Below, one piece after another: positions 1 through 64,000 of a DNA stretch of 64,000 bases. A program made the position numbers and the translations under genes. This DNA comes from Mermis nigrescens. Lineage: Eukaryota > Nematoda > Enoplea > Mermithida > Mermithidae. Position 1 is the stretch's first letter; every line of letters begins with the position of its first letter. Below the pieces are notes generated by a model. The model was not told the DNA's origin, searched no databases, and saw only the letters and a list, made by a program, of their open reading frames with translations. Location of the stretch: the NCBI GenBank assembly GCA_036768485.1, contig JAVLUZ010000154.1, positions 7,422,512 to 7,486,511 of the forward strand, read 5' to 3'.

Positions 1-1915
1 TTGCTCTCTCGACCTCTCCATTGGCCATTGGGTGATAGGCCGTTGTAAATACTCTACGCGTTGTAAATAGGTTTGTTATTTCTTTCATAAGTTCTGATGT
101 AAAATCGGAACCGCGATCAGATTGGAGTATCTGTGGGGCTCCATGTCTACACGCGATTTGTGTCACGAAAAGTCTTGCAATTGTACGAGCAGTAATATTT
201 TCCGTGGCAAATGCTTCAATATACTTGGTGAAATAGTCAATAAACACAACAATGTATTTATTTCCATTTTCAGTTAAATTTAGCGGCCCTACGCAGTCTA
301 CTGCAATTCGTTCGAAAGGACCCGAAGATGAAATCGGTTGAATACTTGCAGCAATTTTTTGTCGCGCGGGTTTGTTACGCTGACAAATGTCACACGTTTT
401 ACAATATTCTGCGATTTGCTTAGACATGCCTTTCCAGAAATATTTTTTCGCAACTAATCGTACAGTTTTTCGCGCACCAAAGTGTCCAACGAGCTCATCA
501 TCATGATGGCTCTGAATGAGTAAGGGTTTTAGCAGAATAGGAACTACCACCCTTTTTACTTTGTCATTAGCTTTATAAAGAATTCCGTTTTCAATCACAA
601 AACCTTCTGGGCATTCTTGTTGAAAATAATTTTTTAACTCTAGGTCTTCTTGCTGTAGAAAACCTATTCCCATTTCAGGCTTAGTGAGCGTAAGAGATAT
701 TTCTTTTTCCATTTTTACTACATTAATCCCGCAATTTTCATCATCCTCAATTTTTAGCTTATTATCATCTATATCAAAATATTTTGTTTCGCATAAATTT
801 GGCAGACGGGATAACGAATCTGCATTTTGATTTCTTACCCCCTTTCGCGGTATTACTGAAACTTTTATTCCTGCTAATGATAGGCCCCAACGTGCTATTC
901 GGGCTGAAGGGTTCGATTTTTCCAAAATCGATTTGACTGCTGTGTGATCTGTTTCAACAATAACTTCTTGCTGGTACAGATAAGGTCGAAAATACTTAAT
1001 AAATTCGACTACTGCAAGTGTTTCTAACTCGGTGACTGCATAATTTTTCTCAGCAGGTTTTAGAGTGCGACTCGCATAGGCTATTGGATGCTCTCGGTTG
1101 TCATTTTGAAATTGTGATAAAACACCTCCAATCCCATTATACGAGGCGTCTGTTTGCAAAATAAACGGACGTGCAAAATCAGGATGAGATAAGATGGGTG
1201 ATTTTATCAATTTTTCTTTTAGATGTTGAAAAGAATTTTCCTGTTCTTCTTTCCAAACAAAACTTCTATCCTTTCTTAGCAAGCGATTTAATGGTTCAGC
1301 AATTTTCGAACAATTTTCAATAAATTTTCGATAGTAGGAGATGATACCCAAAAACGACTTAATTTCCTTGACGTTGGTGGGCTGAGGCATTTCTTTCACT
1401 GCCTCTATCTTTTTTGGGTCTGGTGAAATTCCTTGTCCCGAGATTACATATCCTAAAAATAGCGTTTCTTCATGCGAGAATTTACATTTAGACAATTTTA
1501 ATTTCATGTTGGCCTCATTTAGTCTTTCAAGAAGCGTTTCTAGCCGCCTCATCATCTCGTGATGATTAGGGGCGAAAATTAAGTTATCGTCTAAATACAC
1601 AAGGCAGACACTCCACTGTAGACCAGATAAAACAATGTCCATGAGCCGGGTAAACGATGCCGGCGCATTACAAAGTCCGAAAGGTAGGTAATTAAACTCG
1701 TATAAGCCTACTGGTGTGTTAAATGCTGTTTTTTCTTTATCTTCCTCCTTAATTGGAATTGTATAATAGGCATTCGATTGATCCAAAGTCGTAAAATATC
1801 TCATACCTTTTAGCGTGTCCAAAATATCGTCGATTCTTGGTAAAGGGTAAACATTTTTTTCGTAATATTATTTACACCTCGAAAATCAATGCACATTCTG
1901 TGTTTCCCATCCTTT
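1..1915 (-). pseudogene. pol: pol, main part: RT palm, RNase H, integrase (open at window edge)
   Basis: One open frame of about 630 codons runs to the window edge with no stop. It copies the element RNA into DNA, removes the RNA strand and inserts the product. Visible in order: RT fingers and palm with CIDFRGVN, LDQSNAYY and the catalytic VYLDDNLIF; RNase H with TDASYNGIGGVL, the Glu of ETLAVV, TDHTAV and NADSLSRL; integrase with an HHCC zinc site (HH...GHF...CKTCDIC) and a full DDE core, Asp in AVDCVGPL, Asp in SDRGSDF, and Glu of GEVERA 36 residues after the second Asp. The frame meets the upstream RT segment only through a one-base slip in an A run near 1,911-1,916. The C-terminal integrase part lies outside. 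Labelled pseudogene because of that slip, which could also be a sequencing error. Confidence 0.93.
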
Positions 1916-2714
1916 TTCGTACTAATACTACGTTCGTTGACCAGGGAGAAATGCTGGGTCTGATAATTTCCTTATTTTCGAGTTTTGTCACCTCATCTAT
2001 TACTATTTGTTTCTCTGCTGGTGAAGTACGGTATGGATGCTTATGTATAGGTGTGCTTTGATCTGTATCGATGACATGCTCTATTAAATCTGTTTTTCCA
2101 TAGTCCATTTCGTCTCTGGCAAACAAATTAGGAAAACGGACGAGGAGGTTCATGATGTCGTCACGTTCTACACTGGATAACGTAGGCGAAATATTCGTAT
2201 TTTGTGTTATCCATTGTTTTATGTCTTGTGTTTGCATAATATCGTGGGTTAGTGTGTTTTTGCACCTTGGTTCATTTACATTATGATCTACGTGCATATT
2301 CACTGTGCCTATCTTTGTATTACCGTATAGGCGTGCCTCACACATATTCGGGTTGAATACTTGAATTGGTATTCTGCTGTCCTCCTGCAAAAGACATATA
2401 GAATGAGCTAAATGTATTTCTTGTGTATTTTTGCACTCCATTGGTTCAAAAATTACCTCATCTCTAGGGAGATAATGGGAGGGCGTTCTGGCAAAAATAA
2501 CCTGTATTGACCGTGGGCTTATTATTTCGTCCTGAGTCAATGTTATTGCGCTTCGTTTTTCAGGCGGGTTGTATCTCATACCTAAGGCGGGTATGGCAAC
2601 GTCTCTGAATGTTATGGTTGATTTTTGCAAATTTAGTTCAATTTTCTTGAATCTAGACAAAAAATTTGCTCCTAGCAGCAGATCTGCAGCACAATTTTCT
2701 TGTATATAAACCAA
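1872..2714 (-). pseudogene. pol: pol, upstream part: protease end and RT N-terminus
   Basis: A 280-codon frame. Its start carries DLLLGANFL, which matches the conserved ILG-type segment near the end of retroviral aspartic proteases. The last third is the classical RT entry: HVIDT, a Tyr-Arg-x-Ser-Pro motif (PYRTSPAEK) and IIRPSISPWSTNVVLVRK. It then shifts out of frame in the AAAAAGG run near 1,911-1,916 and stops at 1,872, while the RT continues in the next frame. The middle (residues about 40-180) is a linker without a motif I recognise. Because the ORF has no upstream stop of its own making, its first Met is not a real start; it is the continuation of the protease frame. Confidence 0.85.
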
Positions 2715-3047
2715 TAATGTTTCTTTTATGTCATATGCGCTATCAAAACGAAAGCGGACCCAAGGATAGTGATTTCACTTCCGTTAGCTGCTATAGGACG
2801 AACAGATGTTTCGTACGTTTTAAAATTCGGCAATTTTTGTGCGATTTTAAGATCCAGTAGCGAATAGGACTGCACCAGTGTCTACCATAGCTGTCACTTC
2901 TACGCAATTATTTAGAATTACGTTGATGTGTGTAGTTTTCTTGTTTTCTCCACTGATGCTAGCTATCGATTCTTCGTTTTTAGCTAAATTTTTCCACATT
3001 ACCTTTTTAGGTTTCTTCCTCGTTGTCGGCTTTAATAGTCTCATCAT
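2715..3047 (-). pseudogene. retroviral-type aspartic protease, N-terminal part
   Basis: The ATG at 3,047 lies only a few bases after the stop of the envelope-like gene. A lysine-rich leader is followed by VTAMVDTGAV, with the DTG active-site triplet of clan AA proteases, which cleave the Gag-Pol precursor. The frame stops at 2,847, just after the active site. Protease-like sequence continues in another frame to about 2,740 and then changes frame again before the segment at 2,714. That makes two frame breaks in about 150 bases, while the residues on either side still look like protease. Expression of pol from its own ATG right behind the envelope-like gene would be unusual. Confidence 0.75.
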
Positions 3048-3055
3048 TGCTTCAC

Positions 3056-4885
3056 CTATACTCTCGCGTTGTCGTACTTCGGATGAAGAGGGAGGGTGGA
3101 AGCATTAATAACAGATGATCGTTTTTGAATCATGTAAAGATAAGCAAAATAGCCGATTACGCCAAAAACAAGTACAATTAGTAGCAAATTGAATAAAAGT
3201 TGAACAGGACCTGTCAGCAATGCACTAAAATTGCTGGAAAAACTATTTTGTGTTCCAACGATTAGCTTTTCTAAACTATTTTCGGCTCCCTGTACGACAG
3301 TTTTTATTCCTGTTCCTGCTCCTACCAACGATTCACGAATTAGGTTGGGTTGGAGGGCCATCCCAGCCGTGTAGTCTAACAGTCGGTGCAAAGTTTTCTC
3401 TAGTTTTTCGGTTTTATATAAGTAATTCCGAAAAAGTCCGAAAGTCGGTTCTCCGGATGCTAAACGATCGTGAAAAACTGCTGGTGTGTTAAATTGGAAA
3501 AGGCTAAAATTTTCTTTCCATTTTAGCTCTAATGGTATTTCAGAAACATGAATTAAACCGTGTTCTGTGACCCATTTGTCTTTGTATCGGAAAATTTCGA
3601 CTTTCTTGTGTAAACAGTTTACAGTTTCTGAGAAGTGGACTAAATCTTCACTTCCTGGGAGTGCAAACCAAATCTCTGCATTGTACTCTACAGGTAGGTA
3701 CTTATAACACGTACCATTTATTTTATGATCAGTGTAAACTTTCGTCACGTTAACTTTTCAGCAAGTCCAAATTGTAAGGACATCCCCTGTAAATTCAGCT
3801 AAGAGATCCCTCCTTTGAAAAAAGGCTCGGGCCCCTATGGTAGGATCCAGATACAAAAGCTGCCAAATTATGTCTAGGCTTCGCTGAAGTTGACGGCATA
3901 ATTCTGACCAAATTCTCCGAAAACTCGAGATTTCTTCTTGGAAAATTCGAATTTCGAGATAATTTAGTTACAAGTTTACAGGGTCAAAATTTCCTTTTTC
4001 GATTTTAATAATTTTTGGCGCTTTTAGCGTATGATTGGACCAGGCGCCCAACCCCTTATTGGAGTTATACCCTACTATGACACCTTGCTCTGAAATAAAT
4101 GCGTTTCGTATCTCGTGACACTTTTTATATTCGCCTTTTATTAAGAATGCCGCCTGTAAATCGTCAACAACGACATACTGATTACTAATTAAGGCGGGAA
4201 AAGTGCCACGGGGGATGAATGGGCAAATTTCTTGAAAAAATTCCCCGTGCCAAATAAAAGTAGACTCCATGTTTTTGCACTTCCCATAGGTGGGGCGGCA
4301 AGAACTTACATCCCCTAAATCTGAGACAACACTCCGTCCGGTCCAACTGGCAACCTGACCCTTTTCTATGATAAAATTCGTTATGGAGCTGCACAAGTCG
4401 TAGCAGCACCAGGAAAATCGAATTTCTAATTTTTGGTCAGTTGTCAAAAATCCGTTTTTATCTAATTTTAGATGAATTCCTTCAAATTCATTATTTTCGA
4501 AGGAATTTTTACACATTTTGTAAGAAACTGGTTGGCTTTCGGTTTTATCCAAAATTATGCCTTTCGACCCGAAAAATCCAGTGTTTGTACACACTGTTCT
4601 AGTGATTTTCATGCATTTTATGGCAAAAGCGCTTTTCGGTTCGGTTCTTGGAACAAAAATTGCGACGTTTTGCTTTTCTGGCCTTGGGAGGTTTCCTCCG
4701 GGTAAAGTGCATTGCACCGAACGGGGCAAACTTATGGGGTGGCCGCTACGACTCGAACCACACACTTGGAACTCCCGGTCTCCCATGGCACATTTCGTGA
4801 TACAAATAAAGGACATTACGATAAACGTAGCTTTACACGAATAAGGCGAATTGGCGCAGCAAAGCGATTGTTTAATAAGTAGCAT
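3056..4885 (-). pseudogene. envelope-like membrane glycoprotein (class I membrane topology)
   Basis: From the Met at 4,885 a hydrophobic signal-like segment (FIVMSFICITKCAMG) leads into a Cys-rich ectodomain of about 290 codons. The frame ends at 3,968; the glycoprotein continues in another frame, meets a TGA near 3,764, and then runs open to 3,056. The last part has a Cys-containing ectodomain, an amphipathic stretch (EKLEKTLHRLLDY), one strong membrane span (LLLIVLVFGVIGYFAYLY) and a short basic tail (MIQKRSS...). About 610 codons in total, normal for an envelope. Such genes let an element form infectious particles. The segment near 3,790-3,860 (Gly-Ala-Arg, then Gly-Asp-Val-Leu and a Cys) reminds me of the glycoproteins of negative-strand arthropod viruses such as chuviruses that LTR elements have captured; that origin is an inference. 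Position between gag and protease is abnormal. Confidence 0.6.
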
Positions 4886-6066
4886 TAAAAAGTAAATGCA
4901 CGGCTTATTTAGTTTAGATAAATTGTCTAAAAGCGTCTTAAATAAATTTAAGCAATACGCCGCTTTTCTATCATACAGAATGGCTGCCATACCAGCAGCA
5001 ACTGCTGCTCCATCCTTATCCAAATTTGGCGCCGTCGGCATCAGTGCCGCTTCCGACGTCTTCAGTCGCATCGTCGGCAGCGCTCTCGCTTTTGGCGAGC
5101 CATCCTTCGTCGCAGTCTGACATCTCCTCGACGTCAGCATCCGAGACGTCTGTGAGAGGAAATTAGAGCATGAGAATATTTTTAGTGACAGGATCTTTTG
5201 ACATTTTATCGACCTTAGCCACTTTAAAATAAGTTTGTTTCTTGAAATGACATAAAAAACAGTAATTCTCAAGCTGTTCACAAGAAAGACGACAGAACTA
5301 CACACTTTCGCAATAATTTCGTTTCTTTTCTTTATTCCCCAAAAATTTTGGCGCTTAGCGCTTGCTTTAGCCTTGAAAATGTAATATTTGAGGAAAGAAA
5401 AGAATTTTTGCGGGCCAAAAGAGTGCCAGTTATTTGCACAAAGATGCTTACTTATTAAACGTTTATCCATGCGGTTATATTGAATTTTAAAGGCAACATG
5501 TTCACAAAAGTGTGTAAACATAATACGAATTTCGAAAGAATAAATTGTTAATCTAGGTACGGTAAAATTTAAGCAATCATGAAGAGTGAATGAATAATTT
5601 CGTATCGTTACTTCAAGTTCATTATAATTTTGCGCGTTTTTAGACATATTCAATTTCTTAAAATATGACATTTACGCACTGCTAAGTTTAAGCATTAATA
5701 TGAATATCTGCATGCACTGATAATATGATAAAATAATATAACATATCAGACAATGATAATACAACGCTAATATAACTGCATGCACATAACTGCAAATGAA
5801 TAGCAAAAAGGAGAATGTGAATAAAGTCATTGATAAATGCATCAAAATGACGAAGAAAATATTTAGAATTTTTAATGTTAATTCGAAAAAATTTCTTTCT
5901 AAAGAAATTACGAGGTAAATTAGAATAGAGACAAAAATTATCAAATAATTGAGAAAAAACGTAGGAAGGTTCTCGCCAGAAAAACGATCCCACTTGACGA
6001 TACGAAGGTCCGGGATTCGGAGAATCCGGCGACTCTTTCTCGGTTTCCGTCAAGCCGTTTTCATTC
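4886..6066 (-). other. region between gag and the envelope-like gene, with a candidate splice acceptor
   Basis: Mostly AT-rich. A long frame that continues upstream of the envelope Met to 5,671 is open, but its composition there looks like chance. A good minus-strand 3' splice site lies at 5,150-5,151 (TTTCCTCTCACAG). Directly after it, in a different frame, 5,149-5,015 encodes an acidic GC-richer peptide (Asp/Glu/Ser/Ala-rich, e.g. SDADVEEMSDCDEGW) ending at a TAA. This could be the acceptor of a spliced subgenomic RNA, as retroviral envelopes use. A second frame at about 6,230-5,950, overlapping the end of gag, also looks coding (charged, Pro/Ser-rich), so the gag C-terminus may have shifted frame. 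Confidence 0.4.
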
Positions 6067-7596
6067 TTAGATTTTCTCGCCATCAAGGAGCTGTCGACCG
6101 TGCTCCGGACAAAGATGGCACGTGCATCTTTTCGGCTTTGCTTTTCCTTGTCGACGGTTTCGATGCGATCGTGGAAGGCGTCGATTTGGCTGTTGGCGGC
6201 GTCGATGGCGGCGGAGCGGAGGTGGCGCGGCAGCTGAAATCGGAGCGTTTTCAGACTCGGACGATAAATCGTTGAGAGGGTGAGGCGGGAACACCCCCGT
6301 AAATTGCGGGTTATCGACTGGGTCGTCGAATTTTCCGTGTTCCCATAAAATAACGCGGCCGCCCACATAACGGAAGATCGGGTGCTCGAGCCGCCACTGC
6401 TCATAGTGGCGGAACCGATTGGCAGCCTCTAGAGCGGTGTAATCAGTGTCCGATTCATATTCGGTTTCACTTTCAGTTGCTGAATCGTCGCTCGTTTCAA
6501 ACAGATCAGCAACATCAGCCGCTCCTTGTTCTGCACAGAGAGGGAAATTTACGAAATTTACGTGGCCATGTCCCATCACCCTGTGGAGCAAGCCCTCATC
6601 TTCTATATCGAAAAATTCGGAGTTTGAATGATTTTCACTTGTTTCATCCGTTAAAATATTACTATTTGTCGGCCTTCCCAAATTTTCTGAGAAACGAACG
6701 TTTTTTACATTATTTCTCGGGGAATTAGAATTTTGGGCTTGGTCTGGCCGGGGGACTGGACTTGGGGTCCGTAGGTGAGGCCCCGGACTATACATTCTGG
6801 ACTCCCTGTGCCTATTACCTGCATTAAATGAATTTTGCCTTGTGTTATTCGAATAATCACGATAGTTCCGATTATTATTATTTAATGCATTTCGCGGTTG
6901 CCCATTATTTCTGAAATTTACATTTCTTTGGTAATCGTTTAAATTACGATTTGCATTTCTATTTAGGTTATTGTTATTAGAATTACGGTAATTACCATCG
7001 CGGTTCGGTGGGCAGCGGAAAGGCTCGTGGAACCCATTGCAACGTGCGCAGTGCGATGGGCGCGACCAATGCGCCAAAGGACCGCAGCGGCACTCTTCTG
7101 TGACGTGATTCGGACTGTCACACATACGGCATCGATTTTGGCGGATGAGCATTTCTTTAATCTCGTCTAACTTCTTTTCCATTGCAGATCCTGAAGGTAA
7201 AATCGATAAATTATAGTCGGCTCTGGGCTCGCTGGACGGTGTAGGGTAATCTTGTATGTTTTCCCGAAAAACTTGGCGTTCAGTGTACGATGCCCGCCTG
7301 ATGGCATCTGTCAAGGTTCCGCACTCCTGATATTTGATTCCTTCGTAAATTTTAGGCAGAAGCTCCCTGATGTAAATTGGTTTTATGATACTTTCCCGGC
7401 TATTTTCCGAAAGTTGGGGGTAAGCTGATCTAGCTAGCTTTTTCAACCTCTCAGAAAATTCCAGGACGGACTCAGCCCTCCGTTGTTTGGCGTCGTACAC
7501 TAAACCCTGAAAAATATCACTATCACGACCCTCCGAAAATTCAAGCTTAAGTGCCCCAATGACATCGTCAAAGCTAGGGTCACGAAGTGTTTCCAA
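6067..7596 (-). pseudogene. gag: gag, capsid end and nucleocapsid
   Basis: The structural polyprotein that coats the element RNA. The first 110 residues match the conserved part of Ty3/gypsy capsid (retrotransposon gag family): an acidic region, then QRRAESVLEFSERLKKLAR and an ELLPKIYEGI segment. Two zinc knuckles follow at about residues 156-170 and 180-195: CRMCDSPNHVTEEC (CX2CX4HX4C) and CARCNGFHEPFRC (CX2CX3HX4C, one residue short of the standard spacing). Then comes an Asn/Arg-rich RNA-binding stretch of about 90 residues, an acidic segment, and a Pro/Arg-rich tail. It joins the upstream capsid part across a frame break at 7,597-7,606. Confidence 0.85.
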
Positions 7597-7605
7597 AATA
7601 TTATT

Positions 7606-8361
7606 TTAAGTCGCCAAGGCGGCACCAATGCAATTTGATTCTAAAAATGCGATTTTATAAGCATCATCCGCATTTGAAACACCTTGGAGAACCATATATT
7701 TTTTGAACTTTTTAATCCATTCATGAAAAGATTCACCAAAAGCTTTAGAAAATGGCTTAGGGGGTCTTTGAGTCATCAAAGCACCCAGGCGTTGAAAAGG
7801 ATCTCCCAATGGGCCTGTTACGTTAGGTTCCGCATGCTGTTGGACCCGCTCTTCCAAATTTGTCACTTTTCGCATCAGTGGAGCACCAAATTCGTCAAAA
7901 GCGTTTTTAAAAGCTTCCTCCATTTGTTTAGGATCAAATGCCATTTTTCTCGTTAACGCTTTTTTCGATTTTTGAATCAAAAATTCTTTAACGAAAGGTG
8001 CAAAACTTTTGGAAAATTTATCTTTCTGTTCCCCTTTTAGTTCGCTTTCTTCCCTTAAGTCAGTTTGTTCCGACGTACTTGGAGTGAGACTTACAATATT
8101 TTTAAAAGAAGTTGGCTGTACGCCTACTTTAGGGGTACTGTGTTCTCTAGGAATAGCAAATGAAGTATGTAAAGTGTCTAAAAATGTTTGATGAGCTTTT
8201 AAAGTATTTTCAAAAGCTTTTGTGTCTTCTTGATCAGAAAATTCTTCAGATGAGGTTAAAGCGCTTTTCTGAAAAACTTTTCCGTTCTCAGAGTCAGAAT
8301 TTGAATCCGTTTTGACTTTTCCCGGTTTTTCACTTTTTTTCAATCTTCCCTGACCGTTATT
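7606..8361 (-). pseudogene. gag: gag, N-terminal part
   Basis: Open from just after a TAG at 8,362-8,364 to 7,606. The first 130 codons are charged and Ser-rich; the rest leads into capsid (EWIKKFKKYMVLQGV...DDAYKIAFLES) and continues, after a frame break, in the 7,596 frame. There is no ATG before 7,944 (MAFDPKQMEE); the only earlier start-like codon is TTG at 8,343. Either Gag starts at 7,944, or its true 5' end was lost where the 1.04-kb repeat begins at 8,376. Only about 15 bases separate the in-frame stop from the edge of that repeat. Confidence 0.7.
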
Positions 8362-8375
8362 CTACCCAAAACAAT

Positions 8376-9415
8376 ATTCAAAATCTCATTCATATTCGAA
8401 TTCCCCATCCTTCAAAAAGTCTGCCTGATTTTTTTCGTGACTCTAGCTACAGTAGGACGTGAGAAAAAAAGTCCCATTTTTGGGACGGTCGTTAATAAGT
8501 GTATGTCCCATTTTTGGGACGGTCGTTAATAAGTTTACATGCAGGACGCTCGTCAATAAGTGTACATCCCATTTTTGCCATCATTTTTGCATGGAAAATT
8601 TTTGGGATTGACGTTCTCTATATAGTCTGATGTCGTTCCAAGGCGATTCTCTAGTTTAGATACATACAAGGTACATATAGGTAGGTATAGGTACCTATGT
8701 ACCTAATTGGACTGTAAAGCAGCTGGTTTACATATGTAGGTAGTATCAGGGACGGATGGGGGGGGGGGCAACCGCCCCCCATTGGCCCGAAATAATGCGC
8801 AAATTAACTATTTTTGAGCGATATTCGGGTAAAAACGGGCAATTTTTCCGCCCAAATACATAAGGGTCCCACTCCCCCCTTAGGGGTACCGCCCCTCCCC
8901 TTAGGAAAATCCTGGATCCGCCACTGGGTAGTATGTATGTACGTACAATTCTAAGAGAGAATTTGAGCAATTTCTGAAGGTAATAAAGGTCATGAAGACA
9001 TCAAGAGAAAAACAGAGTTGCTTTTTCATGCTGTCACTTATGAGCGCGCGTCCCAAAAATGGGACTTTATTTTTTGATTTAAATTTCTCAAAGGGTATTA
9101 GCCGCATTTTAATTATTGAGATACCGTTAGAAAGCCCTGAATGAGCTCCACAGCTCGTAAAAATTCCTGACCAGAGAAACAAAAGATCGTGGAACCCGGG
9201 ACGACCAAAGTGGCGGACAAAAAGTGAGGTTATTTCAATACAGTATATTTCAAATTTCACACTACTAACATAAAAGAAAATGCACATAAACTTGCAGATC
9301 TTGGACAATGCTTTCGAATGAACACTCGCACGCTTTATAAGATTCCATCGTTCTTGAGTTATTTTGCAGCAAACTTTGTGGAGGAAAATGGGACGGGCGT
9401 TAATGAAGGGTTAAA
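8376..9415. repeat. 1.04-kb dispersed repeat, copy 1
   Basis: Nearly the whole stretch recurs, in the same orientation, at 59,925-60,946. Shared sequence starts at ATTCAAAATCTC and ends at AAGGG(T/A)TAAA. Near the left end a ~38-bp unit containing GTCCCATTTTTGGGAC and CGTTAATAAGTG is repeated two to three times, and a related GGGACGGGCGTTAATGAAG sits at the right end. It carries a nested hAT-type MITE. It could be the LTR of the adjacent retroelement (the second copy then being a solo LTR), but it lacks TG...CA ends and no primer site follows it, so I leave its class open. TATA-like CTATATAG occurs near 8,620. Confidence 0.8.
8747..8926. mobile_element. hAT-type MITE, family 1 (180 bp), copy 1
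   Basis: Ends are CAGGGACGGAT and, inverted, CAGTGGCGGAT, so the inverted repeats share 9 of 11 bases. It is flanked by a perfect 8-bp duplication GGTAGTAT at 8,739-8,746 and 8,927-8,934. An 8-bp target duplication plus CAG termini is the hAT signature. It contains G- and C-runs and no coding capacity. The same insertion, at the same place, is in the second copy of the host repeat, so it predates that repeat's spread. Confidence 0.85.
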
Positions 9416-12267
9416 TTTTGGCTACAGTAATTGTCTAATGCGTTTTTATTGCGTACTTGTTATATCTTGCCGCTGCCGATTCAAAAAAGTATTGAAAGTC
9501 TCAAAAACATAACATTACTTTTTCATCATTCTCAATGGCTTTTCCTGTACCAAAAATTATAAATCAACTTATATTATTATTTCTTATTATTTCCCTTTTC
9601 TCTTCTTTTTCGTTCAGTTGCCATTCTCATTTCACTGTCCACCAACACAATCGTATTTTTGCTATTATGTAAAGCACCGAAGTGTCCCTTCTTGAAACTT
9701 TTCTCATATTATCAATGAAATTTTCCAAAAGGGGGAGGGGTGTAAGAGGGTGATCCCTTACGCACTCCTGTTGCAGGCTCAAAAAGTCGAGACCGTGCAT
9801 GTCACTTAAAGCACCCTACTGTTATCACAGCAGTTTTGGGCGCCTTGGCTCGGTCGAACAGATCACTTATTGCAAGGCATGCGACCCCCCTGCGGCCAAT
9901 CTGGTGCCGCATATATTGCAGGTGCTTTACAATAAATTACTTACTGTAACAGTACGCATACAACACGCATACATGTGGTGGACAGACTATTATTATTTCC
10001 AACTTATTATCAATTTCTATTCGACAATAATATAATTTAACAAAAAATACCAAAATATAACTTTTTTATATCAAAAATTCATCGGCAAGCTTCTTCCATC
10101 TTGTTACTGTAATTTTTTTGCATAATTAATGAGATTGTTGTGGCGAACGGGCGGAGCGATTGTTTTGATCGACGTTGTTTTCTAATTCATCATTTCGTGT
10201 GTCCATTGTCTTTTTGTCGCCAATATAATTGGAAAATCAATTGGATTCCAAATTTTTTACAAAATCGTGCTGAAGAATGATTCTTACATGCCGACTAGTC
10301 TCGGTGAACTATATCGCCTATTCAAGAAAATTTGGGATTCAGATGGCGCATTCGAGTTAGCATTAATTCGTCATTCGAGGACTTTTTCACAAAGTTTTAT
10401 TCTAGCAACAATGACTTACAAGTATATATAGGTGGGTAGTAGCTGCCTCATTCGGAGGCCCTTTAGGCAAAATCGCTAAAAATAGCACCAAAAATTCAGT
10501 TCTGGAGGTCAACAAATTTCGAAGAGTGTGGGTCCGCCGAATTCTCTAGGGTGTCCAGCCAGACCATAAATGCATATCGTGGCTGATCTGGGAGATCAGC
10601 CGATCTGGGAGGGGTTGGAAAGAATTGAGCTTTTTAGACCAAAATAGCCTCAAAAGCTAGTACGCATACTAGAAGTAGCTTTAAAAAAACGATATTCCAC
10701 AGTTTCTGTACAATTTCAAGCACTTTTAAAGAAAATGTTCAATTTTCATCCATTTTTGGCCTTCATTTTGCCTCATTGTTCCTGGAAAATTTGACATTTT
10801 TCAATTCTGGGTGTCTAGATCCTCAAAATCCCGTGTCTAGTTCTGGTTCAGACTACAAAGCACCTGTGTGTTCAGTAGTCGGATGCAGTCTTCTTGCTAG
10901 ACAATCGGAAAGGTCATACGCTATAAAATCTGATTATCTCCCGCATCATGTAGTATTTACGTTGCAAGACTTTCCAGTCACATCAAACTTTTATGTTCAG
11001 CGAATGAAACATACACTGTATAGTCTTCCTGCTAACAAATTCGAATTTTGATCCGCTATTGAATTTTCAAAATTTATTTTTATTTTTTGTGATTTCTTTT
11101 TATAATTAACATTATGATTATTACCAAATGCCATTATGGTTAGGCATATCATGCACAACGATACTTAAAATATACGAAGTATAAATCAATGGTCCTTCTT
11201 CATTTTACGGCTTGGACACGTAAAATTTTGCTAGTTTTTCCACTAAATTATGATTAAAAATACTGTAGCAGAGGATTAAAAAGCGGTCCGTTTAGACTTA
11301 TATAGCTTAAGCGAAGCGTAAAAGAATTAAAACGATCAATGAAACAATCATGGATGTTGCAATAAATATGTCGTGTTAAAAACTTTGTTAAAAAATTCTG
11401 AATTTTTTCTCTGAGCTCGCAAAAAACGCTCGAAAACACAATTATTTTTGCTTGTCTACTAGTAATTGTTAAGATACCTGACTTCAAAATTTTGATCCCC
11501 AAAATTCAGAAGGCCAGATAGGTGCCTGCACAATATGCAGGTATGATATAACATAGTGTATATCCATTTTTCGTGTCCGGAAAATTCATAACTGAAAATT
11601 CATCATTCAAATTTAATCGATGAGCAAAATTTTTTGTTTGGAAAATTTATCGTGAAAAATTCATTGTGGAAAGCTCATTGTGAGTAAATTTGTCATGAAA
11701 TAAAATTCATCGTGCAAAAAATGCATCATGAGGAAAGCTCATCCCTAACAGAATACAAGAATAACGATTATTTCGATCCATTTTTAAGACCTCACATGTA
11801 TTGAGAGGCACACGTGTGAAATAGCCTATCTCTAAAACAAAAGCTGAACGCAGTGATGGATTCCCTTGCATAAGTTGATTATGAAAAAATGCGAGAAAAC
11901 AGTGGAAAATTAGACAAATTGTCATTTTTTAATCCGATTGCAGCCCAACAAGGGGAGCAACCAAACGTTAAAAGCCCGAAGTTGGACGGGCTGAAACTTT
12001 GGCCGTTGTTCAGGTATGTTGATAAGTCTCTGATAGAAACTATACTTATAAGTAGGTACGTTTTCTGTAAAAAAAGGTTTATCATTGTCAGAATAGAACA
12101 AAATGGATTGAGGAAACAGAACTGAAAGTCAAAATAGGGGGCTAAGCATCGAAAATAATTTATTTACTGTTCAATTTTTCCATCGTTCAACGCCTCTTTG
12201 TCTTTTAATGCTGAAATAAATTTCTATATTGTTTGGGTGAGCATCGTTCCATAATCTCTTGACTTCA
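9416..12267. other. no gene recognised; diffuse repeats
   Basis: AT-rich sequence with short ORFs that show no motif or splice-site support. Around 10,440-10,830 there is a G-rich and phrase-repetitive stretch; its end (CATCCATTTTTGGCC) recurs near 47,760 and may be another old repeat. A degenerate AAATTCATCGTG array is listed separately. Confidence 0.5.
11578..11745. repeat. degenerate AAATTCATCGTG array, left
   Basis: Five or more imperfect copies of a ~12-20-bp unit around AAATTCATCGTG. The same unit occurs inverted (CACGATGAATTTT) at 13,520-13,590, on the other side of the 12,268-13,413 element, so the two could be arms of an older inverted-repeat element that the newer one entered. Confidence 0.6.
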
Positions 12268-13413
12268 GGGCCCGGTTGCTCGACTTCACCTTAATAAAGG
12301 CTAATCATTAAAAATTGACTTTTAATGGTCGGTCGGTTACTCGACTTCACCTTAACGCCAACGACTATTAAGATTCCTTTAACGGAACCAGTTAGGGTAA
12401 AACCTTGACTAATGGTTTCGTTAAGGTTCGTAAGAACCAGGTTGCTCGACTTGACCATTAATTAATGGTCGATCATTTCTTAAGGGAAGTTTAAGGGTAC
12501 GTTTAAAGAAACCATTAACAAAATAATTCAATGGCTGCGTCAAGGAAAATGTAATGGTAGCTTTAAGGTAAGCTAAATGGTTGCGTTAAGGGAAGTTGAA
12601 TAGTTATGTAAAGGTTCACAGGTAATTCACGAGAATTTTAATGTTTTGGTCAAATTAGATATAAAACTTTGAGAAACATAGTCATTGAAAATTCTAATTT
12701 TCTTTTATTTTACTCTTTTACCGCTTGACTTTTGGTGTTGGTTCGAATTCGTCTGATAATGGAGTGCAGTGACAGCGGTACACTCATTGAGGAAAATAAA
12801 TGAGGACGCTCGTTGGTCTGAGTTAACATAGTTGGTTGCTTGCGATGCTATGGAAATTGAAAAAGGAGAAATAAAAATAGGGAAATACAATTTTGATTTT
12901 AGCGCATTTCCGGCATCAGCTGAAGAAAATGAAGCGGCCAAATGAAAAAACTCGTTCTCGAATAAAATCTTAATTAAACTGTATTGTCATTAAAATGAAC
13001 CAAAGGACTTCATCTTTACTTTTCAAGTGTGAAATGTAATCATTGTGTTCATTAAGGTAGATCCCGACCTCCTTAAGAAATTTACCTTAGAAAACCATTA
13101 AGGTCGTTGAGGTTAAGCCCAGCAACCCAATTTACCTTAAAGAAACTATTAAACGCCTAATGGGAGCGTTAAGGCTTCAGTCGAGCAAACCGTTCTTAAA
13201 GTTGACATTAAAAAACTGATCTTTATTAATGGCTGCACTAAGATGGAGTCCAGCAACCGAAATTAACATCGACCTGAGTCGAGCAACCCAACTTTTTTAA
13301 TGGTCCCGTTAAGTTGGAAATCGGACTTAACGCGACCATCTAATGGTTGCCTTAAGGTGAACATTAAGGTTAAGGTGAACATTTATTAATGGTCGACTCG
13401 AGCAACTGGGCCC
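12268..13413. mobile_element. 1.15-kb terminal-inverted element with mirrored subterminal repeats
   Basis: The left end GGGCCCGGTTGCTCGACT is mirrored at the right end (inverted: GGGCCCAGTTGCTCGAGT). Inside the left third, GGTTGCTCGACTTCACC-like units recur near 12,276, 12,332 and 12,440, mixed with TTAAGG/TTAATGG words. The right third carries the inverted form (GAGTCGAGCAACC) near 13,185, 13,247, 13,275 and 13,395. The centre (about 12,600-13,060) is unique and has no coding frame. No clear target duplication is visible; the palindromic GGGCCC at both borders could itself be a 6-bp duplication or part of the termini. Non-autonomous, class unknown. Confidence 0.75.
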
Positions 13414-13519
13414 AGAAATTTGTAGCATATATGTAGATTACTTTATTTAAAAAACAATTTGGACGTTGCAATCGGAAATTTCAACGCCAATATCATTCCG
13501 TAATGGATTTCCCACAATG

Positions 13520-13590
13520 AGTATGTTCACGATGAATTTTCCACGATGAATTTTCTGACGATAAATTTTTTCCCGATGATTTTTCCGTAA
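13520..13590. repeat. degenerate CACGATGAATTTT array, right
   Basis: Three to four inverted copies of the unit found at 11,578-11,745. The remaining sequence from 13,414 to 14,098 shows nothing else I can support. Confidence 0.55.
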
Positions 13591-14106
13591 GTCTATTTTT
13601 TGGCTTACTACGTATAAAGGAATACACAAATTGGATATCGTTTCACAAAATGTCTCAATTTGTCCGCTGCTTCGAGCCGCAGATATCACTCTGTCTCCAT
13701 AACCCGGAGGCCACATTAGATTATAGGGCTTCACAGAGAAATTCTGAAATTTCTGAAATTCTAATTTTTTATTTGTGAAAATTATTGGTGTTGCTTTAAA
13801 AAGTTCTATGGGTTACTTCAGATTGAGTGAACAAATCAAAAGTGAAAAGTGTTCAGTTATTTATAGCCTCTCAAATTTCCTTCGCGCGAATTTCAAGACT
13901 AATCTTCCGCAACGCTCTCTACAACTGAAGTTATTCTTCACTGTAAAATTTACACAACACGTGAATGTAAAGAAAATGTAAAATCATATTCATAATACTA
14001 TTGTTGCGAACTTTACACAATTAGAGCAACTGAATATTGAAGTCGGAGAACGCCATAACTGCATATGACGCATAGTACATTTTTAGAATGGAGACCATGT
14101 CCTGAC

Positions 14107-14338
14107 CATACCTGGGCGTAGGGGGTTTGAGGGGTACGCACCCCACAGAAACCAGAATACCCCACAATTCAATTTTTTAAATTTTTTGTCGTTTTTTCGC
14201 AATCTTTTGATGTCAATGGATAGTGCTCGATGAGAAACATTTAAAAATGGTGTTTTTCGCCTTACCACTATTTTTAAGGCCTATTTTGACATTTGAAAAA
14301 TATTGCACCCCCTAGAATTTAGGTGCCGCCCAACTATG
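14107..14338 (+). mobile_element. hAT-type MITE, family 2, copy 1
   Basis: Best-preserved layout of the family: CATACCTGGGCGT, a G-rich then C-rich block, AGAATTCAATTTTT-like middle, TTTTTGATGYCAATGGATAGTG, GAGAAACRTYGAAAAATGGTG, and a C-rich end closing with GCCGCCCAACTATG. Termini are inverted (CATAC.TGGGC). Flanks GTCCTGAC (14,099-14,106) and GTGCTGAC (14,339-14,346) form an 8-bp duplication with one mismatch. No coding capacity. Confidence 0.8.
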
Positions 14339-14346
14339 GTGCTGAC

Positions 14347-15329
14347 TCATGACGGAGGAAGTTGGAAGAGAAAATGAGGCAGAAATGTGTTTTACCTGAA
14401 AGTATGATCTTCAAACCTCTAGAAATTGAAGTTTACACCTATATAAAGTCGATATTGATTGTAAAGAAATGCGCCCAAATGCGATTCAAATTTTACGTTT
14501 GAGCCTTTGAACGTTGAACATTTTGATGCAGATATTCTGTCCTGATTCGAAACCGAAGAAGTTGGCGGTATACTCTTTACACTACGCCTCGATAACCAAT
14601 AAACTTTTATTAAAACTTAGAAAGTTACTTCTAAATACACATACGTTCTACAACTTCATTCATGCTATGAATTGCACTCAAACCTCTATACTGAGTTAGT
14701 TATTCGATGGACGATAACAGCCTTAAAACGCCCTACATTTATAAGTTATGCAAAAGCTTTACACCTCTATTAAAAGCAAAGCAAATAATATAATGTGTAT
14801 CACCAAAAACATTCGCAGCTAATTTTTTTATTATTTATTTTTTTGAATAACCGCACCTCCTACATAGATACATCTGTGTCGTTACAGCTGTATGGGGTAC
14901 TCATACTTTAGGGTCCTGTAGCTAAGCACTGGCGAACTATTTGTGATACGCTTATACGAAGTTCACATTTCTACCATTGCCGGGATATGAATGAGTTACA
15001 ATAGATTAGAAGAAGTTAGAAGCATTCACAATCTTGAGGGAGGAGGTAAAGTGGTGAAGGCCTTCTACTCTCCTCAGGAAAGTTTTTAACTCCATGAATT
15101 TTTCCAACCCATCCCGAGAATCACGATTTTTCAAAAAAAATTAGATAAAGCTGCTGCTTTAAGCGGTCTTTTGGCACAAGAATTCCAAAACTTCGGTACT
15201 TCGCGCCTTAAACTTATTGACCGTATTTTGTCAAATACCTTTTTTGAAAATTTTTTAAAAGCACGGAAAATGTTACAATATTTGACGCCACAAGCCGAGA
15301 CTATTTATAGCATAGCCGGTCTGGGAAGG
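14347..15329. other. no gene recognised
   Basis: AT-rich spacer. Short frames here show no conserved motif or splice support. Confidence 0.4.
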
Positions 15330-15337
15330 GTCAGAGC

Positions 15338-15604
15338 CAAACATGAGCGTGGGGGGCGGGGTTTGGGGAAGTTTGCACCCCCAAAAGTTGAAATACCCCC
15401 TACCCCCAGAAATCAAGATACCCCCCCAGAATTCAGTTTTTGAAATTTTTGTTGTTGCTTTTTTAGCGATTTTTTGATGCCATTGGATAGTATTCGATGA
15501 GAAACGTCGAAAAATGGTGTTTTTTTCGCCATACAACCACTTTTCAGAACATTTTTTGACCTTTGAAAATCCCCCCCCCAGAATTTCGGTGCTGCCCACC
15601 TATG
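15338..15604 (+). mobile_element. hAT-type MITE, family 2, copy 2
   Basis: Plus-oriented copy flanked by GTCAGAGC (15,330-15,337) and GTCACAGC (15,605-15,612), an 8-bp duplication with one mismatch. Its right-hand duplication is also the left-hand duplication of the next, inverted copy. Confidence 0.8.
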
Positions 15605-15612
15605 GTCACAGC

Positions 15613-15853
15613 CATAGGTGAACAGCACCAAAATTGTAAGGGTAGGGGTGCCAAATTATGAGGCGAAAAAAATTGTCTTAAGAATAATTGTAAAGCGAAA
15701 AAACGCCATTTTTAAACGTTTCTCATTGAGCACTATCCATTGGCATCAAAAAAATCGCGATAAAAAAAAATCAAAAAAATGAATTCGGTTCAGGGGAGGG
15801 TATTCGGCTTCTAGGGGGAGCATACCCTCCTACCCCCTTCAATCCCACGTGCG
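15613..15853 (-). mobile_element. hAT-type MITE, family 2, copy 3 (inverted)
   Basis: Minus-oriented copy with a perfect 8-bp duplication GTCACAGC at 15,605-15,612 and 15,854-15,861. Together with copy 2 it makes a back-to-back inverted pair of about 520 bp that can fold into a hairpin. It evidently landed exactly in the target duplication of copy 2. Confidence 0.85.
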
Positions 15854-16782
15854 GTCACAGCTGAGAGGTTAAAGCTCAAATAGCCTGAAAAACTAGTAAA
15901 AAGTCAATATTCTAAATAGTCTAAAAGCTAAGTTAATGGAGTTTCTGGTCAAATTAGACTTCCAAAATGACAGCATTATGCGAATGTGGCGGCTTCCACA
16001 TGGCCATATTCGATGATCAAAATTCTTCACAAAATCAGGCAAGTAAGTAATCATTTGGAAGAGCTTTTAGTGGGCTTTACAACATTTGTTTAAGCATTGA
16101 TTAATATAAGACGTGGAACCAGTAAACGCATACTCTATGTAGACGGCCGTATAGGAAAAAAATTAAATTGAGATATAATAGGACGAACTAAGCGCAAAAA
16201 TATCTAACTTTTTTGTTATTTTTAAATATAAAATAAAACTTGTATACTGTAGTAGCCGTGAAAAGTTTGAACAGTTTTTAGATCATAGCACACTGTAGGC
16301 ATGTGTTAGCACTTTTTTGGCAAATTCTTTTATTTTTAAGTTAACTATCGAAAATATTCCATTTTATTGAGACTTTTCCAGTTGTTCTTGCCTTAATCAA
16401 AAAATAGGCCATTTCATTGAACTGGACTATTCGATAGTTATGAGGAGCTGTATGTTTTGGCCTACATTTACACTGTAGATACATGATATCAAATAACTTG
16501 CATTGACTTTTCGGAAAGCCCAATGAATTGAAATTATTTTTTCTTCTTACTTTTTCATGAGCGGATTGAAAGTCAACGGGGGACTAAGTCCATAAAACGA
16601 ACTGCTTTCTAGCAAAATATGAGATACATCTTTTAAATCCTCATGATTCAGTTTGCAATCACACTACGAAATTCAGATTATTAATTAGGTTGCGAATCAC
16701 AATTCAATCTGCTCTGCATAGTTTGAAAACGGTGTAGTCCCAACACTGCCACCGTCCTAACACTGCCACCGCGAGTCCAAAC

Positions 16783-17031
16783 CACACATGGGCGTGGTGG
16801 GGGGGGGGGGGTTGGGGGTTCTGCACTCCTTCAGAAGTAGAAATATCCCCCCAGAATTCAAATTTTAAAAATTTTTCTTGCTTTTTTAGCGATTTTTTGA
16901 TGCCATTGGATTGTGCTCGATGAGAAACGTCGAAAAATGGTGTTTTTTCGCCATATGACCACTTTTAAGACCATTTTTTGACCTTTGAAAATTTTTTCAC
17001 CCCCCACCAGAATTTCGGTCGCCCAACTTAT
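16783..17031 (+). mobile_element. hAT-type MITE, family 2, copy 4
   Basis: Plus-oriented copy starting CACACATGGGCGTGG followed by a long G run and ending GCCCAACTTA. Target duplication not recognisable, so the ends are approximate. Confidence 0.7.
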
Positions 17032-17936
17032 CTAGCCTCCGTAAAACCGCCAGCCGAGATGTGGCGTTTTTGATTGCCCGTAAAGCGCGTGGAATACGAA
17101 ATAACGTTACAAGTAGGTACGCGCTATGGCAGGCTGTAAGTGTACGTACTGATGTTATGTAGGTTAAAGGCCATAAAACGTCCCGAACAAGGTCAACTGT
17201 GCTTTACGCGCTATTGCAGGCAGTGCAAAGAGCAACATAGGCTAATATCAGGCATACGTCACACGTAGGAACACATTAACCCAAACATTAGCCATGATGT
17301 AGTTACAGTAGGTAGGTACTAGGTATGTACGTGTACGTACTCATGTAGCTTAAAAGGCCCTAAAACGCCCCGAACAAGGTCAACCATCATTAAGCATATT
17401 GATATGTAAGCGAGAATGCGTATAAGTACAGCCGTTTTAGAGTTAGCTCGAAAATGTTGCACCGCATCGATCACTAAATAAATCATAGGTAGCGCGTTAG
17501 CGCGTACCTATAATATACTTGGGTACCCCCAACATATGTCCCCCCCTCACAGCTATAACAGCACATATCTGAGAGGTGCGGTTTTTTTTAAAGGTAGATA
17601 ATAAAAAAACTTAGTGCCCCCATTTTTTTCTTGTTTACACTCAATACCAAGCGCGTCGTGAGTGTGTAAAGTGTGAACCTAAAATTCAAATAATTTGCGG
17701 AGGGCCAATTTTTTTAAAAATGTTTTCCCTAATTAGTAGGTTACGAATCTGGTCTTAAAATTTCTTTACCCTCATTGGTTGTTGCACAGGAGTGTAAACT
17801 AGACGGTTTTTTACAGTTTTCGTGTGCAAGAGCATATCTAACTCAGTTTGACATTCTATGCTGTCTGATTGGTTTCAAAAGGTAGACGGTTAAAAAATCT
17901 AGGTGAGACTTTTTTTAATTTTTCTTAAAAAGTAAA
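17032..17936. other. no gene; short repeated phrases
   Basis: The phrase AARGCCMTAAAACGYCCCGAACAAGG with GTCAAC occurs at about 17,165 and 17,349, each followed by different sequence, and GTAGGTAC/GTACGTAC words are frequent. Nothing coding is visible. Confidence 0.4.
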
Positions 17937-17953
17937 NNNNNNNNNNNNNNNNN
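17937..17953. other. assembly gap (17 N)
   Basis: Unresolved bases directly before an ATT microsatellite; the true length of the repeat here is unknown. Confidence 0.99.
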
Positions 17954-17988
<35 letters not shown>

Positions 17989-18045
17989 TATTATTATTAT
18001 TATTATGATTATTATTATTAATAATAATATTATTATTATTATTTT
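17954..18045. repeat. (ATT)n microsatellite
   Basis: About 30 units of ATT with a few interruptions, changing phase near 18,020, adjacent to the gap. Confidence 0.95.
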
Positions 18046-18119
18046 ATTTTTATTTTATTCTATTTTTTAAAATATTTTTCCATCTATATTTTCCTTCCTA
18101 TTATATATTAGAGCCTGGA

Positions 18120-18450
18120 TCAGGAGTATAAATCGGCGATATTACCAACATCGCTGACACTTTTATAAGGGTAAGAAATATTCCAAGTATCCCAATTTTC
18201 AGTCAGCGATATCACCAACTTTCCCTATACTTCTTATCCATTCAGCCGATTCTAACGATTCCTCCAATTTTTAGCCAGCAATATCATTGACTTTCCCTTC
18301 ATCAGCATAATCGCCAATTCTTATGACTTGCTGGTGTTTTGGCAATATCGCAAACTTAAACGATTTTAGTCGGCAATATTGCTGACTAAAAGTGTAAAAA
18401 TAGGAACCCATCCAATATTCTTACGATATCGCTAATTTTTAGTGCAGGGT
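18120..18450. repeat. degenerate ATATCGCCAATTTTTAGTC repeat
   Basis: A loose ~40-bp unit with CGATATCACCAACTTTCCC, CCAATTTTTAGTCGGC and similar words recurs many times. Related sequence is at 18,860-19,020 and briefly near 19,075. It appears as an old, diverged tandem array. Confidence 0.6.
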
Positions 18451-18859
18451 CAATACAGATACGCTGGTCAAGGTGTTTATATTGTATAAAAGAAATGTGA
18501 TGATTTATTTTTAGCAGTGCTTTTGCCGAAAAACTATGCATATGTACGAGTATTAACAGTTTCGGAAATACCACAAATTTTAATTATCTGATACTGAATT
18601 TATTTCTACACTTGCATGGTGACGTAATGCTTTCTTAAATTATTTTTGGGAAAAATTTAGTTTCCTGCTCTAATTTTGACACAAAAAAATGATGATAAAA
18701 TTTAACATGAAATTCTGCTCTTAAAAAAAGATTTAAATGAATGATAATTTTAAATGTGTGAAACTTGTTTTAAACGACATACATAAACCAAAAAATTAAA
18801 AAACCTTTGTTGGATATGCAAAAGCATTTTGGAACTAATGCGTAGTACCTACCTACCGT

Positions 18860-19020
18860 GCCAATTGATTTGCGAGTGCGACATTGCCAATTTTTCCAAC
18901 TTTCCCAATTTTAGTCGGCAATACTGCCGATTTTTCCGACTTTCCAGATTTTTTATTGACAAAATCGCCAATTTTCCTAATTTTTCCCATTTTTATCAGC
19001 AATTTCGCCGACTTGTTGGT
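18860..19020. repeat. degenerate ATATCGCCAATTTTTAGTC repeat, second block
   Basis: Same unit as 18,120-18,450 (AATTTTAGTCGGCAATACTGCCG and variants). Sequence from here to 19,960 holds no recognisable gene. Confidence 0.55.
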
Positions 19021-19964
19021 TGCTAACAAAATTCGAAAATAAAGCCGTCTTTTCTGTCTTAAACGGGCTATCGGTATTTGAATATCGCTAATTTTAAAAA
19101 CGAATTACAAGCATCACATTCTTAATAAATTTTTGTATTCTTCAAATATTCTGGAAGAGAATTTTGTGCTGAAGCTAAAAATGAAGTTTAATGCCCACTG
19201 GCATTAGTATCAAGATCTAAAAAACGAAATTAAAGATTATTCACAATAAGGCTAACAAATGCAAGCATTAATGTAAAAGGACTTTGTTATTTCCATATTT
19301 CGAAAGCGTATTCTAGCGGTAATGATCCGATTTCACACTATAATTTTTTGTCGCAAAAACGTGAATCTAGTGAATCTAGTCGGCCAGATGCGACGATCGG
19401 TGTTTTGGGATGATAAGTGAAATGAAATTTCAAAAATCCGGTCGGCTAATGCAGTAAATAACCAAGTAACACACGCTCAGCAATATTTCTGAGGTTTTTC
19501 ATCACAACAGTAGTACCTTAAAGTTGTTGGACATCGTGGCACTTACATGTCCAATTTTAATCAGATCTTTTCATTAAATTGAGAAAAATCAAAACTAGTG
19601 TAATTTTCAATGTCAGACTCGCTCCAAACTTTAAAACTTAATAGAAAATAAGCAAGAAATATGCATTCATAGAAACGACTGAGAAAATATCGTTTTCATA
19701 ATTTTGGCATAAAATTCAAGAAATAATCAAAAATGCAATAGATCTGCCGCCACAGACTTAGTAAATAGCGATTTTCTGAATGTGAACATGATTTGACGGA
19801 CATTATACTTAATGCAGTATTTAATCCTACTACGCGAAACGCGGAAAATCAAAATTTTCGGTCGCGCTAAAGTATTTTTGGAGGTTTTGCGCACAGTGCA
19901 AAGAGGCCCGTGCACAAAAACACTGGAAGTATATAAAATTCAGTCATTCCTATACATTTGACGA

Positions 19965-20290
19965 TCCAAAATTTTGGGTAGGGTTCTGGCCATTTTTAGG
20001 GGGGGGTGGGTAAATTACCACTAATCCGATAATTTTTGGCGAAAAAAGACCAGAAAACACCTAAAAACGGCCACAAATTCAATTTTTTTCCAGAAATCGG
20101 GGGGAAGGGGCAGGGGATCGAACATTTCCTGGCCTTGGGTGAGAAAACCAGCTGTCCCCAATTCCCCTAAAGCCAGAAAATTTTGAGCCCCTCCGATTTT
20201 TGAGAAAAATTGAATTTTCGACCGTTTTTAGGTTTTTTTGGCCGATAATTGAAGGTCACCTACCCCTCTCCTCCCACAAGCCGTTACATG
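19965..20290. repeat. foldback (inverted repeat) element, ~325 bp
   Basis: The left arm contains AAACACCTAAAAACGGCC and AAATTCAATTTTT; the right arm has the reverse complement (GACCGTTTTTAGGTTTTTTTGG, AAAAATTGAATTTTCG), with C/G-rich blocks toward both ends. Arms are roughly 100-130 bp and imperfect. No target duplication recognised. Confidence 0.65.
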
Positions 20291-20648
20291 TATGGTGGAG
20301 GGGACCATCCTATTCCCTCTTATTTGTTTGGCCTGGTCCGTATTAAGAGGGGGCAGGGGGGCCGCCCCCGGAAATAGAAAATAATTTTCTAAAAACATTG
20401 GGGTCCACTAAAGGGCAAAATGAGAAATGCTCGAAGTAGGTCTTCAACACCACCAAACGGGTTATCAGAGTGCTTTCAGTTAGTAAACTCAAAATTTTCC
20501 GGCGATTCGCGCCGGACTTACTCTTAATCTATATTTGGCCGCCCAAAACCGCCCAAATTTGAGTTAGACATGTAGAACATATCAAATTTTTCGGCGCTCC
20601 GTACTGAATGATTTATTTTCTGTATTCTTTTTTCTGTAAATCACATAG

Positions 20649-20714
20649 GTTAAGGACAAAGACAGAAGCAAAGAAATCATTCGTCGATTGAATGATGAGA
20701 AACCAGTTGCTTAG
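20649..20714 (+). CDS. possible terminal coding exon (weak)
   Basis: A pyrimidine-rich 3' splice site (TTCTTTTTTCTGTAAATCACATAG) is followed by 21 charged codons (KDKDRSKEIIRRLNDEKP...) and a TAG. The composition is protein-like, but it is short and opposite in strand to the better exon 230 bp away, so it may be chance. Confidence 0.2.
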   Translation, partial: VKDKDRSKEIIRRLNDEKPVA

Positions 20715-20945
20715 ATTATTCAAACGATAGACTTGTGTAATATGAGTATGGAATAGAATGAAAATTTTTGAAATTTCTCTTAAGCATTCTATAGAGCTCA
20801 TCGAGATACGCTCAAAAATGCCTTTATTCTTGCCCATCACCCAATCAATGGTTAACGAGACATCTGAGCTCAAGATTTTAAACAATTACAAAACATGAAG
20901 TATTAACATGACAGGAAAACGGGATGTAATAATGGCTACACATAC

Positions 20946-21072
20946 CGAATAAAGCTTCAAGTTCTTTAGTGAGCTCGGCTATGAAAGCATTGGCCTCCGT
21001 AAGCTCATCGACTAGTTTGCACCTTTCAAGAAGACAGGAATCATATTTGTTCTGTACGATCGACACTTCGAT
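20946..21072 (-). CDS. internal coding exon of a coiled-coil protein
   Basis: A 127-nt open exon with a strong 3' splice site on its upstream side (CTTGTTTTCTTATAG, at 21,073-21,087) and a consensus 5' splice site after it (TTCG|GTATGT, at 20,945). Acceptor phase 0, donor phase 1. It encodes about 42 residues, rich in Leu/Glu with heptad-like spacing (LVDELTEANAFIAELTKELEAL), typical of coiled coil. I do not recognise the protein. The next exon upstream would lie beyond the foldback element at 21,243-23,341, which would then sit in an intron. No partner exon was identified. Confidence 0.55.
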
Positions 21073-21587
21073 CTATAAGAAAACAAGTTTTTTATAGAAA
21101 AAACTTAACATTGAAGAAAAAGTATATTCAATAACAATATATTCATCAAACCGCAATACAAGATTTATCCAGCTTGCGTATTTAATTTCGATATCTTCAA
21201 CGAATCAGACAAAATTCTTGTATGCCTGCCCGCTAGAATTTAGATTGTGTCCGGGTGACCGACAGTCCCGGGTAGCTGACAGTCCCGGGTGACCTACAAA
21301 TGGTTTTAAAGATATATCTGTCGATGAAAAAATTCCCGTCTGGCTGAGAACCCCTGGTGGCCGGCTGTACCGGATGGCCGACAGACCCGGGTGACCGACA
21401 AGTGGTATAATAAGTTTGTCATAAAAATTCTTGATTTCGGAATTAATGCCTTTTCAAGTAGGTACCTATTTATGCACATAAATAGTTTTACCAATGCGAT
21501 AACATTGCTCATACTAATTCATAGCAAATTTAAAACATGCAGGATTTTGTAAAAAAGGTCTACTATTCACAATGCGTAATATTTTAG

Positions 21588-21672
21588 TGCTATCCTACTT
21601 AAACTTATTGTGGCTATCCTACTTAAACTTATTGTTTAGTGCAATCCTACTTAAACTTATTTAGTGCTATCC
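21588..21672. repeat. GTGCTATCCTACTTAAACTTATT tandem repeat
   Basis: About four units of 23-27 bp inside element A; further units follow at 22,481-22,512 and 22,771-22,828, so one array was split by two insertions. A single unit is present in element B near 26,957. Confidence 0.85.
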
Positions 21673-22479
21673 GGTATTACTCTAGCACGTCTCCACCTTC
21701 GGAAAAACGTATCATTTAACAGTGCTCTCCTGCAAGAGTCATAGATTATAGTCATGTTTAGTATGCTGGTGACGAACATGATGGTTATTTTTGACAAAAA
21801 TGCGTGCATCTAAAATATTGAAAAAAATAAAAAATTATATACGCTAATTTATGCAAATTTCATTCAAATTTAAAATTGTGCATGACCACTTGCGGCCTGT
21901 TTTGATTAAGTGATTGCGAATTTAGTAAACATTTATGATAGAAAGACGGATATTACTTAAAAATTTTTTCGTTCATATGGAAAAAATTTTGAAAAAATGA
22001 AAAAATTTAGAAAAGATAAAAAATGAAAAAATCAAAGAAATCAAAAAAAGATAAAACAACAAAAAAATGAAAAAATAAAAAATTAAAAAAATATAAAAAA
22101 TAATAGCTGTTTTCTGAAAGCTAAGAGGCCCAGTAGACCGAGAGATTTAAACGATTGTTCTGAAAGGCGACTGGTGCATCTTGTTGAGCAACAAAAAAAA
22201 GAAAAAATAAAAAATAAAAAAATAAAAAAATTCATAAAACAATAAAAAACAAAAAATATTTAAAAAAATAAAAACACAAATGTTTAGTGTATTAAAATGT
22301 CAAATTTGAATGAAATTTGCATAAATTTGCATGTATGAATAAATGAACGCATTTTTGTTAAGCATGACTATCATATTCGTCACCAGCGCACCAAATATGA
22401 CAAAAATCGATGACTTTTGCAGAAAAACATTGTTAAATGATGCGTTTTCCCGAAGGTGGATACGTGCTAGAGTAATACC
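21673..22479. mobile_element. inverted-repeat element with 9-bp target duplication (MULE-like?)
   Basis: Ends GGTATTACTCTAGCACGT and its near-perfect inverse CGTGCTAGAGTAATACC; inverted similarity extends about 200 bp inward (for example AAATTTCATTCAAATTT in both arms). Flanked by GTGCTATCC at 21,664-21,672 and 22,480-22,488. Nine-base duplications are typical of Mutator-like elements, but the target is itself a tandem repeat, so the duplication length is not fully certain. The centre is A-rich (runs of AAAAAT) with no coding frame. Confidence 0.75.
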
Positions 22480-22512
22480 GTGCTATCCTACTTAAACTAA
22501 ATTAGTGCTATC

Positions 22513-22770
22513 CACAACTGGGCGTGGGGGTTTGGGGGTATGCACCCCCCCAGAAACCAAAATACCCCCCCAGAAATCAAAATACCCCCCAGAATTCAAT
22601 TTTTGAAAATTTTTTCGTTTTTTCCGCAATTTTTTGATGCCAATGGACAGTGCTTGATGAGAAACGTCGAAAAATGGTGTTTTTATCGCCATACCACCAT
22701 TTTTAAGGCCATTTTTCGACCTTCAAAAAATCTTGCACCCCCCCCAGAATTTTCTTGCTGCCCACGTATG
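22513..22770 (+). mobile_element. hAT-type MITE, family 2, copy 5
   Basis: Plus-oriented copy inside element A, with a perfect 8-bp duplication GTGCTATC (22,505-22,512 and 22,771-22,778). Retains CpG at the family's GAGAAACGTCGAAAAATGG site. Confidence 0.85.
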
Positions 22771-23349
22771 GTGCTATCCTATGTACTTAAACTTATTGTT
22801 CAGTGCTATCTTACTTAAACTTATTGTGACAAAAATGAATCTTCGATACAAAATTTTTACTTTTGATAGTTTATATTAAATATGTACATAGTACATTTAA
22901 TAAGTTTATATGCAATATGTACATGTAATAAGTTCATATTCACATTTGTGCCAGCGAAAACTTTATTGCTATTCTTAGAGAATGAAAAAATTACGTATTT
23001 CGATTTTGAAAAAATGTACGTGCAGACACATACGTACGTATGTACATATATTCATAGTAATAGTACAACCGGGTCATCTGGGAATTTTTATGCCATCTAT
23101 CGATCACCCGGTATAGTGTCGGCCACCCGGGACTTTCGGCCACCCGGTACAGTCGGCAACTCGGGACAGTCGGCCACCCGGGAGTGTCGGCCACTCGGAA
23201 CAGTCGGCCAGTAGGTACTGTCAGTCACTCGGGAATTCTTTGATTGACAGATCTATTTTTGTTCTATTTGTCGGTGACCCAGAGTGTCGGTCACCCGGGA
23301 CTGTCGATGACCCGGGACTGTCGGTCACCCGAAACGTTATCAGAATTTA

Positions 23350-25640
23350 GTCTTAAGACATTTCAGTGAACGCGTAACTTAGCAAGGACAAAATATATCA
23401 CATTTAAAATACGCTCCGAGTTAATGCATAATACCTACATAATGCATAATGCATTTTCGAATGAAAATGCTATGAAGGACGCCAATTTATTGGATGAAAA
23501 GTAATGCAGTCGCATATTTATGCAAATCTGGAAATCAAAAATAGAGGCAGTCTGGATTGTACAATGAGATAAGCATGAGAGATCAGGTGAAAACAGTATC
23601 TAATTGTAATGACCAAGTGCCATGTATTTCTCAGCCAGTATTTTTTTAAATTGACTACTAGACACGCATCAACCTGACCGGTCTGTGGGCGAAAATACGA
23701 TTGAATCAAAAATATTGAAAAATTGGTCGGAATTACAGCAAATTTATAAGAAATTAGCGAATCTGCTGAGGCGGAAAATGTTTTCTAGCGATAAAGGATG
23801 CTCAACTCTCCTCTCAGATCGTTTACGAAAATTCAACAAAGGCAGCGCTAATTACTTTGAGTACTTCGATCGACTTCTTCATCGCGATCATCTTTCAGGC
23901 ATAGCAGAAAAATACAAATATAGCGGCAATAATCAAATACCTGAAATGAGAGTAAAAAGAAGCTTCAAGTAATCAACAAATAAACATTAACAAACTGTAC
24001 GATGCAGCTGCAGCCTAATAGAAGTCCTTTAACGAATCAAATCAATGGTCGAAAACTCGATCTACCCATTTAAACACTACAAATTGTAAATCGCAGAGTA
24101 AATCCTTCACTTTACAAAATTGAATGCAACCAGCTTAACAGGCTTATCAGGCTAGTTTAAACTTTAATATCTGTATGTCCTATTCCGATGAATGGTAACA
24201 ATCAATTTCGACGTGGGTGCTGTACTGGGTTTAAATGCACAGTCACGGAACCGTACTTTCTGCAGCGCGCTATAAACATAGCAAGATACGGCGACCTAAA
24301 CTGATATTCTCATTTGCATCAGAGACAGCAAAGCGGCTCAAAAGTCAAAATTTAAAAGGACGATCTCAATATTTCAGTGCAGCAGAGCATTTAATTTCCA
24401 TAACACAAAAATTTATTAAATGTGCTCCATGGACGTGTTACTCAACATCTAATTAGCATTTTAGTGCACAAAGGCTATTGACTAAAGCGAATGGAAAAAA
24501 GAATTTCTCGATGTCACTAATGTAAATGAAATCATGTCAATCTAAGTGTCGAGCATTGCTAGTTGCTATGCTCGTAACGTGCTGTAGAAAGTACAGGTCC
24601 GTGATAATGCATTTATGCCCTGTGCTGTTTACTCCATGAAAAATAATCTTTAGGATGGATAAAAAAAGCTTCAAAAATAATTTATAGGGCGCCGAAATCA
24701 CGACAAAAACTTTCTGCTGTACTTATTGTTTCGATTAGAATCGGTTAGGCAAACTGGAATGTGAATTTGAAACATTTTCATTCTTATTACAATCCGATTT
24801 GCAAAAATGGTTTTAGGAAAGGTGTTTTTCCTCCCGACAGATTCAAGAAACTATGCATGGCCAGTAGAATTGGCAACAAGCGGTTTAAATTCGAGCAGTG
24901 ATCACAGAACTTTAACTGCAGTCTCACGAGCACAAAAAATTTTCATGTGCAATCTTATAACAAATCACGTTTGTGGTCACTTACATTACTGAAAATTGCT
25001 TTTCACGGACAAGATTTTAGTCATGAAATGAAATCAGGTCATGAAATCAGAAGGTCTCAGGCAGGATACTGGAAATCTGGAGAAAAAATTTTTTGAAAAG
25101 TGAAAACGTAGGATTTCCCATTCCTCCGATAACTTGGCCCGTTATCTTTGATGCATAAAATTGATTTTAGGACGAGTTTATGCTCATTTTGCTTGAATAA
25201 CGAAATTCAATTTATTTAGGGAATGAAAATCCTACAATTCAGTCGATGACGGATCTAGGATTATCGTTGGGGCGTCAGTCGAACTTTTCCAAAAATAGGC
25301 CAGAAAAATTCATTATTCATGTGCAGATAGAGATTTTTCTCCTTTCCCCACTGTCTACGTCTATTCAAAAATACATCCGGCGAAGGAATTTCTCGGAAAA
25401 ATTCCAAAACTTAGGCATAAAAATGCTTGAAGTCCGCTCCTCACTCTCGCCCGCCTTGATTCCATTGCCAAAATCGCCGGATTATGAACCTTGATGATCA
25501 TACATGTATAGCGTGGGAATTGGGGGTCAGGCCCAAAAAAATTTAAAAATTGCCTTTTTGGGCTAAAACGATGCGTGCACGTTAAAAGCACTGTTTTTGA
25601 CGTTTCAGACAATGCTCGTTCTTTCTAGAACATAAAAGCG
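23350..25640. other. no gene supported
   Basis: A few frames of 60-95 codons occur on the plus strand (23,685-23,972, 24,235-24,456, 24,807-24,992). The first is charged and somewhat protein-like (NWSELQQIYKKLANLLRRK) but lacks splice sites I can defend or any known motif. Confidence 0.4.
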
Positions 25641-25659
25641 TAAAAAATGGTGATGTCTC

Positions 25660-26047
25660 AAGAGCCCCACCAGTCCCAACAGCCCTACCGTCCCAACAGC
25701 CCCACCGTCCCAACAGCCCCATCAAAAATCCCAACAGCCCCACCCGTCCCAACAGCCCTACCAGTCCCAATAGCCCCAACGTCCCAGCAGCCCCACCAAT
25801 AATCCCAATAGCCCCAGCAATCCCAATAGCCCCAGCAATCCCAACAGCCCCACAATCCCAACAGCCCCACCGTCCCAACACCACCACCGTCCCAACAGCC
25901 CCACCGTCCCAACAGCCCCACCGTCCCAACAGCCCCACCAATAATCCCAACAGCCCCACCCGTCCCAACAGCCCCACCAGTCCCAACAGCCCCACCGTCT
26001 TAACAACCCCACCGTCCCAACAGCTCCACCAATAATCCCAGCAGCCC
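25660..26047. repeat. CCCAACAGCCCCACCGT minisatellite, left arm of element C
   Basis: Over 20 units of about 17 bp with short variants (CCCCACCAATAAT insertions). Long glycine/leucine/tryptophan frames across it are products of the repeat, not genes. Confidence 0.95.
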
Positions 26048-26446
26048 CACCATTACTGCGATTGCTATTATGCGAGAAGTGCGACTGCGATTGCTATTAT
26101 GCGAGAAGTGCGTTTGGCGAATGTACTTTTGAATTATTGAATTTATACGGGCTCCGTTTGATCATAAAAGAGCAGCATGTACGTACAATTTAGGTAGGAA
26201 AGTACGTACTGCCCGAATGTAGCTGCATATTGCATGTATAGATCGATGTGAAGTGTTAAAATTCAATATAAATCAAAACATTCACGCTAATCTGCTTCAA
26301 AATAGCCAGAAAATGTGGATTAGCGTAGTTTTACGCTATTTTAACATTTATGCCAGTTTTGAGGTCATTTTTGGCTCAAAGCTCCTTCTCCAGACCGATC
26401 GTGCCTTGCAGCTATGAAGCTATGATTATAACAGTGGGGTAGTTGC

Positions 26447-27814
26447 GATTGTGTCCCGGGTGACCGACAGTCCCGAGTGACCGACAGTCCCGGGTGACCG
26501 ACAGTCCCGGGTGACCGACAGTCCCGGGTGACCGACAGTCCCGGGTGACCGACAAATGGTTTCAAGAATAGATATGTCAATCAAAAAATTCCCGTCTGGC
26601 CGACAGTCCCGGGTGGCCGGCTAAACCGGGTGGCCGGCTATACCGGGTGGCCGAGTCCCGGGTGGCCGGCTATACCGGGTGGCCGGCTATACCGGGTGGC
26701 CGAGTCCCGGGTGGCCGACTGTACCGGGTGGCCGACAGTCCCGGGTGACCGACAAGTGGTATAATAATAAAATTGTCATGAAAATTTCTAACTGACTAAT
26801 GATTTCGGAAAATTAATGCCTTTTCAAGTAGGTATTTATTTATGCACATAAATAGTTTTACCAATGCAAAAACATTGCTCATATGAATTCATAGCAAATT
26901 TAAAACATGCAGGATTTGGTAAAAAATGCCTATTATTTACATTTCGTAATATTTTAGTGCTATCCTACTTAAACTTATGGTGGCTGCAAAATTACAGCTA
27001 CATATTTGTGTAACTTCAGTGCTGCGAAAGTGCCATCAAATGATTTACTCGACATTTAACCAATAACAGAGGCGTAGCCAAGACTTTTGTGCAGCCAGTT
27101 TCTCTGTTTTCGAAAATACTGTGCAACGCTCCACATAAAAATGTTTATTTTGACAAAAAAAGATTAAGTATCCGCCCGATTCAAAATGAAAATGAGGTTT
27201 TATTTTTAGAATTTTTTGATTCTGAAGGTGCCTAAACGCGATTTATTGCCTATGAATTCCATAGCGCACGTTAAAATACGCTGTAGGCCGAATTTAATGC
27301 GCACAAAAATATAAGTAATTCAAGATCTTTAAGACGACTGGACAAAAATGAATATTTGATATTTGATACAAAATTGTTAGTAAATATGCACATTTAAGAA
27401 GTTTATATACAATACAATACGTACATGTAATAAGTTTATATTCACATTTATGCCAGTGCAAACTTTATTGCTATTCTAAGAGAATGGAAAAATTACGTAT
27501 TTCGATTTTGAAATAATATTTATTCATAGTGATAGTACAACCGGGTCATTTGGGAATTTTCATGCCATCTATCGATCACCCGGTACAGTGTCGGCCACTC
27601 GGGACTGTCGGCCATCTGGTACAGTCGGCCACCCAGGACTGTTGGCCATTCGGAACAGTCGGCCAGTAGGTACTGTCGGTCACTCGGGAATTTTTTGATT
27701 GACAAATCTATTTTTATACTATTTGTCGGTGACCTGGGACTGTCGGTCATCCGGGACTGTCGGTGACCCGAGACTGTCGGTCACCCGGGACTGTCGGTCA
27801 CCCAGGACGTTACC
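26447..27814. mobile_element. foldback-like element B with minisatellite inverted ends
   Basis: Left end GATTGTGTCCCGGGTGACC; right end, inverted, GGTAACGTCCTGGGTGACC. Perfect 8-bp duplication GTAGTTGC (26,439-26,446 and 27,815-27,822). Arrays of GTCCCGGGTGACCGACA and GGTGGCCGGCTATACCGG units occupy 26,450-26,755, with the inverse at 27,540-27,810. The interior aligns with element A on both sides (for example AAATAGTTTTACCAATGC near 26,840 and AATTACGTATTTCGATTTTG near 27,490). It lacks the two insertions found in A. Confidence 0.85.
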
Positions 27815-27954
27815 GTAGTTGCAACCAAAATTGGCAGCGAAAAGTCTGGTGGGGTAAAGTGCTGAATATAGAATTCTGGGGGTCTACCATAATTTGGGGG
27901 TTTAAGGGGGTTAAACTCTAAACATCCCCTCCCCTAACTTATGTGTGGTTGGGA

Positions 27955-28325
27955 CAGTGCGACTGTTGGAACGGTAGGACTGCTGGAACGATGGAACTGC
28001 TGAGATTGGTGGGGCTCTGGGGACCAGTGGGCTGTTGGGATTATTGGTGGGGCTGTTGAGACGGTGGGGCTGTTGGGACGGTGGGGCTGTTGGGACGGTG
28101 GGGCTGTTGCGACGGTGGGGCTGTTGGGATTGGTAGGGCTGTTGGGATTGGTGTGGCTGTTGGGACTAGTGGGCTCTTGGGATTATTGGTGGGGCTGTTG
28201 GGACGGTGGAGCTCTTAGGACGGTGGGGCCATTGGGACTGGTGGGGCTGTTGGGACGGGTGGGGCTGTTGGGATTTTTGGTGGGGCTGTTGGGACGGTGG
28301 GGCTGTTGTGACTGGTGGGGCTCTT
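27955..28325. repeat. GGTGGGGCTGTTGGGAC minisatellite, right arm of element C
   Basis: Inverse orientation of the array at 25,660-26,047, about 20 units. The two arms are 1.9 kb apart and could pair. Confidence 0.95.
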
Positions 28326-28514
28326 GAGACACAATCAAAAAAATGGAGTAAGTTAAGAATATGGTACTTTCAGGATACTATGAAATAAACTTCAGAAGAG
28401 CGGATTTTTTTGCTCAGTACTTAGAACATGTTGAAAGAAAGCGCGGAAAAAATATTCATCCGTCTATGATCAATATTACAAAAGCTATGGGTTTCGTTAA
28501 TTAGCCTCTTCTCG

Positions 28515-28730
28515 ACCTACGCAAGCATCTACTCGACCTAAGTATTTGAAGATTCAAACAGCTGAATGCAGAATCACATGTAGATACCCAATTTACGTCG
28601 TTATAAGCATCTATACATCGACCTAAGCATCTATACATCTACCTAAGCATCTACACATCGACCTAAGCATCTATACATTGACCTGAGCGGGAGCGACCTC
28701 GACCTAAGCAGCTTAAAACACCTTTCCAGA
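28515..28730. repeat. GACCTAAGCATCTATACATC minisatellite
   Basis: About six to eight imperfect ~20-bp units (CGACCTAAGCATCTACACATC and variants). Confidence 0.8.
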
Positions 28731-28739
28731 TATACTAAG

Positions 28740-31700
28740 CCTAAGCCTAAGTATATTAGAAGCAAAAACTTAGATTTCTCTACATCTTATCAAGTAAAAC
28801 CGAAAAAACATGCAAAAAAATGAAAATTTTTCCAAAGTTTTTTAACATTTCAAACAGCTTTCCGCGCCTTTTTTCTTTTTTCTCCTTCATTGCTGTGCTT
28901 CCTTCCATAATTTCAGCCCATATTATTTATTTCTGACAAATGTGTAAGTCCTTGAATCGAGCCGTTTAATCGTCCCACCCAACACTCAAATCGACAGTTG
29001 CCTGCAACTTTGCAAGTATGGCTCAGATTTTCACCAAATTTTTTATCCGCGCTTCAATTATTCATGTTCTACCAGTTTGGCACAAAAATTTTGGCATTCC
29101 GAATTCGTTTTGCTCCTTTTCTAAAAGTACCATATTCTTAACTTTAGCCAAAAAATTTGGAAAAAAACTTGAAAAAATTGAGTAAATTAAACAAAATATG
29201 GTCAAAAAATGTGTGTATAGTGCGAAGCACAGAAAATTTGAGATTTTAAGCCAAAAAAGGGCTAAAAACGCTTAAAAGGCACTTTTAGCAATCTTTGCAA
29301 TTTTTACAAGAATTGATAATTCTGGGGGTCGTAGCCATTTTGCGGGGGGTCAGTTGCCATTCTGGCGGGCCAAACCCCTCCCCCAACCCCCCCTCCCAAG
29401 AACACGTCTGATGATGACTCCACTAGAATACTAGACTCTTCAATAAAGGACTTTGTCCCTAAAAGCCCGTCCCTACATACATATAAGACATACAGGTTTG
29501 TTTTGGGAAGCTAATACTTGAGAGATGCAATACGCTGTAATCTGCCTACAGTACGTCTGCATAGTAAATCTCACGTTAAAAACTAGATGAATCCGATTGA
29601 GTATTCAGCTTAGTGTTCCAGAAGAGACGCGCACAACAGAAGCCTTGATACAAGATATGTTTTCGCAGGTATAGATAAATCTTTTAAGTACGTACTATTA
29701 TTGCTTATAAAAACCGGCAAAATTGATCGATTAGAAAGCCAATTTTTCCAACCGTTCGAAAATCAGTCGATCCGAGGACAAAGAAGAAACTTCGGAAATA
29801 ATTAATCTCTAACTAATTTCTACACCTGGCAATTACTTCAGAGCCAATTGTTTTCAGGCCCCGCTCACGCCTGCAGTGTGCTTGACTAAGTAAACAAGTG
29901 GGCGATTAACTTAAGCTAAATCGGAATTTCAGTGACGCCTTGTTTTTACAAAGGCCAATAAAACGCCGCATCAAGCAACCATTACGATCCGTTTTTTCAT
30001 CCACATTTTCTCGGCATCATCGCATAACAATAATATTTATTCATCGCCAATTTTGAACACTTAAGCAAAAGTAATATTGCGCAAATACCGACATTTTAGA
30101 AAAACGATGAATGAAGTTCTACGTTTGCATCGAAATTGCTTAATTGACCGCAAAGTGCAAAGAATCAGTCGAACACTAGTTCAATGCGTAGATTTAACTG
30201 GAAAGGCGCGTGAGCGTTAGGGTTTGATGGATCCCAGAATCAAGAAGAAACCCTGCAACACATTCTTAATATTCAATTTTTAAAAAGTCGTAAAAGCATG
30301 CGTTTTTAGTTCAAAATTATTTTTGGCCTTCTTTGACTTTAAATATTTTTTGACTATTCTAAACACTCCAGAATTTTCGTCCCGTCTGTTGCACGACAGA
30401 TGACATTTGACTTATCAGGAAAAGTGGAAACAAACCTGAATTCAATGTATGAGGTAGATGAAGCACTAGGACGTCAATAAATTGATTCCAAACTTCAAAC
30501 CATAATTGCCGATTAAACACGAATTAAATCAAATAATAAAACCTGCAATGCAAATCATGAAAAGCGTATGTCAAAAATAAGTGTAAGAAGTAAGCAAAAG
30601 CGAGCTGTTAAATCATCAGTCATCGAGCGCATGAGCGAACATTCGTTTAGATAAGGCAATACCCAGAAATCAGACAGCAATGTGCGTTATCTTTGATGCA
30701 AAAACATAGTTTTGTAATTTAAAGTCAACTTTATTGTTTTTGAATAATGATTAAGTGAAAAACGGCGTAGAGTAGCCAAATTTCCAATGTGCAGGATAGG
30801 ATTGGGCATAGTACGGTTTTTATTGCATTTCGAATAATTCGATAAAGTTCTTGGGTTGCAGCGAAAGTTGATTATTTAAGAAACAGCCAACAATGTTGGT
30901 AAGTGTTCATAAAATACTTTTCAACGAATTTGCAATCTCTAATTAAAAAAGGTTGTTTAGATTGGAACGGAAGGAATAAGTTATAGTAATTACAAAGTAA
31001 TTTACGAAAGTAAAAAACTTAAGGTAGGAAGCAACTTTTCATTCTTCTATGTTTTGCTCCGCTTCGTTTCGAAATATTTCAAACACTGATTATGGAAGCT
31101 TTTGAGCCCGGTTACGAAATACGGAATAGCATCAATAATCGCGCCGCAAGCCAATAGTCTCATTTACCACACTGATAAGAACATTAAGTAGAGTGAGACG
31201 AAAGCAAATTAAAAAGAACCGGAAAACCTAAAACTCGCTCGGGACAAAACCGATACGTTTGGCCCAAAACAGGTTCTATTGGGCTGAATCGCATGTCTGA
31301 TTCCGCTCTTATGGTGTCGTAAATTTACATGGCAGAAGTCAATTCAGGTATTCTATGCAAATCAGTGAACACAACAACAAGATTGCGCTCTCAATATAAT
31401 TAGCGTACATGCAGTCAAACGATTTGACAATGACATTGTTGGCCCTGCAATGTCAACAATAAATTGAACTTGAGTGACGAAGGTTAGTGAATACGTTGGG
31501 TGCATGCCTTTTAGAGATTGAAAACTATATACGGCATCCATAAATCGAACCGTATTATAGCGAAGGGCCAGCGAGCCAAGATTAAACCCACCATTCGCGT
31601 ACATGTACTAATAATAATGTCACGAAGATGATTGCAATTTAAGAAATTTGATAAGCTGGTTCCCGATTTGCCTTCTTTGATTAACCTAATTTTATCGCAC

Positions 31701-32050
31701 TATAAACATATCTGGCAATCGAAAGACCTAAAAGAAGAATAATCATTCACGATCATTACAATCTTCCGGATGACTCGGTCGGTCATCAAAACAATGAATC
31801 TGACCTGAAAAGACTACCGATTTGTCCTCTTTAATTGACCTAATCCTCATGCTTTATGACTATAATATCTAATGAACTAAAAAGATAAATGTTTATCTTT
31901 CAGATGACTCGGTCGACTCCGAAACTAATTCGATCTGAAAATATAAACAACAGTCTATCTGCCTACCAATATTATACAGATAAAGGCTACACGCATTTAC
32001 CTGGACACTCCGATAAATAAAAAAGATGTGTTAACGCACTTGCGAATGTA
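28740..32050. other. no gene recognised
   Basis: Mostly single-copy-looking AT-rich sequence. A G/C-run block at about 29,320-29,400 (GGGGGTCGTAGCC ... CCCCTCCCCCAACCCC) looks like a MITE end. Short frames show no motif or splice support. It may be intronic or intergenic. Confidence 0.4.
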
Positions 32051-32084
32051 AGGCGTCTTGTATTAATTCATGGTTCAGTAAAGA

Positions 32085-32290
32085 ACTTCGAAGAAGTTCT
32101 ATAGAAGTTCGATAGAGAACTTCGAAGAAGTTCTATAGAAGTTCGATAAAGAACTTCGAAGAAGTTCTATGGAAGACTGTCGAACTTCGAAGAAGTTCTA
32201 TAGAAGTTCGATAAAGAATTTCGAAGAAGTTCTATAGAAGTTCGATAAAGAACTTCGAAGAAGTTCTATAGAAGTTCGATAAAGAACTTC
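32085..32290. repeat. GAACTTCGAAGAAGTTCTATAG tandem array, left arm
   Basis: Six units of ~34-37 bp, each built of the small palindromes TTCGAA and TTCTATAGAA. Inverse array at 36,500-36,745, with more diverged units back to about 36,290. Confidence 0.9.
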
Positions 32291-33160
32291 TCCTTGTTGA
32301 ATAATAAGCTTGAATTGTATTGATTTTCGGTATCCCATTTCCGAGTCATGTGAAACAGACTATAATTAATGCATGCGCCTACATAATTTATGCTCATCTT
32401 TATTGGCGATAGCATGACCTTGCACTCATCTGTTTAGCCACCCAAAGACGTTTTTCTATACGCACCTTCAAAACGTTCTCGCTAGAAAAAGATCTATGTA
32501 CGACTTGACTTGATTGACATTTGGAAATCCAGAAAGATGTTTAATTGCAAGAAATGGAACAAGGCAAAGCTTTTTTGCTTGCATGAATCGATAAAATCAA
32601 AGCACACGCTTATGTTTAATCGAGGATTTTTAATCTGAGATTTAATTTTGTCATTTTCAACCAAACTTAACAGGTATAAACAAAGCAGCACAATTGCGAT
32701 TTAAATTCTAAAATTAGATGAGCGATATTTTTCCAATTTATAACGCTGGTTCGAATGAAGGAGCTCTTTTCAAATATTTAGTCTCAGCTTAATTTTATGA
32801 TCCCTCAAAAAATGTTTTAAGTTCAAAAAATTTTGAAATTTTACAAAAATTTTAATTTTAAAAAATTGTTTTCGTACGTATATTGTTATCAAAAATGAAA
32901 TAACTCTAAACTACATATTGAAATTTTAATTTTAGACGCGTAAAATTTGAAAAAATATTGTTTTTAAAAGCTAGCTTAAGTATTTAGTTCATTAGTGTTA
33001 AGTCTGGACTTCTGATATCAGATTAAAATCAATTTCTGAATGTGTGGTTGGAATTATAAATTCTAGATCACAATCGCGTTTTGAAGCTCTTGCATCTGAT
33101 TGAAAATGATAAAACTTGAATGTCCATATAATTTTATTTTTCGTTATGTTTGGCGACCAC

Positions 33161-33829
33161 CGTAGGTGGGCGCCACCAAAGTTCTAGGAGGGGGATGGGG
33201 TGCAAGATTTTTTCAAAGGTCAAAAAATGGCCTTAAAACTAGTGATATGGCGGAAAAAAACAATGTTTGAACGTTTCTTAACGAGAACTATCCATTAACA
33301 TCAAAAACTTGTGAAAAAGACAAAAAAATTTCAAAAATCGAATTCGGGAGAGGTATTTTGGTTTCTCGGGGGGGGGGGTGCATTCCTCCCAAACCCCCTC
33401 CACTCCCAGGTATGGGCGGCACCAAAGTTCAAGGGAGGTGCAAGATTTTTTCACAGGTCAAAAAATCTGGGGGGTGCACGGTATGGCGAAAAAACACCAC
33501 TTTTCAACGTTTCTCATCAAGCACTATCTATTAGCATCACAAAATAGCGAAAAAAACAGAAAAAATTCAAAAATTGAATTCTGGGGGTACTTTGGTTTCT
33601 GGGGGAGTGCATACCCCCTTTCTAACCCCCCGCCCCACGCCCAGGTATGGTGTTATGACGAAAAATACACGTTTCTCATCGAGCACTATCCATTGGCCAC
33701 AAAAAAATTGCGGAAAAAAACGAAAAAAATTTTCAAAAATTCAATTCTGGAGGTGGCCACATACCGTGCACCCCCAGAACCCTCTGGGGTGCAAATGCAT
33801 ACCCCCAAAACCCCCCATGCCCAGGTATG
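33161..33829 (-). mobile_element. hAT-type MITE, family 2: three tandem minus copies
   Basis: Copies at about 33,161-33,411, 33,412-33,648 and 33,649-33,829, all in the same orientation; the third lacks its first part. Outer flanks GCGACCAC and GCGACATC are similar (6 of 8). A head-to-tail trio is unusual for cut-and-paste insertion and may reflect unequal exchange. Confidence 0.75.
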
Positions 33830-34900
33830 GCGACATCTCGTTCGCTAGTATTACAGTATTACACTGTATAGCAAATCATGAATGTGCGCTTGAGTTGATT
33901 TATGAGTTGAATCAAACAATGGCAAGTAGAAAGGACATCACGATAGGGCAGGGGTCATTGGACATGTCATCGTGGCATGTGTAGGCAATGCTTATTTAAT
34001 GCAAGATGCTGTACTGATGGTCAAACGGACAGAACACACAGTTCGTCCGACTAACGCGCAGGTAAAAATTTTCATATGAAAGGCAAGAACCGATATTTTC
34101 TAGGAACCCAACCTAACGAACGGGCATTTGTATTCGTAGTCAATCCAATTAGCCGATGTTCTCATTCATTTAATGCATCCATGTCGACGTAATGTGTTTC
34201 ATTGAACAATTTTTACTAATTGATAAGACTCCGAAAATCATAAAGCAAACTATTAAAGGTTCAAAACACATGTTAAAACAGTGAAAATGGTTTGTTAATT
34301 GAATTTGATTGTAAAAAATTCAACATAATTATTCTGTAAAGACATATTTATTCTAAAGTTGTTTTTAAATTGAGGACATTTGTCAAAAAAGCGAAAATCA
34401 GGCACCTACGTATATCGAAAAATTTTCAGCCTACACTTTCTTTTATTTCAATTTAATTTCGCCTAGTTCACGAAACAATGAAATAAAAATTTGATTTTTC
34501 CATCTTGTTTTTGATTATCTCGCATATTGTATACCCATCCTTTTTCTAATTCAGTCAATTAATTAAAATTGGCTACCTGAATAAAAATTCCCAATTTCAT
34601 TCCGGAACTCCGTTTGTAGATTATACCTTTAGGCCCTGCCACCATACTACGTTATGAGGAAGAAAAACAGATTTTTTTATCCACTCAGGATGAAACAATT
34701 TATGCCTTATTAGCGGCCTGCCTGCACAGAGTGCGTACATACGCACTCCGCACTCCTGCATGGAGTGCGTACATATACTCGTACATGTATGTAGGTTTGT
34801 GATGTTGACCTCGTCATCAAATATGTGGAACTACAATAGGATAGATTTCTGTCAAAGCAGCGAACCTCAACCCCATTATTAGGCACGAACGACTAAGCAC

Positions 34901-35161
34901 CATACGTGGGCAGCAAGAAAATTCTGGGGGGGGGTGCAAGATTTTTTTGAAGGTCGAAAAATGGCCTTAAAAATGGTGGTATGGCGATAAAAACACCATT
35001 TTTCGACGTTTCTCATCAAGCACTATCCATTGGCATCAAAAAATTGCGGAAAAACGAAAAAAATTTTCAAAAATTGAATTCTGGGGGGTATTTTGATTTC
35101 TGGGGGTATTTTGAGTTTCTGGGGGGTGCATACCCCCCAAACCCCCCCACGCCCAGGTGTG
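34901..35161 (-). mobile_element. hAT-type MITE, family 2, copy 9
   Basis: Minus-oriented copy, perfect 8-bp duplication CTAAGCAC (34,893-34,900 and 35,162-35,169). Very like copy 5. Confidence 0.85.
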
Positions 35162-36289
35162 CTAAGCACTGGGAATGAATGATATATAGCATAATGTGCG
35201 CTCCCTACATGCTGCTTTTAGCGTCGCATACACAGTAAAGAGCCGAATTACATAGGTATACTTAATATGCAAAAAGCTGTGCTCATTAATTGTCTATACC
35301 TATGCATATTTCTTACTGCATAGCGCATGTCAGCTTTGTAAACTATGTAGTTTGTTTCACTTGTAACTTCGTGCATTAATTCTAAGAATTTTAATCGACA
35401 CTAAGCCGAGGTTCACGATAATTATACATCAGATCATATAAATGCTATAATCGCAATCTGCCAGTGCCGGAAAAAGTTCTAAAACGACCGAACTTGCATC
35501 AAACCGACTATACCTACACAGTTGTTTTCATCTTCATTTAAAAAATTGTTAATATTTTAAAAAGCATTTAAAATTGAAATTTCAATACAAATTTCAGTTA
35601 TTACATTTTTAAATATAATATGCCGTGCAAAAACAATTTTTTAAAATTAAAATTGTCGTAAAATTTTAAAATTGAAGTTTTCGAACTTAAAACATTTTTT
35701 GAGGGATCATAAAATTAAGCAAAGACTAAATATTAGAAAAGAGCTCCTTCATTCGAAGCAGCGTTATAAATTAGAAAAATATCGCTCATCTAATTTTAGA
35801 ATTTAAATCGCGATTGTGCTGCTTTGTTTATACCTGTAAAGTTTGGTTGAAAATGACAAAATTAAATTTCAGATTAAAAAAGCACGATTTAAACATAAGC
35901 GTGAGCTTTGATTTTATCGACTTATGCTTGCAAAAAAACTTTGCCTTATTCCATTTCTTGCAATTAAACATCTTTCTGGATTTCCAAATGTCAATCAAGT
36001 CAAGTCGTAGATCTTTTCCTAACGAGAACGTTTTGAAGGTACGTATAGAAAAACGTCTTTGAGCCGCTAAACAGTTGAGTGCAAGGTCATGCTATCGCCA
36101 ATAAAGATGGGCATAAATTACGTAGGCGCATGCATTAATTATAGTCTGTTTCACATGACTCGGAAATGGGCTACCGAAAATCGATACAATTCAAGGTTAT
36201 TATTCAACAAGGAAGCACGTATTAGGAGCTATAGGTACTTAGGTACCTATTAAAATTTAAATGACCCTTGCTATTTGCTCACTCAAACT

Positions 36290-36745
36290 TCTATGACCTC
36301 ATTTTTTGGTCTCTTAGAACTTCGACTTGTATGTTCGTTGAAGTTCTTCAAAAGATCTGTCGAACTTCGATTTGCACAATATCAAACTTCTATTAAAGAT
36401 TTGCAGCACTTCGTCTCGAAGTTAGACGAACTTCCACATGCATTCTATCGAAGTTCTATTGAAAATTTATCGAACTTCGATTAGCGTGTTATCGAAGTTC
36501 GACAGTCGTCTATAGAACTTCGATCAAAGTTATTTATCGAACTTCTATAGAACTTCTTCGAAGTTCTTCATCGAACTTTTATAGAACTTCTTCAAAGTTC
36601 GACAGTCTTCCATAGAACTTCTATAGAACTTTTATCGAACTCTATAGAACTTCTTCGAAGTTCTTTATCAAACTTCTATAGAACTTCTATATAGAACTTC
36701 TTCGAAGCCTCGGCTGAACTTCTATAGAACTTCTTCGAAGTTCTT
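36290..36745. repeat. GAAGTTC array, right arm
   Basis: Inverse of the array at 32,085-32,290, longer and more diverged toward the loop. Confidence 0.85.
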
Positions 36746-36775
36746 TCCTGAACCATGAATTAATACAAGACGCCT

Positions 36776-38415
36776 AAATACGAGTAGGTGATGAAGAAAA
36801 GCTCCATTTTTTGTACATACGAGAGTAGGTGATGAAGAAAAGCTCCCGCAGCGTTTGTGCAAATGGATTTTTCAACAAAGCCGTTTGATATAAAAGCATT
36901 GGGCAAGTTAGCTATATGTAGCTCAGCTTAGTAAAAATGACATTTATGCGCAGTAAGAGAATGCATAAATTTCATGATAAAGCGCGGAATTGTAAAACCA
37001 GAAGCGAGCGTTTGCGGCATCACCTTAGTTAGCGGTAAACCACGAAAATATTGACTTTTAATTCGAAGTAGGTACGCGCTCTTCAGGCATGCCGATTGGC
37101 AAAAAGTCGGCTTCTGTGTTGCGCCCCAGTAGGTATGCAGAAATAAACATACCTACATGTTCAAATGTAGGTACACTTGTTGCAATTGTTCGCATTATGC
37201 CCTTGGCAGGCGGCTCAGCTAGAAACTTTAGACTGCTATCCATCGGAGTAACGCATTTCACTCAACAGGGAATCGGCGCAATTTAAGCGTCGCGTTGAAA
37301 AATGGCTTTTTCAAAAATCTATAAACTTCGCAAGAAGATAAGCTAAGGAAGGAGTAAGAAAGGACCACTGAGTGCCGCATTTTTTCAATTCATCAAGCAT
37401 ACAACAAAAGTTAGCGGCCGAATTTTTGTAGGTTTACATTATGTTCCTCAAAAATAGATAAATATTACATCGAACCTAAAATGAAACGTTTAATATTCAA
37501 AGACACGTCTGGCCTCTGAATTTAGAAAAGAAAAAGTTTGAAGTCAAATTTATCAATAAGTACAAAGCAGTTAGTCAAAATAATAGTAATTTTGAGCGTT
37601 TTGACTCGTGCACGGGAAAAATTAAAAAAAAAATAAAGTTTCATTTTGAATATACACAAAAAAATTTGTTGTAGCCTCTTCTCAACAATCCAATTTAATG
37701 AACTGTGCGAAAAATTTTTTAACTCGTTTTATACTGAAAAGAAAGGCAACACAGAAGATGAATTGTTCAGCAGAAAATTATAAAAACAGCATTTCTGCAT
37801 TCTATCCTATCCATATCTATTCTGTCTTCAAATTTTCTGTTTTTTCTTTGGGGACCCCGGCCAAAAACACTTGCTTACAAAAATTTTTGAGACTGGCCCC
37901 CCAGCTCCGCCATTTGCTGGATATTCGCCAAAGGCGATCTTTTGATGTGACTGCACATTTCATCTTTCCATCTAAAATTTCTTTATTGCACGCTCATAAG
38001 CCATTTTTTTCAAAAAAATTGTAATACGATTTAAATTTTTGTGAAAATTCACAGGACGAATTGCTGAGAAATATTTCGAGCTATCTTCTCATACCAATTC
38101 AGAAAAAAATTAATACACTCATACGTAACCAAAAGCAATAAGGCTGACATGTATCGCTTTGTTCAATTTTAATGAGATCGACAAAATGTACATAGATTGC
38201 TTCATTCAGTTGATATAAAAAAAGTAGAATCTATAGAGCTTTTCCGGAGCTAAAATAGCCCGAAAAAACGTGACAGTAGCCCAAGAGGATGACATATTCT
38301 CGTGATACAGTTGTTTTTATTTTTACCTTTATTTTAGGCTAATTATAGAAGTCACGACACAGATTTTGAAGGTTCGGTTGGTACTCATAAGATAACGTAA
38401 TGGGCAGCAGCCAGT
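36776..38415. other. no gene recognised
   Basis: AT-rich. Opposite-strand frames at 37,058-37,286 and a 108-codon plus frame at 37,698-38,024 have no motif that I recognise. A short direct duplicate of AGTAGGTGATGAAGAAAAGC occurs at 36,783 and 36,826. Confidence 0.4.
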
Positions 38416-38423
38416 CTGACGGG

Positions 38424-38695
38424 CACACATGGGCGTGGGGAGGGGGTTTGGGGTATGCAACCCCAGAAGGCCTCATACTCCCAACCCGAAAATAACCGAA
38501 ATGCCCCCAAATTCAATTTTTGATTTTTTTTGCTTTTTTTTCGCGATTTTTTGATGCCAATAGATAGTGGTCGATGAGGAACGTTTAAAAATGGAGTTTT
38601 TCGCTATACCACCATAACCAAGACCATTTTTTGACCTTTTTGAAAATCTTGCGCGCGCGCACACACATGCCCAGGATTTTGCGCGCCCACCCATG
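38424..38695 (+). mobile_element. hAT-type MITE, family 2, copy 10
   Basis: Flanked by CTGACGGG (38,416-38,423) and CTGATGGG (38,696-38,703), 7 of 8 bases. Its right end has expanded into GCGCGCGCACACACA. Confidence 0.75.
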
Positions 38696-38744
38696 CTGAT
38701 GGGGACAAATCAACAAAAATATCACTAAAAAATCAATTTTTGGG

Positions 38745-38985
38745 GTTGTAGAGGATGGGGGTCCTTCGATTCCCCGAATGGGGTCCAGCCAGATACTCAC
38801 ACCTGCGTCTTGGACCCAGACATGTAGCAGCTCGAAATTCGGGATGAGAGTCCCCGGCCATTGGGGGATGGGGGTGAACGACCTCCAATTTTCGGTTAAA
38901 AATGACCAAAAAATGCAGTATTGGGCACATAGTTTTCTGGCTTGGGATTTGGAAGGAATCAAAGTCCTATTGCGTAATACCGTAA
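38745..38985. repeat. G-rich dispersed repeat, copy 1
   Basis: Contains GGGGGTGAACGACCTCCAATTTTCGG followed by AAAAATGACCAAAAAATGCAG. A related copy is at 55,700-55,960. Class unknown. Confidence 0.5.
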
Positions 38986-39458
38986 TCATACTAGCCCACC
39001 TGTATGGTCTGCTCCATTTTGGTCGGGCAGTTTACAAAGACAAAACGAACAATAGTTGCGCGGCGGAGTGCATCATAGGCGGCATCTTCTATTGGTTGAT
39101 TTGCTTGTGTAAACTAGTTTGATTTGACCTTCTGAATTCAAAAATTCCATGTCTGAAAAATGCCTTGTAAACGCACATTTTACACATGCGAGTTTTACAA
39201 TTGCAAACGTGCCCGTAAGTAGAAAACAAAGCCGATTTACAAAGAAAAAGTCAGCTTATAGAAAAGCGCCTCTTATGTTCCCCTGCATCGCCTTTGATTA
39301 TTTTCTATCACCTTAACAGCGCGGCACAATCCACTCTACCACGCGCTAAATTTAATCCCTCAAACACCCCATAAACCGATAATCTTCACATTGTGTAAAG
39401 CAAATAAGTATCTATCTATCTGTGATTCGTGAGTAGGAATAAACTTATCATTCAAGTG

Positions 39459-39671
39459 TTATTGAAACGTTTTATACAGTTTAATATTACATACAACTAT
39501 CCAAAAGGTCATAACAAACGAACGAATTACACGGTGAATTATCATATTTCGCACAATCGAATCTAATTGATAATCAGCTCTGGCGCCAAAGTCTTCTGGC
39601 AAAGTCTCGCCACCAATCCGGACATTTGCAAGAGCGAGTCCACCTGCTAGCAATGCGATAATGGGTGCTAG
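39459..39671 (-). CDS. possible coding exon, unrecognised
   Basis: After a 3' splice site (TTTTATCTGTTACGTAGGAAATAG) the frame reads LAPIIALLAGGLALANVRIGG then ETLPEDFGARADYQLDS, which looks protein-like, with a hydrophobic start like a signal peptide or membrane segment. The last 20 codons before the TAA at 39,459 look less protein-like, so the true exon may end earlier. I do not recognise the family. Confidence 0.3.
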   Translation of the reverse strand, partial: LAPIIALLAGGLALANVRIGGETLPEDFGARADYQLDSIVRNMIIHRVIRSFVMTFWIVVCNIKLYKTFQ

Positions 39672-39689
39672 CTATTTCCTACGTAACAG

Positions 39690-41010
39690 ATAAAATTAGG
39701 ACAATTTTAGAAAATTCGAAAAACTAACTAAATTGACGATTAATTTCTGCATTGTAAAGTAGGAAAGAGGCGCTGCAAAGTGCAATTGAGGCGGCACTTG
39801 TGTATGTACACGCTCATCGAGCTCCGAGCTATTTTCAGCTATTCTTTTTGCGCTCAAACCTGTAAGTTTGATGCTTCATCTCTAGATAGAGTGACGCATT
39901 GCTGGTTCGAAGGCACGTAACTGGCCCTCCTATTTTTTGGGGGGGGGGAACACCAATTGGGGAGGGGGTAAAGGCCAGAGATAGCACAAAATAACAACGT
40001 GTGAAAAAGCCATTCTTCCGTTTTTTTCTGAATTTTGGGGGGTCCGGACCCCCCATTCCCCCCACAGCTATGTGCCTGCTGGTTCGGCTCGCACAAGCTA
40101 CCGACCACCGGCCAGTGGCAGCACTCAAGCTGCCCAGTGGAACTCTGCAAAAAGTACGAAATTGACTCTTTCCACTTAAACCGTTTTATTTAATTTAAGG
40201 CGAAGATACTTTACAAGTCGAAAATTCCTGTTTACAATTCAGTAGCCATTCAATATGAAACCAAATTATGCGTTCAGCGCATAAAGGTTTACTAATGTTT
40301 GAGCACGCTACCAAAATACATCTTTTTATGTCACTGATGTCAAAATATCGAGGCTAAAAGCTCGAACACATTCCCGCATAGGGACTATCACAGAAATATT
40401 TCCTCATCGAAATAATGAGCAAAAGATTGGATGTTGCACAAAACATGTAAAGCACAGAAATTCTGGAGTCGGCCCTAAAAAATTTCAATAACTTTTTCAG
40501 CTTAACACCGAAAAATGCACGTGAAAAACACAATTTGCGACGTTTCTGACGACGCTCTAATTGCTTTTCTAGGACATTACTACGTAAAAATCTTTGAAAG
40601 AATATAATAAAATCGAACGAAACAACAGCACAACTCTTTTGAAGACAATTAAAGAGCATTGAAATTTTTCGAAATTTTTTAATATGGAAAATAAAAAACT
40701 AAACTATCAGGAAAAATTAGTGAGTTATCCGCGCGAATACCTAAGATGAGCTCATCTTTGGGAAGACTATGGGCGCCAGTCAACTGTTAGCGATTTGAAT
40801 GGACAGCATTCTAACTCTAAGGCAGTGTAGAAAATTTTTTGAAAGGAGGAAGAGCGCGAAAAAATCCGCGGTAGAGCGGAGAGGAAACACCATTTCTTGA
40901 CATTTCTCATCAAGATCTATTCATTGAGTAAGAGTCCTAAAAAGGATATTTAAAGAAATGCAATTTCTGTGTGTCGTCTGAGGGAGTTTTCAATTCATAG
41001 GGCCTTTAAA
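39690..41010. other. no gene; decayed repeats
   Basis: G/C-run block at 39,930-40,075 of MITE type, and a strongly decayed minus copy of the family-2 MITE at about 40,820-40,930 (AAACACCATTTCTTGACATTTCTCATCAAG). Otherwise AT-rich sequence without coding signals. Confidence 0.45.
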
Positions 41011-41266
41011 CAATATGTATTGGGCAGCATCAAAATTCTAGGGGGTGTGTGAGATTTTTGAAAGGTTAAAATTAGTCTTAAAATTGGTGATATGGCGAAA
41101 AAACACCATTTTTTTCGACTATTCTCATCGATCACTATCCATTGGCATCAAAAAATTGCAAAAAACAAAAAAATTTCAAAAATCCGAATTTTACGGAGGG
41201 TATTTAGGTTTCTGGGCAGTATTCGGCCTTCTGACGGGGTGCATACCCTCCCCACGCCCACGTGTG
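41011..41266 (-). mobile_element. hAT-type MITE, family 2, copy 11
   Basis: Minus-oriented copy. Flanks CCTTTAAA and CCTAAAAC agree at 6 of 8 positions, so the duplication is only probable. Confidence 0.7.
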
Positions 41267-41599
41267 CCTAAAACTATGAAATAGATATCAAAAATAGAAA
41301 ATTAAAAAATAATAATCAGAAATACCAATCAAATTCATATGATCATGCGTAATCGGTGAACTGTATACAGCTCAATGAAGCAGTCCTATTCGAGCCTTCA
41401 ATTTTTAAAAAGCGGCAAATAGGCTTTGAGATATAAGTATTTATCGTACAATTAACACTTTACAATAGACAAGTTTTAACGCTCAGCGCAAAGCCGTTTT
41501 ACCATGCCAAATCGTAAATAAAACCTCATTTTTGCCGGCTGAATTCAGGCAGAAAAAGGATGCTAAGGAAGAAGCTTATGCAAACTTATCAGATAAGCA

Positions 41600-41809
41600 T
41601 TATCTAATATATTCCAACTGCAGGTATTCGGGCAAACTATGCGTTTTCGCGACACGAAATATTATGCTAATTACATCTTCGGGCGAATAGCCGAGATACC
41701 ACAAGTGGTGTAAAACTTTATAAGCTTCGTCCAAATCGCCTTTGACGCAAGCATCCAGCATATCTTTGATAAGCAGAGGATGAGGTTCGTCGCAAACCCG
41801 ATAATTTGA
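41600..41809 (-). CDS. RFC2: replication factor C subunit 2-like fragment (exon or pseudogene)
   Basis: Sixty-nine codons without a stop that match the C-terminal collar region of the RFC small subunit 2 (human RFC2, fly RfC4), part of the clamp loader that places PCNA on DNA at replication forks. Characteristic residues are [35 protein letters not shown] and PEYLQLEYI. The match is continuous over about 60 residues and then hits TAA at 41,600, where the family normally continues for some 40 more residues. An in-frame TGA lies at 41,810-41,812. I see no convincing GT donor at the stop; a possible acceptor (TTTTTGGCAAG) lies 15 bases upstream but keeps the TGA in frame. So it is either an exon with a boundary I misjudge, or a copied fragment. 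Other RFC2 exons were not found nearby. Confidence 0.75.
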
Positions 41810-41812
41810 TCA

Positions 41813-43015
41813 AAGGGACTTGCCAAAAAGGAATAAAATGATTTACACTATATTTTCATATCTGCAATTCACTTTACACATTAAGAACAGAAGTAGCAAC
41901 ATGGTATGAAACAAGCATAAAAGTAAATCTATACTTTGTAGCTTGAGGGCTTAACTAGGTCAAAAAGGGCATGCTTTACAGCGTGTCTGAGTTGAATTCT
42001 TATCGTGTGAGAAACATGTAAGTAATTCATTTTAGAAGCGACTGTGCACTAGGTAATAGTTTTGAAAAATGAGCTTGTTAAGCGAGAGTTGTAAACCAAG
42101 AGAAAAACTTAAAGTTTAAACATTAACGCTAGTTTAGCGCTTATACTAGTTTTTGAGGTCAATTTAGGCCTATAAAAGCTCAATTGTCGACCCCCCCAAA
42201 AAAAAAACCAGCTGACCCGAATCCTCTCCCCCAGATTGGCCATGCTGTGCAACTATGGACAAGACTTGCATTCGTAATAAAACTTGTCGCAAAACAAAAG
42301 ATTTTGCCTCGTCTCTCTCACTTGGAATGCTAGAAAGGCTATCAAAACTATGGCAACAGGTAGAATCATTATTGAAATCCAATGCACGCTTTGAAAATCG
42401 CTGATCGCTGATTTTCAAAAGTCGATATATTAAGTTTTCTTTGAGCTCATGAGGCTTAGCACTTGCTTTTATGGAAGGGAAAAACGGATGGATTTTTGTA
42501 AAAGGAATCAGTGAATCGTAAAAGCCACATGCAAATCTGTATGCACAAAAACGCTTCGAAAACCGAATGCATATTGCAATTGAAGCTGGTGATTTTTCAC
42601 TAAAATGTTAAATAGTATGCTGCTATTGTGAAAGACGATTTCCATATTTAAAATGAAGATCTTTTCAGTGCCTGCTTACTTTCGCAATTTACTACGACAT
42701 AGCACGCCTAAAGTGAATTTCTTCAACACAAATCGTTTGCCTTGAGGAGAGATACTAGTCTTCGTGTATATAATATGGTTAAAAAATTGCTGAACCGAAA
42801 AGTACATTAATCGATTCAGAGCAGATGCTGATGTTAAATCGATTTTGATTTTATCATTACGTCAAGCCTTTTGAGATAATAACATATTAAAATTAATACA
42901 AATCATAGGAGTAAGGAAAGCTAAACTGACTGACAAATAACTAGTTTTACTACCAAGTTTAACGTCATCGGTAACGAGAACTCCGCCTGCAAAATCTTAC
43001 AAATAATTTGCATAA

Positions 43016-43019
<4 letters not shown>
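41813..43019. other. no gene recognised
   Basis: AT-rich, possibly intronic. An A/C-run block at about 42,190-42,240 resembles a MITE end. Confidence 0.4.

Positions 43020-43114
<95 letters not shown>
43020..43114. repeat. poly(C) run of 95 bases
   Basis: An uninterrupted homopolymer, followed by 22 mixed bases and a 16-base A run. Poly-glycine frames across it are artefacts. Confidence 0.97.
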
Positions 43115-43720
43115 ACACAGTTACTACACAAATAACAAAAAAAAAAAAAAAAAAGAAAGTTACAAATAAAAAAAAATAAAAAATGATTCAAAAACATTAA
43201 ATTCAGCGCTATGGCCCAGAAATTTTGGCATATTATATAAGAAGAAACTATGCCAAAATATTACATTATATGCAAAGTTATCATTGAGAATGATTTCAAA
43301 AATTTTATGAATTTAATTAGTATATTATATCAAGGCCGCCGCCCCTCCGGTTCTTAAATATACAAGACACAGCAACAAAATTACAAACACATGTGGGCGT
43401 TTTGTTTGAACAAGCAGGCTTGTAGAAATAAATGTCCAAACACAATCATCAGGAACCAACTTTTTTGCCCACTTGCTAAAAATAAGCACTTTTGAGACGC
43501 TCTGAAGTTTTTGCACTGCTCACGTTCAATTATAAAACAAATGTTGTATGGTATACAATTATTTAAAAGCATGGAAAGAGCAAAATGGCACAACAGAAGT
43601 ATATGTACGTTCTCAAAAGGAGGACCGATGTAGGCATACATATTTCACATTATTTTATAAAAAATAGAGGGCAATTTTGCTTTATGACTAATACAAATAA
43701 ATGCCCAAATGCGTGTTGAC

Positions 43721-43957
43721 GATATGGGGGTGGGGGTTGCAAGATTTTCAAAGGTCAAAAAATGGTCCTAAAAAATGGGTGGTATGGTGTAAAAAACACC
43801 ATTTTTTGACGTTTCTCATCAAGCACTATCTATTGGTATCAAAAAAATGCGAAAAAACGAATAAATTTTCAAAAATTGAATTCTGAGGGGGGGGGGTATT
43901 TTGATTTCAGGGGGTATTTTAGTTTTTGAGGGCTGCAAACCCCCATGCCCAGGTGTG
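43721..43957 (-). mobile_element. hAT-type MITE, family 2, copy 12
   Basis: Minus-oriented copy, perfect 8-bp duplication GTGTTGAC (43,713-43,720 and 43,958-43,965). Confidence 0.85.
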
Positions 43958-44375
43958 GTGTTGACTACAAAAAGGTGCACAGCATGACCTATCCAGGATC
44001 AGCCAGTCTCGGGTCAGTTAAGCATAAAGCATGCAGTAATTTACAGTTTCTGGACAATTCCATTCAGTTTTGGAGAAAACTTTAATTTTCACCAATTTTA
44101 ACTGTCATTTTATCCATTTTTTTCTGCAGGAAATTTTTCGTTTTTTCACTGAGGGTCTAGAATCCTAAATTTAACTTTTGTAAATAGTTATAATAGTACT
44201 ACCACTCTAAAAAAGTCAGAATTTTTTAGGATAAAATTCTCATTATATGAGCAAACCAGTATCTCAAAATTGCTGTTGTCCAAAAAGCTGCAGGTCTGAT
44301 TTATCTTGCTTTGTGAAAAGAAAAGTACATAATGTTTTGCGCCATGTGAGACTACACCACAACTTCCTTCATTAT

Positions 44376-44705
44376 TTACACACATTTTGCTGTTAATACG
44401 CAATTTCGTATTGATGACATTGCAAATTTGCGACTATTCTTGCTTTCCATCTTCACATCCCTGCAGTGGAAACCCGAGAAGACCATGCAGGATACCCAGT
44501 TCACGCGGTTTTTTGTCCAATTTCCGGTTGTTATGCATACCAGCAATGGTCGCACCTTGACGCTCTTTGCTGTTAAAAACCGAGAACAAAAGCAGCTTAG
44601 CAAAATTTGTGCAACTCTTTGCTGCACATCACACTTGCTCAACAGTTTCCTGTTTAGGTAGTCGCCTTCCAGTAAATATGAGAGCACAGTCACAAACAGG
44701 TCCAC
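44376..44705 (-). CDS. unrecognised coding segment, ~109 codons
   Basis: Open frame beginning right after an AG (ACCAGTAACCCAG|GTGGACCTG) and ending at TAA. It looks protein-like: an amphipathic helical start (FVTVLSYLLEGDYLNRKLLSK, QRVAQILLSCFCSRFL) and a Cys/Trp-containing second half (TTGNWTKNRVNWVSCMVF). Its GC and CpG content exceed those of its surroundings, as expected for coding sequence. The acceptor has a poor pyrimidine tract and no partner exon was found. Family unknown. Confidence 0.4.
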   Translation of the reverse strand: MDLFVTVLSYLLEGDYLNRKLLSKCDVQQRVAQILLSCFCSRFLTAKSVKVRPLLVCITTGNWTKNRVNWVSCMVFSGFHCRDVKMESKNSRKFAMSSIRNCVLTAKCV

Positions 44706-47108
44706 CTGGGTTACTGGTGTCTGAATTTCAATAAAGCATATTTATTAGTCACTGATTTAGAAGAATGCAGCCTGTGTGCTTTTTATTTGCACACAATTTA
44801 GTTAATACTTATGTATTATTATACATTAGTCAGTGTTTTCACTTTTAATTTTTTAAGTCACTTTTCACTGCCTTTAAGTAGAAATGACAATTTTATTGTC
44901 ATTTATATTGAGTACATAAAATTTATATTTTAGGCATCAACAATTTATTTTAGCCAACTTTATCATGAAAAGGTTACTTTCAATAAAACGTAAACCTGAA
45001 AATCTAAAGTATTTCAGGTGCTTTCTGTTATTGGCCGGGTTATGGTAGCACAGGGATGGTAAAGAAATTATTGCTGAGTCAACTTTATAAGTGTACAATT
45101 GGCCCTATGCCAACTTAATTCCTTGCTCACATTGTCCATTGCAGTATCTAATGTAATTGGCCCTGGGTTTTTCATGGCACAGGGATAAACGTCTCACTAT
45201 ATACATATATGTACATATAGATAATAATAAACACTATACATTGTATTTACTACATTGTATTTTGAACTGTATTGATTTAACTGGATATTTATTGGCAGAA
45301 AAAAGGCTTTCAAAATGGACACAACGCATTGGCCTTCTTTTGTGTCATCCATATAGTATTTACTCTGCTCAAATAGGAAACACCTCTTCATGGATAGCTG
45401 TTATTGGACTTGAGCTTGTGGACTAATGGCATCTCGGATTGGAGACATGAAGTGGCGCTCATCAGTATAGAACATAGGTTGTTGACAAGGCTGAGCAGCT
45501 ATATAGTGGAGCGTTGCATTCATAGTCTTTACCTGCTTTAAAATTTTCATTTTACCTGCTTTAAAATGTTAAGATAAATGTTGAGAATAGTTGTCATAAT
45601 GTTGTTATCTGCATATAATGTGGACTTCTACGTGGGTTGTGTTCTTTTTTCATTTTTTCACCATAAAAGTAGTAAGTAGTCCTAGATTTTGCAAAATTTC
45701 TGAATTGAATTCTTGCTTTCTAATGTCGTGCATGGGTCCACTCAAAAAAATAATATGTATTAATGGGTACCGGGATTTCCCTTTTTTATCACCTTTTAGG
45801 TAAGCAAAAAAATTTTCAATCTGAATGAATAGAGCATCTCAAAAAACGTTGAGAAATGCAGTTTTGACGATCTATACCAACGAATTAGCCAAGATATAGA
45901 TCAGTTGGGCCCTCATCCCTTGGTGAATCCTGGATTCAGGCTGCATTCATTGATGTTCACCAAAATACAGAGCGCAGATATAGAGGGCCCCTGTTGTCAA
46001 ATTGGGGTGCAACAGAGAATAATGTGAAATTCCCTGGATAATTTTAGTCATTTTTTATGATGTTTTTTCAAATTTTTCGGGCTTCGTGCTGCCAACACTC
46101 ATTGATAATATTTACTGTCTAGCATGGCGCTTTAAAAATCATGTTGTTATGTGGAAGCAATGGAACACTTCAAAAAATTTAGGCAGAAAAGTACATAGCA
46201 TTTTAATTACAGTAACATAAAAGTCTGATGCATTTGGCACAAAGGCCTAAAATTTGACATGAGAGCCAAAAAAATGAATAAAGATTTATTTTAGTCCTTA
46301 AAATAATTTCTTTGAGTATTTTTTAAGGCCTTTGGCTGATTTATGTACTAATTTTGTGCAGTTTTGTGGAAAACTTTCGGAATTTTTTTATTCCCTTTGG
46401 ATCACTTATGATTCTGCACGCAGATGGCAAAAACCGCTATTTAGCTTAATAGTCGGATTATGCGACAATTCTTGACACCTGAGAAAATTTAGATTCCGCC
46501 CCCTGTCAGAAAATCCTGGATTTCACTTCCAACATAAAAAAGCTGGCATTTTTGGCGCTTCGTGTCATTAATCCAATCAAAATTATCATTTATTGCCTAT
46601 TCCAATCAAAAATTTTTTGCAAGGCAAAATTTTAACTCATCTTTCATCATCAGAAAGTTTAGCTAACTCGAGCTTATTATGATAAAAATGTCGATATTTT
46701 AATTTCAAATATCGGAAAAGTGCAAATATGGACTAAAATGTCAAAAACTTTCAGAGCTTTGGGCCATCTGTATCTACTGTATTCATAAATTCAATGTTTT
46801 TGGCGCTCGTGGCTAATGCTTCAGATTTGTATACAACTGATGTTCTTTCTTCGTCTAATTTTTTAAATTTTCCAATACTTCACACCCAATTTTTGCTGAA
46901 GCCAAAAAGATACTTTACCCAGTTTTCTTTGTCACAAATTTTGAATTTCAGAAAAATATTACAGCAAACATGGTTTTAAATAAGAATAGATAACACAAAA
47001 TGGTAAAAAACACTTACATGTGATTGATGATTGCGCATATTTCTGACTTTATTGGAAGAAGTTAGGCAATGAAGGCCTGCACATGGGGGCTTATAGAGGT
47101 CTAGAGCA
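44706..47108. other. no gene recognised
   Basis: AT-rich and progressively CpG-poor. A phrase around TTGGCC(C/G)GGGTT...GGCACAGGGAT occurs twice, near 45,030 and 45,160. Frames of up to 89 codons have no motif. Confidence 0.4.
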
Positions 47109-47310
47109 CACCTGACATGGGGTTGGGGAATTACCCTCCCTAAGAGCCTAAAATAATTCTTAGAATTCAATTTTCGAATTTTTTTTGCAATTTTTTGATG
47201 CCAATGGATAGTGTCGATAAAAACATTGAAAAGAGTGTTTTTTTTGTCATACCACCATTTTTAAAGAAATTTTTTTACTTTTGAAAATCTTGCATCCCCA
47301 AAAAATAATT
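47109..47310 (+). mobile_element. hAT-type MITE, family 2, copy 13 (decayed)
   Basis: Plus-oriented and diverged. Most CpG positions of the family have changed (for example GAGAAACGTCGAAAAA becomes AAAAACATTGAAAAG). Ends approximate. Confidence 0.65.
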
Positions 47311-47943
47311 TTGAAATGTAAGATAATGTGTGAAAAATAATGGAAATTGGCATCTTTTCATTGAAAAATTAAAATTTTTAAGTGCTGTGCACCACACGAT
47401 CATTATTTTTCACAGGGTTGTTTTAAGCGGCCAAAAAAAACGTCATTTCTAATAGTATTTAAAAGAAATCAAACTTTTTTCAGGCAAGCTCGAATTTTAC
47501 GAGCTTAACAATATTTTAAAACGTCAGAAAATGTACTTTCTTTTGTGCCCCGGCAAACAAATCCTAGTATAGGGTCACTAACAAAGGCACAACAAGGCCA
47601 ATTGGGGAAAGGGGATGGTCAGCCACTGTGTGGGAGCAAAAAGCGAGCTCTTTACTGCCAAAATGACCTAAAAGAGGGTTTAGGCACTAAAATGGCGTTA
47701 AAACTACATGATTACACACTTCCTAGTCTAGTAGAAGTGCTTACATAAAAATTTTCAATTTTCATCCATTTTTTGGCCTTCATTCTACCTCATTTTTCCA
47801 GTATAATTTTCCCCTTTCCACTCTTCCCCAAACTTCCCCCATGTGCATGTCTGGTCACAATATAATAAACAACATTCTTACTAGCTATTGCTCAAGCGGG
47901 GCATCCACTAGACTATTTTGACTGACCTTTTACTAGTTATAAA

Positions 47944-48222
47944 CATAGGTGGGCAGCACCAAAATTTTGGGATGGAGAGGGGTCATAGTTACAGCACCAA
48001 ATTCTGGGTGGGAGAAAAATTTTCAAAGGTAAAAATTAGTCTTAAAGTGGTCAAAAAAACACCATTTTTTTGACGGTTTCATTTATACCATTCAATGGTA
48101 TCAAAAATTACAGAAAGCAAAAAAATTCAAATTTGAATTTCAGTTTATTTTGATTTCTGGGGGAGGGGGTTACAACTTCTGGGGGGGGCTGCATTGCATA
48201 CCCCCATGCCCAGCACATGTGT
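47944..48222 (-). mobile_element. hAT-type MITE, family 2, copy 14
   Basis: Minus-oriented, starts CATAGGTGGGCAGCACC. Target duplication not clear. CpG positions mostly lost. Confidence 0.7.
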
Positions 48223-48715
48223 TGGTAATGTGAAGCAATGCAGAAGGTTACATATGCAAATTAAGCTAAAAGGTTAAAGTAAATAATATGAACATGAGCA
48301 CAGGTAAATAATTGTGTGAGGGCCAATGGCCTCACTTATTATTTTCTATCAAGCAACAGAAGAATATGCCTGAGCCAGTTTTTGCTATTTTATGAGGTGA
48401 TAAGCTATAGTAAAAAGAAAGTTGGTTTTGGCAAAATAGTTGAGCCCCAAATTTGTTTATCTCAAACATTTTATTTTGTTTAAATTGCAAAAGTGGTTCC
48501 TGAGATTTGCTCAACAAATCTAAAAGGTATGAAACACTTTTTTGAGTGATCATCAACAATATATTGTCTTTAGAGGTTTACAGAAGGCACTTTGATTTAA
48601 GATTCCGAAATGTGCATAATCATGTCATATTATTGTTAAACTGAATTATGGTAGGCCATTAAATACTAATTTTGTGCCATTTATAGTGAAAACAATGTGT
48701 ATTGGTTTCTTAACA

Positions 48716-49890
48716 GTGTGACCAAGAAGGATGTTTATCCTTTTGCTACATCTTGATGAGACATTGGATGCCTTAGAAACAGCAAAGTATTTTTCCACAT
48801 TGGATTTGGCATCAGGTTATTGGCAGTTGAGTTTGAGGTAAAAGCAGAAGGAAAGACTGCCTCTTAAGTCACAAGGGCTAATTTGAGCTTGCTATGGTCA
48901 TGCCCTCTTGGTCCTTGTAATGCACCTGGAACATTTCAATGATTGATGGACCTGGTATTGGATGGATATCTGTTGAATTTTTGCACTGTGTACTTGGAAT
49001 ATGTTATCATTTTCTCATCATCCTCTGAAGAGCACTGCAAATATTTAATAAGCCTAGACAGACTGAACATCACAGGCTAGTCTTAAATTGAAGGAAAAGA
49101 AGTGTTATTTTGGGAAACAACAAGTTCTTTTCTTGGTCATTTGATGTCAACTGGAGGAATAAACCAGATCTGAGCAAGATAGAGGCTATCAAAAGTTGGC
49201 CAGTGCCAAAAGACAAGAAGAAATTGTCTTCATTCATAGGACTTTTTCAAATATTATAAACAATTCAGTCAGAATTTCTTGGCTAAGGCTGCAGTCCTCA
49301 TTTATTTCAGAAAGGCAAGAAGCCATATTAATGGACCACAGAATGTTAAAGACATTTGAGCTACTCAAGGAAGAGAAAGCAAGGCATCACACATTGTAGT
49401 ACTCCAGCTTTTACTAAAAAGATTTTTTGGTTGGTACTGATGCTTGATAATTAAGTGGCCACAGTTGTCTTAGCACAATATGAAGATAAGGACTATGGAT
49501 AATATCATGAGGGTCAGTTATTGTACAATGCTGAAAAGGAGTATCACATGAACAAGAAAGAGATGCTGCCCATATTATAGGCAGTCATTTAACCATACAG
49601 GCCTGATGTCTTTGGTCGTCAATCTGATTTGGTAACTGACAGTTCTTGTGGTGCCAGAAAGTCAGTGCTACTACATTGAGATAATGAAGATATTTAAGAT
49701 GGCAACATGAGCTTACTCAGGCTAATGATACATTGACTGTACTGTGTGGTACACATAATGCAATTGTTGTAAAGAAGGTTTATGTGTTTCTATTTGAAAC
49801 ATATGATCACTTGTTGGCTCAGAGGACTAGGCAGATTCATCAAAAGATATTCAAGTATCTGACAATCCTAGTCAGTGCATGAAATGGTTA
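48716..49890 (+). pseudogene. pol: decayed Ty3/gypsy RT-RNase H
   Basis: Frame-shifted and stop-ridden, but landmarks keep their order. Near 48,720 a KKDVYP-like start; at 48,760-48,835 ETAKYFSTLDLASGYWQL, the RT palm entry; at 48,985-49,030 the remains of the catalytic loop (a Val-Ile-Ile-Phe-Ser-Ser stretch where the two Asp are gone); at 49,140-49,260 the thumb; at 49,400-49,640 RNase H with FFVGTDA, AQYEDKDYG and EKEYHMNKKEML. It differs from the element at 1-8,375, for example in the ASGYWQ motif. The span contains almost no CpG. No LTRs seen. Confidence 0.85.
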
Positions 49891-51243
49891 GACATGGAGT
49901 ATACAAACATACATTTATTTTATTCCATATTCATTTATTTTGTAAACTCATTTGCTTAGTTTATTTTATATAATGTGTTCTTTTTGTATTCATTTTTTAA
50001 TGTATGTATATTTGTCTTGGGTATATTAACCCTCTGTTTACCATCATGTTTTTGCAGTCAAAGTGCACCATCATGGCATAAACTCCTAGTGCATATTAAG
50101 CTATGCCTTCTAAACATTCTCTGACAGCTATTACTTTCATTTAGTGCAATTTTTTATGCTCTTTCTGAATATGTATGTTATTTTCTGTGAAGATTATTTT
50201 TGAAAGAGGTATAAATAAAAAACTCACAATGCATAAGAATAGGCACTTGTTGAATATGCAAAAGCAAGAAAAAGTAGGATTTATGTTGTGTTAACACATC
50301 CAGGTGATGCAATCAAAGAGCTGGAAAGGAATAAACTGCTAAATTTTCTTATTAGAATCCTATTTTCCAATCTTAATTTCAGATATCACTGTAAATAGGC
50401 CAAAAGTTCATTTCTACTACTCTATAACTCCACTTCAAGCTAAACCATTAAAAATGATGTAACTAAAGCCAAAACAAGTTAGCTAGACAAAGTTTTGGAA
50501 ACATGGATAAGGTAGAACAGAAAAAAAATGCCACAAAAGTGATTCATTATGCCTCCGGCATGGGACACGGTAAATAGAGGATTAATGCTTATATGTATAT
50601 GGTTAAAGCAAGCAAATTTATAGATGCATGCCAAAAGCATCCCACCTGTTGACTGGTTGAACTCTGAATCAATATGCCCTGTTTTCGACGTAAAGCCTGA
50701 CTTGACAGTCATTGAGGAGGTGCAGACTACACTGGAAACTGCATTGCTCAAGGATGTCATGCCCTTGGACATTATGAACGTCTGGGGGCCTATCTGGCAC
50801 AAAAACTTAGAGCACATGCCAGATATGCAAGTTCCATTTCTGATCAGAACTTATAATTCAAGCTCAAAAGCATCATGCGTTAGATTTTGTTCTTGTTTAC
50901 TGGATACAAGTATTGTTGGTACCTATTGAAAAGTATCAAGTTGTTATGATGAAAAAGACTGCTTGTTTCACCAAGCCACATGGCTTATTTCTGGTTCAAA
51001 TTTGCTCAAGAGCATGGCTTTTTATTTTCAATTCAAATTGTTCACACCATCTATTGATCAAGCACTACTTTAAATTCATTGTTAGGTTACTTGCTGTCTA
51101 ACAAATATGTTATAAAGGTTGTATATGGTTGGAATGCTTTTGTAGATATATTCAATCACATAAGCAGCCACAGATGTTGGCTTCATAGAGGTAAGGGAAG
51201 CAGTTGATGCAATATGCATTCTACAATCGTGGATCTAGTGGGC
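49891..51243. other. no gene recognised; one protein-like frame
   Basis: A plus frame at 50,624-50,929 (starting MHAKSIPPVDWLNSES) looks mildly protein-like but has no known motif, and an equally long frame lies on the other strand. The rest is AT-rich and nearly CpG-free. Confidence 0.35.
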
Positions 51244-51251
51244 AGGACCAC

Positions 51252-51492
51252 CACGCATGGGCGTGGGAGGTTGGGGGTATGCTACCCCCCAGAAATCAAA
51301 ATACCCTTCCAGAATTCAAATTTTGGAAAATTTTTTTTGCTTTTTTAGCGATTTTTTGATGCTATTGGATAGTGCTCAATGAGAAACATTGAAAAATGGT
51401 GTTTTTACCATACAATCACTTTTAAGACCATTTTTTGACCTTTGAAAATTTTTTAACCCCCCCTCCAGAAGCTTGAAGCTGCCTGACTTTTG
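51252..51492 (+). mobile_element. hAT-type MITE, family 2, copy 15
   Basis: Plus-oriented. Flanks AGGACCAC (51,244-51,251) and GTGACCAC (51,493-51,500), 6 of 8. All three CpGs of the central block have become TpG or CpA (GAGAAACATTGAAAAATGG). Confidence 0.75.
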
Positions 51493-51500
51493 GTGACCAC

Positions 51501-51690
51501 CATATATGGGTGGCACTAAAATTCTGGGGACGGGCAATGTTTTTCAAGAATCAAAAATTGCCTTAGAAATGGTGGTATGGCAGACATTGTATTTCAACAT
51601 TTCTCATTGAGCATTATTGATTGGCATCAAAAAATTGTTAAAAAACTGAAAAATTTCCAAAAATTTAATTCTGAGAAGAGTATCTTGTGT
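51501..51690 (-). mobile_element. hAT-type MITE, family 2, copy 16 (truncated, inverted)
   Basis: Begins right after the target duplication of copy 15, as copy 3 does after copy 2, and breaks off before its far end. Confidence 0.7.
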
Positions 51691-52249
51691 GTATAGTGTG
51701 GATTGTTGATGCAATTTTTCGCATCCCAATTATACCTTAGTTTGGTCTCTAAGAAAGCTCTTGTATGCATATTTATGGCCACTATTGTAAGTACTAGCTG
51801 AAGTACAAAATATGGTGTACAGTACATGCATCTAACAATTGAATCAACCAAACAACAAACATGCAACATAAGTATCTAGACTTGTTTTCAAAACTTCTTT
51901 TGAGGTTTATTTTATGTGAAAATCTCACATTTTCCTGTCAAGAATTAATCTGTCATTTAATGGAATGGTTTCTGCTTAAATTTCTGAGATGATTTTGTGT
52001 TGCATATTAATGCAAGTCACTATTGTTTTGTGCTTTTACTAAAAGTTAATATGTATAATCCATTTAAGTATATACCTATACATTTCATCACGTTCAGTTA
52101 GCCGCATGTGCTAACTATGACAGCCAAGTTGTTTTTCTTTTCAGACACCTGTTTTCAATTCACTTTTGTCGCAAATGTTTATTTTTTATTCTATTCATGA
52201 TTACAACTTTTCCAATGAGGTACTCTTATGCTATCCCCTTTTCTCCATA

Positions 52250-53206
52250 TTAACTTTGGCCATCAGTTTGTTTCTTACCATCATGACAAACGTCATCCCG
52301 TTGCTTTTCTCCGCTACCATGCAGCGTGATTAAATCACCGCTTTCCGTTTTCTGTTTGTGATGAGATTTAACCTCTTTCCGATAAATACCCAGTCCACGT
52401 CCAATATCCATATAACCACATATATCCTCTAAGCTCAAACATTGCTGAATTCCATGGTCACCATCTTCCACCTCACTCTTTGACATCAACAATGATTTTG
52501 ATGTATGATGTGACTGATTCTCCAAGTTGCGTACTACAACACGCGGCTTTTCAGTCTTAAGATTAGTAACCTTGGTTCACTCAAAAAAGGGCAAACATGG
52601 TTTCCTCTTTTAGACTGACACGTATTAATTTGCAAAGATGCACTCTCCAAGTCCTCATTATCATTGTTAGGAACTAACGTTGTATACAATTTCTTAGAAG
52701 AAGGCGTTTTCGAATGCAAAGGTTTCAAGTCAATTCCCAACGTATACATATTTGACAGTTGTGGTAACACACCATACTATCTGTCACCTAGCCAGTGGAG
52801 AAGCACGACTTGTATATCCTTGAACGGGGCAAAAAATTATTTTCTATTTGATAATTAATCTCCATAGTAATGTCAAATGCCAGAATCGGCCCTTTAAACA
52901 TAATTGTTGGACACATCTGAGGTATCACGATACCATGAAGGTTTACATCCTCATTGTTATTTATATAAATATCAACCGCGTACTTTAACTCTTTTTCTTG
53001 AGCATTAAAGCCTCAAATTCCATTCATGTAATATCATTTCATCCACTGCGCCACAGTACACAGATGGATGCACTGTATCTTCTCATCCTGAAGCAAGAAA
53101 AACATCCATTACCTTCATTAAGCCATTCAACATGATCAATACAGAACATTTTACGTCCATAAATGCTGCTGATTAGACCTTCTCTGTTCTCTGTTCATTC
53201 TGCTAA
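52250..53206 (-). pseudogene. decayed coding region downstream of the Cys-rich exon
   Basis: Several overlapping frames look coding in turn: a segment ending EWLNEG near 53,130; VHPSVYCGAVDEM near 53,060; VDIYINNNEDVNLHGIVIPQ and FDITMEINYQIENN at 52,990-52,840; and a 91-codon hydrophilic frame at 52,525-52,250. Together they suggest one old gene of some 300 codons broken by several indels. I do not recognise it. It continues from the exon at 53,203-53,550 and lies downstream of the polymerase remnant on the same strand. Confidence 0.4.
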
Positions 53207-53550
53207 ATAAGATGCTGTGAATCAGTGTTTGTTCCAGGTTTTCCATAAGTTCTATAAAATAGACAAGCAGATGAACAGTAAAAACAACAGCATCCTGCAC
53301 AACCGCATGTTTCTGAACAATATGTAAAAGCGATCAAATCATTAGCTTCTTCATTTAATTCTTCAATCTTTGAATTTACTTTAGTATTAAGACAAGTTTC
53401 AGCTTTACAACTACCCTTTTATAACATCTTTGAAGATTGAACATTCATTTTAATTGAACGAGTAAAATATTCACTATGAACACTATTTATTGAATTTGTG
53501 TGAATGTTTAAAGACTTACAAACATCCGAGAATAGTTTCTCGAGAAGACC
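53203..53550 (-). pseudogene. cysteine-rich exon of an unknown gene
   Basis: A strong 3' splice site (TTGTATTTTTCTTTAG at 53,551-53,566) is followed by 116 codons. One TAA near codon 41 interrupts an otherwise good frame: helical KVNSKIEELNEEANDLIAF and then a striking Cys cluster, YCSETCGCAGCCCFYCSSAC, before TAG at 53,203. The Cys spacing (CX3CXCX2CCCX2CX3C) is not one I can assign. The position next to a Polinton-type polymerase remnant makes a viral or transposon origin possible, but this is inference. Confidence 0.45.
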
Positions 53551-54139
53551 CTAAAGAAAAATACAATTGGCTTAATAAAGGATGATAATCATTTCAGGGT
53601 CATTGGAAACTCGGAAAAATCTTGAAAGTAAATAGAAGTAATGATGAAAAAATTAGATCAGTAGAGCTCTTGACTACTAATTAAAAAACGACATGCTGAC
53701 CTATAAACTTGTTATTTCCGCTTTGAAAATTGTTCAAAATCCGGTGGATAGAGTGAAACTAACATGGAAGAAAGTTCCACCTACAATTCAAAAATATTCT
53801 CATGTTTTTTAAAAGGAATAAATTTCAATTTGCCAAATATTTCAATTATGATCTTAATGTTAATGCTAATTGTAAATCAGTTAATTCTCAGTTGACTAAT
53901 ATGTCATCTGATATTGATTATAATATAATGAATGACTCAAAAAGGTAATATATTTAATTTTTCTCAGACTTCATTAGTCTCACCTGGATCTAAGATTTTA
54001 CGGGTATAATTAAATTGTTAGAACACTGAGCTGCATTAGTAAAGGGAAATGATGTTGAATTATTAAAAATTAAACGTTTGCGACAACTTTCATTTCCAAA
54101 TATGTCTCACGTTTTTTAATGTCTGGCAAAGCACACAAG

Positions 54140-55145
54140 TTTTCATAATAAAATACTCCAATTCAGAAAGCCTGTCATGCTACCAATAACATCAACATGA
54201 CTATCCTGGTGATATATATGAAGAACCTTCATAGCTAAAGGCCCTTCAACCACTATATATAGCATTGCGAAAATTGGCGCTAAAAATCTTAATTTGATAT
54301 CTGTGTAAGGCCTGCTGAAAGGCCTGCAGTTCTGGTATACCATAGGGGCCTGTGTGATCTCGGTGACCTGCTTTGGATATGAGCTCGTTAGCAGCTTTTT
54401 CTGCGTGCTGTTTTCCACGTGTCACCTTTGTGAATTTGTTTGTACCAATTTTCAAAGAGTTTATTTTCGGGCTCTATGATATGTTGATGTTGGCATTTTG
54501 CAACCACAAGTGCACGTGGTAGATACAAATCATCATTATTTTTAATTCTGGCAAAACATCGTTTCACCTTCATTTCTTTTCCAGATTTATAAACCTTTGT
54601 TTATGCTGAGCACATCCATAGGGAGGGCTCACTTGCACTATTTGTATTTGAGTCTCTGGTTGTTTGAGCTAGATCACCTCATTGAATTGCAAAATCCTCT
54701 CTATTGTATGCAAAGTTTGTTTGCCATGTATGTCGTAGCTCCTTTCAAAAAGATATAATGGCCGGCTTTTTGAGGGTAGAATAAGTTAATTGAACACCCA
54801 CCATATCCATTGAATTGCTCATAATCTTTGTGATTGCATCATTGAAAATCTGTGGCAGATCTCACATCAAGTTTTCAAATTTAGATCGTCAAAATTTTGA
54901 AAAGACAATAAATATCAGCGCCCTTTAGTATTGAATCACTTAATCTTTTGAGTTTCTGGCTCCCCCAACTCGTTGAAGTGATCTGGGGCAAACCACTCAT
55001 CAATTGTTTCCATGTCTTGAGAGGTGTCAGGTAACATTTCATCATCATCTTTCCATTCATTGACTATTTCTAAACTTGCTTCCCAATCACTGTTTTGTGA
55101 CATTATTTTGTGGTTGCACAAAAACTTAAATTGTAAATTACACAA
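54140..55145 (-). pseudogene. Polinton/Maverick-type DNA polymerase B, N-terminal part
   Basis: Protein-primed family B polymerases replicate Polintons and related viruses. The remnant starts with an acidic leader (Met at about 55,100). Around 54,800-54,740 come the remains of a helix and strand (MDMVGVQLTYSTLKKPA), then TIERILQFNEVI, then two better frames at 54,573-54,388 and 54,455-54,143. These carry KNNDDLYLPRALVVAK, a helical AEKAANELISKAG, GIPELQAFQQALHRYQI, and HIYHQDSHVDVIGSMTGFLN. This order (LxRALVVA, then GI-E-FQ--L--Y-I, then a Y-D-H-DVI-SM--F segment) is what I know from the N-terminal region of Polinton polymerases. The exonuclease and palm motifs beyond are not found. At least five frame breaks. 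Confidence 0.7.
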
Positions 55146-55699
55146 CTGACTGTTTGATGCAAGGCTTTTGAAAACACTGAATTATTTTGTACAGCCCTCC
55201 TTCTATATAGACTCGTATACGCCAAGTCACATAATCTCTCTGGAATGCTACATAAAAAAACGTGTCTGAACACATCCTCTGAAATGCAAATCTTATTCTT
55301 AGTCATGTGACGTCATTATGACATTATATGAGGTGCTTAATGACTTAAGCTGAGTACTTAATACACCTGTGTTTTTTTCAGAAATATGAAATGTATTATA
55401 TGGATTAATAAGTCAATTCTTATTATTACATTTCAGTTAATTGACTATGAGTATATTCTTTATAATAAATAAGCAAAAAGGCAAAAATTATTAAACATTT
55501 TAAAATTACCTAATGATTTAGACATTTCTTTGTATCCTTTATTAAGCACATTACCACATTTTATGTACCGTAGACAAATTTTGACGTAATAATGGCTTAA
55601 GTGAACAGCAAGCTGTGACATCATATTAAATGCGGCTGTGACGCAGAAATGCGTGAGATGCGTGTATGCCTATCTTCTGTGTAAGTATATGTTTAAATA

Positions 55700-55960
55700 C
55701 AGGGGGATGGCGGGGCCGGGATTGCTACTGATGGGTCAAAATTTTCTGATGTTTTGGGGTTTGTGGGGAGGACATCCAACTGTGGGTGGGTGGGGAATCC
55801 CCAAAAGCCTCTGTTACACTATGCTTTTTGGCAATTTTGAGGGGGTTGGGGTAAATGACCACCAATTTTTGGCCAAAAATTGCAAAAACGCACCTACAGA
55901 TGGCCAAAAAAATGCAGGTTTTTGCCAAATATCAATGTTGGCTCATGCATTCATTTTTGG
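55700..55960. repeat. G-rich dispersed repeat, copy 2
   Basis: GAGGGGGTTGGGGTAAATGACC, CCAATTTTTGGCC and AAAAAAATGCAG correspond to 38,870-38,920. The 118-codon frame across it is not a gene. Confidence 0.5.
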
Positions 55961-56828
55961 AGCCATTTTTATACAATATCAAAATACTTTCTGAGACAAA
56001 GTAATATTAATTCAACCCTTTTTAGGATTCTTTAGGAGATTTCAAAAAAAATTATTGGCACTCCATGCAAAATATTGCTTATATACTGTATTTAGATTAA
56101 AGCAGGGGAATTAGACAATCCAAAATCATTTTTTGTTTCATTTAGGCATTCTCATGCAGATTTAAATATCTTTTGTGTCTATTTATACTGTTTTTAAAAT
56201 TTTATGTAAGAATAAGTACTATTTAATAACTTTGCACTTTTTTGCCATTCAAAGATAAAATTGTTTAATTTATACCACTATACAGTGTAAACCTTTATGT
56301 ATGCACAAAAATGTGCTTTTGTTCTGATAGTTGATTTTAGAATAAAATATCTTTTTTTACACACCTCAAAAGCAAAATGTTTACTCACAGAAAAATAAGC
56401 AAGTTTCATTTAAAAGTATTGGGTGATTGGTTGAAAATCAGCATTGTATTAAATTTTTGTTAAAATTTATTTAGCAAGAAACTTCTAATTCTGAGTTGCA
56501 AAATTAAAATTTCTCTGATAATGAATTCAAACACACGTTTGAATTTAGTCTAGGAGATGATTTATATTGCTTTGTATCCAAATTTAATGGTTTCATTAAC
56601 ATTAGATTTTGTATTTGTAAATCTTTTAATTTTGGCTAGCCACCATTATATCCCATTACTCATGGCATTAATTTAATGACCTATTAGCATGAAAAGCTTC
56701 TAAGTGTGATAGACGAAATGATTGATGGATTAATGAATGGTATTACATTATAAAAACTCGAGTTATCTTATGATACTATCACTTCAATTGAGACTGGCGT
56801 AATATCAAACAAGATTTTGGTTTTACAG

Positions 56829-57258
56829 AACAATTAGAAGAAACAAAGAATCACTCTAAACTCATTCTAATTTGAAGCTTGGCAAAAACAAAAAGAAGAT
56901 ATTATGAAAGCTATCAAAAAACTGCAAGGTATACATTAGATTTATTTTTAATTAATTCAAAGCAATTATTCATTATTTAAGGATCAACTAAGCATAAATC
57001 AAAAAAGGGTAAAATTCTTGGTGACAATTTGGAGTTAAAAGAGAAGAAAGCAGAAATGAATCAGCCTGCAAAAGGTATATACATAGATTAACTTATCTAT
57101 TTATTTTTTGATTTATGTTAACAATTTTAGATATAACCAATCAACTACCACAGAAAACTGATAATTTGACAAACAATATTGCAAATTATATTAGTGATTT
57201 GTTCTTATCACAGTTTTGCATGCCTCCATACACACAGCCATTAGATAATTTTTTATGA
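56829..57258 (+). CDS. 3' end of a spliced gene with two ~55-bp introns
   Basis: Exons 56,829-56,928, 56,982-57,074 and 57,131-57,258 are joined by introns of 53 and 56 bp. All boundaries are canonical: CAAG|GTATAC...TATTTAAG|G, AAAG|GTATAT...CAATTTTAG|A, with an upstream acceptor TTTTGGTTTTACAG. Both introns are phase 1, and the frame stays open through both junctions to TGA at 57,256. The product is Lys/Glu-rich and hydrophilic (AWQKQKEDIMKAIKKLQ, KKGKILGDN, LKEKKAEMNQ, ending PPYTQPLDNFL). In the first exon a one-base slip near 56,871 separates two protein-like halves, so the copy may be broken or misread. Upstream exons were not found. Function unknown; it may be host or part of the decayed Polinton-like locus. 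Confidence 0.6.
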
Positions 57259-57516
57259 ATATTCCATGGTTTAATATTTATTTTATTATACTGATATGAA
57301 TGCCATTTTTCTTTTTTATTTGTGGGTGACTGCTCAACTTTTTAATGAAAATATGCAACATAAAATGAATAAGATTTTATGCAGTCACACCAAAATGATT
57401 TGAAAAACAGAGTTATTTATTAAATAATGTATTATAGATAATAAAAAAATAAAAAGCAAATATTTTAGGTAAAAAAATAAATAGTTCGTTTACACCCAAA
57501 GACAAAAAAAATGAAA

Positions 57517-58335
57517 TTAAACTTTATACTTATTTTTTGTTGAGTTGATCAAACATTGTCCATCCATAGTTTTAATAAAAATTTGCAAGCACAGCTCATT
57601 GTCAATGAAATCATTTATAGCAAAATAAACGCCCAAGTCCAAATGAGCTATGGCATCTGTCAATGCATACTTTATTTTACAACCCATCAAATTACAAATT
57701 AGTGATTCTCATTCTCTTGGGATAGGATGCAGTGGTTTAGAAATTTCCAGGTTAAATGCAGCTTTGATCATATTGTACAGGCTTGGTGTTGCTGGATGGA
57801 ATAATTTCATAATATTGTGATTATCCAAACACAGGAACGTTTTCAAAAATTTTGCATTCATTAGGTGGAAGGCACAGCTTTCCTTTTCTATAATATGTAG
57901 TGGTAATGCATTCTCTGAAAATGTTGTGGACAGCAACAAAATTGTTTTTAATGTCAAAAGCCAAGATAATAACGTCTTTACTGGATAATCAATCTAAAAG
58001 CTTGTTCGGAAACTGTTTAAATGCATAGGCATCGAACAAAAAGCTTTTCCAGGAGGTAAAGCAAACTGTATAAAATGAACAAAAGGTCCCTTTAAATGGT
58101 CATGGCTTGGTAGAGTATCTTTATATTCACAAATTTCATTGCTCCAGTTATGAAAATCGCTGAAATTGGACATGAATTCAGTATCAATACCAATAATATT
58201 AGGTAAAATGTAATCATTGCGGACTGAAGAGACAAAAAAGTTTATGCTTTCTTCCTCATAGATATAAGCATAGCATTGAACACTAACTGGTGGACAATCA
58301 AAATTGTTTATAAAATAGTCAAAAATGGTATCCAT
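57517..58335 (-). pseudogene. unrecognised minus-strand gene, broken
   Basis: The Met at 58,335 opens 113 codons (MDTIFDYFINNFDCPPVSVQ..., NIIGIDTEFMSNFSDFHNW) to a TGA at 57,994. Protein-like sequence resumes in other frames at 57,957-57,709 and about 57,720-57,517 (GCKIKYALTDAIAHLDLGVYF), ending at TAA 57,517. Total about 270 codons with at least two breaks. Mixed alpha/beta composition, no membrane segment, no motif I know. Same strand as the polymerase remnant and 3 kb upstream of it. Confidence 0.4.
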
Positions 58336-59624
58336 TTAAGAGACTATTATCAAAAAAGTCAAGTTGTTGTTTGAATGCACCACCATTTTAAAGTAAATTG
58401 AGATTCACTTTCTCAATTAATTGAATACAACTTGTTGTGCAAATTGCACCAAACCTAGGTACGTTTTTAAGTAAATTGAGATTTATTTACTCAATTAATT
58501 GAATACATAATGTAGTACATGAAATGCATGTTGGACAATACTGCTATTCAATGTATTTAGATAATCAGATAGTAGGTACCCCTTGCACTGTATGCCCTTG
58601 ATTAACAACACAGGTAAAGTTTAGCTTTTGTAAACAAAGTGAATACACAATTTTATGCAGAGTAAGCAAAATTTGTATTTCATGCACTTTGAACAGCAAT
58701 ACTTTTTCTGTGTATTATAGAAATTGAAGCATTTCAAATTAAAGCCACTAAACTAACAAGCCCATAAAGCTAGTTTTCTTAGCATCAAAATTCACAGTAC
58801 ATTAGTCTGCTGCTTCAACCAAGAAACGCGTGCACCGCCATTTTACGCTCTCTACATGCTAAAACCTCAATTTGCCTCATCCTACTTTGAAAAACGGCAC
58901 TATTTTTTATGAAAAAAAGTTATCACAGTCACTGTTTACACCCACAATTTAAACAATTGCTCTGCCTGTGCATGCAATGTAAACAAATTGCTACAACAAT
59001 TATTGATTATGGTATCACTCTTATTTTCCATGTTAAAAATACACACATACTAACAAAACCAGTTTTTGTGCAGTAATAAGAGTACCTTGACTGCACGGTT
59101 AAGGAATAGGGTATCCTTGACCATACAGTCTAGGGTGCCCCACATTACTACTCCCCCATGATCATTTATGCTTGCTCTTATAACTTGGCCCTCACTAAAA
59201 TTTTTTATTTAGATTATGTAGCAATTGTTGCTACACAATACTATAATTAGCAAATTAATTGCTTTTGAAAGCATCAGAATTATTGTAATATTTATCAAGT
59301 TATGGAAGATTGTTTCCAGACTAGAAAAGCCTCATTTGCTTTGACATACAAAGCCAAGAAACGGTTCCTTGCTATCATTGATCCCTTTAGCCAAAATTGC
59401 ATGCATTTATCAAAAGTGTAGTGAGAGCTGTGCCTACAGATTTGATATCTATATCATCTCCTTATCTCACATTCAAAACATTGGTCAGCAAGACTGGGAG
59501 TTTGTCAAGTCTGAGTTGAGATCAGAAAATCAATAATTGTCTTTGTAATGTACTTAGCAAGTCTTTGGTAGTGTTGCTGTTTTGAACAAGTGCACAAGCG
59601 CTGTCTCCGAATTATAATTTCAAT
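58336..59624. other. no gene recognised
   Basis: AT-rich and CpG-poor. A 37-bp phrase (AAATTGAGATT...CTCAATTAATTGAATACA) occurs twice, 75 bp apart, at about 58,396 and 58,471. Confidence 0.4.
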
Positions 59625-59625
59625 C

Positions 59626-59660
59626 TATATAAATACCCGTGTTTAATAGATTGATTCACT
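59626..59660 (+). promoter_or_regulatory. candidate TATA/Inr core promoter
   Basis: TATATAAA at 59,626-59,633 lies 32 bases before the A of TTCACT (59,658), close to the arthropod initiator TCAKT, which is normal TATA-Inr spacing. What it would transcribe is unclear: it could be the promoter of an old LTR. No gene follows before the repeat at 59,925. Confidence 0.35.
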
Positions 59661-59924
59661 CTTTCACTTGTTTTTGCTCTTATCAGTCTTGAGTCATTTT
59701 TTGCTTCTGCTGTACATAGTGAGTTGGATCTCTTATTGTGCTAGAGCTTTTTTGTTTTTTTAGTAAAACTATTGTCAATTAAGTGCTTACTCTAGATCAG
59801 ACTAATGACCAAATATTCTTTTACATTCCTCCAACTCTTAATGAGTCTATGGGAGTTTGGGTGCACTTGACACTATTACAAAATATATAACCCTTTATTA
59901 ATGGCACTTTGTGTAGGGTAGTTC

Positions 59925-60946
59925 ATTCAAAATCTCATTCATATTCGGTTTCCCCATCCTTCAAAAAGTCTCCCTGATTTTTTTCGTGATTCTAGCTACA
60001 GTAGGACGTGAGAAAAAAGTCCCATTGACGGTCGTTAATAAGTGTATGTCCCATTTTTGGGACGGTCGTTCATAAGTTTACATGCAGGACGCTTGTCAAT
60101 AAGTGTACATCCCATTTTTACCATCATTTTTGAATGGAAAATCTTTGGGATTGACGTTCTCTATATAGTCTGATGTCGTTCCAAGGTGATTCTCTAGTTT
60201 AGATACATACAAGGTACATATAGTTAGGTATAGGTACCTATGTACCTAATTGGACTGTAAAGCAGATGGTTTACAAAAGTAGTATCAGGGACAAATGAGG
60301 GGTGTTGACTGCCCCCATTGGCCCGAAATAATGCAAAAATTAAGTATTTTTTGAGCAATATTTGGGTAAAAAGGGCAATTTTTCCGCCTAAATACATAAG
60401 GGTCCCACCCCCTTAGGGGTACCGCCCCTCCCCTTAGGAAAATCCTGGGTCCGCCACTGGGTATTATGTATGTACGTACAATTCTAAGAGAGAATTTGAG
60501 CAGTTTCTGAAGGTAATAAAGGTCATGAAGACATCAAGAGAAAAACAGAGTCGCTTTTTCATGCTGTCACTTATGAGCGCGCATCGCAAAAATATACTTT
60601 ATTTTTTGATTCAAATTTCTCAAAGGGTATTAGCTGCACTTTAATTATTGAGATACCGTTAGAAAGCGCTGAATGAGCTCTACAGCTCGTAAAAATTCCT
60701 GACCAGAGAAAAAAAAATTGTGGAACCCGGGACGACCAATGCGGCGGACAAAAAGTTAGGTCATTTCAATACAGTATACTTTAAATTTCACACTACTAAC
60801 ATAAAAGAAAATGCACATAAACTTGCAGATCTTGGACAATGCTTATGAATGAAAACTCACACGTTTTATAATATTCCATTGTTCTTGAGTTATTTTGCAG
60901 CAAACTCTGTGGAGGAAAATGGGACAGGCGTTAATTAAGGGATAAA
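59925..60946. repeat. 1.04-kb dispersed repeat, copy 2
   Basis: Same orientation and borders as 8,376-9,415, including the internal MITE. Here it stands alone, with no gag next to it. Most differences from copy 1 at CpG sites are CpG in copy 1 and TpG or CpA here. Confidence 0.9.
60286..60459. mobile_element. hAT-type MITE, family 1, copy 2
   Basis: Same insertion as 8,747-8,926. Flanks AGTAGTAT and GGTATTAT are each one change away from the GGTAGTAT duplication of copy 1. The left inverted repeat has lost its CpG (CAGGGACAAAT). Confidence 0.8.
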
Positions 60947-60989
60947 GCAATAAAAACAAAAATCACACATCTATATATACACACATATA

Positions 60990-61609
60990 TACTGGGTGGC
61001 CCATATGTTTGTGGACACTTTTTAAAACCAAATATTTGAATAGGTTTTAAAGAAAAAGTGGTTAGTTTTTGCCACATACAGACATAAGCATGTACTTGTT
61101 TCCTGCATTGTCCTTTTTTGTTGTCTTCAATTTGTACACAAAATGTTTGCCAAACAAGTGGATCAATCAAAAATATTGGGTTTGTTTCACTGTGGCTTTA
61201 ATAGGAACCAGATTTTTAAAATGCTGTGTTGCCAAGGATTTAACCGTTCTAGCGTTTATAACATGATCCAGAGATATAAGGAGTTAGGGACAGTAGAGGA
61301 TCAACAAAAGTTGGGACGTCCGTAAACTGTGAGATCCAAACCGTTAATACAAAAGTCACACAACAGGGTGCGCCAAAATCCTTGCCAATCATGCCAAAAA
61401 TTTGCAGCACAACTCATTACCTCCAGGAGCAGCGTGCAAAGGGTTTTGAAAGAGGACCTTGGCCTTAAGGCTTACCACTCCCACAAAGTTACTTTATTGT
61501 CAACATCTATTTGGGGTGTAAGGAAGAAAAAATGTCAACTGTTGCTCAAGCATTTCAAGGATGCAAATGTGAAATTCTTTTTATTTTCCGATGAAAAGCT
61601 ATTCACTAT
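60990..61609 (+). pseudogene. mariner-like transposase, N-terminal part, cut by an LTR element
   Basis: A candidate terminal repeat starts at 60,990 (TACTGGGTGGCCCATATGTTTG), as in mariner elements with a TA target. The coding frame starts at 61,143. It holds a helix-turn-helix (ILGLFHCGFNRNQIFKMLC), the RYKELGTVED linker and GRP, then an in-frame TAA at 61,323. It stays open through a second HTH region (SRSSVQRVLKEDLGLKAY) and reaches FSDEKLFTI with the first Asp of the DDD/E triad. There it breaks off at 61,609, exactly where the LTR begins. The rest of the transposase would lie beyond the window if the LTR element is complete. Inactive. Confidence 0.85.
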
Positions 61610-62145
61610 TGTAACAAATGTGATTTTTAGCATTCTTACTTACTGTAATCTGCACACTCAAAGCTATTGTATACTTTATGTTTTAATTACTGTAATGAAG
61701 CTAATAAAGTTATTCGTCACTTATCTCATTCACTATACTATATAACTTCTCATTTAGCGAATTCCTTATTGTCTTTATGAGCGCATCACATGCTTTCTCC
61801 GAAACATCACATTTATAGCATAAAAACTCATGCCACACACAACCTTTGATATTTGTGAATATTCTCAAAAAAACTATTGCTCGCAATAAGCTTCTGGCAC
61901 ACTTAGATAAAGATCTTCAAACTTTTACTGACGCATGCGCTCAACCCACTCATCCAAGTCTACAAATAATTTGTGTAGTTGCATTGCATTCAGTTGGGCT
62001 CGTTTTTGCTCTGATTTTGCTTTGCGCTGCTCTCTCTCATATTCACAATTTGTATAATTTGCAATCTCAATAATAAAACGTTCTCAACCTCAACTTGTTT
62101 TGTTTTCCTGAACTTATCAGCATAGTCCAAATTATTGTCATTACA
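61610..62145 (+). mobile_element. 5' LTR of a second Ty3/gypsy-like element
   Basis: Begins TGTAACAAATG and ends GTCATTACA, so the termini TGTAA/TTACA are perfect inverted repeats; 536 bp long. It interrupts the mariner frame, leaving ACTAT (61,605-61,609) as the likely 5-bp target duplication, which can only be checked at the other end. It contains TATATAA at 61,739-61,745 and AATAAA at 62,072-62,077, fitting U3-R-U5. A primer site follows 4 bases later. Confidence 0.85.
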
Positions 62146-62149
62146 TTTG

Positions 62150-62167
62150 TGGCGAGCGCTTCTCATT
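62150..62167 (+). promoter_or_regulatory. primer-binding site of the second element
   Basis: TGGCGAGCGCTTCTCATT begins with the obligatory TGG (complement of the tRNA CCA end), 4 bases after the LTR. The tRNA species is not identified. An untranslated leader of about 250 bp precedes gag. Confidence 0.65.
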
Positions 62168-62417
62168 GAACCACCTGACTTGTGTGTTAAAATAAATTGT
62201 TATTTGCGATTTATTACAAATATATTCTTTTAATATTATCCAAATAACGATTCAAAATATTCAACAAAGACGAAGATTTGCCTTCCCATTCTCAAGGTAC
62301 TATACACGCAATTTATGTTCAAGATCTATTTGCGTTCTGTCTAATTTATCACATCAAATCTTGCAGAGAAAATATAGTAGAAGTACATCAAATTCGTGTA
62401 AAAATAAAAATATAAAA

Positions 62418-63702
62418 ATGGATGCACAAGCTATAGCATTATTACAGCAAACAGTAACACACATCCAAGAAATGTAAGATAATAGACCTGTTTCTTTTAT
62501 TGCTATGCCACCATTGTCTCAATTTAATGGAGATGGCGAAATTAGTTGGACAAAGTGGGAGAGGCAATTCTCAAACATTGCTGTTCTCTCAGGTGCATCA
62601 CAGCTACATCGTAAATTAGCATTATTATCTACATAAGTAAAAGGAGCAGCACAGACTCTATTTTTGGATCTTTCTCAAAAGGAACCTCAATTTAATACTT
62701 AGAAACAGTGGTCGGATGCTTTTTCTGAAAATTTTTCGATAATCAACACATTGACATCAAAAGGGATCAACTTCTCACACGTTTTCAAAAACCGTCTGAA
62801 AATGTTCAACTATTTGCAACCGATATAAGACGTTTAGCAAAAAGGGCGCAACCGGGTTGGTCAGGGCATGACAGAAATGACTTTGTAAAAAGTCACTTTA
62901 TCTCAAAACTTTTGCCAAATCTCCGGTTATGGGTTTGAAACGCCTCACCAAAAACATTTGAAGAAGTTGTCACTGAAGCGTATAAACAAGAAATTAATCA
63001 AAAATATGACACTACATCAAACAACACAGTAAAAAAAATTTTCAAAATTTTCCAACATCATATAAGGCATTAAGTCCGAAAAATGTTAACACACCTTATG
63101 CAGAAAAACAGTATTTTGCATCTCGCATGAGTCCTTCATCTAATAGGTATACCGTAGCACCAAATAGCAATAAAATATTTACATGCTATTTCTGTGGTAA
63201 GCCAGGGCATTGTATGATCAAATGCAGAACTCATTTACGCATGATGACTACCCAAAATTTACAGCACCCTATGTACAATAATACACCAAATAATACGCCA
63301 CCTACACCAAATAATGCGCCACCTAGGATGCAACATCGTAATTTTACGCATCCGTCATTGAATGAAAGGTCTAATGTTAGTGCAAATCGTTTCACAGAAC
63401 CCCGAAAATTTTACTCAAACCCTCAAACACATAGACAGACATCTGATAATTCACAAAAATATTCACAATATAAAAACGTTCAGTGGGCAGACAAGCAACG
63501 TTCTTCACATGACATAGAAGCGCAAAGGCAAGCGGAAGATGGCAGAGAGGGTATGAATGAATATTCTGACCAGCTTGAGCAGGCAGAGGCACCTTACACA
63601 GATGAGTATCCTGAACTTGCGCAAGTGTTCTCTCAAGTCGGTATACCTTCTATGAGGACATTTGGTCTACTGTCTGGCCCCACCTACGAAGTTCAAAAAT
63701 GA
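62418..63702 (+). pseudogene. gag: gag of the second element, broken
   Basis: The Met at 62,418 opens a gag-like frame: a short helix, then PPLSQFNGDGEISWTKWERQF as in Ty3/gypsy gag N-termini, and further on RRLAKRAQPGW and LPNLRLWV. Several in-frame stops (TAA near 62,475, TAA near 62,634, TAG near 62,700, TGA near 62,937) and frame breaks occur. The last 191 codons (63,127-63,702) are intact and include one zinc knuckle, CYFCGKPGHCMIKC (CX2CX4HX4C), followed by an Asn/Pro/Gln-rich region and an acidic tail. Unlike the element at the left edge it has a single knuckle. Confidence 0.85.
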
Positions 63703-64000
63703 TGCCCTGACTCTTTGTTGTGTAACCCTGGATTAATTCTGGAAGGTAGAGCTTGTGAAGGTGATAGGCGTCCGCCGCCTGCACAAAGTACTACCGGTGG
63801 CCACCAAAAAATGTTTCAAAAATTTGGGATTGTGTTTTCCTCAGGAGGTGTTGATTTTTATGGACTCTCTTGGGATGCCACGGCCTTCTACAGTATACCA
63901 TTTGTGAGGTTCCTAACAAGACTGTCCCAAATATTTTACACCATGATGATATTTTTGATTGTCATTCTCTCAACAATACTCAAAAACACTAAGAATAATC
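63703..64000 (+). CDS. frame continuing after the gag stop, with a membrane segment
   Basis: Immediately after the gag TGA the same frame stays open for 99 codons to the window edge. It encodes a Cys-containing start (CNPGLILEGRACEGD), a Pro/Gly region, and a strongly hydrophobic span (FYTMMIFLIVILSTIL) followed by a basic tail. It does not look like protease. A stop-codon readthrough product or an envelope-like segment next to gag would both be odd; the window ends before this can be settled. Confidence 0.4.

What the first reader, a model, noticed from the sequence alone, without database searches (positions are those of the whole stretch)
3056..4885. Envelope-like gene located between gag and pol
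In retroviruses and errantiviruses env follows pol. Here, on one strand and with no sign of inversion, a signal-peptide/ectodomain/single-span glycoprotein lies after gag, and its stop is a few bases before the protease ATG. The tight junction argues for an established arrangement and not a random insertion. The second element at the right edge also shows a hydrophobic-segment frame directly after gag, hinting at a lineage with gag-env-pol order.
Basis: partly seen in the sequence, partly recalled or inferred. Interest (0 to 1): 0.8.

Follow-up and report, generated by a model that had tools for sequence, protein, structure and literature searches.

The report
Envelope gene inside gag-pol reading frame
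In what is likely a roundworm genome, a large family of virus-like jumping genes carries its envelope gene in the middle of the capsid-and-enzyme reading frame and not at the end, so capsid, envelope and enzymes would be made as one long protein, and a predicted intron likely lets spliced RNA make the capsid protein alone.

Summary
Window 4885-3059 (minus strand) encodes a glycoprotein matching Pfam Monjiviricetes_fusion, broken by two in-frame stops, between a Ty3-type gag and protease-RT-RNaseH-integrase. In the window's own genome (524 Mb, likely nematode) it is one decayed copy of a large family. In 20 of 20 copies that I sampled (chosen to span 42-99% env identity, not at random) the order is gag-env-PR-RT. 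In 13 of 20, gag (at least its end), env and protease share one open frame; in 6 of 20 that frame runs on into integrase (2,519-3,104 codons). So env is not merely between gag and pol: it is inside their frame. Of 72 top pol match rows, 65 have a listed env match upstream and none downstream. Between gag and env, 14 of 20 copies carry a predicted intron at the same place; splicing would shift gag into a short acidic tail that stops before env, while the unspliced frame stays open into env and pol. Most likely mechanism (inferred, no RNA data): unspliced RNA gives Gag-Env-Pol, spliced RNA gives Gag. Env-bearing gypsy elements, chuvirus-type env capture and single-frame Gag-Pol-Env elements are in print; I found no paper with env inside gag-pol, but one key paper was not held.

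The parts
6067..8361 (-). gag frame of the decayed copy (capsid and zinc-knuckle part), in-frame stop at 7608-7606; conserved ATG at 7944-7942
   Evidence: Ty3_capsid E 0.0067 in the window, over the cut-off in 2 of 7 pieces of relatives; ATG position by comparison with copies
5150..5976 (-). predicted intron (827 nt); here with a GC donor; in the unspliced reading it is spacer coding
   Evidence: position read; the 99% twin shows the same 827-nt pair, relatives show GT donors
5016..5149 (-). predicted 3' exon coding the acidic Gag tail with its stop, in a frame other than env
   Evidence: computed for the twin (45 residues); window coordinates by eye
3059..4885 (-). envelope coding stretch of this copy, two in-frame stops (3970-3968, 3760-3758)
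   Evidence: PF24664 matches; 13 of 13 aligned relatives match PF24664 at E up to 1
4781..4885 (-). signal-like hydrophobic N-terminus, predicted cleavage before DREFQ
   Evidence: read by eye; no 19-residue window over the threshold here
3128..3205 (-). transmembrane-like span
   Evidence: Kyte-Doolittle mean up to 2.58; a span at this place in 20 of 20 sampled copies
2600..3047 (-). retropepsin-type protease, frame break near 2850
   Evidence: gag-asp_proteas in 8 of 8 aligned relatives
2..2774 (-). linker, RT, RNase H and integrase (cut by the window edge), frame break near 1862
   Evidence: RVT_1, RT_RNaseH, RT_RNaseH_2, Integrase_H2C2, rve
62417..64000 (+). second, distant element: gag remnant followed by the start of an env homologue beyond the edge

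Best explanation
The window holds a decayed copy of a Ty3/gypsy-type LTR retroelement whose envelope gene, matching chuvirus-, bornavirus- and herpes gB-type fusion glycoprotein profiles, sits inside the gag-pol open frame between gag and protease; its unspliced RNA would be translated as one Gag-Env-Pol polyprotein, and a predicted intron likely lets spliced RNA make Gag alone. Shown by sequence: the order, the shared open frame, env under purifying selection, no conserved start codon at the env signal-like stretch, donor and acceptor motifs at one place in 14 of 20 copies, and an acidic tail in the spliced frame that stops before env. Inferred: that both RNAs exist; that the internal signal-like stretch sends Env into the ER and the C-terminal span returns the chain to the cytosol, so that Gag and Pol stay on the same side; that signal peptidase and the element's own protease free the parts; that Env makes particles infectious.
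For: Order gag-env-PR-RT in 20 of 20 sampled copies, one open frame over gag+env+PR in 13 and on into IN in 6. 65 of 72 pol rows (64 of 71 copies) have a listed env upstream, none downstream; of the 7 without, 4 were looked at and 3 have broken or partial env. Two distant copies: 2 of 2 in one frame as far as fetched. Spacer: 0 stops in the env frame against 11-60 in each other frame in 14 of 20 copies. Intron: donor and acceptor in 14 of 20, remainder 2 modulo 3 in 11 of these, tails with 27-54% D+E in 12 computed. Env dN/dS 0.07-0.12 in 6 of 8 pairs. One copy with both flanks fetched has 1,108-bp identical terminal repeats, and its long frame ends 45 bp before the 3' repeat.
Against: No RNA or protein data. 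The intron pair was not found in 6 of 20 copies (L024-L029), so the switch is not family-wide. In 6 of the 14 the acceptor used is the second-best-scoring one, taken because it gives the acidic tail. Splice matrices are recalled, and sites of such strength occur about once per kb. The spacer protein is poorly conserved and its hydrophobic segments exceed composition shuffles clearly in 4 of 9 copies only. No target-site duplication and no TG...CA ends were seen for the one repeat pair. The fold of Env is unproven.
Confidence: 0.72

Rival explanations
1. Env is made from its own RNA (further splicing, an internal promoter or re-initiation); the common frame reflects ancestry, and the polyprotein is not the main product.
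For: Retroviral env is usually spliced (PMC10309623, passages). 6 of 13 env stretches carry a Met before or at the start of the signal-like core (by eye). One copy (L024) has a fair acceptor at the env start in a frame-keeping phase.
Against: 7 of 13 aligned env stretches have no Met before the hydrophobic core (by eye; Met further upstream in the spacer was not scored). Best acceptor scores at the env N-terminus are below 5 in 12 of 14 copies examined. The spacer frame is kept open in 14 of 20 copies.
Confidence: 0.2
2. There is no intron; SGEN and the acidic reading are protein or chance features, and Gag is made only by protease cutting the polyprotein.
For: Six of 20 copies, among them some of the long-frame ones, lack the pair; donor strength alone is not rare.
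Against: In 11 of 20 copies a donor of at least 8 bits sits at the same place after gag, in 10 of them the only such donor in 1.8 kb; the exon start codes an acidic tail opening SD[VIL]S or SESSD in all 14, while the unspliced frame of that DNA is not acidic (0-8% D+E).
Confidence: 0.12
3. The env piece is a chance or nested insertion of a viral fragment in one gag-pol copy.
For: The window copy alone is decayed and could look so; glycoprotein fragments near Gypsy elements are reported (PMC10084718, passages and Results section).
Against: 20 of 20 sampled copies over 42-99% env identity, 2 of 2 distant ones, common open frame and purifying selection.
Confidence: 0.02

Closest known systems
Env-bearing Ty3/gypsy elements (Metaviridae: Errantivirus and other gypsy elements)
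   Same: Ty3-type gag and pol domains; some gypsy elements carry type III glycoproteins (PMC13172572, passages)
   Different: There env is encoded downstream of integrase (PMC7879559, whole text); here between gag and protease. Chary and Hayashi 2025 (eLife 108449), the broad survey, was not held, so its gene orders were not seen
Anakin (BEL/Pao with chuvirus glycoprotein, mosquitoes)
   Same: A chuvirus-type glycoprotein captured by an LTR element (PMC7642597, passages)
   Different: BEL/Pao and not gypsy; no statement of env between gag and pol was seen in the passages read
Atlas virus and related nematode belpaoviruses
   Same: A nematode LTR element with a viral env fused into one long polyprotein frame (2828 residues; PMC9094657, passages)
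   Different: Gag-Pol-Env order with a class II env at the C-terminus, BEL/Pao, without introns
copia (recalled, no call)
   Same: One long frame with a spliced RNA that makes Gag
   Different: Ty1/copia type without env
Flavivirus-type polyprotein (recalled, no call)
   Same: Capsid, then membrane glycoprotein with internal signal, then enzymes in one membrane-threaded chain
   Different: No relation by descent; other replication

Membership tests
Ty3/gypsy (Metaviridae) LTR element | Ty3-type gag and PR-RT-RH-IN pol | tested here: met
   RVT_1, RT_RNaseH_2, RT_RNaseH, Integrase_H2C2, rve; Ty3_capsid over cut-off in 2 of 7 pieces; named relatives called 297, 412, 17.6 and Ty3-I
Ty3/gypsy (Metaviridae) LTR element | paired LTRs | tested here: met
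   1,108 bp, 100% identical, in the one copy with both flanks fetched; not established for the window copy; no TSD or TG...CA ends seen
Metaviridae as described by ICTV | env, where present, downstream of integrase | tested here: not met
   env before PR in 20 of 20 copies; rule in PMC7879559
Monjiviricetes-type fusion glycoprotein (PF24664) | profile match over the curated cut-off | tested here: met
   49.3 bits against 27 for the first member; 13 of 13 members match at E up to 1, best 7.1e-18; 68 of 68 scored genome places over cut-off. The window's own pieces stay below it
Class III fusion protein | class III fold | tested here: inconclusive
   models pTM 0.24 and 0.21; no solved relative by sequence profile
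Anakin / BEL-Pao with chuvirus env | BEL/Pao pol | tested here: not met
   gypsy-type pol profiles and no BEL/Pao-specific profile among the matches
Splicing-controlled Gag (copia-like strategy, recalled) | spliced RNA for Gag, unspliced RNA for the long frame | not testable with these tools
   only sequence prediction; no RNA data

The most novel reading that the evidence does not exclude
A new genome plan for reverse-transcribing viruses: an abundant lineage, likely in nematodes, of Ty3/gypsy retroviruses makes capsid, a membrane-threaded class III envelope and the enzymes as one flavivirus-style chain, ties its polymerase to its envelope, and replaces frameshifting and env splicing by a single reverse switch: splice for Gag, do not splice for Gag-Env-Pol.
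Probability: 0.55. Interest if true: 0.92.

Novelty: new variant of a known kind. Interest (0 to 1): 0.85.

Why it matters
It breaks a rule that the ICTV profile gives for Metaviridae (env downstream of integrase, PMC7879559) in a whole multicopy family. It raises a testable question: how can one polyprotein place a glycoprotein in the ER lumen and keep capsid and polymerase in the cytosol on both sides of it? It adds a gypsy-type element with a chuvirus-type glycoprotein, a capture that a 2023 survey had not clearly seen (PMC10084718), and suggests that the Gag to Pol ratio, often set by frameshifting, can be set by intron retention.

Tried and rejected
Rejected: (1) env pieces as frameshifted fragments: the three pieces lie in one frame. 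(2) The repeat at window 9415-8376 as the 5' LTR: the twin copy diverges at its edge and it is absent from the 3.1 kb fetched beyond the window's left edge, so it is likely an unrelated insert. (3) A -1 frameshift from env to pol: no canonical slippery heptamer in the 46-nt overlap (by eye), and relatives are in frame. (4) Pol made by splicing out env: the recurrent acceptor-like site near PR lies in the active-site coding region, and no conserved acceptor was seen before PR in 14 copies examined. (5) A two-span hairpin as a fixed feature of the intron: two or more segments in 9 of 9 copies, but the strongest one is beyond most shuffles (25 or fewer of 1,000) in 4 of 9 only. (6) Arthropod host: no Chitin_bind_4 match, but nothing rang in the controls either; 45 Col_cuticle_N matches point to a nematode.

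Led nowhere: protein search with env pieces; viral-contig scans; one short locus in the prokaryote collection; phage records; PHROGs; solved structures; Rfam; single-sequence structure models. Simple promoter-type splice scoring on the window alone was not informative. In one search an integrase piece was translated in the wrong frame (25 stops); its match is not used.

Full report
What is in the window. On the minus strand, from high to low coordinates: a Ty3-type gag (8361-6067), an AT-rich stretch, an envelope frame (4885-3059), protease (from 3047), and RT-RNaseH-integrase running off the left edge. The copy is decayed: gag has an in-frame stop at 7608-7606, env has two (3970-3968, 3760-3758), pol has frame breaks near 2850 and 1862 (read by eye). 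The env stretch is one reading frame; the 567-codon open run in 5950-3056 was not reached in 500 random sequences. The two parts after the first stop match consecutive positions of Pfam PF24664, Monjiviricetes_fusion, one of them weakly (E 0.037) and one just under the cut-off (E 2.8e-6); the first part has no match. The 1.04 kb repeat at 9415-8376, first suspected to be the 5' LTR, occurs again at 60946-59925 (92.5% identity), but the 99% twin of this copy does not have it, so it is likely an unrelated insert.

The family in the host genome. The window lies in a genome of 524 Mb and 860 contigs. Col_cuticle_N gives 45 matches, all over the family cut-off, with none in 14 control genomes; Chitin_bind_4 gives none, with nothing in the controls either. 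This points to a nematode, by inference; the meaning of these families is recalled. Env piece C gives 150 scored matches out of 1,334 first-look candidates; 68 of the 150 lie in open frames of at least 1,000 codons, 28 of at least 2,000, 13 of at least 2,500. Many matches share identical scores, so duplicates or alternative haplotypes are likely and the counts are not independent. I took 20 copies of the 150, chosen to span the identity range and not at random, and mapped gag, env, protease and pol pieces on each (env piece C identity 42-99%). The order gag-env-PR-RT holds in 20 of 20. In 13 of 20 gag (at least 60 nt of a gag match), env and PR share one open frame; in 6 of 20 the frame also covers at least 1,500 nt of RT-RH-IN (2,519-3,104 codons). 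The other 7 have stops or frame breaks in between.

Counting from pol. The pol search gave 72 rows (71 copies; one copy gives two rows) of 5,636 first-look candidates. 65 rows (64 copies) have a listed env match upstream on the same strand within 8 kb, and none has one downstream; the env list used is the capped one of 150. Of the 7 without a listed env, I fetched upstream DNA for 4: three carry broken or partial env (one of them only about 35 residues), one shows no env within 4.1 kb and has a 100-N gap; three were not examined. Two more distant copies picked from the PF24664 search have gag-env-PR-RT in one frame as far as fetched (2 of 2). The right-edge element of the window has an in-frame TGA at the end of its gag (63700-63702) and continues in the same frame into an env homologue (33-39% identity) 267 nt further on.

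What the envelope is. Thirteen env stretches from sampled copies align over about 600 residues with many invariant cysteines. At E up to 1, all 13 match PF24664 (best 7.1e-18) and the bornavirus G family (best 2.2e-6), 7 match herpesvirus gB and 3 the rhabdovirus fusion domain. A genome search with PF24664 scored 68 places of 775 candidates, all over the cut-off, and nothing in 14 control genomes. Env evolves under constraint: dN/dS 0.07-0.12 in 6 of 8 pairs; two pairs were saturated and 5 of the 6 dS values exceed 1, so only the closest pair (dS 0.28, ratio 0.09) is firm. A hydrophobic span near the end is present in 20 of 20 copies. A hydrophobic stretch precedes the mature N-terminus, but there is no conserved Met at its start: of 13 aligned stretches 4 have no Met there, 3 have one only within or after the core, 6 have one before or at its start (by eye; Met further upstream in the spacer was not scored). 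The profile search of solved structures found no relative and both structure models failed, so the class III fold is an inference from Pfam families.

The junctions. Env runs into protease with no stop in the 13 fused copies, so the tight stop-ATG junction of the window is a feature of this decayed copy. Between gag and env, 14 of 20 copies have no stop in the env frame while each of the other two frames has 11-60 (for three of the 14 the count begins at a fixed position), although the protein sequence there is poorly conserved (19% mean column identity; dN 0.49-0.94). This argues that the spacer is translated in some RNA.

The predicted intron. At the end of gag, a motif read as SGEN in the long frame contains a donor-like site (TC.G|GTGAG or GTAAG in most copies), followed 434-899 nt later by a pyrimidine-rich acceptor. 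The pair was found in 14 of 20 copies (L010-L023); the length leaves remainder 2 modulo 3 in 11, and in the other three (L013, L014, L017) it is 0, with gag and env read in different frames. In 6 of the 14 (L011, L012, L015, L016, L021, L023) another acceptor scored higher, and I took the one that gives the acidic tail. In 11 of 20 copies the donor there scores at least 8 bits, in 10 of these as the only such donor in 2300-4100; the window, its twin, L022 and L023 have weaker or GC donors. Splicing would move gag into another frame coding a tail of 8-70 residues that stops before the mature env; all 14 begin SD[VIL]S or SESSD. D+E is 27-54% in the 12 tails computed against 0-8% for the unspliced frame of the same DNA; three tails are short (8, 14, 26). 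In six copies (L024-L029) the pair was not found. A stricter donor pattern had 4 exact matches in the genome and none reversed. The weight matrices are recalled and sites of such strength occur about once per kb; the argument is position, frame change and acidic tail, not the scores.

Mechanism. The simplest reading is that unspliced RNA is read as Gag-spacer-Env-PR-RT-RH-IN and spliced RNA as Gag. The internal signal-like stretch and the C-terminal span would place Env in the lumen and Gag and Pol in the cytosol; extra hydrophobic segments in the spacer make the exact topology uncertain. None of this has been seen as RNA or protein here. In the one copy for which I fetched both flanks, two 1,108-bp terminal repeats are identical, which suggests a recent insertion, and the long frame ends 45 bp before the 3' repeat, leaving no room for a second env; no target-site duplication and no TG...CA ends were seen.

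Comparison with what is known. The ICTV profile describes env of Metaviridae as downstream of integrase (PMC7879559, whole text). [quoted passage not shown] Anakin couples a chuvirus glycoprotein to BEL/Pao (PMC7642597, passages); a 2023 survey saw no clear capture by gypsy (PMC10084718, passages and Results section), while a 2026 paper mentions type III glycoproteins in gypsy elements (PMC13172572, passages). Of other papers I saw passages (PMC10309623, PMC5408684, PMC12992720, PMC12859917) or the first part (PMC12440569). Ten searches listed no paper whose title or shown abstract start describes env between gag and pol. The library holds only open-licence papers, and the closest one, Chary and Hayashi 2025, was not held. 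copia-type splicing for Gag and flavivirus-type topology are recalled comparisons.

Verdict. I rate it a new variant of a known kind, with a bold but untested expression model.

Noticed in passing
window 8361-7945 (-), and the copies: About 100-140 codons upstream of the conserved gag ATG are open and similar between copies but have no in-frame ATG in the copies listed; an N-extended Gag from a non-AUG start or an upstream exon is possible.
   Followed up: partly
window 9415-8376 and 60946-59925 (-): A 1.04 kb repeat present twice (92.5% identity) with a nested stretch starting CAGTGGCGGATCC and flanked by ATACTACC, like a hAT-type element (recalled); not an LTR of this element.
   Followed up: partly
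window 62417-64000 and L033: Second distant gag-env element at the right edge; in L033 its gag-env start appears twice about 1,985 bp apart.
   Followed up: partly
window 23105-28330: Dense 17-nt-period tandem arrays with long compound periods.
   Followed up: no
window 48700-49323 (+) and 61326-61745 (+): An RT remnant (32% identity to a pol relative) and a weak Tc3-type transposase match (PF01498, E 0.003).
   Followed up: no
G000, PF24664 places: Many further, more distant glycoprotein copies in the same genome, several in open frames over 2,000 codons; only two were mapped.
   Followed up: partly
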